Source: Bacteroidaceae bacterium (lineage in GTDB: Bacteria; Bacteroidota; Bacteroidia; Bacteroidales; Bacteroidaceae). Taken from it: DNA of 46,469 bases. Below, piece after piece: positions 1 to 46,469 of this stretch. Position 1 is the stretch's first letter, and every line of letters starts with the position of its first letter. Location: assembly GCA_017540585.1 (NCBI GenBank), contig JAFYAT010000102.1, forward strand, positions 111,221-157,689. The letters are read 5' to 3'. Position numbers and translations under genes: made by a program. Under the pieces are notes generated by a model, which made no database searches, was not told the origin of the DNA, and worked only from the letters and a program-made list of their open reading frames with translations.

Positions 1-1
1 T

Positions 2-1288
2 GCAAGCCGTGTGCGCGACCTCTTCCAGCAGGCAAAGGCAAAGGCACCATGTATCGTGTTCATAGACGAGATTGACGCCATAGGACGTGCACGAAGCAAG
101 TCGGTGTCAATAGGCGGTAACGACGAGCGTGAGAGCACCCTCAACCAGTTGCTCACAGAGATGGACGGATTCGGCACAAACAGCGGTATCATCATCCTTG
201 CAGCAACCAACCGTGCAGAGATTCTCGACAAGGCACTCCTGCGTGCAGGACGCTTTGACCGTCAGATTCACGTTGACCTTCCTGACCTCAACGAGCGTAA
301 GGAAATCTTCATGGTACACCTCCGTCCTATCAAGATTGACGAGACAGTTGACCTCGACATGCTTGCACGTCAGACTCCTGGATTCTCAGGTGCCGACATC
401 GCCAACGTATGTAACGAGGCAGCACTCATCTCTGCACGACGCAATCAGGAATGGGTGGATCGTCAGAGCTTCCTTGATGCCGTTGACCGTATCATCGGCG
501 GATTGGAGAAGAAGACAAAGCTCCTGACTGCAAGCGAGAAGCGTGCAATAGCACTTCACGAGGCAGGTCACGCAACAATATCATGGTTCCTCGAGTACGC
601 AAACCCACTCGTCAAGGTCACAATCGTGCCACGTGGACAGGCTCTCGGTGCTGCATGGTACATGCCAGAGGAGCGTCAGATTACCACTAAGGAGGAGATG
701 CTCGACGAGATATGTGCCACACTCGGTGGACGTGCCGCAGAGGAACTCTTCATCGGACGTATCTCATCAGGTGCCATGAATGACCTTGAGAGTGTGACAA
801 AGCGTGCTTACGGCATGATTGCCTACGCAGGTATGGGCGACAAACTTCCTAACCTCTGCTACTACAGCAACGAGGAACAGTTCACAAAGCCTTACTCTGA
901 GCACACGGCACAGATTATCGACGAAGAGGTGCGCGACCTCATTGCACAGCAGTATGCACGTGCCAAGCAGGTACTCCTTGAGCACAAGGAAGGCCATGCA
1001 GAACTTGCACAGCTTCTCATCGACAAGGAGGGCATCCTTGCAGAGGACGTTGAGCGTATCTTCGGCAAGCGTCCATTCACTTCACGTACAGAGGAGATTC
1101 TTGCCCTCAACGACGAGGAGGAGAAGCGTCGCAAGGCAGCTGACGGCGACACATCCGACACAAAGAGCGAGATGGAGGAGCTTATCCGCCAGAAGGCTGT
1201 TGATGCCATAGTAGCCAAGGCAAAGAAAGCCGAGGAAGAAAAGAATGGCAACAGCGAGGAGAAGAAGGAAGAAGAAAAGAACAAATAA
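2..1288 (+). CDS. ftsH: ATP-dependent zinc metalloprotease FtsH, 5'-truncated
   Basis: Membrane-anchored AAA+ protease that degrades membrane and regulatory proteins; this is its C-terminal part. The reading frame is open from base 2, and the GTG at 11 is an internal Val in the usual SRVRDLF context, so the gene starts outside the window. Seen here: Walker B ([15 protein letters not shown]), the second region of homology ([20 protein letters not shown]), the zinc-protease motif HEAGH at 557-571, and a charged Lys/Glu-rich tail. The transmembrane segments and Walker A lie upstream of the window. Followed by cdsA on the same strand after 110 bases. The stop codon overlaps the first unit of an 8-base tandem array. 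Identification is very secure. Confidence 0.97.
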
Positions 1289-1326
1289 GGTTAGAAGGTT
1301 GTAAGTTTATGAGGTCATTAGGTTTG
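1287..1326. repeat. 8-base degenerate tandem array, left arm
   Basis: Five consecutive 8-base units: AAGGTTAG, AAGGTTGT, AAGTTTAT, GAGGTCAT, TAGGTTTG. It begins in the ftsH stop codon. Its complement resembles the units of the array at 1356-1395, so the two form facing arms in the ftsH-cdsA spacer. The period was counted by eye. Confidence 0.6.
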
Positions 1327-1355
1327 ATACTAAAACGCTGACGTTTGATATTCAG

Positions 1356-1395
1356 AACTTAAAAACTCAAAAACTTACAAACCCCAAAACTCAAG
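1356..1395 (+). repeat. 8-base tandem array directly upstream of cdsA
   Basis: Five contiguous 8-base units (AACTTAAA, AACTCAAA, AACTTACA, AACCCCAA, AACTCAAG) end three bases before the cdsA ATG and so form its immediate leader. The same unit family occurs upstream of ispH (8253-8284, on its coding strand), downstream of cmk and at 24285-24324. Confidence 0.7.
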
Positions 1396-1398
1396 AAA

Positions 1399-2271
1399 AT
1401 GACAGACAAACAGAAGAATTTCATAACGCGCACCCTTACGAGCATAGTATTTGTAGTCGTGCTTGTGGGATGCATACTCTGGCATCCGCTTGCGTATGCC
1501 GTGCTCTTCGGAGCAATTACCGCAATGACGGCCTGGGAGTTCTGCACGATAGTCAACCGACATGCAGACCTGCAGGTCAATAAGCTCATAACGACCATCT
1601 CATGCGTTTACTTGTTTCTCGCTGTGATGGGATACAATCTCAATATGGCAGGTTCGGAAGCTTTCATACCCTACCTTGTGAGCATCATCTACCTGATGGT
1701 GAGTGAGCTGTACTTCGACAACAAGAACAGCATCTACAATTGGGCTTTCGCTATGATGTGCCAGATGTACGTGGCAATACCTTTTGCCAGCATCAACGCA
1801 CTTGCTTTCATTGCAGTACCAATGGGTTACGGAGAGTACGAGTCAGTTTACAATCCTGTTCTTGTACTCAGCGTATTCATATTCCTATGGTGCAACGACG
1901 CAGGAGCATACTGTGTCGGTTCTCTCCTCGGAAAGCATAAACTGTTTCCACGCATATCGCCAGCTAAGTCATGGGAAGGCAGCATAGGAGGCGGCATCAT
2001 CGCCATCCTCGCAAGCCAGCTCATCGCATGCTATGACCCTACCGGTGCACTCGGCGACGTCAGCTACATCAAATGGGCAGGCCTCGCAGCAACGGTGGTC
2101 ATATTCGGTACATGGGGCGACCTTGTAGAGTCAATGCTCAAGCGCAAGCTCGGCATCAAGGACTCAGGACACATACTCCCAGGTCACGGAGGCATGCTCG
2201 ACCGCTTTGACAGCAGCATCCTCGCATTCCCCGCAGCCGTAGTATATGTTTATACGATACAGTTCCTATAA
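1399..2271 (+). CDS. cdsA: Phosphatidate cytidylyltransferase
   Basis: Makes CDP-diacylglycerol from phosphatidate and CTP, the precursor of membrane phospholipids; integral inner-membrane enzyme. The 290-residue protein is strongly hydrophobic with several membrane segments. It carries the CdsA signature near the C-terminus: SPAKSWEGSIGG, then KRKLGIKDSGHILPGHGG followed by MLDRFDS. ATG start at 1399 after an A-rich leader; no Shine-Dalgarno is obvious, as is common in this phylum. Lies 110 bases after ftsH, an arrangement I recall as common in Bacteroidales. Length fits the family. Confidence 0.95.
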   Translation: MTDKQKNFITRTLTSIVFVVVLVGCILWHPLAYAVLFGAITAMTAWEFCTIVNRHADLQVNKLITTISCVYLFLAVMGYNLNMAGSEAFIPYLVSIIYLMVSELYFDNKNSIYNWAFAMMCQMYVAIPFASINALAFIAVPMGYGEYESVYNPVLVLSVFIFLWCNDAGAYCVGSLLGKHKLFPRISPAKSWEGSIGGGIIAILASQLIACYDPTGALGDVSYIKWAGLAATVVIFGTWGDLVESMLKRKLGIKDSGHILPGHGGMLDRFDSSILAFPAAVVYVYTIQFL

Positions 2272-2272
2272 T

Positions 2273-2315
2273 AGCCCCACATTCCCCAACTAAGTTCGGG
2301 GTCAGGGGGCCTTAA
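2273..2315. repeat. G/C-run imperfect palindrome after cdsA
   Basis: A spacer sequence with AGCCCC..CCCCAACT facing AAGTTCGGGG..GGGGGCCT. It starts at the cdsA stop and resembles the G/C-run repeats near cmk/porQ and surE. It could act as a transcript-end hairpin or be a REP-like repeat. Confidence 0.45.
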
Positions 2316-2358
2316 AAAGCGAAAGTAAAAACAACAATACACTAAATTACAAAAGCTA

Positions 2359-4116
2359 ATGACTGACATTCAGAATCCTGCAGTTGAGCCAGTAGAGACT
2401 CCAGCAGAAGAAGTGAAGACAACAACTGCTCCTATCCAGAGCAAAGAAGAAGTTCTCGCACGCCTCGACAAGATTCTCGAGACAGGAGAGGAAGTAGCAC
2501 GACAGGACCTCGACATCCTCAAGAATGCGTTCTACCGCTTGCAGAAGCAGGAGACCGACGAGGCTTACAAGGCTTACATCGCCGAGGGCGGAAACCCTGA
2601 CGAGTATGTACCAGCACCTCTCGACGACGAGGCACAGTTCAAGGCAAAGATGAGCCTCATCAAGGAGCGCCGCGCCAAGGCTGCCGAAGAACTCGAGAGA
2701 CAGAAGGAGGAGAACTACAACAAGAAGCTTGAAATCATCGAGAGCATCAAGACTATGCTCGCCACACCTGATGAGGTGAACAAGAACTACAATGACTTCA
2801 AGCAGTTGCAGGAACAGTGGAACGAGATTAAGCTCGTGCCAGCTGACAAGGCAACAGACCTTTGGAAGACTTACCAGATGTACGTAGAGCAGTTCTACGA
2901 CAATCTCAAGATAAACAACGAGCTCCGTGCTTACGACTTCAAGAAGAACCTCGAGCTCAAGACAGCACTCTGCGAGAAGGCTGAGGCACTCGCCTCTGAG
3001 GAAGACGTGGTGGCAGCATTCCGCACACTCCAGCAGCTCCATCAGGATTTCCGCGAGATAGGACCTGTGGCAAGCGAGATTCGTGAGGAGATATGGACAC
3101 GCTTCAAGAATGCCTCAACAGTAGTCAACAAGCGTCATCAGGACTTCTTCGAGTCACGCAAGCAGAAGGAGGAGGACAACCTCGCACAGAAGACTGCCAT
3201 CTGCGAACAGGTGGAAGGTCTCGACCTCAGCGCACTCAAGACATTCGCCGATTGGAACGCTCTCACAGAGAAGGTCATCGAGCTTCAGGCACAGTGGAAG
3301 ACCATCGGTTTCGCTCCACAGAAGATGAACGTGCAGATATTCGAGCGTTTCCGCAACGCCTGCGACGAGTTCTTCAACCGCAAGCAGGAATACTTCAAGA
3401 CTGTACGCAACAGCCTCAACGAGAACTACGAGAAGAAGCTCGCACTCTGCGAGAAGGCTGAGGCACTCAAGGACAGCCAGGACTGGAAGGCAACAACCGA
3501 CGCACTCATCGAGCTCCAGAAGCAGTGGAAGGAGATAGGCACCGTGCCTAAGAAGGTGAGTGAGGAGATATGGAAGCGTTTCAACGACGCCTGCGACGCC
3601 TTCTTCGCAGCAAAGAAAGAGGCAACAAGCGACCAGCGTCAGGAGCAGACAGAGAACCTTGCAAAGAAGAAGTCAATCATCGAGCGCCTTGCAGCCATCG
3701 ACCCTAAGGACCTCGAAAACGAGTTGCGCGAGAAGCTCCGTGAGGCACAGGACGAGTGGAACAAGATAGGTCACGTGCCATTCAAGGAGAAGGACAAGCT
3801 CTTCAAGGCTTTCCGTGAGCAGATGGACCGTCTCTACGGTGCTGCCAACGAGAATGCAACACGTCGCCGTGTCAACAAGTTCAAGAGCGACATTGCAGAG
3901 GGTGACACATCACGCATCCGCGAGCGTCTCCTCCGTCAGAAGGACATCCTCACCAACGAACTCAAGACATACGAGAACAACCTTGGCTTCCTCAACCTTG
4001 GCAAGAACAGCAAGGGCAACGGCCTCGTCGAGGAGCTTAACCGCAAGATGAACAAGCTCAAGTCTGACCTCGAAGAGGTTAAGGAAAAGCTTGCTGCACT
4101 CAAGAAAGAGAATTGA
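2359..4116 (+). CDS. DUF349-repeat protein
   Basis: A 585-residue, highly charged, helical protein with no signal peptide or membrane segment, so probably cytoplasmic. It contains about five DUF349 repeats recognisable by a Trp/Phe-x-x-Ile-Gly/Val-x-x-Pro core followed by an aromatic-rich helix: QWNEIKLVP, DFREIGPVA, QWKTIGFAP, QWKEIGTVP and EWNKIGHVP. The C-terminus (about residues 530-580) is a predicted coiled coil rich in Lys/Glu/Leu. DUF349 proteins are widespread in Bacteroidetes but their function is not established to my knowledge. Gene stands alone, 87 bases after cdsA, and ends before a clear terminator. Confidence 0.85.
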   Translation: MTDIQNPAVEPVETPAEEVKTTTAPIQSKEEVLARLDKILETGEEVARQDLDILKNAFYRLQKQETDEAYKAYIAEGGNPDEYVPAPLDDEAQFKAKMSLIKERRAKAAEELERQKEENYNKKLEIIESIKTMLATPDEVNKNYNDFKQLQEQWNEIKLVPADKATDLWKTYQMYVEQFYDNLKINNELRAYDFKKNLELKTALCEKAEALASEEDVVAAFRTLQQLHQDFREIGPVASEIREEIWTRFKNASTVVNKRHQDFFESRKQKEEDNLAQKTAICEQVEGLDLSALKTFADWNALTEKVIELQAQWKTIGFAPQKMNVQIFERFRNACDEFFNRKQEYFKTVRNSLNENYEKKLALCEKAEALKDSQDWKATTDALIELQKQWKEIGTVPKKVSEEIWKRFNDACDAFFAAKKEATSDQRQEQTENLAKKKSIIERLAAIDPKDLENELREKLREAQDEWNKIGHVPFKEKDKLFKAFREQMDRLYGAANENATRRRVNKFKSDIAEGDTSRIRERLLRQKDILTNELKTYENNLGFLNLGKNSKGNGLVEELNRKMNKLKSDLEEVKEKLAALKKEN

Positions 4117-4124
4117 TGAGGTTC

Positions 4125-4145
4125 AATTAACAATTAATAATTAAC
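4125..4145. repeat. 7-base tandem repeat AATTAAC x3
   Basis: AATTAAC, AATTAAT, AATTAAC in exact tandem just after the DUF349 gene. The same unit returns at 4212-4239. Confidence 0.55.
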
Positions 4146-4184
4146 ATGCCGTCCGGACAAGGTGTCTGAACGGCATGTTTTTTA
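4143..4184 (+). terminator. Rho-independent terminator of the DUF349 gene
   Basis: Arms AACATGCCGT and ACGGCATGTT (4143-4152 and 4170-4179) with further GACA/TGTC pairing inside, followed by a run of T. It lies 27 bases after the stop codon at 4116. Confidence 0.85.
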
Positions 4185-4239
4185 ATGAAGAATGAGGTAT
4201 GAGGAATTGCTAATTAACAATTAAGAATTAACAATTAAC
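4184..4239. repeat. 7-base degenerate tandem array, 8 units
   Basis: Eight gap-free 7-base units: AATGAAG, AATGAGG, TATGAGG, AATTGCT, AATTAAC, AATTAAG, AATTAAC, AATTAAC. The unit drifts from AATGAGG to AATTAAC along the array. Related 7-base arrays lie at 7382-7402, 21492-21526, 27621-27655, 30129-30156 and 30216-30250. Confidence 0.65.
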
Positions 4240-4410
4240 GTGCCCCTCTCCCCTACAGAAAGGACTATGCGTCCCTTTAGTAACTACTCCCCTCCATTCA
4301 GGCGAATGAGGGCGTAGAAGAGAGACTAAATGTCTCTCTGTCCCAAAATGAGGGGAGAGCAGTGCCCTGCTCGACGGAGGGCAAAGGGTCGGGGGATGGT
4401 CCGCCACTAC
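4240..4410. repeat. G/C-run-rich spacer block
   Basis: A gene-free stretch with CCCCTCTCCCC at its left and GGGTCGGGGGATGGTCC at its right, plus an internal AGAGAGACTAAATGTCTCTCT hairpin. The right edge resembles GGTTGGGGGAAGGTCC beside surE. I read it as a degenerate member of the same intergenic repeat group. A short open frame exists on the minus strand but looks non-coding. Confidence 0.4.
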
Positions 4411-4446
4411 CAATAACGAATTATACATAAGCCATAAATTACATCA

Positions 4447-4745
4447 TTGTTGCCCGTAAATTCTTCGTTTTGCCGAGACAAATTAACCTCTTGATGCCGA
4501 TAAATTATCAAAACCACTAAGTGATTTGTTAAAATTGCACACTGATTTATTAAAATCACTGAGTGATTTTAATAAATCAGTGTGCAATTTTAAGAATTAA
4601 TGGTGAACAAACAGAAAATTTACCATGGTAAACGGAAAAATTTATCGTGGTGAATGAAAGAATTTACCGCCATCATCCGATTTTATTACGCCTTCTGTCG
4701 TATTTGCTAATCGCAGATAGCAGATGTGCCAGCCACTTTCAGGTG
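4447..4745 (+). repeat. ~300-base array element, copy 1 (21-22-base period)
   Basis: Begins TTGTTGCCCGTAAATTC and ends CCACTTTCAGGTG. From 4456 to 4714 it divides into twelve consecutive units of 21 or 22 bases, starting at 4456, 4477, 4499, 4521, 4542, 4563, 4584, 4605, 4627, 4649, 4671 and 4693. Most units have an A/T core (AAATT or ATTT) with a variable edge. A second copy in reverse orientation lies at 17334-17610 and lacks exactly one 22-base unit. No open frame; the mixed 21/22 period argues against coding. Function unknown; a MITE-like or structural element is possible. Confidence 0.75.
4529..4593. repeat. Perfect 65-base palindrome inside copy 1
   Basis: Two 32-base arms (4529-4560 and 4562-4593) are exact reverse complements around a single G at 4561; every pair was checked by eye. 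The centre reads CACTGAGTG. It spans units 4-7 of the array. As DNA it could extrude a cruciform; as RNA a long hairpin. Confidence 0.9.
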
Positions 4746-4780
4746 CTTGCTTTTCGGCAATATGGCGAACGACACAAACA

Positions 4781-4818
4781 TTTAACGCCTGTTTAACAAG
4801 CGTTAAACAGGCGTTAAA
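4781..4818. repeat. TTTAACG hairpin, copy 1
   Basis: Perfect 17-base stem (4781-4797 with 4802-4818) and loop AAGC. It also reads as 11-base units TTTAACGCCTG, TTTAACAAGCG, TTAAACAGGCG. It lies just past the stop of the minus-strand gene ending at 4840 and may stop that transcript, although the U-run is weak. A sister hairpin of identical architecture is at 18419-18456. Confidence 0.7.
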
Positions 4819-4839
4819 AACGTAATATGTATTCTGTCA

Positions 4840-5514
4840 TCAGAAGTAGAAGCGTGGACCGACAAGCAATGAGATATGCTGGAAACCACGGGATTCGTAT
4901 TTCTGCTTCACATTCTCAGGTGCATGGAAACGGTCTGTCCTGTAACGAGCCTCAACACCAAGACTAAAAGTGCGGTTAAACTTGTACTCACAACCTACGC
5001 CGAGAACAGCACCAAAGCCCGTCTCATCAGAATCTGTATCACTATAAAAAGATGGACCGAAACCAGTTGACGCAGACCATACCCAATCCAATGTTGTTGT
5101 ATATTTATACACATAGGCTACACCAATATGATAAAGGCTGAAATTCCAATATTTTTCATATTCCGCCTTTCCTGTTGCAACCGTAACACGTACGCCATGC
5201 TGACCACCATATTCGCCCCAGAAATGCTCATAGTCTAACTGCAAGCCATATATTCCAGGATGAAGAATTTTATCTTTCCTTTCATAATATACATCAGAGG
5301 TGATTTCACCTAATGAATAACTTAAACGTATCGAGTTATGAGTAGGCTCATACAGATACGGCTTGTCACTTGGCATCAACTCATGAACGGTCTTAGACGA
5401 CTTTTCCGTCTTTGGTCTTGCTTCACCAGTAGAAAAGCTATACACATCATCCTGTGCTGATGCACTCAAACTGAACAATGCAATAATAGAAGTCAGATAT
5501 AAAATTCTTTTCAT
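4840..5514 (-). CDS. Small outer-membrane beta-barrel protein A
   Basis: A 224-residue secreted protein: a clear signal peptide (MKRILYLTSIIALFSLSASA, cleavage before QDD), alternating aromatic/polar strands and a C-terminal LLVGPRFYF typical of outer-membrane barrels. It is a close paralogue of the next gene upstream (5546-6172). Both share SSxxxYxPTHNxIR-like and TSDVYY segments, the YKYTTTLxWVWS-like block, GFGAVxGVGCxYK and the end FxHISLLVGPRFYF. The two lie in tandem, 31 bases apart, and are presumably one transcript. Function unknown; porin-like or OmpW-like are guesses only. Confidence 0.75.
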   Translation of the reverse strand: MKRILYLTSIIALFSLSASAQDDVYSFSTGEARPKTEKSSKTVHELMPSDKPYLYEPTHNSIRLSYSLGEITSDVYYERKDKILHPGIYGLQLDYEHFWGEYGGQHGVRVTVATGKAEYEKYWNFSLYHIGVAYVYKYTTTLDWVWSASTGFGPSFYSDTDSDETGFGAVLGVGCEYKFNRTFSLGVEARYRTDRFHAPENVKQKYESRGFQHISLLVGPRFYF

Positions 5515-5545
5515 TTTATATTTCTTATAGTTTATACTCTATAAC

Positions 5546-6172
5546 TTAGAAGTAGAAGCGTGGACCGACAAGCAATGAGATATGCTTGAAGCCATAGAAT
5601 TCATTGTCCTTCAGCTTCACACCTTTTGGTGTAGAGAAACGGTCAGACCTGTAACGAATATCTGCGCCAAAGCCAAACCAACGACAGATCTTGTAGTCAC
5701 AACCAACTCCTACAACAGCACCAAAGCCACTCTCCTCTTCTTCGTGAGAATAAGAATAACCCATACCTGCTGACATAGACCATACCCAACCTAATGTCGT
5801 AGTATAGTTATACACATAAGCTGCACCACAATGTATAAGGGTAACATCAGGCAACTCACTCGTTCCACTAACTGCACCAGTGATGCGGAAGCCGTGCTGT
5901 CCATCCTCATCTCCGAACAAATGTTCGTAATCCAACTGATAGCCATACATTGCTGGATGGTATGCACGCTTGGAATCATTGTCATAATACACATCAGATG
6001 TGATTTTGCCCAAATTAAAATTGGTACGGATAGTGTTGTGGGTAGGCTTGTACCTGTAAGTCTTTTCGGCAGGAAGCAAGTCCTGTGCTGAATACTCAGT
6101 ATTGCTGTCCTGAGCTGATGCAGACAAGGCAGACAATGCAACAATTGAAGCAATAAAAAATGTTCTTTTCAT
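5546..6172 (-). CDS. Small outer-membrane beta-barrel protein B
   Basis: 208 residues with signal peptide MKRTFFIASIVALSALSASA and a predicted barrel ending in GPRFYF. Tandem paralogue of the gene at 4840-5514 with the same block order (PTHNTIRTNF, TSDVYYDND, YQLDYEHLFGDEDGQHGFR, GFGAVVGVGCDYK). It lacks the longer N-terminal linker of its neighbour. First gene of the pair in transcription order. No recognised family; an envelope protein is the limit of what the sequence supports. Confidence 0.75.
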   Translation of the reverse strand: MKRTFFIASIVALSALSASAQDSNTEYSAQDLLPAEKTYRYKPTHNTIRTNFNLGKITSDVYYDNDSKRAYHPAMYGYQLDYEHLFGDEDGQHGFRITGAVSGTSELPDVTLIHCGAAYVYNYTTTLGWVWSMSAGMGYSYSHEEEESGFGAVVGVGCDYKICRWFGFGADIRYRSDRFSTPKGVKLKDNEFYGFKHISLLVGPRFYF

Positions 6173-6265
6173 TCCGTTTAATAATTATTTTATTTGATAG
6201 TTTATACGTCGTTAAAGGAGAGGGCAATCATACTGGATAGCCACAAGGGGGCGTGCAGCAAGGGA

Positions 6266-6291
6266 GTGCGGTCATACGGGGGAAACCGCAC
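6266..6291. other. Hairpin downstream of pfkA
   Basis: GTGCGGT (6266-6272) pairs with ACCGCAC (6285-6291) in the spacer between pfkA and the barrel pair. No U-run follows on the minus strand, so it is only a possible transcript-end or processing structure. Confidence 0.35.
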
Positions 6292-6330
6292 GGCCGCACC
6301 ATGATTATCCTTATATCAGAGAAGGGCGTA

Positions 6331-7311
6331 TCAGATGGAGATGTCGTGAAGTATCGCCACAAGGTTGCGGTCGATGACACGATTCTCCTTGATGGCACGT
6401 GAGAATGGCACATAGACAATCTCATCATTGTCAATTCCCACCATCACATTGCGGAGGCCCTTGAGGAGTGCCTGAATACTTGCAGCACCCATACGACTCG
6501 CAATGATACGGTCGTGAGCACTTGGATGACCACCACGCTGGAGGTGACCGAGGATGGAGATACGCACATCAAGCTCAGGATACTGCTGCTTCACGAAGTC
6601 GGCATAGTGCATTGCACCACCGTTCTTCTCATTAGCTGCCACAAGCACGATACTTGAGTTCTTGGCTTTCCTGAATCCGTTCTGGATGAATGTTGTGAGC
6701 TGATCCTCCTCAATATCTACACTTGGGATGATTGCCTCCTCACATCCTGATGCAATGGCACCATTGAGACAGAGGAAACCAGCCTCATCGCCCATGACCT
6801 CCACGAAGAAGAGACGCTCGTGACTCGTAGCCGTATCACGTATCTTGTCAACGGTCTGCATGATGGTGTTGAGAGCCGTGTCGTAGCCGATAGTCGTATC
6901 TGTGCCACAGAGGTTATTGTCAATAGTGGCAGGAATGGCGATGCATGGGAAGTCGAACTCCTGTGCAAACACACGTGCTCCGTGAATAGAGCCGTCACCG
7001 CCTATCACCACGAGGGCATCAATCTCCTCACGCTGGATATTCTCGAACGCCTTCTGACGACCTTCGGCAGATAGGAACTCGGTACTTGGTGACGACTTGA
7101 GGATTGTTCCACCCTGCTGAATGATGTTACTCACATTCTGAGTCTTGAACTCCACAATATCGCCATCTATAAGACCTTTATAGCCACGATAAACAGCCTT
7201 CACACGCAATCCGTTGTAGATTGCCGAACGTGTCACCGCACGGATGGCACTGTTCATGCCCGGTGCGTCATTGCCGGAAGTAACAATTCCGATTGTCTTA
7301 ATATCTCCCAT
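6331..7311 (-). CDS. pfkA: 6-phosphofructokinase homologue with altered active-site residues
   Basis: PfkA-family protein of 326 residues, the usual length, whose family phosphorylates fructose 6-phosphate in glycolysis. GGDGS at residues 104-108 has the Gly that marks ATP rather than pyrophosphate as donor, and the catalytic-base Asp is kept (TID, residue 131). Odd: the glycine-rich loop reads SGNDAPGMN rather than SGGDAPGMN; TIDND is TIDNN; and the usual MGR of the MGRxxG segment is MGD (residue 175). SHER (163-166) and the C-terminal [11 protein letters not shown] are intact. These changes could lower or alter activity, or this may be a paralogue. Next to ispH and cmk, a neighbourhood I recall from other Bacteroidales. 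Confidence 0.88.
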
Positions 7312-7381
7312 AACTATTCTATTAGTGTTTGTTATCTATTTCTTACCTTTGGTTGATTCATAATTCCCGAGATAAATCTCA

Positions 7382-7402
7382 ATTATGAATTGTGAATTAT
7401 GA
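7382..7402. repeat. 7-base repeat covering the ispH stop
   Basis: ATTATGA, ATTGTGA, ATTATGA in exact tandem. The ispH stop codon (7383-7385) and its last codons lie inside it, so the residues FIIHNS are repeat-encoded. An inverted ATTCATAATT lies at about 7356-7365. Confidence 0.55.
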
Positions 7403-8237
7403 ATTCGCTGCAAGCCTCCATCAGCCACTTAGGCGTAGAGGTTGCACCACAGATTCCTACCGATTGTACACCGTCGAACCATGCGAGGTCAATCTCAGAC
7501 GGGTCGTCAACCATGTGGGTGCGAGGATTGACCTTGCAACACTCGTTGAAGAGTACCTTACCGTTTGAGCTCTTCTTGCCACACACAAAGAGGATGAGGT
7601 CATGCTTCTCCGCAAACTGGCGTATGTTAGGCATACGGTTTGCCACCTGACGACAGATAGTGTCGAACGACTGGAATGTTGCACCCTCCTTCATGTTGGC
7701 GGAGATGTAGGAAACAATCTCACGGAAGCCATCGAGCGACTTCGTTGTCTGTGAGTACAGACGTATGTCATGCGTGAAGTCGAGGCGCTTGGCATCCTCA
7801 AGGTTCTCTATGACGATAGCCTTGCCCTGTGTTTGTCCCACGAGCCCTACGACCTCTGCGTGCCCTGTCTTGCCATAGATGACAATCTGTGCATCAGGAT
7901 AGGCAGCATAGTCGGTACGTATGCGCTTCTGCAGGTTGAGCACCACAGGACAGGTAGCATCAATGAGTGTGATGTTGCGTTCCTTAGCCTTGGCGTAAGT
8001 CTCTGGAGGCTCACCGTGGGCACGCAGGAGCATCTTGGTGTCGTGAAGCGTGTCAATGTCCTCATGCTCCACCGTCACAAGTCCCATGTTCTTCAGTCGC
8101 TCACACTCCCTGCCATTGTGCACAATATCGCCGAGGCAGTAGAGCGACTCACTCTGTGCGAGTTCCTCCTCCGCCTTCTTTATTGCTGTGGTAACACCAA
8201 AGCAGAAACCTGAACCGTTGTCTATTTCGATTAGCAT
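7383..8237 (-). CDS. ispH: 4-hydroxy-3-methylbut-2-enyl diphosphate reductase
   Basis: Last step of the MEP isoprenoid pathway: an iron-sulfur enzyme giving IPP and DMAPP. Three cluster cysteines are visible in GSGFCFGV, DATCPVV and GICGATSTPKW, with HGEPPE and GKTGHAEVVGL also typical. The open frame extends to 8249 from a TTG codon, but the ATG at 8237 (MLIEIDNGSG) matches the usual family start and is chosen, giving 284 residues. Upstream of it is an 8-base array. The C-terminal FIIHNS looks repeat-derived. Between pfkA and cmk on the same strand. Confidence 0.95.
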   Translation of the reverse strand: MLIEIDNGSGFCFGVTTAIKKAEEELAQSESLYCLGDIVHNGRECERLKNMGLVTVEHEDIDTLHDTKMLLRAHGEPPETYAKAKERNITLIDATCPVVLNLQKRIRTDYAAYPDAQIVIYGKTGHAEVVGLVGQTQGKAIVIENLEDAKRLDFTHDIRLYSQTTKSLDGFREIVSYISANMKEGATFQSFDTICRQVANRMPNIRQFAEKHDLILFVCGKKSSNGKVLFNECCKVNPRTHMVDDPSEIDLAWFDGVQSVGICGATSTPKWLMEACSEFIIHNS

Positions 8238-8252
8238 AACATTATGCAAGTT

Positions 8253-8284
8253 GAGTTTTTGAGTTTATAAGTTTTTGAGTTTTT
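8253..8284 (-). repeat. 8-base tandem array upstream of ispH
   Basis: Plus-strand units GAGTTTTT, GAGTTTAT, AAGTTTTT, GAGTTTTT. Read on the ispH coding strand this is the AACTCAAA family found in the cdsA leader. It ends 15 bases before the chosen ispH ATG. Confidence 0.65.
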
Positions 8285-8414
8285 ATGTTATCGCGGAATG
8301 AAGGAGAATCGAAAACATTTTTGAGAGCACAGAGTTTATAAACATGGAATCTACTTTTCCCTCTGAGTCCTCTGTGCCCTCTGTGTTTAATAGAAAACTA
8401 TAGGCTCTCGTCTT

Positions 8415-8438
8415 AACTTCACAACTTTTGAACTCAAC
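8415..8438. repeat. 8-base repeat downstream of cmk
   Basis: AACTTCAC, AACTTTTG, AACTCAAC, followed by degenerate TTTTAACTGTTAA units that run into the cmk stop. Short and weaker than the other 8-base arrays. Confidence 0.4.
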
Positions 8439-8455
8439 TTTTAACTGTTAATTTT

Positions 8456-9154
8456 TTAACTGTTAACTCTCCGAGTGTACTCGGATATGAGCCACTCCTT
8501 CTGCTCAGCAATGGTCATGTGTGAGTTGTCGAGCACAAGTGCATCTTCTGCCTGACGAAGAGGAGCAGTCTCACGATGCGTGTCGATGTAGTCACGCTCC
8601 TGTACGTTCTTGAGGATGGCGTCAAAGTCGAGGTTAGCCTCACCCTTTGCCTTCAACTCATCATAGCGACGCTGAGCACGAATCTCAGCCGAAGCCGTAA
8701 CGAAAATCTTGAGTTCAGCATCTGGGAATACAGCCGTACCTATGTCACGGCCATCCATCACAATACCTTTCTCCTTGCCCATCAACTGCTGCTGCTGAGT
8801 GAGGAGCGCACGAACAAAAGGAAGAGCAGCAATAGGACTCACACGGGTAGATACTGCCATCTGACGAATCTCTGTCTCCACCTTCACCCCATTGAGGTAA
8901 GTGTCTGGGCGACCTGTCTCTGCATTGAACTTGAACGAGATGTTTATCTTACCAGCATCAATGTCTGCCTTGAGTTCAGCCTCCTTGATTCCCTCCTCTG
9001 GGAAGAGGCCATTCTGCATCGCATAGTATGTTACGGCACGGTACATTGCACCTGTATCCACATACACGTATCCTATTGTCTTTGCCAAATCCTTTGCCAT
9101 GGTACTCTTACCACATGAAGAGTAACCGTCTATTGCTATTATTATCTTTTTCAT
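8456..9154 (-). CDS. cmk: Cytidylate kinase
   Basis: Phosphorylates CMP and dCMP using ATP. P-loop [16 protein letters not shown] sits at the N-terminus, followed by [13 protein letters not shown] and the [22 protein letters not shown] block. The open frame continues to 9199, but the extension lies in a G/C-run repeat and the P-loop spacing fits the ATG at 9154 ([13 protein letters not shown]), giving 232 residues. The last codons (VNS, stop) fall in a GTTAACAGTTAA repeat. Adjacent to porQ on the same strand. Confidence 0.95.
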
Positions 9155-9155
9155 A

Positions 9156-9190
9156 ATTGAAGCCCCCCAGCCCCCAAAGGGGGCGTCCAT
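9156..9190. repeat. G/C-run inverted repeat, copy facing cmk
   Basis: GAAGCCCCCCAGCCCCCAAA then GGGGGCG, immediately before the cmk ATG. A near-exact reverse complement lies at 9251-9282. Each copy also contains its own CCCCC-AAA-GGGGG hairpin. Confidence 0.7.
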
Positions 9191-9250
9191 CCGGAGCATA
9201 TCTTACATCTTTATTGTTAATTTAGTCTTATACATTCCCCTGCGACCCGA

Positions 9251-9282
9251 ATGGCCGCCCCCTTTGGGGGTCGGGGGGCTTA
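9251..9282. repeat. G/C-run inverted repeat, copy abutting the porQ stop
   Basis: GGCCGCCCCCTTTGGGGGTC then GGGGGGCTT, the reverse complement of 9156-9190 with minor differences. It begins at the porQ stop codon, so the two copies bracket the porQ-cmk spacer. Confidence 0.7.
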
Positions 9283-10215
9283 CAACGCTACCGAAGCGTT
9301 AAGCACCAATGATGATGCGGCTGCATGATACTTGCCCCATGCAGCACCTATCTTCACCTTCTTTATATTGATACCCATACCGAGGCTTAGACCTGCCCAA
9401 TGACTGCCGTCCGCAAGCTTCATCTCCTTTGCACGACGGAAATTGTATCCGAGTGCAATCCACGAATTGCGTGAAGGAAGTATGTCAACGCCCATTGTCA
9501 AGTGGCGAACGAACGGATTGTCATCGCGGTTGGTTATATCGTCAAACGTGAATGAGAGACGAAGAGGAGCATTGGAGAGACTCTTGCTGAATCCAAACGC
9601 GAGGTTGAAAGGCAACGACTCATGCGTCTCATACAGAGGGTCAACCTGTCCTCCGAGGTTCTGGGCAACGAGTGACATGGATAATCCCTTCACCTCGTCA
9701 CAGTAGTTAAGTCCAAGGTCAACGCCCAACGCAACGGAAGAGTACTCCGCATAACTGGCAGTCAGCACCTTGGCAGACACACCGCCCGACCAATAGTCGC
9801 TGAGCATATAGGCAAACGAACCTTGCACGTCGATGTCCTTGGCAGAAAACTCGCCAACCTCGTTGCCCGAAGCATCAGTCTCTGTCATGGAACCGTAGCT
9901 GAGCATCTGCGCACCAATTGACCATGAAGCACGGTCATTGATGGTCTTTGCAAATGCCGTAGCCAGTTTTCGCGAACTGCTTATGTATGATGTATAGTCG
10001 AGTGAAAGCATCTTGTCGCTCACGTTGGACAGCAAAGCTGGATTGTCAAACACAAGCGTCACGTCGTCGTCAAGGATACTCACGTTCCGTCCTCCGAGTG
10101 CTGCCGTGTGAGCTGACACAGGTATGTTTAGAAACTCGTATGCGTCACTTCCGCTCTGAGCCGAAGCACCGAGCGATGCGCAGAACGCAAGTATGTATAA
10201 TAGTCTTTTTCTCAT
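9280..10215 (-). CDS. porQ: Type IX secretion system protein PorQ
   Basis: Outer-membrane barrel protein of the PorV/PorQ group; in the type IX system PorQ helps anchor secreted surface proteins. 311 residues with signal peptide (MRKRLLYILAFCASLGASAQ). Family features: the early block AYEFLNIPVSAHTAALGG, DVTLVFDNPALL, and repeated strands ending in LNASVAL. Its ATG overlaps the meaB stop by four bases, so the two are co-translated. The porQ-cmk neighbourhood supports the call. No other por genes lie in the window. Confidence 0.88.
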   Translation of the reverse strand: MRKRLLYILAFCASLGASAQSGSDAYEFLNIPVSAHTAALGGRNVSILDDDVTLVFDNPALLSNVSDKMLSLDYTSYISSSRKLATAFAKTINDRASWSIGAQMLSYGSMTETDASGNEVGEFSAKDIDVQGSFAYMLSDYWSGGVSAKVLTASYAEYSSVALGVDLGLNYCDEVKGLSMSLVAQNLGGQVDPLYETHESLPFNLAFGFSKSLSNAPLRLSFTFDDITNRDDNPFVRHLTMGVDILPSRNSWIALGYNFRRAKEMKLADGSHWAGLSLGMGINIKKVKIGAAWGKYHAAASSLVLNASVAL

Positions 10216-11321
10216 CTATTGTTTCGTATGTCTTCGTAATACGTATCGAGGAGACGCTTAGCTGCAACGAACGAAGTCATCTTACCTCCGAGTACATCAA
10301 GTTCGGTGTTGCGAAGTAGTTCCTTCACCTTATTATTATAATAGAAGTCATTCTTCAAGTGTTCGTTGATGCTCTCGTACATCCAATACTTCGACTGCTC
10401 ATTGCGGCGGTATTGGAAATATCCGTTCTCCTTTACCTTATTTATATAGTCGAAAACCATCTTCAGCACATCGTCTATTCCTAACTCATAGAAACCAGAA
10501 TAGCATCTAACCTCTGGCAACACACCACTCTCAGGCATAGGGAAGAGATGAAGCGCATTACGGAAATGACTTGCCGCAAGCTCTGCCTTCTCCACATTCT
10601 CGCCATCAGCCTTGTTTATCACAATACCGTCGGCAATCTCCATGATGCCTCGCTTTATGCCTTGAAGTTCATCACCCGTACCTGCAAGCTGGATAAGGAG
10701 GAAATAGTCAACCATAGAGTGGCAAGCAGTCTCGCTCTGCCCTACTCCCACGGTCTCTACAAATATATGATTATAGCCAGCAGCCTCACACAGGATGATG
10801 GTCTCACGCGTCTTGCGTGCCACGCCACCCAGACTACCAGCCGTCGGACTTGGACGAATAAAGGACTTCGGATGAACCGACAGTTTCTCCATTCGTGTCT
10901 TGTCGCCAAGAATACTACCCTTTGTCTTTTCAGAGCTTGGGTCGATGGCAAGCACAGCAAGCTTACCACCATAGTTGTCGAGGAGATGCGTGCCAAACGC
11001 ATCAATGCTCGTACTCTTACCAGCTCCTGGCACACCACTTATTCCTATCCTGACAGAATTGCCAGAATAAGGCAGGCACTTGTCTATCACCTCCTGTGCC
11101 AACGCCTGATGTTCAGGAAGCACACTCTCAATCAGCGTCACCGCCTGACTGAGCATAGAGACATCACCTTTCAAGATTCCTTCCAGATACTCACCAGCCG
11201 TATAGAGCTTATGGCGTTTCTTCCTAATCTGTGAAAGATAAGGATTGACGATGGAAGGTTGGGCTACACCAGAATTGACCTTCAATCCGGCATACTCTTC
11301 TGAATTCTCTGGGTGCTCCAT
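10212..11321 (-). CDS. meaB: Methylmalonyl-CoA mutase-associated GTPase MeaB
   Basis: G3E-family GTPase chaperone that protects and loads B12-dependent methylmalonyl-CoA mutase, used in the succinate-propionate route. 369 residues: Walker A GVPGAGKST at about 105-113, then AIDPSSEKTKGSILGDKTRM, the SPTAGSLGG switch region, FVETVGVGQSE and the base-recognition motif NKADGEN. The mutase genes are not in the window. Overlaps porQ by four bases. Confidence 0.95.
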   Translation of the reverse strand: MEHPENSEEYAGLKVNSGVAQPSIVNPYLSQIRKKRHKLYTAGEYLEGILKGDVSMLSQAVTLIESVLPEHQALAQEVIDKCLPYSGNSVRIGISGVPGAGKSTSIDAFGTHLLDNYGGKLAVLAIDPSSEKTKGSILGDKTRMEKLSVHPKSFIRPSPTAGSLGGVARKTRETIILCEAAGYNHIFVETVGVGQSETACHSMVDYFLLIQLAGTGDELQGIKRGIMEIADGIVINKADGENVEKAELAASHFRNALHLFPMPESGVLPEVRCYSGFYELGIDDVLKMVFDYINKVKENGYFQYRRNEQSKYWMYESINEHLKNDFYYNNKVKELLRNTELDVLGGKMTSFVAAKRLLDTYYEDIRNNR

Positions 11322-11374
11322 AGGTTTAGAGTTTTTATCTGATTAATATTTGTTCTTACGTCACTCCACAGGAG

Positions 11375-11429
11375 AGTCAGTACTTAGTCGCTACTGAGTC
11401 AGTACTTAGTCACTACTTTGCCGCTACTT
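11375..11429. repeat. 11-base tandem array, 5 units
   Basis: Gap-free 11-base units: AGTCAGTACTT, AGTCGCTACTG, AGTCAGTACTT, AGTCACTACTT, TGCCGCTACTT. Lies between the DUF1573 gene and meaB. The 12-mer CAGTACTTAGTC recurs as its reverse complement at 35288-35299. Confidence 0.75.
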
Positions 11430-11481
11430 TATTGTTGGACACAAGGACTAATAATTCACGACTCATAACCACCAAAGGAGT

Positions 11482-12603
11482 TTACTCGAACTTGACGTTT
11501 ATAACCGCCTTAGGCATCTTCGGGTCATTCGTGATGATGAGGATGCGAGGCTGTGCCTTTGACATTCCGAGGAATCGGCTGTCAACAGCCACCTTCATCT
11601 GAGCCTTCTGTCCCGGAGCAATCGTCGTGTTAGGAATGCTCACCGTGATGGCACGGTTGAATGCCTGTATATTTGTGAGAGTGAGTGGCGCATTACCACG
11701 GTTGGTGATAGTCACCACACCCTGCATCTTAGTCTTTATTCCCACTTTGCCGAGGAAATCAGGTTTGATGCCTAACTTGCCCACAGCATTGGCAAACCTG
11801 CCATGACTGTTAAGTACCAGCTCAGTAGTAGAAAGCTTCATCTTAGGAGCAACCTTGCTGTTATTGTCAAGTTGCACGTCAGAGAGTTTGACGGTTGAAA
11901 TCTCGATATCATTATTCGTGCCTACCTTGTCGCCAGGGAAACGAGGCACATAGACAGACGTCTGGTTCAATCCAAGTTCTGGGACGAGGTCGCCATGCAC
12001 CGTAAGTTCAATGACTCCCCTTCTGCCTGCGGCAAGAAGCTTAGGTTTTATGTCCATGGTTATGTACGAAGGTACATGCATAAGCTGAGGAGTATAGACC
12101 TCACGACCTGCATTATACACTTCAATCTTTACCGTGGCAGAGTCGCCGCCATAGACATCAGGAAACTCTATGTTGTTGGTGCTCACACGGACATTATCAA
12201 TCACGTAAGGGAACATCTCGTCAACATTTATCTCCTCCACATTACTGATGCGTCCGCTCATCCTCACCTTTACTGGCTTAGCCGAGCCGTTGGTATAGAC
12301 ATCGATGAAGCGGTCGTACGTACCAAGCTGCTTTGCATCATACGTCACCTTCACTTCACCCTTGCCACCTTTTTCTACAGGTGTCTTTGTCCAATCCACA
12401 GAGAGACAGCCGCATCCTGCATCTACATCCTTGATGACAAGCGGAGTCCTTTCCTTGTTCGTGAACGTGAAAGTAGCCGTCACAGGCGTCTTCCACAATG
12501 TCGTTCCCTTTACTATCGTGCTGTTGTCAAATGAGATTTTCTGAGCATTAGCCATGCCATGCCATCCCATAACTGCTATCAACAATATAATTATCTTCTT
12601 CAT
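11482..12603 (-). CDS. DUF1573 secreted protein
   Basis: 373 residues with signal peptide (MKKIIILLIAVMGWHGMANA). The N-terminal part shows the DUF1573 pattern: FTFTNKERTPLVIKDVDAGC, then GCLSVDWTKTPVEKGGKGEV, an immunoglobulin-like fold with a GCGC pair. The middle and the C-terminal part (TNRGNAPLTLTNIQAFNRAI) look like further Ig-like modules of the ASPM/Hydin type, so three beta-sandwich domains are likely. Probably periplasmic or surface-exposed; specific role unknown. Stands alone with its own upstream promoter motif. Confidence 0.85.
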   Translation of the reverse strand: MKKIIILLIAVMGWHGMANAQKISFDNSTIVKGTTLWKTPVTATFTFTNKERTPLVIKDVDAGCGCLSVDWTKTPVEKGGKGEVKVTYDAKQLGTYDRFIDVYTNGSAKPVKVRMSGRISNVEEINVDEMFPYVIDNVRVSTNNIEFPDVYGGDSATVKIEVYNAGREVYTPQLMHVPSYITMDIKPKLLAAGRRGVIELTVHGDLVPELGLNQTSVYVPRFPGDKVGTNNDIEISTVKLSDVQLDNNSKVAPKMKLSTTELVLNSHGRFANAVGKLGIKPDFLGKVGIKTKMQGVVTITNRGNAPLTLTNIQAFNRAITVSIPNTTIAPGQKAQMKVAVDSRFLGMSKAQPRILIITNDPKMPKAVINVKFE

Positions 12604-12652
12604 TTCAATATCTTTAACGCATTCCCTTTGTTCATATTGCCCTTTAATCGCA

Positions 12653-12660
12653 CAAAGATA
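12653..12660 (-). promoter_or_regulatory. Putative -7 element for the DUF1573 gene
   Basis: TATCTTTG on the minus strand matches the Bacteroides -7 consensus TAnnTTTG, 50 bases upstream of the ATG. A clear -33 TTTG at the right spacing is not visible. The short hairpin AAGATATTAAAAATATCTT overlaps it. Confidence 0.45.
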
Positions 12661-12896
12661 TTAAAAATATCTTGAAAGCATGGCTATAAACACAAACATT
12701 TTAGCATTTCAATCATTTCTATCGATTTTTCTTGCTCATTTAATTTACAATGTTTACATTTACAAAATATTAGAGAATGTAAAACGTATTCTGTACATTA
12801 TAGTGACAAAAAAAACAAAAAAGGATAACAAAAGACACTTACACTCAAGTGAATGAATTCAAATAAATAAACAAAGAAAATTAAAATAACAAAAAT

Positions 12897-14432
12897 ATGA
12901 AAAAGGCATTGAAAATTGTAGTTCTCTTCCTTATAACAGTCTTGTTTGCGTCTTGTGGTGGTGACACAACAATCGCCGACCACCCAACACCAGAAAAACA
13001 AGGAGATTACTTCATCACCATCTGGAGTGACCTTTTGAATGATAAAGGTGCACACGTAAAGGTCAAGGATGGATACGTAATTATTGACAACGTAAAGTAT
13101 TCGCTTTCTGGTAATATGGCAATCTGCGAAGGTATTGACGACAACAATATCAGTTACAACACAGACATCAAGATTTATTCAGAAATCGGTTTCAACGGCA
13201 CATATTACAAGACAGAGGCAATCCGTGACTTCTTCGACACAAAGATTACCTCTATAACAATTCCAGACGGAGTTATTTCCATACGTGACTTCTGTTTCTA
13301 CAACTGTAAGGAACTGAAGAGCGTGACATTGCCATCAAACATGGTAAAGATTGGAAACAACTCTTTCAACGGTTGTGAAAAGCTTGAGACAATCGATCTT
13401 CCAGCAGGATTAACAACAATCGAGAAGAATCTCTTCCAGAGATGCAAGTCACTCAAGAAGATTACAATTCCAAGTACGGTAACAACTATTCAGGATAGTA
13501 CATTCTACATGTGCTACAAACTTGAAGATGTACAATTCAACGGTTCTGTAAAGACAATCGGTAGAAACGTCTTCACATTAGACTCTTGCCTCACAAGTGT
13601 CACACTTCCTAACGGCCTTGAAAAGATTGGCGCAGAAACATTCCGATTTTGCAAGAAACTTGAGACTGTCGTTATCCCAGAAGGCATCAATACACTTCCT
13701 GCATGCACCTTCGAGGGTGACAGCGCACTCATTTCTGTTTCTTTGCCTAACTCAATAGAGGAATTTGGTGATAAGTGTTTCAAGGAGTGTATTGCAATCA
13801 AGAACATTAAGCTCCCAAACAAACTCAAATCCTTAGGCAAAGAATGCTTCTATAGATGTAAGTCTCTTAAAGACATTCCATTGCCAAACAGCATCACAAG
13901 TTTTGGGAACAGCTGTTTCTTCGATTGTAGAGAAATAACAGAATTAGTTTTGCCAACAAACTTGAAATCAATTGGTGCTACTTGTTTCCAAGGATGTATA
14001 AAACTCAAGACAATAAACATACCAACAGGTGTTACAAAGCTACATGACAACACTTTCGCAGGATGCTTCAAACTTGAGAGTGTGACAATACCAGAAGGAA
14101 TTGATTCCATTGGAAATGGATGCTTTGCTGCATGTCATGCATTAGAAGAGATAACACTTCCAAGCACAATCAAGTACTTGGGTCACTCAAGTTTCGAGTT
14201 GGAAGATGGTCACACTTCATCATTCACATGCAAGGCAACGACAATCCCTGAATGTGGAGAGTTACATGGAGAACATTCTGTATACAAGGCATTTACAGAG
14301 TATCTGCAACAAATCAGCGTACTCTACGTTCCTGCCGAGTCATTAGATGCCTACAAGGCAGACCCACTCTGGGGACGCTGGTCACAATTGGACGACGAAG
14401 GCAACGAAGTAGGAATCCTTCCTATCAAGTAA
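12897..14432 (+). CDS. BspA-type leucine-rich-repeat lipoprotein
   Basis: 511 residues. A lipoprotein signal (VLFLITVLFASC, lipidation Cys then GGD) is followed by a roughly 80-residue unique region. From about residue 105 to 465 there are about 15 LRR_5 repeats of about 23 residues, with the pattern SVTLPNxLxxIGxxxFxxCxxLxxI. Each repeat carries Phe and Cys at fixed places, as in the BspA family associated with surface adhesion. The last ~60 residues (VYKAFTEYLQQISVLYVPAE) form a cap. Gene stands alone and ends at a strong terminator. Confidence 0.92.
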   Translation: MKKALKIVVLFLITVLFASCGGDTTIADHPTPEKQGDYFITIWSDLLNDKGAHVKVKDGYVIIDNVKYSLSGNMAICEGIDDNNISYNTDIKIYSEIGFNGTYYKTEAIRDFFDTKITSITIPDGVISIRDFCFYNCKELKSVTLPSNMVKIGNNSFNGCEKLETIDLPAGLTTIEKNLFQRCKSLKKITIPSTVTTIQDSTFYMCYKLEDVQFNGSVKTIGRNVFTLDSCLTSVTLPNGLEKIGAETFRFCKKLETVVIPEGINTLPACTFEGDSALISVSLPNSIEEFGDKCFKECIAIKNIKLPNKLKSLGKECFYRCKSLKDIPLPNSITSFGNSCFFDCREITELVLPTNLKSIGATCFQGCIKLKTINIPTGVTKLHDNTFAGCFKLESVTIPEGIDSIGNGCFAACHALEEITLPSTIKYLGHSSFELEDGHTSSFTCKATTIPECGELHGEHSVYKAFTEYLQQISVLYVPAESLDAYKADPLWGRWSQLDDEGNEVGILPIK

Positions 14433-14460
14433 TAGCAGAAACAATAATCTCAATATCAGG

Positions 14461-14495
14461 ACGGATTGATTCAAACATGAATCAATCCGTCTTTT
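14461..14495 (+). terminator. Terminator of the LRR lipoprotein gene
   Basis: Perfect 13-base stem ACGGATTGATTCA (14461-14473) with TGAATCAATCCGT (14478-14490), loop AACA, then CTTTT. Confidence 0.85.
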
Positions 14496-14621
14496 GTTAT
14501 GTTGGAGAAAATGTTTACATTTGCAATTGCAAACCATGAAAAAAAACAAGAAAACAAAAAAAATGATTTTTGTGGTAGCGAAACAGAACCTGACGTGTTA
14601 TTATAACAAACAAACATCACT

Positions 14622-15113
14622 ATGGAATTACAAGAGTTTACAGAAAATGCAGAACGACTGCGGATGCAGATGCATCAGCAAGCCTTGCACTATCTTGCAA
14701 ATCCAGATGATTCAGACGATGTGGTTCAGGAAGCTTTCATCAAGCTGTGGCTGAAGCGCAAGGAGATAGACGACTTTGCGAAGATGCGCAACCTCGCAAG
14801 TGTGGTGGTAAGAAACATTTCGCTCAACATGATTCGTGACAGACGAAGGTGCGACGATCTCGACAACTATATTTCACTATCCACCCACATAGATGCACAG
14901 CAACAGATGGAAGAAGCAGAGAACCACCAGAGACTGCAACGAGCAATAGGGACGCTCTCCGACAAACAGAAGGCACTCATACGAATGCGAAACGTCGAAG
15001 GTCTCTCCTACACAGACATCGCACGGATGTTGGGCACGACAGAATCATCGGCACGAGCCATGGTGTGCAAGGCACGAACTGCAATAATGAACCAAATGAA
15101 GGAGAAAAGATGA
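14622..15113 (+). CDS. ECF-type RNA polymerase sigma factor (unit A)
   Basis: 163 residues. Region 2 is seen in DDSDDVVQEAFIKLWLKRKEI and the following NLASVVVRNISLNMIRDRRR; region 4 in LSDKQKALIRMRNVEGLSYT with helix-turn-helix DIARMLGTTESSARAMVCKARTA (residues about 130-152). Its stop overlaps the start of the anti-sigma-like gene by ATGA, so they are translationally coupled. Same gene order as unit B at 21578-24064. Target promoters unknown. Confidence 0.92.
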   Translation: MELQEFTENAERLRMQMHQQALHYLANPDDSDDVVQEAFIKLWLKRKEIDDFAKMRNLASVVVRNISLNMIRDRRRCDDLDNYISLSTHIDAQQQMEEAENHQRLQRAIGTLSDKQKALIRMRNVEGLSYTDIARMLGTTESSARAMVCKARTAIMNQMKEKR

Positions 15114-15778
15114 AACAATCAAAAGAATACATACAAGAAATTCTCAATCGCTTTGACAAAGGTCAGACGACAGAGGCGGAAGAAGATACGCTGAAGCAGT
15201 TCTTCTGCTCAGCCGAGGACATCCCAGAGGAATGGGAAGCATACCGTGAACTCTTCTGTGGCTTCACAACAGATGCGTTCGACTTCTCACAGGAAGAGAT
15301 AGACGCCATGTTCACTCCAGCCCCTGAACGTAAGCGTCAAATCTGGGCATGGTTGGCTGCCGCCTGCGTCATAGGCGTCGTAGCACTCTACCTCACTCCA
15401 CCAAAGAGTACAGAAGACGGAGTATCCGACAGTCAGTCACTCGTGGCAAGAACTGAACAGACATCACAGCCAAAGACAGACATCACGCTAAGCACACAAG
15501 GACAGAACACAAAGCCTGCCGAGACAAAGGCAAGCGTACAAGTCGAGGCACCTATCCGCCAGCGTACGGTTCAGCCAAAGGCAACTGATGATACATACAC
15601 GCCTGCCGTGGAGGAAGAAGACTCCGTACAGATGAGTGAAGAGACGAGAATGGAACTGCTCATGGCAAGTCTCACGGAAGACATTCCGACAATGGAGGAA
15701 CTCAACATCGAGGACGAAATCCGTCAACTTCGTCAACGTGGCGAACGCCTCATGAGCATGTACGAGACAAGATATTAG
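15110..15778 (+). CDS. Anti-sigma-factor-like membrane protein (unit A)
   Basis: 222 residues. Start chosen at ATG 15110, overlapping the sigma stop; the same frame is open further upstream but that part lies inside the sigma gene. Cytoplasmic N-terminus with an EDIPEEWEAYRELF segment also present in unit B (DIPEDLEVYRSMF), one membrane span at about 78-95 (IWAWLAAACVIGVVALYL), then a Thr/Gln/Pro-rich periplasmic linker and a charged C-terminal helix. Placement after an ECF sigma gene and topology support an anti-sigma role; no zinc-binding motif is seen. Confidence 0.75.
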   Translation: MKQSKEYIQEILNRFDKGQTTEAEEDTLKQFFCSAEDIPEEWEAYRELFCGFTTDAFDFSQEEIDAMFTPAPERKRQIWAWLAAACVIGVVALYLTPPKSTEDGVSDSQSLVARTEQTSQPKTDITLSTQGQNTKPAETKASVQVEAPIRQRTVQPKATDDTYTPAVEEEDSVQMSEETRMELLMASLTEDIPTMEELNIEDEIRQLRQRGERLMSMYETRY

Positions 15779-15796
15779 CTTGCTATGCAAGCAAGT

Positions 15797-15839
15797 AGTT
15801 AGCGGGAGTTAACAGGAAGTTAACAAGGAGTTAACGGAC
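15797..15839. repeat. GTTAAC array, left arm (10-11-base period)
   Basis: Units AGTTAGCGGG, AGTTAACAGGA, AGTTAACAAGG, AGTTAACGGAC. The final GGAGTTAACGGAC (15827-15839) is the exact reverse complement of 15944-15956 in the right arm. Confidence 0.75.
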
Positions 15840-15891
15840 GATACTCCGAATGAATCAATCTCAAATCTGTAATCTATGCTTTCGGTTCATA

Positions 15892-15907
15892 TCGGGACGT
15901 ATAAATT
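15892..15907 (+). other. 16-base motif shared with unit B
   Basis: TCGGGACGTATAAATT here and TCGGGACGCATAAATT at 23520-23535 differ by one base. Both lie in spacers of the two sigma/anti-sigma units, but in opposite orientation relative to the genes. Confidence 0.4.
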
Positions 15908-15946
15908 TAACATTATAGACTTGACATCGGCAAACAGACATTCGTC

Positions 15947-15986
15947 CGTTAACTCCCGTTAACTTCCGCTAACTTCTATTAACTCC
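15947..15986. repeat. GTTAAC array, right arm (10-base period)
   Basis: CGTTAACTCC, CGTTAACTTC, CGCTAACTTC, TATTAACTCC in exact tandem. It faces the left arm at 15797-15839 across about 105 bases and lies just upstream of the secreted-protein gene, so it could be in its leader. Confidence 0.75.
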
Positions 15987-16010
15987 CATAAATTATAAAC
16001 AAGAACCAAC

Positions 16011-17156
16011 ATGAAGCGATTATTCTTATTCATCATACTTGCAACGGCACAAATAGTATGTCTTGCACAGACAAATCCAAAGATTGAAAGTCTCTATGCC
16101 TATCTCAAGGCAAAAGGAGTTGTTAAGTCATATACACTTCGCAACACCGAAAGTGGTGGATTGCGCAAAAGTTTTAACGCATTCTTTCAATTATACCATG
16201 ATAGTCCTAAGCCAATATTGTTCAACGGCAAGGAAGTTGACCATAAAACGGACAGTATAACACGAGCAAGATGGGCACAATACAGAGATGCTTACAATCA
16301 GATTCGCCAGACGCTTGCAGATTTATTGGACGAGGCCGCTGAGAGCTACAGCTATGAGTACCACCAGAATGGAGCAGATACCATTACGACAACAATTGCA
16401 CTCAAGAATAAATCCAACAGCAACGAGACAATCCGCAAATTCAAGAGTCCACAAAGCAACGTGAATGAGGTATTTTTCGCACCTGAATATATCAGTTTCC
16501 ATTACAAGAACAGCCCTTCTTATTCTTCCAAAAACCAAGACAGACTCTGTGGCTATAGTAATTTAAGATACGATGGAATCGTTGACACTTCAGTTCATGC
16601 AACCAAGGACTTTGACATAATCAAATTCAGAAAGGCAATTGCGCCAATTCTCAAGGACAAATCCATCAAAAGCCGTACTATGACATGCAAACATGACCCA
16701 GACTTTGACTTAGGCGATTATAACATCAACAATGCTATAGAATACGGAAAAGGATTTCAAATGTGGTCAAAGACAGAAGACTCTCCTGGCGGAGAAAGCA
16801 ACTACACAATATACAAAATAACGAACGAGAGCAAGGCAAAGGATGTTCTTCACCAGATAATGGAGTGCGCACGCAAGCACATTGCCGAGAACCCGAACGA
16901 AGCGTATTCAATCTGTTCGGACGAATATTATGGCACGGCAGTAACGAAAATATTTTGTGGAGCAAATCACTACGACGAAGAAATCCAATGCTCAGCACAC
17001 GAGAAATACAGCATAGACATCATGACCTACATGGACAAAAATGGATTCTACATTCTCATAAACACTAACAAGGGCGAAAATTGTCTTCCACACGAGTGGA
17101 AGAAACTCAAGTCATTCATCAACGACAAGAAGGTCTATTATGACGACGACCTTTGA
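16011..17156 (+). CDS. Secreted protein of sigma unit A, unknown function
   Basis: 381 residues with signal peptide (MKRLFLFIILATAQIVCLAQ). No lipobox or further membrane span. No family recognised with confidence; it resembles uncharacterised Bacteroidales secreted proteins found next to sigma/anti-sigma pairs. The C-terminus (HEWKKLKSFINDKKVYYDDD) may correspond to WMNIKTLYNDKVKWEKG in the protein of unit B, suggesting distant homology. Separated from the anti-sigma gene by a 232-base spacer with two GTTAAC arrays, and closed by a strong terminator. Confidence 0.65.
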   Translation: MKRLFLFIILATAQIVCLAQTNPKIESLYAYLKAKGVVKSYTLRNTESGGLRKSFNAFFQLYHDSPKPILFNGKEVDHKTDSITRARWAQYRDAYNQIRQTLADLLDEAAESYSYEYHQNGADTITTTIALKNKSNSNETIRKFKSPQSNVNEVFFAPEYISFHYKNSPSYSSKNQDRLCGYSNLRYDGIVDTSVHATKDFDIIKFRKAIAPILKDKSIKSRTMTCKHDPDFDLGDYNINNAIEYGKGFQMWSKTEDSPGGESNYTIYKITNESKAKDVLHQIMECARKHIAENPNEAYSICSDEYYGTAVTKIFCGANHYDEEIQCSAHEKYSIDIMTYMDKNGFYILINTNKGENCLPHEWKKLKSFINDKKVYYDDDL

Positions 17157-17232
17157 TTTTCTCTCATCGTGATACAATATTTTCACAACCTATCCAGTTC
17201 GGGATAGAAACCGTTTGTCCTTATAACAAGTG

Positions 17233-17275
17233 CATAAAGAGAAAGGCGCAGGTCGCCTTTCTCTTTATGTTTTTT
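17233..17275 (+). terminator. Terminator after secreted protein A
   Basis: Perfect 16-base stem (17233-17248 with 17254-17269), loop CAGGT, then a run of six T. Stem contains GAGAAAGGCG/CGCCTTTCTC. Confidence 0.95.
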
Positions 17276-17333
17276 AGCAGCTAACAACATTGCCCATACG
17301 TATGACAAAGCAGGATAAAGGCTGGTACGGAAA

Positions 17334-17610
17334 CACCTGAAAGCGGCTGGCATATCTGCTATCTGCGATTAGCAAATACGGCAGAAGGCGTAATAAAATC
17401 TGATGATGGTGGTAAATTCTTTCATTTACCACGATAAATTTATTGTCTGTTCACGATAAATTCTTAAAATTGCATACTAATTTATTAAAATCACTCAGTG
17501 ATTTTGTAAAATCAGTGTGTGATTTTAATAAATCACTGAGTGAATTTAATAATTTATCGGCATCAAGAGGTTAATTTATCTCGGCAAAACGAAAAAGTTA
17601 CGGGCAACAA
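17334..17610 (-). repeat. ~280-base array element, copy 2 (inverted)
   Basis: Reverse-complement copy of the element at 4447-4745. Read on the minus strand it has the same ordered units (for example GATAAATTAACCTCTTGATG then CC, and TTCTGCCGTATTTGCTAATC then GC). Where copy 1 has three units at 4605-4670, this copy has two, so it is one 22-base unit shorter. Its central palindrome is imperfect. Fills the spacer between the terminator at 17275 and the HU-like gene. Confidence 0.75.
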
Positions 17611-17651
17611 CGAGAAAATTCACCGCCTATGCCAGAATCATTCATAAGGAT

Positions 17652-18293
17652 ATGACACAGTACATAAAGACGGAAATGCCGAACTTTCAGGAGGAAGGGA
17701 CAAAGAGGTGTTGCTATCGTGTGGCATCACGAGGCGTGATTGAGCAGGACGAGCTGCTCGAACAGATGTGCCGTTACGGACGGTCGGGCATAACCGTGGG
17801 TGCGGCAAAGGCGGTGCTCATACAGTTGGCGGAGGTCATGCAGTATTACCTTGCCAATGGTCACAGCGTGAGGCTTGACGACATCGGCAGCTTCAGCCTC
17901 TCACTCGGACTGAAGGAAGGAAGGGAGAGCGAGGAACTGGACGGCGACGATGCCAAGCGCAATGCACGAAGCTTACACGTGAAGGGAGTCAACTTCCGTG
18001 CCAACAAGCAGTTCCTGCGTGACATCAACCGTGCCTGCAAGCTCGAACTGGGCGGCACATCACGCATGAACCGCTCGCCTTTCAGCAAGGAAGAGCGCAT
18101 CAGCAAGGCTGTGGAGCACATCAAGACTCACAGCTACATGCGTGTGGACGATTATGTATCGCTCACACGGTTGCCAAAGTCCACCGCCACTCGCGAACTC
18201 CATGACTATGCGCACAGCGACGGCGCCCTGTTCGTAGCAAAGGGAAGACGGGCAGCGCTGGTGTATGTGCTTGCTCAGCCGCAACATGAATAA
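17652..18293 (+). CDS. HU-family DNA-binding protein with C-terminal extension
   Basis: 213 residues. Residues about 1-125 resemble the Bacteroidetes HU-like (HU-HIG) domain: QLAEVMQYYLANGHSVRLDD then IGSFSLSLGLKEG, and GVNFRANKQFLRDIN. The C-terminal part (about 135-213: SKEERISKAVEHIKTHSYMR, then VSLTRLPKSTATRELHDYA and the GALFVAKGRRAALVYV end) reads like a winged-helix fold, so this is a two-domain DNA-binding protein. Likely nucleoid or regulatory. Gene stands alone between repeat-rich spacers. Confidence 0.8.
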   Translation: MTQYIKTEMPNFQEEGTKRCCYRVASRGVIEQDELLEQMCRYGRSGITVGAAKAVLIQLAEVMQYYLANGHSVRLDDIGSFSLSLGLKEGRESEELDGDDAKRNARSLHVKGVNFRANKQFLRDINRACKLELGGTSRMNRSPFSKEERISKAVEHIKTHSYMRVDDYVSLTRLPKSTATRELHDYAHSDGALFVAKGRRAALVYVLAQPQHE

Positions 18294-18306
18294 TCGGATA
18301 TTATTG

Positions 18307-18391
18307 GGGGCACGAATTATCACCAATTATTCACGAATTTTCATTAAATATTTATGTTAATTCGTGGTTAATTAATGATAATTCGTGCCCC
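18307..18391. repeat. CACGAATT dyad array (10-11-base period)
   Basis: Outer arms GGGGCACGAATTATCA (18307-18322) and TGATAATTCGTGCCCC (18376-18391) pair perfectly over 16 bases. The interior reads as 10-11-base units (GCACGAATTAT, CACCAATTATT, CACGAATTTT, CATTAAATATT, TATGTTAATTC, GTGGTTAATTA). Lies between two convergent genes and could serve as a bidirectional transcript-end structure. Confidence 0.7.
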
Positions 18392-18418
18392 AAAATCAGC
18401 ACCAACAGTGCAAAAACA

Positions 18419-18456
18419 TTTAACGGCCGTTTAACGCTTGTTAAACGACCGTTAAA
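18419..18456 (-). terminator. TTTAACG hairpin, copy 2; likely terminator
   Basis: 17-base stem with one mismatch (18419-18435 with 18440-18456) and loop GCTT, immediately after the stop of the minus-strand gene ending at 18459. The minus strand continues TGTTTTTG, consistent with termination. Same design as 4781-4818. Confidence 0.7.
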
Positions 18457-18458
18457 TA

Positions 18459-19445
18459 TTATTTATGTGCTCTGAAACCTAAGCAGGCAAGGGAGAAGAG
18501 TCCGAGCAGAGGAACCAAGGCTGTCTGAAGTGCAAAGACGATGAATACGAAGGTCTCTGCATTCACACTTGCCACGCCATATAGGATGAGGATAGTCTTG
18601 ACAGAGAAATGCCAAGGCCCTGCACCATTAGGCGTAGGAACGATGACAGATATGCTCCCGACCACGAAACTGACGATTGCGACCGTGAATCCAAGGTCGG
18701 CAGAGAAGTCAAAACAATAAAATGCAATCCAGAAATGAAGGAAATAGCTTACCCATATCATCACAGAATTGAAAGCATACAACCACTTGTTCTTCACTCC
18801 AGAGAGCGACAAGAAACCTTCCTTCACATTTGCCATAGCCGCTTTGAGGCGAGCAAGGAACGTGAAACGACGGAATGCAATCCAAAAGAAAACGCAAGTG
18901 ACTATAAGACAAAGAACAGTAACAATGTAGCCCATTGCTGTGAAGCTGTGAAGCTTGTCCATCACATTTGTTCCTGTCTTGTCAAAGAATATGTCAAAAG
19001 CATGAACCTGAAAGACAATGACGAGTGCAATCATCACAAGCATGATGACCGAATCGACTATTCGCTCAGAGAGTACAGTACCCAATGCCTTTGAAAAGTT
19101 CACGTCATCGTATCTCTTCAGCACTCCACAACGTGTGAACTCACCACTACGAGGAATGATGAGACTGCTTGCATACGATATGAACACACCATGAATGCAA
19201 TCCATCACACTCGGATGCTCACCAAGCGGTTCGAGACTCTGCTTCCATCGCAATCCACGGAACACCTGAGCCAGCACACCAAAGACCATCGAGAATGCCA
19301 TCCATCCCCAATCCATGTCCTCGGCTATGGTCTCGCCAAGCTTCGAGAAATCGTACTCCCTGTACATCCAATAGAGTATTCCTCCTCCAAGGATGAACGG
19401 AAGCAGCACGTTAAAGGTTGCCTTGATATATTTATTGTATTTCAT
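18459..19445 (-). CDS. Flippase-like membrane protein (LPG synthase TM family)
   Basis: 328 residues, almost entirely hydrophobic, with about eight predicted membrane segments. Resembles the lysylphosphatidylglycerol synthase transmembrane / UPF0104 family: FRGLRWKQSLEPLG, SLIIPRSGEFTRCGVLKRYD near residues 94-113, and PTPNGAGPWHFSVKTIL near the C-terminus. Family members act as lipid flippases or synthase membrane domains; no soluble synthase domain is present, so a flippase-like role is inferred. Divergent from rsmA. Confidence 0.88.
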   Translation of the reverse strand: MKYNKYIKATFNVLLPFILGGGILYWMYREYDFSKLGETIAEDMDWGWMAFSMVFGVLAQVFRGLRWKQSLEPLGEHPSVMDCIHGVFISYASSLIIPRSGEFTRCGVLKRYDDVNFSKALGTVLSERIVDSVIMLVMIALVIVFQVHAFDIFFDKTGTNVMDKLHSFTAMGYIVTVLCLIVTCVFFWIAFRRFTFLARLKAAMANVKEGFLSLSGVKNKWLYAFNSVMIWVSYFLHFWIAFYCFDFSADLGFTVAIVSFVVGSISVIVPTPNGAGPWHFSVKTILILYGVASVNAETFVFIVFALQTALVPLLGLFSLACLGFRAHK

Positions 19446-19502
19446 CTGTGGTTCTGTTCAATGTTGTAAGTTAGATGCTATCCTAAGTAAAAGCGGCAAA
19501 AA

Positions 19503-19534
19503 TTTGTTTTTTCACTCACTTAGTCGTATCTTTG
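19503..19534 (+). promoter_or_regulatory. Promoter of rsmA-lpxB
   Basis: TTTG at 19503-19506, 20-base spacer, TATCTTTG at 19527-19534: a full match to the Bacteroides -33/-7 pattern, 36 bases before the rsmA ATG. Confidence 0.75.
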
Positions 19535-19538
19535 CGTG

Positions 19539-19569
19539 CAAAGTTACAAAAAAAATAAGAGGTAGCAAC
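19539..19569 (-). promoter_or_regulatory. Promoter of the flippase-like gene
   Basis: Minus strand: GTTG (19566-19569), 19-base spacer, TAACTTTG (19539-19546). The -7 is perfect, the -33 is one base off. Its -33 part lies within the first bases of the rsmA reading region, so the two divergent promoters are tightly packed. Confidence 0.55.
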
Positions 19570-19570
19570 A

Positions 19571-20350
19571 ATGCCAGCAGTAAAACCAAAGAAATTCCTT
19601 GGCCAACACTTCCTTACGGACTTAAAGGTGGCCAGCAATATAGCCGACACAGTGGATGCATGTCCAGACATCCCTGTCCTTGAGGTAGGTCCGGGTATGG
19701 GTGTGCTCACGCAATACATACTGAAGAAGGACAGACCATTCAAGGTAGTCGAGATTGACCGCGAATCTGTGCCATATCTTCAGGAGCATTTCCCAGAGCT
19801 TGGCGACAACATCATTGAGGCAGACTTCCTTCAACTCGACCTCAACACGGTGTTTGACGGCAAGCCTTTCGTACTCACAGGCAACTATCCTTACAATATC
19901 TCTTCTCAGATATTCTTCAAGATGGTGGAGCACAAGGAACTTATACCTTGCTGCACAGGTATGATACAGAAGGAGGTGGCTGAGCGTATGGCAGCCAAGC
20001 CGGGCAGCAAGACATACGGAGTGCTTAGCGTACTCATTCAGGCGTGGTACGACGTAGAGTATCTCTTCACGGTACACGAGAACGTATTCAACCCACCACC
20101 AAAGGTGAAGAGCGCAGTCATACGACTCACACGCAACAAGAAAGAGAACCTGGGATGTGACGAAGCCCTCTTCCGCCGAATAGTCAAGACTGTTTTCACC
20201 ATGCGACGCAAGATGATGCGCAACGGCATGAAGCAGATTGTCGGCAAGGACTCCCCACTCCTCAATGACCCAATATTCAATCTACGTCCAGAACAACTGT
20301 CCGTAGAAGATTTCATTAACCTTACCAATAGAGTAAAAGAAGCATTATGA
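19571..20350 (+). CDS. rsmA: 16S rRNA dimethyladenosine transferase
   Basis: Dimethylates two adjacent adenines near the 3' end of 16S rRNA. 259 residues, normal length: N-terminal KKFLGQHFLTD, SAM-binding LEVGPGMGVLTQYILK, and the catalytic NYPYNIS motif. The stop overlaps the lpxB start (ATGA at 20347-20350). Own promoter just upstream. Confidence 0.97.
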   Translation: MPAVKPKKFLGQHFLTDLKVASNIADTVDACPDIPVLEVGPGMGVLTQYILKKDRPFKVVEIDRESVPYLQEHFPELGDNIIEADFLQLDLNTVFDGKPFVLTGNYPYNISSQIFFKMVEHKELIPCCTGMIQKEVAERMAAKPGSKTYGVLSVLIQAWYDVEYLFTVHENVFNPPPKVKSAVIRLTRNKKENLGCDEALFRRIVKTVFTMRRKMMRNGMKQIVGKDSPLLNDPIFNLRPEQLSVEDFINLTNRVKEAL

Positions 20351-21525
20351 AATATTACCTCATAGTGGGCGAAGCATCTGGCGACCTTCATGCGTCTAAC
20401 CTCATGGCTGAGATAAAGAAGGAAGACACCGAAGCCGAGTTCCGATTCTTCGGAGGCGACAAAATGCAGGCCGTAGGTGGTACATTAGTAAAGCACTACA
20501 AGGAACTCGCATACATGGGATGGATTCCTGTACTCCTGCACCTCCCACAGATTCTCAAGGGAAGGAGCGAATGTAAGGCAGACATCCTCAAGTGGCAACC
20601 AGATGTCCTCATACTTGTTGACTACCCAGGCTTTAACCTCAGCATAGCCGAATGGTTCAACAAGGTACGCAAGAGCAAAGGACTCAAGACAAAGATATAC
20701 TATTACATAAGTCCTAAGATATGGGCATGGAAGGAACACCGCATCGAGAATATCAAGCGTGACATTGACGAGGTATTCTCCATCCTTCCTTTTGAAGTAG
20801 AATGGTACAAGAAGCGTGGCTACAATGTCCGCTACGTTGGCAACCCATGCGTGGATGCAGTAGAGAAATATTTCAGCGAGGAGCATGAGCCATGTCCTCA
20901 ACTTGAGGAAGTGAAGGAGAAGGCCAAGTTCGGCTTGATAGCTATCCTTGCAGGCTCACGCAAACAGGAAATAAAGGACAATCTGTGCATGATGATTCAG
21001 GCAGCACGACGCTTTGAGGGTTACAAGCCAGTCATAGCAGGAGCACCAAACATCGAGGAATCATACTACCGCAAGTTCCTGCCAGAGGAGCACAAGAATG
21101 TAGCAATCATATACGACAGGACCTACGACATCCTCAAGGAGTCTGTAGCAGCACTCGTCACATCAGGCACAGCAACACTTGAGGCAGCCATCATCCGCAC
21201 TCCACAGGTGGTATGCTACCGCCTCCCAATGGGTGCAATCTATAGCTTCATCCGTCCGTTCCTCCTCAACATCAAATACATTTCACTTGTAAATCTGGTT
21301 GCAGGCAAGCGAGTTGTACACGAGCTTGTGGCAGACGAAGCCACAATGCAGAACACCGGCAACAAGCTTCTGCTCATCATGCCACGAGGTATAGCACGTG
21401 AGAAAATGCTCCGCGAATACGAAATGGTCAACCAGAAGCTCGGTGGTGCTGGCGCATCCGCAAAAGCTGCCAAGATGATGGTGGAACTGCTGAGGAATGA
21501 GAAACGAGCAATTAGTAATGAATAA
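20347..21525 (+). CDS. lpxB: Lipid-A-disaccharide synthase
   Basis: GT19 glycosyltransferase that joins lipid X and UDP-2,3-diacylglucosamine in lipid A synthesis, at the inner membrane. 392 residues: N-terminal VGEASGDLHASNLM, YISPKIWAWKEHRIENIKRD, LAGSRKQEIKDN and SGTATLEAAI. Translationally coupled to rsmA. The final residues RNEKRAISNE are encoded by a 7-base repeat array (21492-21526), so the tail is probably not family sequence. Confidence 0.96.
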   Translation: MKYYLIVGEASGDLHASNLMAEIKKEDTEAEFRFFGGDKMQAVGGTLVKHYKELAYMGWIPVLLHLPQILKGRSECKADILKWQPDVLILVDYPGFNLSIAEWFNKVRKSKGLKTKIYYYISPKIWAWKEHRIENIKRDIDEVFSILPFEVEWYKKRGYNVRYVGNPCVDAVEKYFSEEHEPCPQLEEVKEKAKFGLIAILAGSRKQEIKDNLCMMIQAARRFEGYKPVIAGAPNIEESYYRKFLPEEHKNVAIIYDRTYDILKESVAALVTSGTATLEAAIIRTPQVVCYRLPMGAIYSFIRPFLLNIKYISLVNLVAGKRVVHELVADEATMQNTGNKLLLIMPRGIAREKMLREYEMVNQKLGGAGASAKAAKMMVELLRNEKRAISNE

Positions 21526-21526
21526 T
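21492..21526. repeat. 7-base array over the lpxB 3' end
   Basis: Units GAGGAAT, GAGAAAC, GAGCAAT, TAGTAAT, GAATAAT in exact tandem; the lpxB stop is in the last unit. Confidence 0.6.
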
Positions 21527-21528
21527 AC

Positions 21529-21562
21529 AATAGGCAAGTTCACAGTCGTGAGCTTGCCTATT
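21529..21562. terminator. Hairpin between convergent lpxB and secreted protein B
   Basis: AATAGGCAAG (21529-21538) pairs with CTTGCCTATT (21553-21562), extended inward by a U-G pair and four further pairs around loop AGTC. No long U-run on the plus strand; may act for both genes. Confidence 0.6.
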
Positions 21563-21577
21563 ACTATTATAAAAGGG

Positions 21578-22699
21578 TTATGGTTCAAGTCCTTTCTCCC
21601 ACTTCACCTTATCATTATACAGAGTCTTGATGTTCATCCACATCATCGGAATAGGATTCACATAATTATTACACTCAGCCTCAAGGATGTGAAGACCTTT
21701 CTCATCAAAGCCCAAATAAACATTATAAAACGTGTGCTTCTGAGTTTTTTCATCCCATATATAAGTGTGAGTCGCCAACAAATCTTGAGTTTGGTCAAAT
21801 TCCTCAATAGTTGCAGCAAGGTCGATAGGAGCATCTAACTGCATAGCACCAAGCACTTTTGCCTTTTCTATCATTTTATTTATAATGACAGAACAATTTG
21901 ACGGAATATCTTCCTTTGGCATCTGTATGACATAATGCTTTCCTGTGGTTTTTATTCCACCAAAAGGACCATCAAGATAATTTAATGTAGGCATTGCATC
22001 CTTTGTCTTCTTATAATCATCACTATATTCATAAGAGACATTATACGCTTTCATCTTATAGCCCTTCAATGTTTTTATATAGTCAGATACCATGCCTTTC
22101 AGTTCCGCCATATCATCAAAGGAAGCATAATACACACCAGCCTCATCAGTCTTACTCATCTTATATTCTACGGACACAGAATTGTAATATGGATCTTCTT
22201 TACTGCCCTTTTTGAAATCAAAAAGTAAATATTCACGGAATGTGCCCTCTATATCAGACATCTTCACATTTTCCTTTGGAGTAATGCCCAGCGCTATACG
22301 AACAGTATCAAGGTCTATACCCTCTCTTGAACGCACCAACACATTATACGATTTAGGAACCAAGCGATAGTAATTGTCATATAACGAACAAAACTCATTC
22401 AACACAAAACCAATTTTCTCCATTTGTTTTACGGCATCACTATCTTTTACTGATATGGGATATTCATTTCCATTAGAAGCAGAAAAAGTAAAACCATTTC
22501 TAAATGAAGCCAGAACTACAGAATATCTTTCCACCTTACCATTTATACTATATCCCCCATCACCAGCTTTATGAGCTACATTCTTAAAGGCTTTTACTAT
22601 TGCACCTCTTAAACCATTACGAACGTCCTCTTCACTCTTCACCTGTGCTGATGCAATCATTGGGAGCATCATCAACAATACATATATAATTCGTTTCAT
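21578..22699 (-). CDS. Secreted protein of sigma unit B, unknown function
   Basis: 373 residues with signal peptide (MKRIIYVLLMMLPMIASA). No recognised domain. Third gene of a sigma, anti-sigma, secreted-protein unit; only 20 bases separate it from the anti-sigma-like gene, so they share a transcript. Length, secretion and position match the protein at 16011-17156, and the C-terminal regions show a faint common pattern. Role in sensing an envelope signal or as regulon output cannot be decided. Confidence 0.65.
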   Translation of the reverse strand: MKRIIYVLLMMLPMIASAQVKSEEDVRNGLRGAIVKAFKNVAHKAGDGGYSINGKVERYSVVLASFRNGFTFSASNGNEYPISVKDSDAVKQMEKIGFVLNEFCSLYDNYYRLVPKSYNVLVRSREGIDLDTVRIALGITPKENVKMSDIEGTFREYLLFDFKKGSKEDPYYNSVSVEYKMSKTDEAGVYYASFDDMAELKGMVSDYIKTLKGYKMKAYNVSYEYSDDYKKTKDAMPTLNYLDGPFGGIKTTGKHYVIQMPKEDIPSNCSVIINKMIEKAKVLGAMQLDAPIDLAATIEEFDQTQDLLATHTYIWDEKTQKHTFYNVYLGFDEKGLHILEAECNNYVNPIPMMWMNIKTLYNDKVKWEKGLEP

Positions 22700-22719
22700 A
22701 ATAATCCTTGTTTTTTGAG

Positions 22720-23475
22720 TTAATAACCTTTTGACTCTGCCATCTCGAAGTCTTCCTTCAGCGACTCAAAGAACTCGTCGCCCGACTTCCTTATCGACTT
22801 CACGACCTCGTCAAAGCTTTCTTTTTCTATCTCTGCCAAGAGGATTGACTGGTAGTTGCGCTCATACATCTCCCTTACGGCCTCAGTATAGTCGTCGTAC
22901 TCCTCGTCATCCACTTCTGCCTTATGTGTCACGGCTTGAGCAACTGCCACGGTGTCATGCGTCAAGGTTGTCACCTTTTCCTTCCGTACTTCCGTCTGCG
23001 CCATCTCATGACGTGGCAAATCATAAATGATACGTTCCACATCCCTTACCACATTCGACGTTGTATCTGTTTCTTCCGCCACCATATCATGTTCGTCCAA
23101 GCCTCCTCCAAGGAAGCCCATTGTGTAAAGGCTGAACACGAGAACAACGGAAGCGGCAATTCCTGCCATGCTCCACCACATTGGTCGTATCTTTGGTTTG
23201 AGGGGAACACTCACCCCGCCATCACAAGTGTCACTATCGACAGGTACGGCTGGTAGAAGTTCCAAACCATTTGCCTTGCAGAACCTATCCAATTCATCCT
23301 GCGTTGGAACGTCCGGTTCCTGACCGATAACCTCAAACATTGAGCGATAGACCTCCAAGTCCTCAGGTATGTCTTTCGTCTCACGGAAGTAACGTTCTAT
23401 CTCCTTCTGCTCCTCCTGACTGCTCTCGCCTTCCATATATCGGTCGAGAAGAATATGTATATCGTTTGTATTCAT
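22720..23475 (-). CDS. Anti-sigma-factor-like membrane protein (unit B)
   Basis: 251 residues. N-terminal cytoplasmic region with the DIPEDLEVYRSMF segment shared with unit A, one membrane span at about 101-119 (WSMAGIAASVVLVFSLYTM), then a periplasmic part with an acidic DDEEYDDYTEAVREMYERNY helix region. Placement between an ECF sigma gene and a secreted-protein gene supports the anti-sigma inference. A weak overall match; no known anti-sigma zinc motif seen. Confidence 0.72.
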   Translation of the reverse strand: MNTNDIHILLDRYMEGESSQEEQKEIERYFRETKDIPEDLEVYRSMFEVIGQEPDVPTQDELDRFCKANGLELLPAVPVDSDTCDGGVSVPLKPKIRPMWWSMAGIAASVVLVFSLYTMGFLGGGLDEHDMVAEETDTTSNVVRDVERIIYDLPRHEMAQTEVRKEKVTTLTHDTVAVAQAVTHKAEVDDEEYDDYTEAVREMYERNYQSILLAEIEKESFDEVVKSIRKSGDEFFESLKEDFEMAESKGY

Positions 23476-23519
23476 ATTTCAAATCTATTATTTCAAATTT
23501 ATGCCTCCGCTGCTTTAGT

Positions 23520-23535
23520 TCGGGACGCATAAATT
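23520..23535 (+). other. 16-base motif shared with unit A
   Basis: TCGGGACGCATAAATT, one base different from 15892-15907. It lies in the spacer between the sigma and anti-sigma genes of unit B, flanked by AAATTTATGC and GCATAAATT, which can pair. Confidence 0.4.
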
Positions 23536-23554
23536 ATAAATTTGACATTTGAGA

Positions 23555-24064
23555 TTAGTTTCCTCTCTTTTTAAGTGCAAGAAGTAGGTTCTTTCTCGCC
23601 TTGCAAAGAGTTGTTCGTACCGTTGTCTCACTTATTCCCAGCATTTCGGCTATGTCGGCATTCTCAAGTCCGTCTTGCTGACTCATCCTCAGTATCGTCA
23701 TTTGCGATGCAGGCAATCCGTTGACGGTATCTGCAAGCCACCCTCGGTCCTCGTCCTCCTCCATCATCATCTGTGCATCCCGATTCGAGACATGTTGCAG
23801 TTCTTCGTCAATTTCCACGGTCAGGAACGACCTCTTACGCAACTTCGACACACATAGATTTTTGCAAATAGCGATGGCAAGAGCATCCACAGACCTATAC
23901 TGCGAAAGCCGTTCCCTTATCACCCATAGCTTCAAGAGCGTGTCCTGCGTATTGTCCTCTGCCTCGTCCTCATCCTTGAGGAAGCGAAGACTCTGGGCAT
24001 AGATGTCACGCCGAAGCCTATGAGCCAGTATGTTAAACGTTTCTTTATCCATCGTATTTACCAT
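23555..24064 (-). CDS. ECF-type RNA polymerase sigma factor (unit B)
   Basis: 169 residues. Region 2: FLKDEDEAEDNTQDTLLKLW and the following VDALAIAICKNLCVSKLRKR; region 4: LPASQMTILRMSQQDGLEN, helix-turn-helix DIAEMLGISETTVRTTLCKA. The start could be MVNTMDKE (24064) or the internal ATG at 24052 (MDKETFN). Separated from its anti-sigma gene by 79 bases. An ECF-like promoter lies upstream, suggesting autoregulation. Confidence 0.92.
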   Translation of the reverse strand: MVNTMDKETFNILAHRLRRDIYAQSLRFLKDEDEAEDNTQDTLLKLWVIRERLSQYRSVDALAIAICKNLCVSKLRKRSFLTVEIDEELQHVSNRDAQMMMEEDEDRGWLADTVNGLPASQMTILRMSQQDGLENADIAEMLGISETTVRTTLCKARKNLLLALKKRGN

Positions 24065-24123
24065 TTATTTTATGTGTATCCATGACCAAAAGTCTTTCAT
24101 TTTTCGAGGTCATTCACTCTAAA

Positions 24124-24149
24124 GACGCAAAAGGCAGGTTATTGTTCCC
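24124..24149 (-). promoter_or_regulatory. Candidate ECF-type promoter of sigma unit B
   Basis: Minus strand: GGGAAC (24144-24149), 16-base spacer, CGTC (24124-24127), about 60 bases before the sigma ATG. This is the general ECF pattern (-35 GGAAC, -10 CGTC) and suggests self-activation. One instance only; unit A has no equally good match. Confidence 0.4.
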
Positions 24150-24284
24150 TCCCAAACCAAGTTTTTTTCATATAATTTGCTTTTTCATGCAAAATACCAT
24201 CCTACAATCAAGTCAGGAGCTGCATAAGTCATGGCAAAAGCTAAGTCTGCAAGAACTAAAAATTCATATCAGCGAGAACAAAAA

Positions 24285-24324
24285 AACTTAAGAACCTGAG
24301 AACTTAAAAACTCACAAACTTAAA
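24285..24324. repeat. 8-base tandem array, 5 units
   Basis: AACTTAAG, AACCTGAG, AACTTAAA, AACTCACA, AACTTAAA, gap-free. Same unit family as the cdsA and ispH leaders, but here between the sigma gene B leader and the tRNA-Gln terminator. The rest of 24065-24284 shows no gene. Confidence 0.7.
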
Positions 24325-24356
24325 CAAAAAAGAGCCTTGAACTATGTTCAAGACTC
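24325..24356 (-). terminator. Terminator of tRNA-Gln copy 2
   Basis: Minus strand GAGTCTTGAAC / GTTCAAGGCTC (11 pairs including one G-U), loop ATA, then TTTTTT. It follows the tRNA 3' end by six bases. Confidence 0.9.
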
Positions 24357-24362
24357 TCTTCG

Positions 24363-24433
24363 TTGGGCTACCCGGATTCGAACCAGGACAAACAGGACCA
24401 GAATCTGTTGTACTACCCTTATACTATAGCCCA
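24363..24433 (-). tRNA. tRNA-Gln (CTG), downstream copy
   Basis: 71-base cloverleaf on the minus strand: 7-pair acceptor TGGGCTA/TAGCCCA, D arm GTAT..GTAC, anticodon loop TTCTGGT (anticodon CTG), T loop TTCGAAT. Discriminator A; no CCA encoded. The last anticodon-stem pair (31-39) is A-C. Identical in sequence to the copy at 24479-24549. Confidence 0.93.
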
Positions 24434-24450
24434 ATACACATAACAAAATC

Positions 24451-24479
24451 AAAAAGAAAACCACCGTTGGAAAGGTGGT
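24451..24479 (-). terminator. Hairpin after tRNA-Gln copy 1
   Basis: Minus strand ACCACC / GGTGGT with an 8-base loop, then TTTTCTTTTT. The stem begins at the tRNA discriminator base and includes the following CCA, so folding would compete with the mature 3' end. Confidence 0.6.
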
Positions 24480-24549
24480 TGGGCTACCCGGATTCGAACC
24501 AGGACAAACAGGACCAGAATCTGTTGTACTACCCTTATACTATAGCCCA
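24479..24549 (-). tRNA. tRNA-Gln (CTG), upstream copy
   Basis: Same 71-base sequence as 24363-24433. Here the three bases after the discriminator (24476-24478) read CCA, probably by chance within the hairpin stem. The two genes share one promoter. Confidence 0.93.
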
Positions 24550-24600
24550 ATGTTATGTCATTTGCAATGGTTGAGACACCGTCTCTCCCGAAATGCGGTG

Positions 24601-24631
24601 CAAAGGTAGGTGTTTTTCCAATACCTGCAAA
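24601..24631 (-). promoter_or_regulatory. Promoter of the tRNA-Gln pair
   Basis: Minus strand TTTG (24628-24631), 19-base spacer, TACCTTTG (24601-24608): exact Bacteroides -33/-7 pattern, about 50 bases before the first tRNA. Confidence 0.85.
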
Positions 24632-24648
24632 GCATTTTTCGATTTTTT

Positions 24649-24679
24649 TTTGTCGTAGTGTGCATTTTTTGTAACTTTG
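24649..24679 (+). promoter_or_regulatory. Promoter of surE
   Basis: TTTG (24649-24652), 19-base spacer, TAACTTTG (24672-24679), 22 bases before the ATG. Divergent from the tRNA-Gln promoter. Confidence 0.85.
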
Positions 24680-24701
24680 CGAGCAAAATAATGGAAAAAA
24701 T

Positions 24702-25514
24702 ATGACAAAGCTAAGAAAACTGATACTCATTTCCAACGATGACGGCTATCAGGCAAGGGGGCTGCACTCGCTCATCGGCATGGTCAGGAAGTATGGCGAC
24801 ATAGTGGTCGTGGCACCTGACAGCGGCAGGAGCGGAGCGTCGATGAGCATAAGTAGTAGCACTCCTGTGAGGAACAAACTCATCAAAGAGGAGAAAGGCT
24901 CTGATGCAGAAGGTAGTCTTACAATATGGTCATGCAGTGGTACTCCTGACGACTGCGTCAAGATGGCGTTTGAGAATCTTTGCCCTCGTACTCCAGACCT
25001 TGTGCTGGGCGGAATAAACCACGGCGACAACTGTGCGGTGAACGCTCATTACTCTGGCACGGTGAGCATCGCCTTTGAGGCTTGCATCAAGCAAGTGCCT
25101 GCCATAGCCTTCTCAAGTGGCTACACGAGTGCGGATGCTGACTTCAGCGGCATGACACCTTGGGTGGAGAAACTTGTGGAACACGCTCTCACAAAGGGAC
25201 TTCCTAAGGGTATATGTCTTAACGTGAACTGTGGAGCATACGATGAGTTCAAAGGCATCAAGATTTGTCGCATGGGTATGGGTGACTGGAAAGAAGAATG
25301 GCAAAAGTCCATTCATCCACACGGTTGGGAATACTATTGGATTGCTGGCTACTATGCTCCGACAGACGGTAATGATGAGGCAACCGACACGTGGGCTTTC
25401 AAGAATCAATACGTGGCAGTCACTCCTCTGCAACTCGACCTTACAGCTTACGAAGCCATGAAGGAGCTGGAAAAAGACTTTTCTCCAACCCCTTCCTTTC
25501 AGGACGGAGAGTAG
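24702..25514 (+). CDS. surE: 5'/3'-nucleotidase SurE
   Basis: Metal-dependent nucleoside monophosphate phosphatase. 270 residues: N-terminal ISNDDGYQARGLHSL with the metal-binding DD pair, APDSGRSGASMSI, GINHGDNCAVNAHYSGTVSI. The last residues (PTPSFQDGE) are encoded by CCAACCCCTTCCTTTCAGGA and the bases after it, which is one arm of an inverted repeat whose partner lies at 25587-25623. The natural C-terminus was probably altered by repeat insertion. Confidence 0.95.
   Translation: MTKLRKLILISNDDGYQARGLHSLIGMVRKYGDIVVVAPDSGRSGASMSISSSTPVRNKLIKEEKGSDAEGSLTIWSCSGTPDDCVKMAFENLCPRTPDLVLGGINHGDNCAVNAHYSGTVSIAFEACIKQVPAIAFSSGYTSADADFSGMTPWVEKLVEHALTKGLPKGICLNVNCGAYDEFKGIKICRMGMGDWKEEWQKSIHPHGWEYYWIAGYYAPTDGNDEATDTWAFKNQYVAVTPLQLDLTAYEAMKELEKDFSPTPSFQDGE
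25484..25512. repeat. Inverted repeat arm inside the surE 3' end
   Basis: TCCAACCCCTTCCTTTCAGG then ACGGAGAG, matching the reverse complement of 25587-25623. It covers about the last ten codons of surE. Confidence 0.75.
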
Positions 25515-25586
25515 ATACTCAATCGCTAATTTAGAATCATGATTTAACAATATCTATAACCGACCTTGTTTCCCCAAGGTAATTTC

Positions 25587-25623
25587 TCCCCGTCCTGAAA
25601 GGAAGGGGTTGGGGGAAGGTCCA
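25587..25623. repeat. Inverted repeat arm between surE and pepD
   Basis: CTCCCCGTCCTGAAAGGAAG followed by GGGTTGGGGGAAGGTCC. Pairs with 25484-25512 over about 25 bases with few mismatches. Its right edge resembles GGGTCGGGGGATGGTCC near 4390. Confidence 0.75.
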
Positions 25624-25646
25624 ACACTAAAAAAACTGAATTATAT

Positions 25647-27107
25647 ATGAACATTTCAGAACTTAACCCACAGGCAGTGTGGAGAAACTTCTACGCACTC
25701 ACACAGATACCACGTCCAAGTGGACACGTGGAAAAGGTGGCTCAGTTCCTCGTGGACTTTGCCAAGAAGAATGGTGCTGAAGCCGAGATTGACGAGGCTG
25801 GCAACGTAATCATGCGCAAGGGTGCTACCCCTGGATATGAGAACAAGGCTATGGTTGTGCTTCAGGCACACATGGACATGGTGCCTCAGAAGACTAAGGA
25901 GAGCAACCATAACTTTGAGACTGACCCTCTCGATGTGTATATCGACGGTGAATGGGTGAAGGCTCACGGTACTACACTCGGTGCCGACGACGGTATGGGT
26001 GTGGCTGCTGCAATGGCTGTCATTGAAGACCCAACAGTGGAGCACGGACCTATCGAGGTACTCATCACAAAGGATGAGGAGACTGGTATGTATGGTGCAT
26101 TCGGCCTCAAGGCTGGTGAGCTCAAGGGTAAGTATCTCCTCAACCTCGACTCAGAGACTGAAGGTGAGATTCTCACAGGATGTGCTGGTGGTATGGATGT
26201 GGTATGCTCTATGGAGTATCAGGAGCTTGACGTAGATGCCGACAACATGGTTGCTTACCGCATAGCAATCAAGGGACTCCTCGGCGGTCACTCAGGACTT
26301 GAGATTAACGAAGGACGTGCCAATGCCAACAAGCTCATGGCTCGCATCCTCTTTGCTGCTGTAAATACTAAGCTTGCATGGCTCTGTTCATGGCATGGTG
26401 GCAATATGCGTAACGCCATTCCACGTGACGGCGAGGCTGTAGTTCTCGTACCAAAGATGCACGAGGCTGAGTTCCTTGCACTTATCGACAAGTGTCGCAA
26501 CATCTTCATCGCTGAGTTCGGAGAGATAGAGAAGGATGGCATCCTCCTTACAGCAGAATCTTGTGACAAGCCATCAAAGGCTCTGCCTGCCGACATTCAG
26601 GAGAATATCATCAACGCTGTCATGGCTGCTCACGACGGAGTGCTCCGTTTCATTCCAAGCATTCCTAACCTCGTGGAGACATCAAGCAACCTCGCCATCA
26701 TCAACATCGAGGGAGGCAAGGCAGAGATTGCCATCCTTGCACGTTCATCTCAGGATAGCATGAAGCAGTATCTCTGCAACGGACTCGTAAGTTGCTTTTC
26801 AATGGCAGGAATGCAGGTTAAGCTCGAGGGTGGCTATAGCGGTTGGCAGCCAAATCCAAAGAGCAAGCTCGTTGCTATGATGAGCGACGTATATGAGAAG
26901 ATGTACGGTAAGAAGCCAGTCGTGACAGCTTGTCATGCAGGTCTTGAGTGCGGTATCATTGGCGTAAACTACCCAGACATGGATATGGCAAGCATGGGTC
27001 CTACCCTACTCAGCCCTCACACACCAAGTGAGCGTTGCCACATCCCAAGCGTGGAGAAGTTCTACAACTTCGTACTTGAGATTCTCAAGAATATTCCAGA
27101 AGAATAA
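25647..27107 (+). CDS. pepD: Aminoacyl-histidine dipeptidase (PepD, M20 family)
   Basis: Zinc dipeptidase (beta-Ala-His / Xaa-His type). 486 residues, the usual length: HMDMVPQ (first metal site), TLGADDGMGVAAAMA, DEETGMYGAFGLKAGE with catalytic Glu-Glu, the lid region, and ACHAGLECGI plus SPHTPSER near the end. No signal peptide; cytoplasmic. Confidence 0.95.
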   Translation: MNISELNPQAVWRNFYALTQIPRPSGHVEKVAQFLVDFAKKNGAEAEIDEAGNVIMRKGATPGYENKAMVVLQAHMDMVPQKTKESNHNFETDPLDVYIDGEWVKAHGTTLGADDGMGVAAAMAVIEDPTVEHGPIEVLITKDEETGMYGAFGLKAGELKGKYLLNLDSETEGEILTGCAGGMDVVCSMEYQELDVDADNMVAYRIAIKGLLGGHSGLEINEGRANANKLMARILFAAVNTKLAWLCSWHGGNMRNAIPRDGEAVVLVPKMHEAEFLALIDKCRNIFIAEFGEIEKDGILLTAESCDKPSKALPADIQENIINAVMAAHDGVLRFIPSIPNLVETSSNLAIINIEGGKAEIAILARSSQDSMKQYLCNGLVSCFSMAGMQVKLEGGYSGWQPNPKSKLVAMMSDVYEKMYGKKPVVTACHAGLECGIIGVNYPDMDMASMGPTLLSPHTPSERCHIPSVEKFYNFVLEILKNIPEE

Positions 27108-27115
27108 TGTTTTAT

Positions 27116-27217
27116 AACGAAAATTTAGAAAATTCTTGAAAATTATATATATATTGTTGGGGTTCACACACCATTAAACTTAAGAAAATATTTTCTTTAA
27201 TTTTCTAAATTTTCGTT
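27116..27217. repeat. Long A/T inverted repeat after pepD
   Basis: AACGAAAATTTAGAAAATT (27116-27134) is the exact reverse complement of 27199-27217. Inner flanks (CTTGAAAAT, ATTTTCTTT) continue the pairing imperfectly. Lies directly after pepD, before the MerR gene. Confidence 0.7.
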
Positions 27218-27268
27218 CTTTACTCTCCACTTCTGACTTTTAATTTCTAACATTTAATTCTTAAAGCG

Positions 27269-27616
27269 ATGGCATACAACAAAGACAAAGACCTGAGAAT
27301 GTTCTACAACATCAAGCAGGTAGCCGAGATGTTCGGCGTGACCGAGACACTCCTGCGTTACTGGGAAAAGGAATTCCCAAACATACATCCAGCAAAGGGA
27401 GGTCGTGGAATACGTCAATATTCCAAGGAGGACGTAGAGCAGGTACGTCTCGTTTACCACTTGGTAAAGGAGCGTGGCTTGACGCTTCAAGGTGCGCGTG
27501 ATGCCATCCGCAGCAAGAAAGGCGTGTCTAACGCCCAGTTAGAAGTGGTTGAGAAACTGAAGAAGCTACGTGAAGACCTTCAATGTCTCAATAGAGAACT
27601 CAATGGACTGGTATGA
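27269..27616 (+). CDS. MerR-family transcriptional regulator
   Basis: 115 residues. Winged-helix N-terminus: FYNIKQVAEMFGVTETLLRY then WEKEFPNIHPAKGGRGIRQY, followed by the SKEDVEQVRLVYHLVKERGL dimerisation-helix region and a C-terminal coiled coil. No metal-binding cysteines or effector domain, so it is the short MerR-type form common in Bacteroidetes. Target unknown. Confidence 0.9.
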   Translation: MAYNKDKDLRMFYNIKQVAEMFGVTETLLRYWEKEFPNIHPAKGGRGIRQYSKEDVEQVRLVYHLVKERGLTLQGARDAIRSKKGVSNAQLEVVEKLKKLREDLQCLNRELNGLV

Positions 27617-27620
27617 TGTC

Positions 27621-27655
27621 TAATGAGTAATTGCGAATGAGGAATTAGTAATACA
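27621..27655. repeat. 7-base array after the MerR gene
   Basis: TAATGAG, TAATTGC, GAATGAG, GAATTAG, TAATACA in exact tandem, five bases after the stop. Confidence 0.55.
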
Positions 27656-27726
27656 TATTCAGAAAGGAATAGACTTGCTGATTGCGAATAGTTATTACTC
27701 TTTAATCAAATATAGTTTTTACAAAG

Positions 27727-27777
27727 AAGAAGAGTCGGCACACAGCGAGTGTACCGACTCTTCTTTTCTTTATTTTT
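27727..27777 (+). terminator. Terminator of the MerR gene
   Basis: Stem AGAAGAGTCGG (27728-27738) with CCGACTCTTCT (27754-27764), inner CACAC/GTGT pairing, then TTTCTTTATTTTT. Confidence 0.9.
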
Positions 27778-27778
27778 C

Positions 27779-27866
27779 AGTACGTAGGCGTACGTACTCA
27801 TAGTACGTGCCCAACAAACTGTGAGTACGTTCGCAACGTACTACGAGTTCGTTCACGACGTACTTT
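27779..27866. repeat. 11-base array, eight units, ACGTAC-cored
   Basis: Exactly 88 bases in eight units: AGTACGTAGGC, GTACGTACTCA, TAGTACGTGCC, CAACAAACTGT, GAGTACGTTCG, CAACGTACTAC, GAGTTCGTTCA, CGACGTACTTT. AGTACGT and ACGTACT alternate, giving local dyads. It ends 10 bases from the rel stop codon and lies after the MerR terminator, so it is the 3' region of rel. Confidence 0.8.
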
Positions 27867-27876
27867 CACCGTATTG

Positions 27877-30099
27877 CTAAATACGAGCAACTTCTTCCAC
27901 GCTGGCAATCTTTTTAAGAGACTGGATAATATCCTTGAGCTCCTTGGTGTTGGAAACGTAAAGCTTTATCTTGCTCTCAAAGAGACCATCATTACACTCA
28001 ATCTCAAGTTTGTGGATATTTGCTCCATGTACACGAGAAATAACATCAGTCATCTGATTAAGTACACCCGGCTTGTCAATTCCTCGGAGCGAGATTGATG
28101 CCTCAAACTGCATCGAACTACTTATCTCCCAACGTGCACCGACGATACGGTTGCCGTGGTTCGCCTTGAGACGTTGTGCCACGGTGCACTGTAGCTTATG
28201 AATGATTACCTTATTGTTTTCATCAACATATCCCATGACAGCATCACCAGGGATAGGACGACAGCAATCACATAGCATGTACTTATTATTGATATTAGGT
28301 TCAGAGATGGCAAGAATCGTCTTCTTGTCTATCACATTACCTTTGTTGTCATCCTTCGTCTCAACATCAGCATCCTGTTTCCTCTTACCAAAGGAGAAGA
28401 GGCGACGCCAACCAGCCTGTGTCTTGTTCTGTATGCGGAGTACGTCATCATGACTGAGCTGAACATCACCATTGGCAATAGCCATATATAACTGGTCAGC
28501 CTTGTCAAAACCATGGAATTTGCATAGTTTGTCAACTGCAGCAGCATCTTTCTCAATACCTGCCTCCTGAAGGAAAGCATCCAGTTTTTCCTCACCAACA
28601 CGACGAGCTTCACGCTCCTCTTTGCGAAGTGCAGCAAGAATCTTTGTTGTAGCCTTACCTGTAGTAGCAATATCAAGCCATTCGCGTTTGAGGTGTTGTG
28701 TCTTAGATGTGAGTACCTCAATCTGATCACCACTCTGAAGCTTGTAAGTAATAGGCTCAAGCTTGTGATTCACCTTTGCTCCGATACAATGGCTACCCAC
28801 GAATGTATGAACTGAGAACGCAAAGTCGAGAACCGTAGAACCTGCTGGCATTGTACGAATATCTCCCTTTGGAGTAAAGACGAATATCTCAGATGCGTAG
28901 AGGTTAAGCTTGATGGTATCGAGGAAATCCATGGCATCTGGCTGTGGGTCATCAAGTATCTCCTTGATGGTAGTGAGCCACTTGTCAAGCTCGTTCTCAG
29001 CATCAGTCTCATCCTTATCGCCATCCTTGTATTTCCAATGAGCAGCAAAGCCCTTCTCTGCAATCTCATCCATGCGGCGTGAACGTATCTGTACTTCTAT
29101 CCACTCACCCTTGTTAGACATGAGTGTGACATGAAGCGCTTGATAGCCGTTAGCCTTTGGACGAGAAACCCAGTCACGGAGACGGTCAGGATGCGACTTG
29201 TATATCTTGGAAATGCCAACGTAAATGTTGAAGCATTCATTGAGTTCGGCAGCAACATCGTTAGGCTCGAATATTATTCGCACAGCGAGAATGTCGTATA
29301 TCTCCTCAAAGGTGACATGCTTGTTCTGCATCTTGTTCCAGATGGAATAAGGCGACTTGATGCGCTGTTTGATTTCGTATTTTAGTCCGAGTGCATCAAG
29401 CTGTTTGCGTATAGGAGCGGTGAACTCGTCGAACACGGTATCACGCTCGGCACGTGTTGCCTCAAGTTTCTTCTCAATCATGGCATACTCTTCAGGATGC
29501 TCATAGCGGAAACTGAGGTCTTCGAGTTCAGTCTTGATACTGTTGAGACCAAGACGATGAGAGAGCGGAGCATAGATGTAGAGCGTTTCTCCCGCAATCT
29601 TGTATTGCTTGTTCACAGGTTGTGAACCGAGAGTACGCATATTATGAAGTCGGTCGGCAATCTTGATAAGGATGACACGTATGTCATCGCTCATGGTGAG
29701 CAATAGTTTCTTGAAGTTCTCAGCCTGAGCAGATGCCTGATCTCCGAAGATACCACCCGAAATCTTTGTTAACCCATCGACAATCTGTGCTATCTTTGGG
29801 TCAAACATATTCTCTATATCCTCAACGGTATAGTCGGTATCCTCCACAACATCGTGAAGAAGTGCTGCACAAATGGATGTTGAGCCGAGTCCTATCTCGG
29901 AGCATACAATCTGTGCAACTGCAAGTGGGTGCATGATGTATGGCTCGCCAGAGAGACGACGCACACCATTATGAGCATGCTTAGCAAAATTGAAAGCCTT
30001 GGTTATCTTCTCGACTTTCTTGCGATGCTTTGTTGCAAGATAACTTTCAATGAGGTGATCAAAAGCCTCTTGTATCATTTTCTCTTCATCCATAACCAC
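27877..30099 (-). CDS. rel: Bifunctional (p)ppGpp synthetase/hydrolase
   Basis: Makes and degrades the stringent-response alarmone. 740 residues: HD hydrolase domain with ALLHDVVEDT (His-Asp at 82-83), synthetase domain with RIKSPYSIWNKM and YDILAVRIIF, TGS domain (IFVFTPKGDIRTMPAGSTVL), and C-terminal ACT domain (GIDKPGVLNQMTDVIS). Both active sites look intact, so it is a Rel/SpoT-type enzyme. Upstream of it on the minus strand are mltD-like, DUF5683, parB and parA genes. Confidence 0.96.
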   Translation of the reverse strand: MVMDEEKMIQEAFDHLIESYLATKHRKKVEKITKAFNFAKHAHNGVRRLSGEPYIMHPLAVAQIVCSEIGLGSTSICAALLHDVVEDTDYTVEDIENMFDPKIAQIVDGLTKISGGIFGDQASAQAENFKKLLLTMSDDIRVILIKIADRLHNMRTLGSQPVNKQYKIAGETLYIYAPLSHRLGLNSIKTELEDLSFRYEHPEEYAMIEKKLEATRAERDTVFDEFTAPIRKQLDALGLKYEIKQRIKSPYSIWNKMQNKHVTFEEIYDILAVRIIFEPNDVAAELNECFNIYVGISKIYKSHPDRLRDWVSRPKANGYQALHVTLMSNKGEWIEVQIRSRRMDEIAEKGFAAHWKYKDGDKDETDAENELDKWLTTIKEILDDPQPDAMDFLDTIKLNLYASEIFVFTPKGDIRTMPAGSTVLDFAFSVHTFVGSHCIGAKVNHKLEPITYKLQSGDQIEVLTSKTQHLKREWLDIATTGKATTKILAALRKEEREARRVGEEKLDAFLQEAGIEKDAAAVDKLCKFHGFDKADQLYMAIANGDVQLSHDDVLRIQNKTQAGWRRLFSFGKRKQDADVETKDDNKGNVIDKKTILAISEPNINNKYMLCDCCRPIPGDAVMGYVDENNKVIIHKLQCTVAQRLKANHGNRIVGARWEISSSMQFEASISLRGIDKPGVLNQMTDVISRVHGANIHKLEIECNDGLFESKIKLYVSNTKELKDIIQSLKKIASVEEVARI

Positions 30100-30128
30100 A
30101 TTCTTTTACCGTTAATACCCATTTTTAT

Positions 30129-30156
30129 GAGAAATGAGTAATTAGTAATGAGTAAT
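30129..30156. repeat. 7-base array, left arm
   Basis: GAGAAAT, GAGTAAT, TAGTAAT, GAGTAAT. Faces the reverse-type array at 30216-30250 in the rel-mltD spacer. Confidence 0.65.
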
Positions 30157-30215
30157 AGCTTCGGTTCAGAACAAACTCACATTGTACCCGTAAGTTATCT
30201 GACTGTTACACAGTT

Positions 30216-30250
30216 ATTACTTATTTCTCATCACTAATTACTCATTATAT
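30216..30250. repeat. 7-base array, right arm
   Basis: ATTACTT, ATTTCTC, ATCACTA, ATTACTC, ATTATAT: complement-like units of 30129-30156. Together they can form an imperfect hairpin around a 59-base spacer. Confidence 0.65.
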
Positions 30251-30253
30251 ATC

Positions 30254-31543
30254 TTACTTGACACGAATAGCCTTTCCTGCATTGATAAGCGTCTTCTTAC
30301 CCATTCCGTTCAAACGTTGCAAAGCCTTGACCGATGTATGGTATTTTTGTGCAATGCTACCAAGTGTTTCGTTACTCCTGACAGTATGGTATTTTGCCCC
30401 AGCAGTACTAACCGCGGCTATATTCCTGCCTCTCTTATTGTTCCTTGCCGTTGTCTGACGCCATGTCTCCGGGTCTTCCACAACAGGACGACGGATTGAA
30501 CCATCGGTAGGAGTTGTAGTCGCAATCTCCACCTCATGTGTCACATACTGCTCAATAGCTGAAGATGGGAGGCGAAGAGCATATCCCATAGGAATGATGT
30601 CACGACGATACTGCGGATTGAGTGCACGAAGTTCCTCCATCGAGATACCACATACCGAGGCAATCTGAGAGAACTTGAGTTCCGCCTTTACAACAACCGT
30701 ATCTGACTCCACAGGCAATGAAGCCTCGTACGGGTTGATGCCGTGATCACAATAATAGTTCATGATGTAGTTTGCCGCAATGAAGGCTGGCATATAGCCT
30801 CGTGTCTCTCTTGGCAAACGGTCATATACAGTCCAGAAATCAGCATGGTCGGTATTGCCTGAGCGAAGTATAGCCTTCTGCACGTTACCTTCTCCACAGT
30901 TGTAGGCAGAGATGGCCAAGCCCCAGTCGCCAAACATATCGTACAAATCCTTGAGGTAGCGAGCGGCAGCATCAGATGACTTGATTGGGTCACGACGCTC
31001 ATCAACGAGTGTGTTTATCTCAAGTCCATAACGCTTACCAGTATGAATCATGAACTGCCAAAGACCTGCTGCGCCTACTCGTGAAGTGGCAGAAGGACGA
31101 AGTCCTGACTCTATGACAGGAAGGTACTTGAGTTCAAGTGGAAGTCCGTAGCGTTCCAAAGCTTCCTCAAAAATAGGCATATAGAAGTTGGCACTACCAA
31201 GCATGATTGCCACAGAACGCTTACGCTTATTGGAGTACTGTTCAATAAACTTGCGAGTAACATTATTGAGCGGCATCTCTATAGTTGTAGGGATGCGAAG
31301 AAGGCGGCTCACAAGGACAGAATCGTCGTATGACAAATCCTTGATGGCAGGATTGGCAATGACGTGAAGATTCTCCTTGTTCACATAGTCTTCCATCAAT
31401 TCTTCATCGGAAACTAACATTCCCTCTGGCAAATCAATATCTTCTGTCTTGTCATCATCATTTCCAGTCACATTCTGCGCAAAAGCACATGATGACAGGA
31501 ACAAGAATGAAGAAAGCAATATATATTTCATATTATACATCAT
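30254..31543 (-). CDS. Lytic transglycosylase with LysM domain (MltD-like)
   Basis: Cleaves peptidoglycan. 429 residues. N-terminal signal (start MMYNMKY or internal MKYILLSSFLFLSSCAFA; possibly a lipobox SSC). SLT domain at about 130-260: LPVIESGLRPSATSRVGAAG, LWQFM, then AISAYNCGEGNVQKAI with the catalytic Glu in VIESG. C-terminal LysM repeat (HTVRSNETLGSIAQKYHTSV) binds peptidoglycan. Its start is three bases past the DUF5683 stop, so they are co-transcribed. Confidence 0.93.
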   Translation of the reverse strand: MMYNMKYILLSSFLFLSSCAFAQNVTGNDDDKTEDIDLPEGMLVSDEELMEDYVNKENLHVIANPAIKDLSYDDSVLVSRLLRIPTTIEMPLNNVTRKFIEQYSNKRKRSVAIMLGSANFYMPIFEEALERYGLPLELKYLPVIESGLRPSATSRVGAAGLWQFMIHTGKRYGLEINTLVDERRDPIKSSDAAARYLKDLYDMFGDWGLAISAYNCGEGNVQKAILRSGNTDHADFWTVYDRLPRETRGYMPAFIAANYIMNYYCDHGINPYEASLPVESDTVVVKAELKFSQIASVCGISMEELRALNPQYRRDIIPMGYALRLPSSAIEQYVTHEVEIATTTPTDGSIRRPVVEDPETWRQTTARNNKRGRNIAAVSTAGAKYHTVRSNETLGSIAQKYHTSVKALQRLNGMGKKTLINAGKAIRVK

Positions 31544-31546
31544 GTC

Positions 31547-32335
31547 CTAAAAGTTCAAACTACAATTTATTCCATACGACGAACCATTGAGCGAAGGCAT
31601 TGTCCTTGCATTCAGACGGTCGTTTATCACGGCTGGTGACAACTTTATAGATAGATCCTTGCTGATATCGAAGCTTGACATCTCTGCATCGACGTAGGCA
31701 TCGACGATAGAAATCAAGTAAACACCAATCATGCAGAAAAGACTCATGTCACGATAGCGCCTGTAGAAGTTTTTCTTACGCTTGAACAAATCCTGCAAAC
31801 GCGACATATTCTGCTCCACGTTGTAACCAGCAGGAAGAAAGTTCATAAAACTCTTGGTATTCTCATCGCTGTCCATAATATCGATGTAAGCCTGTGAGTA
31901 GTCACGGTACATCGTATTGTTCCAGTTCAAAGCATAGAAGCAACCCATGAATCCACCATATATAATAGGCAGTTTCCAGTATTTCCTATTGTATATCTGT
32001 CCTCCACCAGGAAAAACGATGGCAAGCCACATTGACTTCTTTGGATCTGGAATCCATCGTTCATTCTTAATGGGAATATTATTGTCTGTTGTACTAAGCG
32101 ACTCGGCAGACATGGCTGTCATAAGACGAACTGCCGAATCGACGACGACGGTATCGACTTCTGCCATTTCTACTGGCGCACCAATCTTTACACTATCGAC
32201 ACGAACAACAGCCGCAGAATCTGTCACAACACTATCGTCAGGGACAGAAAATGCCTGCTTTGCACACGCATAACCATGTGAAAGCAGTACCATTGACAAA
32301 ACGATTATTCTATGTAAAAAATGTTTTATTAGCAC
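31547..32335 (-). CDS. DUF5683 membrane/envelope protein
   Basis: 262 residues. N-terminal signal or membrane anchor (HRIIVLSMVLLSHGYACA), a Val/Asp-rich linker, then the DUF5683 core from about residue 90: PDPKKSMWLAIVFPGGGQIY, NRKYWKLPIIYGGFMGCFYA, and a second hydrophobic stretch at about 193-212. Sits between parB and the transglycosylase gene, an arrangement I recall as common in Bacteroidetes; function unknown. Confidence 0.8.
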   Translation of the reverse strand: MLIKHFLHRIIVLSMVLLSHGYACAKQAFSVPDDSVVTDSAAVVRVDSVKIGAPVEMAEVDTVVVDSAVRLMTAMSAESLSTTDNNIPIKNERWIPDPKKSMWLAIVFPGGGQIYNRKYWKLPIIYGGFMGCFYALNWNNTMYRDYSQAYIDIMDSDENTKSFMNFLPAGYNVEQNMSRLQDLFKRKKNFYRRYRDMSLFCMIGVYLISIVDAYVDAEMSSFDISKDLSIKLSPAVINDRLNARTMPSLNGSSYGINCSLNF

Positions 32336-32479
32336 TTTTCTGCAAGTCAGTACTCGCCTTTGTAATTAATTTACGAATTAGGAGAATCTTAATAGGAATA
32401 AGTCCAATGTAGATTTTTTCATAATAGTTTGTAACGAGATACAAACAAATTCACATTCAACATTCCCAATTTCTAATTC

Positions 32480-33352
32480 TTACACGTTCAACATCGCCAC
32501 AATTCTTCTAAGGTCATCAGCATTCTTGAATGAGAATGTAACCTTACCAGAACCATTCTTTGCACATGAAACACTCACGTTAGAACCAATCTTGTTTGAC
32601 AATTCCTGACGAAGGCCGTCAAACTCTGGCAACAAAGCAGGCTTCTTCTTAGAATCAGAAGGAGCATTACCTCCCTCATTCATCTGCTTGATGATTTCCT
32701 CGACCTTACGTACAGAGTATCCCTTCTGAAGAATCTCCTTGAAGAGCTTAACCTGAGCCTTTGGATCATCAAGAGCAAGAAGTGCACGCGCATGACCAGT
32801 ATCGATGTCGTGATTCTGAAGAGCGACCTGAACTGGTGCAGGAAGCTTGAGAAGACGAAGGAAATTAGCAACGGTTGCACGCTTCTTACCTACCCTGTCT
32901 GATAGTTTCTCTTGAGTGAGTCCGTACTGGTCAATCAAATGCTGATAAGTAAGCGCAATCTCTATAGAGTTAAGATCCTGACGCTGGATGTTCTCGATAA
33001 GAGCCATCTCCATCACGTTCTCGTCAGAAGCCTTGCGTATATATGCAGGAATAGAACGGAGACCAGCCTTCTGCGAAGCACGGAAACGACGTTCACCCGC
33101 AATAATCATATATTTGCCATCCTCCTGCTCACGAAGAGTGATAGGCTGGATAATACCTATTTCCGAAATAGAATCAGCCAACTCCTGAAGCGCCTCCTCA
33201 TCAAACTCACGACGAGGCTGGTTAGGATTGGCATAAATGAGGTCGAGCGCAATCTCATTTATGGTAGAAGAACCTTCAGTCCTTACATCTTCAGTAGATA
33301 TCAATGCATCAAGTCCACGACCCAATGCTGGAAATTTCTTTGTAACAGCCAT
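32480..33352 (-). CDS. parB: Chromosome-partitioning protein ParB
   Basis: CTP-dependent clamp that loads at parS. 290 residues: NPNQPRREFDEEALQELADS, IQPITLRE, the box GERRFRASQKAG, ALIENIQRQDLNSIEIALTY and helix-turn-helix LTQEKLSDRVGKKRATVANF. C-terminal dimerisation region ends FSFKNADDLRRIVAMLNV. 94 bases after parA. Confidence 0.96.
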   Translation of the reverse strand: MAVTKKFPALGRGLDALISTEDVRTEGSSTINEIALDLIYANPNQPRREFDEEALQELADSISEIGIIQPITLREQEDGKYMIIAGERRFRASQKAGLRSIPAYIRKASDENVMEMALIENIQRQDLNSIEIALTYQHLIDQYGLTQEKLSDRVGKKRATVANFLRLLKLPAPVQVALQNHDIDTGHARALLALDDPKAQVKLFKEILQKGYSVRKVEEIIKQMNEGGNAPSDSKKKPALLPEFDGLRQELSNKIGSNVSVSCAKNGSGKVTFSFKNADDLRRIVAMLNV

Positions 33353-33446
33353 TTAATTACAATAAAATTCAATGTTAGAAATTCAGAATTAAAAGTTGAT
33401 AGCCTAAGTCAATACTTCACCCCTTGAGTTACCTCCGCGAAATCAA

Positions 33447-34208
33447 CTATTCTCTTCCGATAATCTCACGCGCAAGCGAAATATAATTCTTTGAACCCTG
33501 TGATGTGGCATCATAGAGAATACATGGTATTCCGTGTGATGGTGCCTCACTCAACTTGACGTTACGCTGGATGACAGACTTGAATACGAGCTCCTGGAAG
33601 TGACGCTTAACCTCCTCGTAAATCTGATTAGCAAGACGAAGACGCTGGTCAAACATAGTAAGAAGGAAACCTTCGATTTCAAGGTTCTTATTAAGCTTTG
33701 ACTTGATAATCTTGATTGTATTGAGAAGCTTGCTTATTCCTTCAAGAGCAAAATACTCGCACTGTACAGGAATGATGACAGAATCAGCTGCAGTCAGGGA
33801 GTTCACGGTAATAAGACCCAACGAAGGAGAGCAGTCAATAAGGATATAGTCGTACTCGGCACGCATAGGATCAAGAATACGCTTGAGAACTGTCTCACGC
33901 TTCTCTACGTTGAGCATTTCAATCTCTGCACCAACAAGGTCAATATGGCTCGGAATGATATCCAAACCGTCAATATCCGTAGTATATATAGATTCGTGAG
34001 GATCAGCAGAGTTGATGATACAGTCATAGATTGATGATTCTACCTGCTGTATGTCAACACCAAGTCCTGACGATGCGTTTGCCTGAGGATCCGCATCTAC
34101 TACCAACACCTTCTTCTCAAGAGTGGCAAGTGATGCAGCAAGATTGATAGCAGTTGTTGTTTTTCCAACTCCTCCCTTTTGATTTGCTAAAGCAATGATT
34201 TTTCCCAT
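33447..34208 (-). CDS. parA: Chromosome-partitioning ATPase ParA/Soj
   Basis: Walker-type ATPase that segregates origins with ParB. Deviant Walker [15 protein letters not shown] at residues about 10-23, switch [13 protein letters not shown], and [19 protein letters not shown]. The open frame reaches 34226 (MKKKLSMGK), but [13 protein letters not shown] at 34208 matches family length, so the shorter 253-residue form is given. Confidence 0.95.
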
Positions 34209-34281
34209 ACTTAATTTCTTTTTCATTCAAGCGAGAAACCACACAAGGAGGTTCCTCTTACTCTTACGTTCATTTTGCTTG

Positions 34282-34289
34282 CAAAGATA
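34282..34289 (-). promoter_or_regulatory. Putative -7 element for parA
   Basis: TATCTTTG on the minus strand, 73 bases before the chosen start. A convincing -33 is not seen. Confidence 0.45.
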
Positions 34290-34344
34290 AGAAAAATCCG
34301 TGGAACATTAACAACAATCGTGAAACAATTTAGTGTTAAAGAAA

Positions 34345-34376
34345 ACAAAAAAGGAGAGATAGAAATCTCTCCTTTT
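34345..34376 (-). terminator. Terminator of the tRNA-Pro/Val cluster
   Basis: Minus strand AAAAGGAGAGAT / ATCTCTCCTTTT (perfect 12 pairs), loop TTCT, then TTTTTTG. Confidence 0.92.
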
Positions 34377-34400
34377 CATAAATAACAAGTTATACTTTCG

Positions 34401-34475
34401 TGGGCGTTGACGGATTCGAACCGCCGACCCTCTGCTTGTAAGGCAGATGCTCTGAACCAGCTGAGCTAAACGCCC
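34401..34475 (-). tRNA. tRNA-Val (TAC)
   Basis: Minus strand cloverleaf: acceptor GGGCGTT/AACGCCC, anticodon stem TCTGC/GCAGA, loop CTTACAA (anticodon TAC), T loop TTCGAAT. Discriminator A, no CCA encoded. Last of three tRNAs. Confidence 0.96.
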
Positions 34476-34494
34476 TTAAACTATCGTTTAATGT

Positions 34495-34570
34495 TGGTCG
34501 GGATGACACGACTCGAACGTGCGACCCCTTGGTCCCAAACCAAGTATACTACCAACTGTACTACATCCCG
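34495..34570 (-). tRNA. tRNA-Pro (TGG), copy 2
   Basis: Acceptor CGGGATG/CATCCCG, anticodon stem CTTGG/CCAAG, loop TTTGGGA (anticodon TGG), T loop TTCGAGT. Discriminator A and an encoded CCA (34495-34497). Identical to the copy at 34598-34673. Confidence 0.96.
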
Positions 34571-34597
34571 AAACTTTCAATCAATTTACCTCTTTGT

Positions 34598-34673
34598 TGG
34601 TCGGGATGACACGACTCGAACGTGCGACCCCTTGGTCCCAAACCAAGTATACTACCAACTGTACTACATCCCG
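34598..34673 (-). tRNA. tRNA-Pro (TGG), copy 1
   Basis: Same sequence as 34495-34570 including encoded CCA. First tRNA behind the promoter at 34726-34756. Confidence 0.96.
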
Positions 34674-34725
34674 TTTTCAAGTCTCTTTAAGACTTATTTA
34701 GGAGGCTCATTTCTCAAAAGCGATG

Positions 34726-34756
34726 CAAAGGTACGGCTTTTTTTTTATCCAGCAAA
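34726..34756 (-). promoter_or_regulatory. Promoter of the tRNA-Pro/Pro/Val cluster
   Basis: Minus strand TTTG (34753-34756), 19-base spacer, TACCTTTG (34726-34733), 53 bases before the first tRNA; same layout as the tRNA-Gln promoter. Confidence 0.85.
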
Positions 34757-35112
34757 CATTTCAAGAGTTTTTTTTGCACAAACATGCATTTTTCTTTATC
34801 CGTAGCATCATTTAAAGCAAAACAGGCAAACAAATCTACCAAAGAGTACCATTCGTAAGTCAAAGGCGCACCTTAATAACAGTTTTTATTGCCACATCAC
34901 AATATCATGCCAAGACCTGTAAAAACAAAAATAAATTTACGGACATGTCATATAGGAATAAAAATTATTACTGTCCGCTAAAAAATCTGCTTTAAAGATG
35001 ACAAAACGATGACAATGGCCTGTGCTGCAAAGAAAGTAAAATGTCCTTGAAAGCAACATTCTGTCACAACAAAGTGAACACGTAAGTGTCATTACGTCAA
35101 AAAACACGAACC

Positions 35113-35156
35113 GAAGGAATCCCGAACAATCCCCGAACCATTCCCGAAGTATTCCT
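35113..35156. repeat. 11-base array GAA(n)ATTCCC, four units
   Basis: GAAGGAATCCC, GAACAATCCCC, GAACCATTCCC, GAAGTATTCCT, then two 9-base relatives (GATGTGTCT, GATGTGTCA). Confidence 0.65.
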
Positions 35157-35287
35157 GATGTGTCTGATGTGTCATAATGTAAGTACAATTATGGCGAAAA
35201 AACTTGGTACATTATGTACAAAGCATACCGTTATAAGACAGGTTCTATAAATTAGCTTTAGACTATTTGTTGCAGATTTTGAGATAA

Positions 35288-35320
35288 GACTAAGTACTGG
35301 CACACATGAGACTTACTACT
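35288..35320. repeat. Degenerate relative of the 11375 array
   Basis: GACTAAGTACTG at 35288-35299 is the reverse complement of CAGTACTTAGTC in the 11375-11429 array. ACTAAGTACTG, GCACACATGAG, ACTTACTACTG follow an 11-base period. Confidence 0.5.
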
Positions 35321-35374
35321 GACTCTTACAAAAAAAGAAGCAAAAAAGAAAATCACATATTGACTTATTTCTCC

Positions 35375-35408
35375 AAAAAAGAAGAAGGAGAACTTACGTC
35401 CTCCTTCT
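35375..35408 (-). terminator. Terminator of the surface locus
   Basis: Minus strand AGAAGGAG / CTCCTTCT with a 10-base loop, then TCTTTTTTGG, about 25 bases after the lipoprotein stop. Confidence 0.85.
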
Positions 35409-35430
35409 CTATCTATATCATTTTGTATTA

Positions 35431-36711
35431 TTACCAAGCAGCACCACCTGAATGCTTTGTTGGATCATATACAACAGCCTTATCTACGTCAACAACAATC
35501 TCTTCTGGTCCATATACCTGGAATCTTATAACGAGAGAACCAAATGTTGCCTTATATCCATAAATCTTCTGAGTTACTGTGTATGATACAGTAGCACGCT
35601 GAGATGTATTTTCTACAGTAATCTCACCCTTTCCTTCATACCTGAACTTACCATACTTAGCCTCAAGGTACTTGTTGATAAACTCATTATCCATATAAAG
35701 ACCATCACGCTTACATCCTGAATAAACGAAATAGTTATATGTCAAGTTACCTACTTTTGCTTCCAAAAGTGTCTTGGTCTCAGCAATACCATCATTTGCC
35801 TCATCACGTTCAATCTTAACAAAAGACTTTATTGTGTAATCAGAGAAGTGATCAAACTTCATAGTTACTGAACCACCATCTGGAGCAACACTAAATGAGC
35901 TTGAGCCATCACAACAGAAACTCATATCAGACTCAAAATCCTTATTTGTTACAATAACCGTTGCAGGCTCTGTTGACGCCTTAACAAAATTTGCACCATC
36001 AGGCTTACACATTACAGAAAGAACAGGGAACCACTCTTCAACAGGATTAAGATTACAAGCGACATCTGTCATAACAGCTTCCTTAGCTGTAATAGAATAT
36101 AAAGACTCACCAGATGCGCCATTTGCGAGAGCATTTTCTGTCATCTGATGTGTAATCTCCATCTTAACATCTGTTGTTCTCGTTGGATATGGTTCCTTCT
36201 TGTTTGCAGGAGTATTTTCGATAAAGATATGAGAGCCATCTGCAGTCTTTTCCAATGCCTCATTAAGAGGAATAGCATATTTACGGTTTGGATCGACTGT
36301 TGTCTGCTCAGAAGGATTCTTTGCAAATGTAAGATAGATAACCTTACCATTTGTATCAAGAGTAACTTCCTTCTTGATAGTATCAGTAACATAACCAGGA
36401 ACATTTGGAGTTACTCTAATACAAATTCTCTCGCCAATACCACCTTTACCTGTATAAGAAAGAGTAGAAGCCACCTTCTGGAGATTTTCAAAACTCTTAC
36501 CGACACGAATGTCAGCGGCAGCATTACACATAATAGTGTAAGTATAGTTATTCGACTGGGTAACTTTTTCAATTTTCACCTCTTTGCCATTATCTCCAGG
36601 TCCGTTAGAGCCATTAATAACTATACTTGGAATATCGTTGCTAAAGCAAGAGGTAAAGAGACTTGCTGAAGCAAGGAGTAGAGCTCCAAAAAGAAAATTA
36701 AATTTCCTCAT
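35431..36711 (-). CDS. Surface lipoprotein 2 of the YjbH-like locus
   Basis: 426 residues. Lipoprotein signal with ASLFTSC, lipidation Cys at about residue 22 followed by FSND. The body is beta-rich with no recognised domain. C-terminus YDPTKHSGGAAW resembles the DHNGGGGVNP tail of the lipoprotein at 38203-39168: His, one residue, Gly-Gly near the end. 39 bases after the YjbH-C-like gene 2, clearly the same transcript. Probably outer-membrane attached and a partner of that barrel protein (inference). Confidence 0.75.
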   Translation of the reverse strand: MRKFNFLFGALLLASASLFTSCFSNDIPSIVINGSNGPGDNGKEVKIEKVTQSNNYTYTIMCNAAADIRVGKSFENLQKVASTLSYTGKGGIGERICIRVTPNVPGYVTDTIKKEVTLDTNGKVIYLTFAKNPSEQTTVDPNRKYAIPLNEALEKTADGSHIFIENTPANKKEPYPTRTTDVKMEITHQMTENALANGASGESLYSITAKEAVMTDVACNLNPVEEWFPVLSVMCKPDGANFVKASTEPATVIVTNKDFESDMSFCCDGSSSFSVAPDGGSVTMKFDHFSDYTIKSFVKIERDEANDGIAETKTLLEAKVGNLTYNYFVYSGCKRDGLYMDNEFINKYLEAKYGKFRYEGKGEITVENTSQRATVSYTVTQKIYGYKATFGSLVIRFQVYGPEEIVVDVDKAVVYDPTKHSGGAAW

Positions 36712-36750
36712 AATCCTTATATTTATAATATTATTTTTTCAATTTTTATT

Positions 36751-37956
36751 TTATTCGAAAGTACCATCAAGATACTTCTGCATATATTTCTCAATAAACT
36801 CAGCCTGCCAATAATGAGCAGAACGATTCTTGTCAGGGATTTCCTCAATCTCCCTACCCATGGACTCTTCCTCGTATCTCCAATATGACACCATGCTGTA
36901 TTGCATATCGTAATACTCAGGTGCCTTGATACGTATCCGACCATTTCGTTTCTGGCACTTACCTCCAAACGGTATTGCAAAATGGAATCCTCCATTATGT
37001 TCTCCGCCAGTAAGGATACCATAAAGACCAATGGCATATTCGCCAAAATGTCTCGTCAAATCAAGACGCACACCCCAATCTCCATAACAAAAGCGACCGC
37101 CTTGTGCCTGAATTTGGAAATTGCTCCATGGATCAAAATAAGATGCTTTAGCCATAAATGTAAAAGCAGTCGGCTCGCCAACATACCACTTGTTTTCATA
37201 AAACAAAGACCTGTAAGCATATCCAACGTGAGCACCAACATCAAAATTCGTATTCACATGATAGCCAAGCTCGCCATACAATCCCATATAATCGGGATAG
37301 AAGCAACCAGCAGCAACTTTTCCTGTCCAACGTCCAGAATAAAACAAATCCTGACTTATAGAAGCAACGCCAAGGCGCACATTTCTATTAGAATTCATCT
37401 TATCAAGATTCGTATATAAAGGTATAATCGGTTGAACAGTCAAACGATTGCCTTTCCATAGACTTGTCTCAAGAGAAGGAGCAAAAAAGACACCTACCTC
37501 AAAGAGCTTATCGTACCTATGATTATTAAGCGTAACGATAGGAATTAAATTGACATCAATATTACCGTAAGAACTATTACATGTTTTTGAGTCATTTTTC
37601 AACCTGTCATTAACTCTTTTTACATCATAATCAACATTAACAATCCACTTATCCACATCACATTCCGCATGGACACCCACCTTTGAGATTCCATACTCGA
37701 GAACGGACATTTCGTAATGAGAGCATTTTGGGAAGCACTTCTTAAGTAACTTCAACGCTTCAGCAGGACCTCTGAAATTCCCACGATAAGCAGGATCTTC
37801 AATAACAGCAAACACCGTATCGGCATCAACCGTCACTTTAACGTTTTCAAAGCCCTTGTCTGAAAGGATTTGACGTGAAAGGCGTATGTCATTCTGACCT
37901 TGAGCCGAGAAGATGGACATTACAATTATGCATAAAATCGCAAATACTCTGTTCAT
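36751..37956 (-). CDS. YjbH/GfcD C-terminal-half protein, copy 2
   Basis: 401 residues with signal peptide (MNRVFAILCIIVMSIFSAQG). Residues about 22-130 match the periplasmic domain in the middle of E. coli YjbH (short beta/alpha pattern with GFENVKVTVDADTVFAVIED). About 140-360 is a predicted barrel with the family motif GDWGVRLDLTRHFGEYAIGL followed by YGILTGGEHNGGFHFAIPF. The YjbH N-terminal barrel is absent and is encoded separately at 40435. Paralogue of 39214-40431, sharing FGEYxIGLYGI, NGGFHFxIP and the end YWQAxxxxxYLQKYLDG-like. Likely outer membrane. Confidence 0.8.
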   Translation of the reverse strand: MNRVFAILCIIVMSIFSAQGQNDIRLSRQILSDKGFENVKVTVDADTVFAVIEDPAYRGNFRGPAEALKLLKKCFPKCSHYEMSVLEYGISKVGVHAECDVDKWIVNVDYDVKRVNDRLKNDSKTCNSSYGNIDVNLIPIVTLNNHRYDKLFEVGVFFAPSLETSLWKGNRLTVQPIIPLYTNLDKMNSNRNVRLGVASISQDLFYSGRWTGKVAAGCFYPDYMGLYGELGYHVNTNFDVGAHVGYAYRSLFYENKWYVGEPTAFTFMAKASYFDPWSNFQIQAQGGRFCYGDWGVRLDLTRHFGEYAIGLYGILTGGEHNGGFHFAIPFGGKCQKRNGRIRIKAPEYYDMQYSMVSYWRYEEESMGREIEEIPDKNRSAHYWQAEFIEKYMQKYLDGTFE

Positions 37957-38020
37957 ACATCAAAACAAGATTTCACCTAACATTCTTATAAAACCTTTTA
38001 TACTATTACATAATTTGCGA

Positions 38021-38028
38021 CAAAGGTA
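38021..38028 (-). promoter_or_regulatory. Putative promoter of YjbH-C copy 2 / lipoprotein 2
   Basis: TACCTTTG (-7 consensus) on the minus strand, 65 bases before the ATG and just after the terminator at 38104-38143. The -33 is not clear. It indicates a separate transcription unit. Confidence 0.5.
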
Positions 38029-38103
38029 AGAATTTATTCTTTATCTATTATACATTTTACTACGTTTTTTTCAAAAACATGGTCGTCTTTTTAAATTATC
38101 ATA

Positions 38104-38143
38104 GAAAAAAAGGCAAGTTTCATTCAAAACAGAAACTCGCCTT
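38104..38143 (-). terminator. Terminator after lipoprotein 1
   Basis: Minus strand AAGGCGAGTTTC / GAAACTTGCCTT (12 pairs, one mismatch), then TTTTTTT. It separates the two halves of the locus. Confidence 0.88.
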
Positions 38144-38202
38144 ATATATTTTTCTTGTCTCAATTATGATGTTTTCCTCATCATACACATGAGCATTTGT
38201 CA

Positions 38203-39168
38203 TTATGGATTGACACCGCCACCACCATTATGGTCACTACTTGCGAAGCTATCATGCTTTGAAACAGGTGTACCATAGAGCTCGAAAGTAAACTCCTTTG
38301 TGCCTGACCTCAAAGAAAGAGTGTAAATAGGCTGCTCATAGTGGAAATGTTCTGTACCAGGCTTATCCTTGCACCAGAACTCATGAACGAAAGTCTTCTC
38401 AGAACTTGCGATATAATCCACAACATTTCCTGTCTTCTTCTTTACTCCTGCCCACTGGTTCAAGAATACAGTAACGAAAGGATTCTTTATATTGGACTTA
38501 TATCCCCATGGCACATTATACTCAGCACGCTTAACCTCATTTTCACTTGTCAAACCACAATATGAAGTCATCTCTTCAGATTTGACAATTTTTGTGTCAA
38601 GAACCTTTATCTCATCAATATTCATTCTGAACATCCAATAACTGAAGTGAGGAATCTTAGTATGGAGTCCATCAGCATCCGTAGAAACAGGCATATTATC
38701 ACTTTCCTTATTCATAAAGTAGAACAAGAAACTCATGCCCTCCGCATCAACAGTTTCAACTGTCAATTCAATAGGCTCTGAGAACGTTACCTCATGAGGA
38801 TAACAGAATGCCTCGATGATATTTGTTTCCTTTGGAAATGCGTAAGTTGGGTCCAACACATCTTCTGGTGTTTTCAACGGCTTAAGTTTATCGTCAATCT
38901 TTTTTCTAAGCCATATCAAAAGACCATCAATATTCTTAGTATACAATTCACGGCTTGTCTCAGGTTCAACCATGGCGTGGCCTTTCAAACCCTCAACATC
39001 ACAATACGCCTCAACTCTTGTAACATTATCAAGGTTAAGCCAAGTTGCCTGCTTACCCTGATACCAAATCTTTGAGCCAGGAATTTCACCACCAGAACTG
39101 AAGCATGAAGTCAAAAGACCTGAGCACGCTATACATACTGCGCCTACAAGAAAGCCAAACTTCTTCAT
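38203..39168 (-). CDS. Surface lipoprotein 1 of the YjbH-like locus
   Basis: 321 residues from the ATG at 39168 (MKKFGFLVGAVCIACSGLLTSC); the frame is open to 39213 and ATG 39177 (MRIMKKFG) is also possible. Lipobox LLTSC then FSSGGE. No recognised domain. The C-terminus has two His (KHDSFASSDHNGGGGVNP) comparable to KHSGGAAW in lipoprotein 2. Directly follows the YjbH-C copy 1 stop, same operon. Confidence 0.75.
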   Translation of the reverse strand: MKKFGFLVGAVCIACSGLLTSCFSSGGEIPGSKIWYQGKQATWLNLDNVTRVEAYCDVEGLKGHAMVEPETSRELYTKNIDGLLIWLRKKIDDKLKPLKTPEDVLDPTYAFPKETNIIEAFCYPHEVTFSEPIELTVETVDAEGMSFLFYFMNKESDNMPVSTDADGLHTKIPHFSYWMFRMNIDEIKVLDTKIVKSEEMTSYCGLTSENEVKRAEYNVPWGYKSNIKNPFVTVFLNQWAGVKKKTGNVVDYIASSEKTFVHEFWCKDKPGTEHFHYEQPIYTLSLRSGTKEFTFELYGTPVSKHDSFASSDHNGGGGVNP

Positions 39169-39213
39169 AATTCTCATCTTATTATATTTCTTTGTTTTAT
39201 TATTCTTATTCAT

Positions 39214-40431
39214 TTATTCAACCTTTCCATCCAGATATTTCTGCAGATAAGATTGAACATATCTTGCTTGCCAATAATTTCCCGAGCGGTTTCTCGCCGG
39301 CAATGGTTCGGCATACTTACCGCATTTTTTTTCTTTCCATTCATAGTTGCTCACCATTGAGTATTCCCAATCAAAGAACTCTGGAACACGAAGCGAGAGA
39401 TTACCCATTCGCTTCTGGTACTTTCCTGCCACAGGTATAGAAAAATGGAAACCTCCATTATACTCACTACCCGAATAAATACCATAAAGACCTATACTAT
39501 ACTCACCAAAATGGCAAATTCCATCCAACCTTCCGCCATAGTCGCCATACATATAACGGCCACCCGTCATTTTAACCTCGACAGAAGAAACAGGTTCGTA
39601 ATAGCTCAAAGAAAGCAAGGCGCTATAACGATTGTCACCCTTGACTTTCAACTTACCATCGTTCAGATCCTGCCATCGGGTAGCACTTGCAATCACACCT
39701 ACATCAAAATACTTATTCAAGTGCAATCCAAAATCTGCATACAAGCCCACACTATTGTAATGAGCAATACCCGCATAGCCTTTACACCACCATCTCGCGT
39801 TGTTAACAAATTCCTGCCGAATCAGAAATGATGCAATCTGAAGATGAGAGAATTCTATATCGCCATCCTCTTCAAGATAATTGTCACACAACGGAATCAA
39901 AGGCTGAAACAAAATTCTGTTTCCTTTCCAAAGACTCGTCTCAATGGCTGGAGCAAGAGAAACTCCGTAACTAAACAACCTATTCGTCGAGTTATTGGTA
40001 AAACTGACAAAAGGATATAATGTCACATCTATCTTACCAAAGGAGCTATTATAATTTCTCACAGGTATATCTGAACTACAGTTTGAACGTATTTTCTCAT
40101 TCACCAGCGAGCTGTTATAATTCACATCCACCGTCCAATGTCCGTCATCGACGAAAGCTACTACTGCATATTTATCTACATCATCCTCCTTAACCACAAC
40201 ATTATAATAATGCACGTTAGGACACAGATGCGAAAGATTTTTCAAAACCACACCAGCACCTCTAAAGGTACCACGATAAACAGGATCCTCAATTGACACA
40301 TACATAGTATCATGTCCATATACATAGTCAATATTCTCAAACCCCAACTTCTTCAATTCGTTCTCCACCTGCTGAGCGAAAGACGAAGACGAACTAAGAA
40401 TTATCATTAATATCAACACAACTACTCTCAT
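39214..40431 (-). CDS. YjbH/GfcD C-terminal-half protein, copy 1
   Basis: 405 residues with N-terminal signal peptide (VLILMIILSSSSSFAQQ). Same architecture as 36751-37956: periplasmic domain (GFENIDYVYGHDTMYVSIED) followed by a barrel with GDYGGRLDGICHFGEYSIGL and YGIYSGSEYNGGFHFSIPV, then VPEFFDWEYSMVS. Only three bases separate its start from the stop of the N-terminal-half gene, so the two halves of an ancestral YjbH are translated from one message. Confidence 0.82.
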   Translation of the reverse strand: MRVVVLILMIILSSSSSFAQQVENELKKLGFENIDYVYGHDTMYVSIEDPVYRGTFRGAGVVLKNLSHLCPNVHYYNVVVKEDDVDKYAVVAFVDDGHWTVDVNYNSSLVNEKIRSNCSSDIPVRNYNSSFGKIDVTLYPFVSFTNNSTNRLFSYGVSLAPAIETSLWKGNRILFQPLIPLCDNYLEEDGDIEFSHLQIASFLIRQEFVNNARWWCKGYAGIAHYNSVGLYADFGLHLNKYFDVGVIASATRWQDLNDGKLKVKGDNRYSALLSLSYYEPVSSVEVKMTGGRYMYGDYGGRLDGICHFGEYSIGLYGIYSGSEYNGGFHFSIPVAGKYQKRMGNLSLRVPEFFDWEYSMVSNYEWKEKKCGKYAEPLPARNRSGNYWQARYVQSYLQKYLDGKVE

Positions 40432-40434
40432 ACT

Positions 40435-41172
40435 TTAATATTTTATAGTGTATTGATAGGAAAGTCCTCCACAAAACTTGTCAAACTCCCTTGTATATAT
40501 CAGAAGATTCAAATGACGAAGAACGTTAAGTTCAAGACCAAAATTGGTTCCTTTTGTATCGTACTCAACCATTACACGCAATCCCTTAAGGCAATCAGGG
40601 GAGATTTCCACCCCACCAAATGCTCCGTCATAGACAACGCCTTTGGCAATTTTTCTTGAGTAGCCAACGGTAGCTCCTACCGAACAAATATCAGACACCT
40701 GAAAATGTTTAGTCATTACCCCATATACAGTAGAGAAATAGCTATGACCCATATACGAAAAGAAATCGTTAGAGCCAATCAAGACACTTGGTCGCCAAGT
40801 TCCCGCTTTTTCACTTATAGGTCTGATACGAACCGTAAAAGAGCGATCTTGTTCACAGTATGAATCCGAGGGCATCTCATTCTTCATCTTTATCAACGTA
40901 GAACGAAAAGTCAATTCCACAAATGAGAACGGAGTAAAGTCTATAAAATAATTATATACTGGAAAATCATAATTAGTAAGACCAGTAGCAATATAATCAA
41001 CTCCTCCGACAAAGGTTTTAGCAGGATACATATCTGCCGTAGGAATATTCATCATACCCTGAGTACCCATAATTTTCTGAGCTGAGATGCAAATCGAGCA
41101 TCCAAACAGAATTGACGCCAAAAGCATCTTTATCAAGGGCTCATGTAGAGTATTACCTGAAGGCTTTTTCAT
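40435..41172 (-). CDS. YjbH/GfcD N-terminal-half barrel protein
   Basis: About 245 residues from the ATG at 41172 (MKKPSGN); the frame extends to 41196. Signal region ends ILFGCSICISAQ. Matches the first barrel of E. coli YjbH: GTQGMMNIPTADMYPAKTF corresponds to GVGLLQTPTARMA..., and VVYDGAFGGVEI corresponds to the FGGVEYQTP strand; end LSYQYTIKY. In E. coli the two barrels are one polypeptide of about 700 residues; here a stop codon separates them. Group 4 capsule/exopolysaccharide export is the known context of YjbH; no such genes are nearby. Confidence 0.78.
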   Translation of the reverse strand: MKKPSGNTLHEPLIKMLLASILFGCSICISAQKIMGTQGMMNIPTADMYPAKTFVGGVDYIATGLTNYDFPVYNYFIDFTPFSFVELTFRSTLIKMKNEMPSDSYCEQDRSFTVRIRPISEKAGTWRPSVLIGSNDFFSYMGHSYFSTVYGVMTKHFQVSDICSVGATVGYSRKIAKGVVYDGAFGGVEISPDCLKGLRVMVEYDTKGTNFGLELNVLRHLNLLIYTREFDKFCGGLSYQYTIKY

Positions 41173-41327
41173 CCTCATAACCTTATAAAATGCCAAATAG
41201 TTTTATCCATTATACAATTTCATTGCGAAGGTAAATATTTTTTCTCTATTTTTACGCAATACTTTAGCATTTTTTATCCATAAGCAACAACTTTTATCTA
41301 AAGACAAGAAAAAACAGTCAAAATGCA

Positions 41328-41372
41328 ACCTTTAAAAGACAAAAGAGGCGCTGTCACCGCGACAACGCCCCA
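41328..41372 (-). terminator. Terminator after the OmpA-like gene
   Basis: Minus strand GGCGTTGTC / GACAGCGCC (9 pairs, one G-U), loop GCGGT, then TCTTTTGTCTTTT. It separates ompA from the YjbH genes. Confidence 0.75.
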
Positions 41373-41419
41373 TTATGATTCTGTATATTATTTGCTTAAC
41401 TTACAAATATATTTTTTAC

Positions 41420-42616
41420 TTATTTAAGCTCAACAATAGCACGACGGTTGAGAGTGTAAGGAGTTACATCGTTCACACCACCAATACCACGTGTTTCAAT
41501 CTTATCCTTACTTACACCGAGGTTGATAAGTTCCTCAGCAACAGCCTTAGCACGATTCTCAGACAAAGTCTGGTTGTATGCAGAAGAACCAGTCTTGCTA
41601 TCGGCAGTACCTGTGATGACAACCTTAGCACCTGTATTCTTTGCTGTTGTAGCAACAGCCTCAAGATTGATAAGATCCTTCTTAGAATTCAACTTAGCTG
41701 AGTTGATATTGAAGAATGTTGAAACTGTATTTCCACAAATAATCTTCTCTGGTTCTGCTGGAGCAGGTACCTCAACTGGCTTCTTTGCAAGTTCCTCACG
41801 AAGACGAGCATTCTCATCCTGCTCGCTCTGAAGCTGACTACGAAGATCATTCAACTTAGCGCAAGCCTCTTCTGAGAGAGCCTCATAATCCTCGAGATTA
41901 ACTGCCTTAGACCATGTATTCTTACCCCAGTTGTAGCAAACACCTACCTTAAGATCGCATATTTTCTCCGAACCATTCTTATAATCACCAGTGAGGTTCT
42001 TAAAGAACGCATCAGTAGTAACATTCCAACTACCCTCAAGATAGACACCTACCTCATTGCTAAATCTCCACATTGACTGGATTCCAGCACCAAGAACAGG
42101 AGTATATGTATTAAGATAAAAGTTACGAGCAACACCTGCTTTTGGTACTACACTAAGATTCCAGAATCGATTCTCATTATAGCCATAGATAAGATTAGAC
42201 AAGTTGAACAAGTTCTCATACATTACATATGCATAATTCTTGCTACCACTTGAAATCTCATAATCGACTTTCATACCCGCATACTTACCTTCAGTCAATG
42301 TCACATTATCTCTTCCGCCAAATGCTTCCCAATCTACAGTAATACGCATTCCATAACCAGGAGTAAACCATTTACCCACGGAGAGAGCAATACCATAAGT
42401 ACGGCCATAATCCAATCCCTCACTAAAAGTAAAACCATTTTTTTGAGCCATGCCTACACCAGCTCCTACCTGTGTAAACCAGTTAGCCCAAAACGAGTTA
42501 GTAGCCACCTTAGTGTACTTGTAGTCAGCAGTTGCAGATGTTTCAAACTCACAGTCCTGCGCATTTGCAGCAGAACATAGACCTATAAAGGCCATGCACA
42601 TCATGAACTTTTTCAT
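41420..42616 (-). CDS. OmpA-family outer-membrane protein
   Basis: 398 residues from the ATG at 42616 (MKKFMMCMAFIGLCSAANAQ); the frame is open to 42631. N-terminal barrel (about 20-220), then a short coiled coil (DLRSQLQSEQDENARLREELAKK, about 265-287) and a Pro-rich stretch, then the OmpA-like peptidoglycan-binding domain: FFNINSAKLNSKKDLINLEA, VVITGTADSKTGSSAYNQTL, SENRAKAVAEELI, GIGGVNDVTPYTLNRRAIVEL. Monocistronic by the downstream terminator, but adjacent to the YjbH-like genes. Confidence 0.92.
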   Translation of the reverse strand: MKKFMMCMAFIGLCSAANAQDCEFETSATADYKYTKVATNSFWANWFTQVGAGVGMAQKNGFTFSEGLDYGRTYGIALSVGKWFTPGYGMRITVDWEAFGGRDNVTLTEGKYAGMKVDYEISSGSKNYAYVMYENLFNLSNLIYGYNENRFWNLSVVPKAGVARNFYLNTYTPVLGAGIQSMWRFSNEVGVYLEGSWNVTTDAFFKNLTGDYKNGSEKICDLKVGVCYNWGKNTWSKAVNLEDYEALSEEACAKLNDLRSQLQSEQDENARLREELAKKPVEVPAPAEPEKIICGNTVSTFFNINSAKLNSKKDLINLEAVATTAKNTGAKVVITGTADSKTGSSAYNQTLSENRAKAVAEELINLGVSKDKIETRGIGGVNDVTPYTLNRRAIVELK

Positions 42617-42728
42617 AATACAGAAATCCATTTATTTACAACAATTATTTTCATTCAATTTCTCTATCGAAGGAAAAATGTTTGTCACATAAATAGACAT
42701 TTACACATTTTCCTCACTTTATTTGGCA

Positions 42729-42736
42729 CAAAGATA
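42729..42736 (-). promoter_or_regulatory. Putative -7 element for the OmpA-like gene
   Basis: TATCTTTG on the minus strand, 113 bases before the ATG; no clear -33. Confidence 0.45.
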
Positions 42737-42809
42737 AGTCTTTTTTCTAATACGAGCCACATAAATTCACAAAAAAATGCACAAAAACAGCGTTTTTTTT
42801 CATTTTTTG

Positions 42810-44747
42810 TTAAAAAAGCTTGTCAATTGCCTTATTTTCCACGATTGAGAACACAATTTTGCCATCTGGTGTGCGTGCAGGTGTCGAGAGAGAGAACAAA
42901 TCACGTAAGAGATTAGTCATCTCCGTCTGAGAGAGCACTTCACCATATCCAATAGCAAAGGATTTTGCCAAAGTAAGAGCCATAGCCTCCCTTGCCTCCT
43001 CGTTCATATTGCCCGTTTTGTCCATGGCTGAATAAACGAGTTCGTGGAGGACCTCATCCACATTTATGTTCTGAATGTTTGAAGGAACCCCCGAAACCGA
43101 ATATGAGCCGCCACCAATGTTGGTCAGTTCAAAGCCAAGTTTCGTGACATCATCAAATATTTCTTCAAAAACGGCAGCTTCACCAGGATTGAAGGTCACA
43201 ATCTCCTCAAACATTATTTTCTGCACAATATGTCCGTGTGTGGTCATGGAGTTGATGTTACGTTCATAAAGCACACGGATGTGTGCTCTGTTCTGGTCAA
43301 CGAGCATCAAACCTGAACTTACAGGAAGCACAATATACTTGCCTTTATATTGGAATTTTGGCACCGAAGGGTCGAGAACCGCAGGTTGTCCATCTGGCTT
43401 ATAATATATATAAGGTGTATTCTCACCTTTTTCATCCTCATAATTCTTCTCGGAAGGTACCAGTTCACCATCATCGTTTGATGAAGAAGAGACAAGTCCA
43501 TCGTCAAAAAGCGTAGGATTATAATCAGAGGAAACTATTTCCTGTGATTCATTTTCCAAATCCTTTAGTCCTTCATAAAGACTTTCCCAATTTGATTCAC
43601 CATGACTTCCCGCTGCTCCCCCACTCTGCTTGAACGGATTGTAATCGGAAACCGTACGCTTTGGCGGAGCATAACTTGACATCTTACTGGCAGCCGTAGG
43701 GATGAACGCTGGAATCTCAGGTTTTCCCTCAACGTCAAAGTCGATCATAGGCACATTACAGAATTTGCCGAGCGTTTCCTTTACGGTAGCATAAAGCACC
43801 TGCCATATTGCCTGGTCATTATCAAACTTTATCTCCGTCTTTGTTGGATGAACATTCACATCTATCGATGCTGGGTCAACAGCCATGTAGATAAAGAAAG
43901 ACACTTGGTCTCCAGGAGGAATAAGGTTGTCATAAGCACGCATTACAGCCGTCTGGAAATAATTATGCTGCATGTAACGACCATTGACAAAGAAAAACCT
44001 CTTAGCTCCCTTCTTCTTTGACGACTCTGGCTTTGTGACATAACCAGAAATCTTTACCAAAGACGTCTCTGCCTCTATAGGGAGAAGGTCAGCATTTATC
44101 TTCTTGCCAAAGACATCGATAATTCTCTGACGGACGGAAGTTGCCGGCAAACGGAACATCTCCGCACCATTATTGAAGAGATTAAACGAGATGTCTGGAT
44201 TTACGAGTACTATGCGTTCAAAGTCCTGCACGATATTAGTCATCTCCGTCTGGGCAGACTTCAGAAACTTCCTTCTTGCAGGGACATTATAGAACAAGTC
44301 CTTTACGGAGAAATTGCTTCCCACAGGACACGAAACTGGCTCCTGTGACACAACCTTAGAGCCTGCAATCTCTATGCTCGTTCCGAGTTCATCCTCTTCA
44401 CGTCTTGTCTTCAACTCCACATGTGCAACTGCAGCAATAGAAGCAAGAGCCTCGCCACGGAAACCCATCGTAGAGAGAGAGAACAGGTCGGCAGCCGAGC
44501 GAATCTTTGAAGTAGCATGACGTTCAAACGAAAGACGTGCATCCGTTTCCGACATACCTTTTCCATCATCCACAATCTGCACATTAGCCTTTCCGCCATC
44601 AACCACAAGCACCTGAATATTGTGGGCACCTGCGTCAATAGAGTTTTCGACCATCTCCTTTACTATCGAAGATGGTCTTTGCACAACCTCTCCTGCCGCT
44701 ATCTGATTAGCGACAGAATCGGGTAAGACATGTATGATATCCTCCAT
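42810..44747 (-). CDS. mutL: DNA mismatch repair protein MutL
   Basis: GHKL ATPase that couples mismatch recognition to repair. 645 residues: VANQIAAGEVVQRPSSIVKE with MVENSIDAGA, DDGKGMSETDA, ATSKIRSAADLFSLSTMGFR with GEALASIAA, then the transducer domain. The C-terminal domain has DQNRAHIRVLYERN where nicking MutL proteins carry DQHAxxExxxxE, and no CPHGRP motif (TPARTPDGK at that place), so it is probably not an endonuclease. Stop is directly followed upstream by a small gene (44748) with no spacer. Confidence 0.96.
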   Translation of the reverse strand: MEDIIHVLPDSVANQIAAGEVVQRPSSIVKEMVENSIDAGAHNIQVLVVDGGKANVQIVDDGKGMSETDARLSFERHATSKIRSAADLFSLSTMGFRGEALASIAAVAHVELKTRREEDELGTSIEIAGSKVVSQEPVSCPVGSNFSVKDLFYNVPARRKFLKSAQTEMTNIVQDFERIVLVNPDISFNLFNNGAEMFRLPATSVRQRIIDVFGKKINADLLPIEAETSLVKISGYVTKPESSKKKGAKRFFFVNGRYMQHNYFQTAVMRAYDNLIPPGDQVSFFIYMAVDPASIDVNVHPTKTEIKFDNDQAIWQVLYATVKETLGKFCNVPMIDFDVEGKPEIPAFIPTAASKMSSYAPPKRTVSDYNPFKQSGGAAGSHGESNWESLYEGLKDLENESQEIVSSDYNPTLFDDGLVSSSSNDDGELVPSEKNYEDEKGENTPYIYYKPDGQPAVLDPSVPKFQYKGKYIVLPVSSGLMLVDQNRAHIRVLYERNINSMTTHGHIVQKIMFEEIVTFNPGEAAVFEEIFDDVTKLGFELTNIGGGSYSVSGVPSNIQNINVDEVLHELVYSAMDKTGNMNEEAREAMALTLAKSFAIGYGEVLSQTEMTNLLRDLFSLSTPARTPDGKIVFSIVENKAIDKLF

Positions 44748-45053
44748 TTAGAATGGTAATTCTCCTGTGATTATGTAGTTAGCAATAACAAGAAGCACGA
44801 TTATAGCACCAATAAGCACACCATAAGAGAGAGGTTTCCTTCCACTCTGCTTACGACGCTTGAGGTGAGTTGTAGCTTCGACAAACTTTCCACGAATATC
44901 CTCTGGAGAGAACTCTTTAGGAGGAAGTAAGCCGAGTTCACGCTTTGCATTCTCCTCTATCTTATCAAGTTTCTCCTTACGAGGATCGTAATAGATATAA
45001 TTATGATGAAAACCACGAGGCTTTCTTACCGAAAACATTCCCATATCATTCAT
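44748..45053 (-). CDS. Small single-pass membrane protein upstream of mutL
   Basis: 101 residues: basic N-terminus with YIYYDPRKEKLDKIEENAKR, a Lys/Arg-rich middle, and one membrane span at about 78-95 (YGVLIGAIIVLLVIANYI), then GELPF. Ends exactly where mutL begins, so co-transcribed. The gene order OstA-like, small protein, mutL recurs in Bacteroidales as I recall. Function unknown. Confidence 0.8.
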   Translation of the reverse strand: MNDMGMFSVRKPRGFHHNYIYYDPRKEKLDKIEENAKRELGLLPPKEFSPEDIRGKFVEATTHLKRRKQSGRKPLSYGVLIGAIIVLLVIANYIITGELPF

Positions 45054-45278
45054 CTTTTATGTTTCTTTAATCTCAAAAGGAAGGACTACGTTGTAACCAG
45101 CCACCTCTTTTGACAAAAAGAAACGAATTAAACATTTTCACTTACCATAATGCAAATATAAGCATCACGGAAGAATCACGAAAGGTTAACGAAGGGTTAA
45201 CGAAGCCTTTTGACATGTGTCAACAAATCGTTTTGTTCATAATAAATTCGATTTTATTACAAAATGTCAAATACAGGC

Positions 45279-46469
45279 TTACTTGCCAACTCCTTTGTTA
45301 TTTGGATCATGCACCCTCCAGTTGAAGATATCAAATCTATCCTTCGGGCGTATATCATCAAGCCATACGAAGCGTGCAAGATAGCACTTGTCCTTCGGGA
45401 TTCCCGTAGGCGGATACATCGTACCTGTCGAACCTGCCATCCATATCTTTTTTGGCTTCTTGTTCTCCATGTACATGATTGCCTTGGTCGTCTCATTATA
45501 GACCATACCAATCATAAATCCGTCATCCTCCTGCATGTAGTACGCAACGAAGACATTTCCCACCGCCTCATTCCTGTCAAGCTGACCATTCTTGAAGTAC
45601 GTAAACATTTCCTTTGACTCTATCTGGTTAAAGCACAGCGAGTCAATCTTCTCTACCGTCGATGCCTTACCTATGATATGAATCCAGTCGATAGTACTGT
45701 CATTATTGTAAACACGAATCTCGTCGCCCTTTGCCTGCTGTCCCTCGTTCCAAAGGACAGGGTTGCCGTACATGTAAGTACAAGAATCAAGTTCGTGTGT
45801 CACCATTGAGTCACATACAGCTTGAACATCAACCCTGTACATGCGGACATGATGATAAGCATGAAGGTCACGATACACCGAATCAGTATTGAGATTATAT
45901 GTAAACATCTTCAACGTGTCGGCATGAACATAGAGAGTATCCTTCTGCGAATATTCGTACGCCACAGCACTGTCAGTTGCGAGTGCAAAACCCGTCTTCT
46001 GGTTGTACTGGCAATAGTTGGCGGTAAGCATACAGAGGTTCTCCTCATCCGTGATGACTACATCGCCGAAAGCCTCGCTCACATCCTTGCCCTTGCAATA
46101 GTAGAGGCTGTCAGCCACTATCTTGCGCATATCCTTGATGATGTAGGAGCGGTCAAGCAGGAAAGCCTCATCCGTGTTCGTATCATAGTCACCTCTCTCG
46201 CCATAGACGAATGTACCGTCATCAGAAGTGATGTTTGTAGGCGACACAATACGTGCCTTTTTTATGTCCGAATAGTAGTAGAGCGTATCGGATACGAGCT
46301 TGAACTTCGGATTCGTGAGCACAACGTTGTTCGTGAAGAATGCCTCATGTGTCGGAACCGTGTATTGTCCCCAATCGCTTACGAGCACGTTGTCGCCATC
46401 ATACAGAGTACCGCCATAAGGGTACATTCCCACGTTGTACACACGGTCGTAGTCGAGATAATCGGACAC
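45279..46469 (-). CDS. OstA/LptA-like protein, 5'-truncated
   Basis: Envelope protein of the OstA/LptA type, which carries LPS across the periplasm in the known members. The visible 396 residues run off the window; the GTG at the edge is not a real start. Repeated short beta units with VYxxxTxxxxG-like pattern (TLYDGDNVLVSDWGQYTVPT, DTLYYYSDIKKARIVSPT, DSLYYCKGKDVSEAFGDVVI, DTLYVHADTL) are typical of the beta-jellyroll. The C-terminus ends HDPNNKGVGK. Confidence 0.85.
   Translation of the reverse strand: MSDYLDYDRVYNVGMYPYGGTLYDGDNVLVSDWGQYTVPTHEAFFTNNVVLTNPKFKLVSDTLYYYSDIKKARIVSPTNITSDDGTFVYGERGDYDTNTDEAFLLDRSYIIKDMRKIVADSLYYCKGKDVSEAFGDVVITDEENLCMLTANYCQYNQKTGFALATDSAVAYEYSQKDTLYVHADTLKMFTYNLNTDSVYRDLHAYHHVRMYRVDVQAVCDSMVTHELDSCTYMYGNPVLWNEGQQAKGDEIRVYNNDSTIDWIHIIGKASTVEKIDSLCFNQIESKEMFTYFKNGQLDRNEAVGNVFVAYYMQEDDGFMIGMVYNETTKAIMYMENKKPKKIWMAGSTGTMYPPTGIPKDKCYLARFVWLDDIRPKDRFDIFNWRVHDPNNKGVGK

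Follow-up and report, generated by a model that had tools for sequence, protein, structure and literature searches.

The locus and its repeated element

The window, a stretch of 46,469 nucleotides from one contig of a Bacteroidaceae genome (GCA_017540585.1, called G000 below), carries two inverted copies of an intergenic element (Table 1). Copy 1 (c1) lies in the gap between convergent genes. Copy 2 (c2) lies before a gene for an HU-HIG protein, with 41 bases from its end to the start codon and no match to the TAnnTTTG promoter in the gap. The protein clears the curated cut-offs of both profiles that recognise it (PF18291, 66.6 bits against 26.2; TIGR01201 HU_rel, 75 against 68.6). A PDB sequence search with it gave no match, and its single-sequence structure prediction has a pLDDT of 34.

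The element was noticed in a reading made from the sequence only, which described two inverted copies built of consecutive units of 21 or 22 bases and differing by one unit. This description is sound. The copies align end to end at 84% identity, and the period is real by autocorrelation, with z scores at lags 21 and 22 of 6.0 and 5.2 in c1, of 6.1 and 4.4 in c2, and of 5.3 and 3.9 in a third copy of this genome (c3, G000:C11:54860-55076); none of 1000 first-order resampled sequences reached the maximum of any of the three. The 22-base unit said to be missing from c2 appears as a single gap of 22 alignment columns, and no open reading frame of at least 80 aa overlaps either copy. The suggestion that the element changes by whole units holds as one way of change, seen between c1 and c2 and again in an orthologous element (G000:C27 and G029:C117) that has fewer core units in G029. 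A search for copies in relatives, which had been proposed, gave a divided answer. Related elements do occur in this genome and in the genus, but close copies were found in this genome only; elsewhere among the 101 genomes searched by nucleotide sequence, only G068 gave a hit, a marginal one of 33 bases.

Table 1. Features of the window (positions in the window) and example units of related arrays
Feature	Position or genome	Strand	Basis or remark
DUF349 gene, neighbour of c1	2359-4116	+	
Copy 1 (c1), putative satellite array between convergent genes	4447..4745	+	Alignment, autocorrelation
Core of c1, near-perfect inverted repeat of 21-bp palindromic units	4526..4596	.	35-nt arms, 97%, 1 nt between
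22-bp arm unit present in c1, absent from c2	~4614..4636	+	Alignment; edges ambiguous by 1-2 bases
Non-repeated tail of ~70 bp within the shared block, common to c1 and c2	4671..4745	+	Alignment
OMP_b-brl gene, neighbour of c1	4840-5514	-	
Copy 2 (c2), home array directly upstream of HU-HIG gene	17334..17610	-	Alignment, autocorrelation, array scan
Palindrome across most of c2	17412..17601	.	94-nt arms at 71%
HU-HIG gene, 213 aa, proposed reader of the array	17652-18293	+	PF18291 E 2.9e-18; TIGR01201 HU_rel E 6.1e-21
Array unit TGATTCTTAAGAATCA	G039		Period 21
Array unit GGTAAAGTTTTACC	G004		Period 22
Array unit GTTACAnnTGTAAC	G013, G037, G014, G034		Period 23 (own count)
Home-array units GACTAACATTAGTC, TTGGTGnnnCACCAA, GAGCTAGCTC, AGTTACCCACTAACT	G000/G029/G032		Examples
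Home-array units AACCAAAGCTTTCGTT, GGAGTTAACTCC, GACTGTACAGTC	Other genera		Examples

Anatomy and symmetry

The element is an array, palindromic for the most part, in which 21-base palindromic core units stand between inverted 22-base arm units. This two-fold symmetric plan emerges from c1, c2, c3 and the related elements described below, with the units read by eye; the arm units, likewise read by eye, start with AATT and occur in inverted orientation on both sides of the core. The symmetry extends well beyond the centre. Among 28 related elements, agreement with the element's own reverse complement is strongest over the central 45 positions, and many of them still show raised values 95-115 bases off centre. 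An alignment of the cores has 84% of its cells paired, compared with 30-47% when it is slid, and compensatory changes of pairs are in no excess over shuffles; the pairs with most two-sided changes are 15-82, 19-78, 39-58 and 40-57. The orthologues at G000:C27 and G029:C117 (loci L009 and L010/L057) have a right arm 98% identical and a left part ~70% identical, besides differing in the number of core units.

Related arrays in the genus and beyond

The element at G000:C27 was found through a weak match, and from it others were traced in G000, G029 and G032. A covariance model (R1) built from 25 cores (alignment A1), with c1, c2 and c3 left out, recovers all three (E 2.4e-9, 2.6e-6 and 5.4e-6, respectively) and has matches in 10 of 45 genomes of the genus. 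Most matches fall in four genomes: G032 has 70 (35 places, both strands), G004 21 (14 places), G000 16 (8 places) and G039 16 (13 places). G013 has four (3 places), G037 two (1 place), and G014, G021, G029 and G034 one each, that of G021 being a different simple repeat. Among 17 R1 loci that were read, those from other species are the same kind of array with another unit (Table 1). When GTDB 220 species genomes were scanned for a pattern of the GGTAC form, 25 stretches came up, 20 of them in MAG RUI147, 2 in Methylobacter psychrophilus (real arrays) and 3 in actinobacteria (single sites). The arrays of M. psychrophilus, an unrelated gammaproteobacterium, are long and made of 21-bp palindromic units (L168:5670-5920 and L178:1300-1520).

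The period also shows in the wider intergenic DNA sampled from G000. Self-matches of 5-mers in ~354 kb of this genome peak between genes at lags 11, 21, 22, 44 and 66, besides 7 and 14, and those at lag 22 amount to 17.6 per 1000 in intergenic and 1.0 in coding DNA; this set is not random, its stretches having been picked partly for their elements, and ~9 kb including c1 are counted twice. The coding control of the pooled genus and outgroup sets was inflated by runs of N and has been left out. The pooled genus stretches (L088-L107) commonly contain intergenic repeats of period 7/14/21 (AATTAAC type), apparently a separate phenomenon. Without a filter for low complexity, arrays of period 21/22 occur in 35 of 153 gaps, and five resampled sets give 0-1.

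A preference for gaps between convergent genes was considered and rejected, since arrays occupy 7 of 21 convergent, 22 of 105 co-directional and 6 of 27 divergent gaps (P 0.26). The sites of 43 elements from several species are mixed as well (11 convergent, 15 co-directional, 6 divergent, 10 unclear and 1 inside an open reading frame), and 19 scanned genes facing away from arrays had no common function that we could see. Terminators were noticed beside arrays, by eye only.

Arrays before HU-HIG genes

The place of c2 directly before an HU-HIG gene is shared by three other elements found with R1, at G000:C89, at G029:C115 (the only R1 hit of that genome) and at G039:C20 (one of its 13 places). 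In all, 4 of the 78 R1 places are next to an HU-HIG gene, compared with ~0.8 expected for 15 such genes in an assumed 3000 (P 0.008). PF18291 has 3 to 23 matches in each of the 45 genomes, canonical HU being partly included. Relatives of the HU-HIG protein were found neither in viral contigs nor, with a custom model, in the outgroup stretches L108-L123. The family is reportedly the subject of a comparative paper of 2017, and none of the papers listed in literature searches was seen to deal with arrays before HU-HIG genes.

The upstream gaps of these genes were examined irrespective of R1. In G000, G029 and G032, 16 of 28 upstream gaps of PF18291 matches hold a tandem array (score at least 16, unfiltered), mostly of units unlike one another. 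For the counts that follow, an array was called where 17 or more positions of a 22-base window matched at a lag between 20 and 24, and a filter fixed post hoc, after part of the data had been read, removed repeats of low complexity or of 7 bases; gaps were counted if they measured at least 100 bases between open reading frames of at least 100 aa, as given by a simple ORF caller. In G000 and G029, 15 of the 21 gaps upstream of HU-HIG genes have an array (6.5 expected with length matching, P 1.5e-4), and 2 of the 18 downstream gaps do. Two genomes taken up after the idea was formed, G035 and G017, behave in the same way, with 10 of 17 upstream (expected 2.9, P 5e-5) and 0 of 12 downstream.

Eight genomes of the genus give 32 of 56 upstream gaps with an array, again mostly of different units. 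This sample comprises 90 loci for 111 PF18291 matches, identical proteins being counted once, and its length-matched background was drawn from G000, G029, G035 and G017 only. Genes for proteins of at least 195 aa have arrays in 16 of 21 upstream gaps (expected 5.3, a count reached in 0 of 100,000 draws) and in 2 of 11 downstream gaps; those for proteins of 120-194 aa have them in 16 of 35 (expected 7.8, P 0.0012) and 0 of 29. Canonical HU genes have arrays in 1 of 8 upstream and 2 of 6 downstream gaps. The upstream counts for long and for shorter proteins vary with the threshold (17/21 and 16/35 at 16; 12/21 and 13/35 at 18). The five gaps of long proteins without an array comprise two with odd frames (L223 and L340), one with a 7-base repeat (L274), one with a score of 16 (L267) and L215. 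Arrays also stand upstream of other genes, in 29 of 183 and 16 of 89 gaps. Not all home arrays, as those before HU-HIG genes are called here, are clearly palindromic, 7 of 33 passing a crude palindrome test.

The association extends to other genera. By tblastn, the window protein has ten homologues in sequence records from Bacteroides finegoldii, Phocaeicola massiliensis and Parabacteroides distasonis; these records are filed as plasmids and look chromosomal (some carry infB, rpsL or topA). Among the nine homologues with an upstream gap of at least 100 bases, six have an array at threshold 17 and eight at a score of at least 16, compared with none of six downstream gaps. Two more annotated HU genes in background stretches of the same species both have one (TAGTG-N12-CACTA; TAGATGATCGTCTA). 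For the three genera combined, arrays occur in 8 of 11 gaps before HU-HIG genes and 2 of 49 other gaps (Fisher P 2.6e-6), and all 10 proteins scanned among these 12 score above the PF18291 cut-off. The enrichment of arrays ahead of HU-HIG genes is shown for four genera.

The link between array and protein, and the satellites

The similarity of arrays tracks that of the proteins whose genes they precede (32 arrays, Mantel r 0.47, 0 of 5000 permutations). Nine of 496 pairs of arrays score at least 19, the null distribution having its 99.9th percentile at 18 and a maximum of 23 in 2000, and seven of the nine belong to proteins 58-88% identical. In the other two pairs, the c2 array resembles arrays of G039 and G004 though the proteins are 30-33% identical. 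The c2 array and that of its 60%-identical paralogue in G000 have a score of 15, within chance. Within the genus, the arrays that precede genes for long proteins have a period of 21 bp in 14 of 16 cases, and those of shorter proteins in 2 of 16 (P 4.9e-5, a value that ignores ancestry). The link with length fails in the other genera, where arrays before long proteins have period 21 in three cases and 22 in five; the period may therefore follow subfamily rather than length.

Joint descent of gene and array would account for part of this similarity. The recurrence of home units elsewhere on the chromosome, as arrays referred to here as satellites, argues for more than joint descent. Five of 11 home regions queried recur in their own genome: the unit of G000:C81 at ten more places, those of G029:C158 and G029:C92 at six and five, that of G000:C24:51531 at two and that of G000:C1 at one. 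The home at G029:C142 recurs in G000, no recurrence was found for the five queried homes L228, L233, L219, L229 and L236, and none of the 11 matched in G032 or G022. The home at G039:C20 has 12 further R1 places in its genome, and all four of those read have its unit.

For three large dispersed families, none of the HU-HIG genes examined carries a home array: the GGTAC family of G032 (35 R1 places; all four HU-HIG genes examined), the GGTAAA family of G004 (14 R1 places, five read; all eight) and the GTTACA type of G013, G037, G034 and G014 (13 of 17 HU-HIG genes of G013 examined). Incomplete MAGs may lie behind this.

Alternative explanations

The sequence-only reading had been reminded of the BrickBuilt repeats of Porphyromonas gingivalis, and the likeness is apt in being one of intergenic, dispersed tandem repeats of about two helical turns. 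In the parts of the published description used here, BrickBuilt consists of 23-nt tandem repeats in 19 dispersed intergenic copies, with varying unit number and predicted stem-loops; its ends are terminal inverted repeats of IS5 type (GAGACC..., Table 2), and in those parts its authors read it as a MITE, not as sites of a neighbouring HU-type protein (PMC4596501). Compared by description with these parts, it is the closest described thing to the window element, sharing two-turn units (23 nt against 21-22 bp) of varying number and differing in its IS5-type ends, whereas the core units of the window element are palindromic and of 21 bp. The ends of c1 (TTGTTGCCCG... and ...CTTTCAGGTG) show, by eye, no inverted-repeat relation to each other and no likeness to the BrickBuilt ends as described there, and the comparison in its MITE sense finds no support. 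The resemblance may be apt in a further respect: Table 1 of the same source places BrickBuilt_14, with 84 nt the shortest copy, before a plus-strand gene labelled PF00216, an HU-type family, its divergent neighbour on the other side being on the minus strand (PMC4596501).

It is unlikely that the element is mobile and non-autonomous in this MITE-like sense, carrying a minisatellite and standing beside the HU-HIG gene at c2 through an accident of insertion. Such an element would account for the 299-bp block with a non-repeated tail that c1 and c2 share at unrelated places, and for the family of G032 dispersed over 35 places. However, inspection of c1 and c2 by eye showed neither terminal inverted repeats nor a target duplication (at the copy 1 site, the contigs of G029 stop or are no longer syntenic). 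Furthermore, the arrays before HU-HIG genes occur in four genera and mostly have unrelated sequences, so they are not one element inserted by accident. REP/BIME elements are likewise dispersed intergenic palindromes in tandem, and differ in that their transposase, a Y1 enzyme of RAYT type (PF01797), was not found in two array-bearing genomes, G029 and G032, both incomplete (86% and 81%, respectively); G000 has one hit. Mobility of some kind is possible for whole blocks such as the 299-base unit of c1 and c2 with its tail.

An RNA device, in which the array is transcribed as part of the leader and folds into hairpins as an attenuator or stability element, has quite a low probability. The RNA of c1 folds much better than its shuffles (z -8.65), and several home arrays lie, by eye, between a TAnnTTTG promoter and the ATG. 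Yet c1 beats its shuffles as DNA too (z -7.06), c1 and other satellites are found in gaps of convergent genes or in other, unrelated ones, and several arrays of G035, G017, G004 and G039 are placed, again by eye, upstream of the promoter. The mismatches within the palindromes of the 28 elements are about equally G.T (294) and A.C (275), with a per-element heterogeneity of P 0.02 and with elements that are not independent, as copies share ancestors; nothing in these counts points to RNA pairing in particular, and they suggest that the symmetry is kept at the DNA level. At gathering scores, Rfam found only tRNAs in the window and seven loci, and no match for the element.

Neutral minisatellites, arising by slippage at short palindromes in gaps that are simply long beside HU-HIG genes, are improbable: tandem arrays are indeed frequent in the intergenic DNA of the clade (the unfiltered 35 of 153 gaps), and more so in longer gaps, but the enrichment holds in length-matched tests, the downstream gaps of the same HU-HIG genes are mostly without arrays, and unrelated sequences of G000 share the peaks at 11, 21-22, 44 and 66, besides 7 and 14, when lags 4-69 are scanned. 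The lags of 21-23 in the home arrays themselves are no evidence against slippage, because only lags 20-24 were scanned.

Proposed reading: arrays as operators and satellites for HU-HIG proteins

The element is probably, to judge by its sequence and setting, one of a class of arrays that serve HU-HIG proteins as operators at home and as satellite sites elsewhere. In the array, binding sites for an HU-HIG protein, which has an HU-like fold, would follow one another in tandem at a distance of two helical turns, and the protein dimers would sit side by side along the DNA with one unit to a dimer. Copy 2, which lies in the leader region of the HU-HIG gene, would be the home array and would let the protein control its own gene. 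Copy 1 and the copy on C11 would be satellites, the same type of site elsewhere on the chromosome, where the protein may mark or structure other loci; they may have spread by the copying of whole blocks such as the 299 bp with tail. As the arrays of paralogous HU-HIG genes are mostly of unlike unit sequence, each protein would read its own address.

The association of arrays with HU-HIG genes is real and surprising, and the mechanism is concrete and testable; binding and function are what we infer. The wider proposal, of a DNA address system in Bacteroidales that is specific to paralogues, is a plausible one that we put somewhat short of probable. Each protein of a large HU-like family would have its own two-turn array unit before its own gene, copied to satellites, and array and protein would diversify together.

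Operators of a comparable layout are known. The paired ARG boxes of ArgR are tandem operators (18 bp + 3 bp) of an autoregulated DNA-binding protein, and like the arrays they are palindromic sites, one for every two helical turns, set before the gene of the regulator. The arrays differ in having many units, an HU-like proposed reader, mostly unlike units among paralogues, and dispersed satellites of several units. ParR/parC and other centromere-like arrays consist of phased repeats bound by stacked dimers, which is the arrangement proposed here, whereas the arrays of the window type lie at many chromosomal loci.

HU-family proteins are textbook examples of DNA benders that are mostly indifferent to sequence. 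If HU-HIG paralogues each recognise a private tandem site, this poorly characterised family gains a testable function, and the binding site of a member could be predicted from the sequence before its gene. Part of the unexplained intergenic repeats would be explained, perhaps also BrickBuilt, and the genomes would offer a natural series of matched pairs of protein and site for studying how DNA specificity diverges.

Other repeats in the window

Several other repeats lie near the element. A block of ~120 bp beside copy 1 (4273-4402) belongs to another dispersed family, present at more than 12 places in G029 with 83-91% identity. Just 3' of the HU-HIG gene (18308-18412) is a palindromic AATTCGTGC repeat with several copies in G029. 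At 15785-15999, inverted arrays of 11-bp GTTAAC units surround a spacer; G029 has several copies, and an orthologous pair of this type (L049 14459-14613 and L057 17152-17318) differs by one 11-bp arm unit. Arrays of 11 bp of another kind (AGTCAGTACTT) lie at 11364-11429 and in several more places of the sampled 0.35 Mb of G000, some of them before unrelated genes (MeaB, LpxD, DprA and RhaA). At 27790-27870, approximately four 22-bp units of the form AGTACGT..ACGTACT directly follow a terminator-like hairpin, and similar ones are found at L053 and L038.
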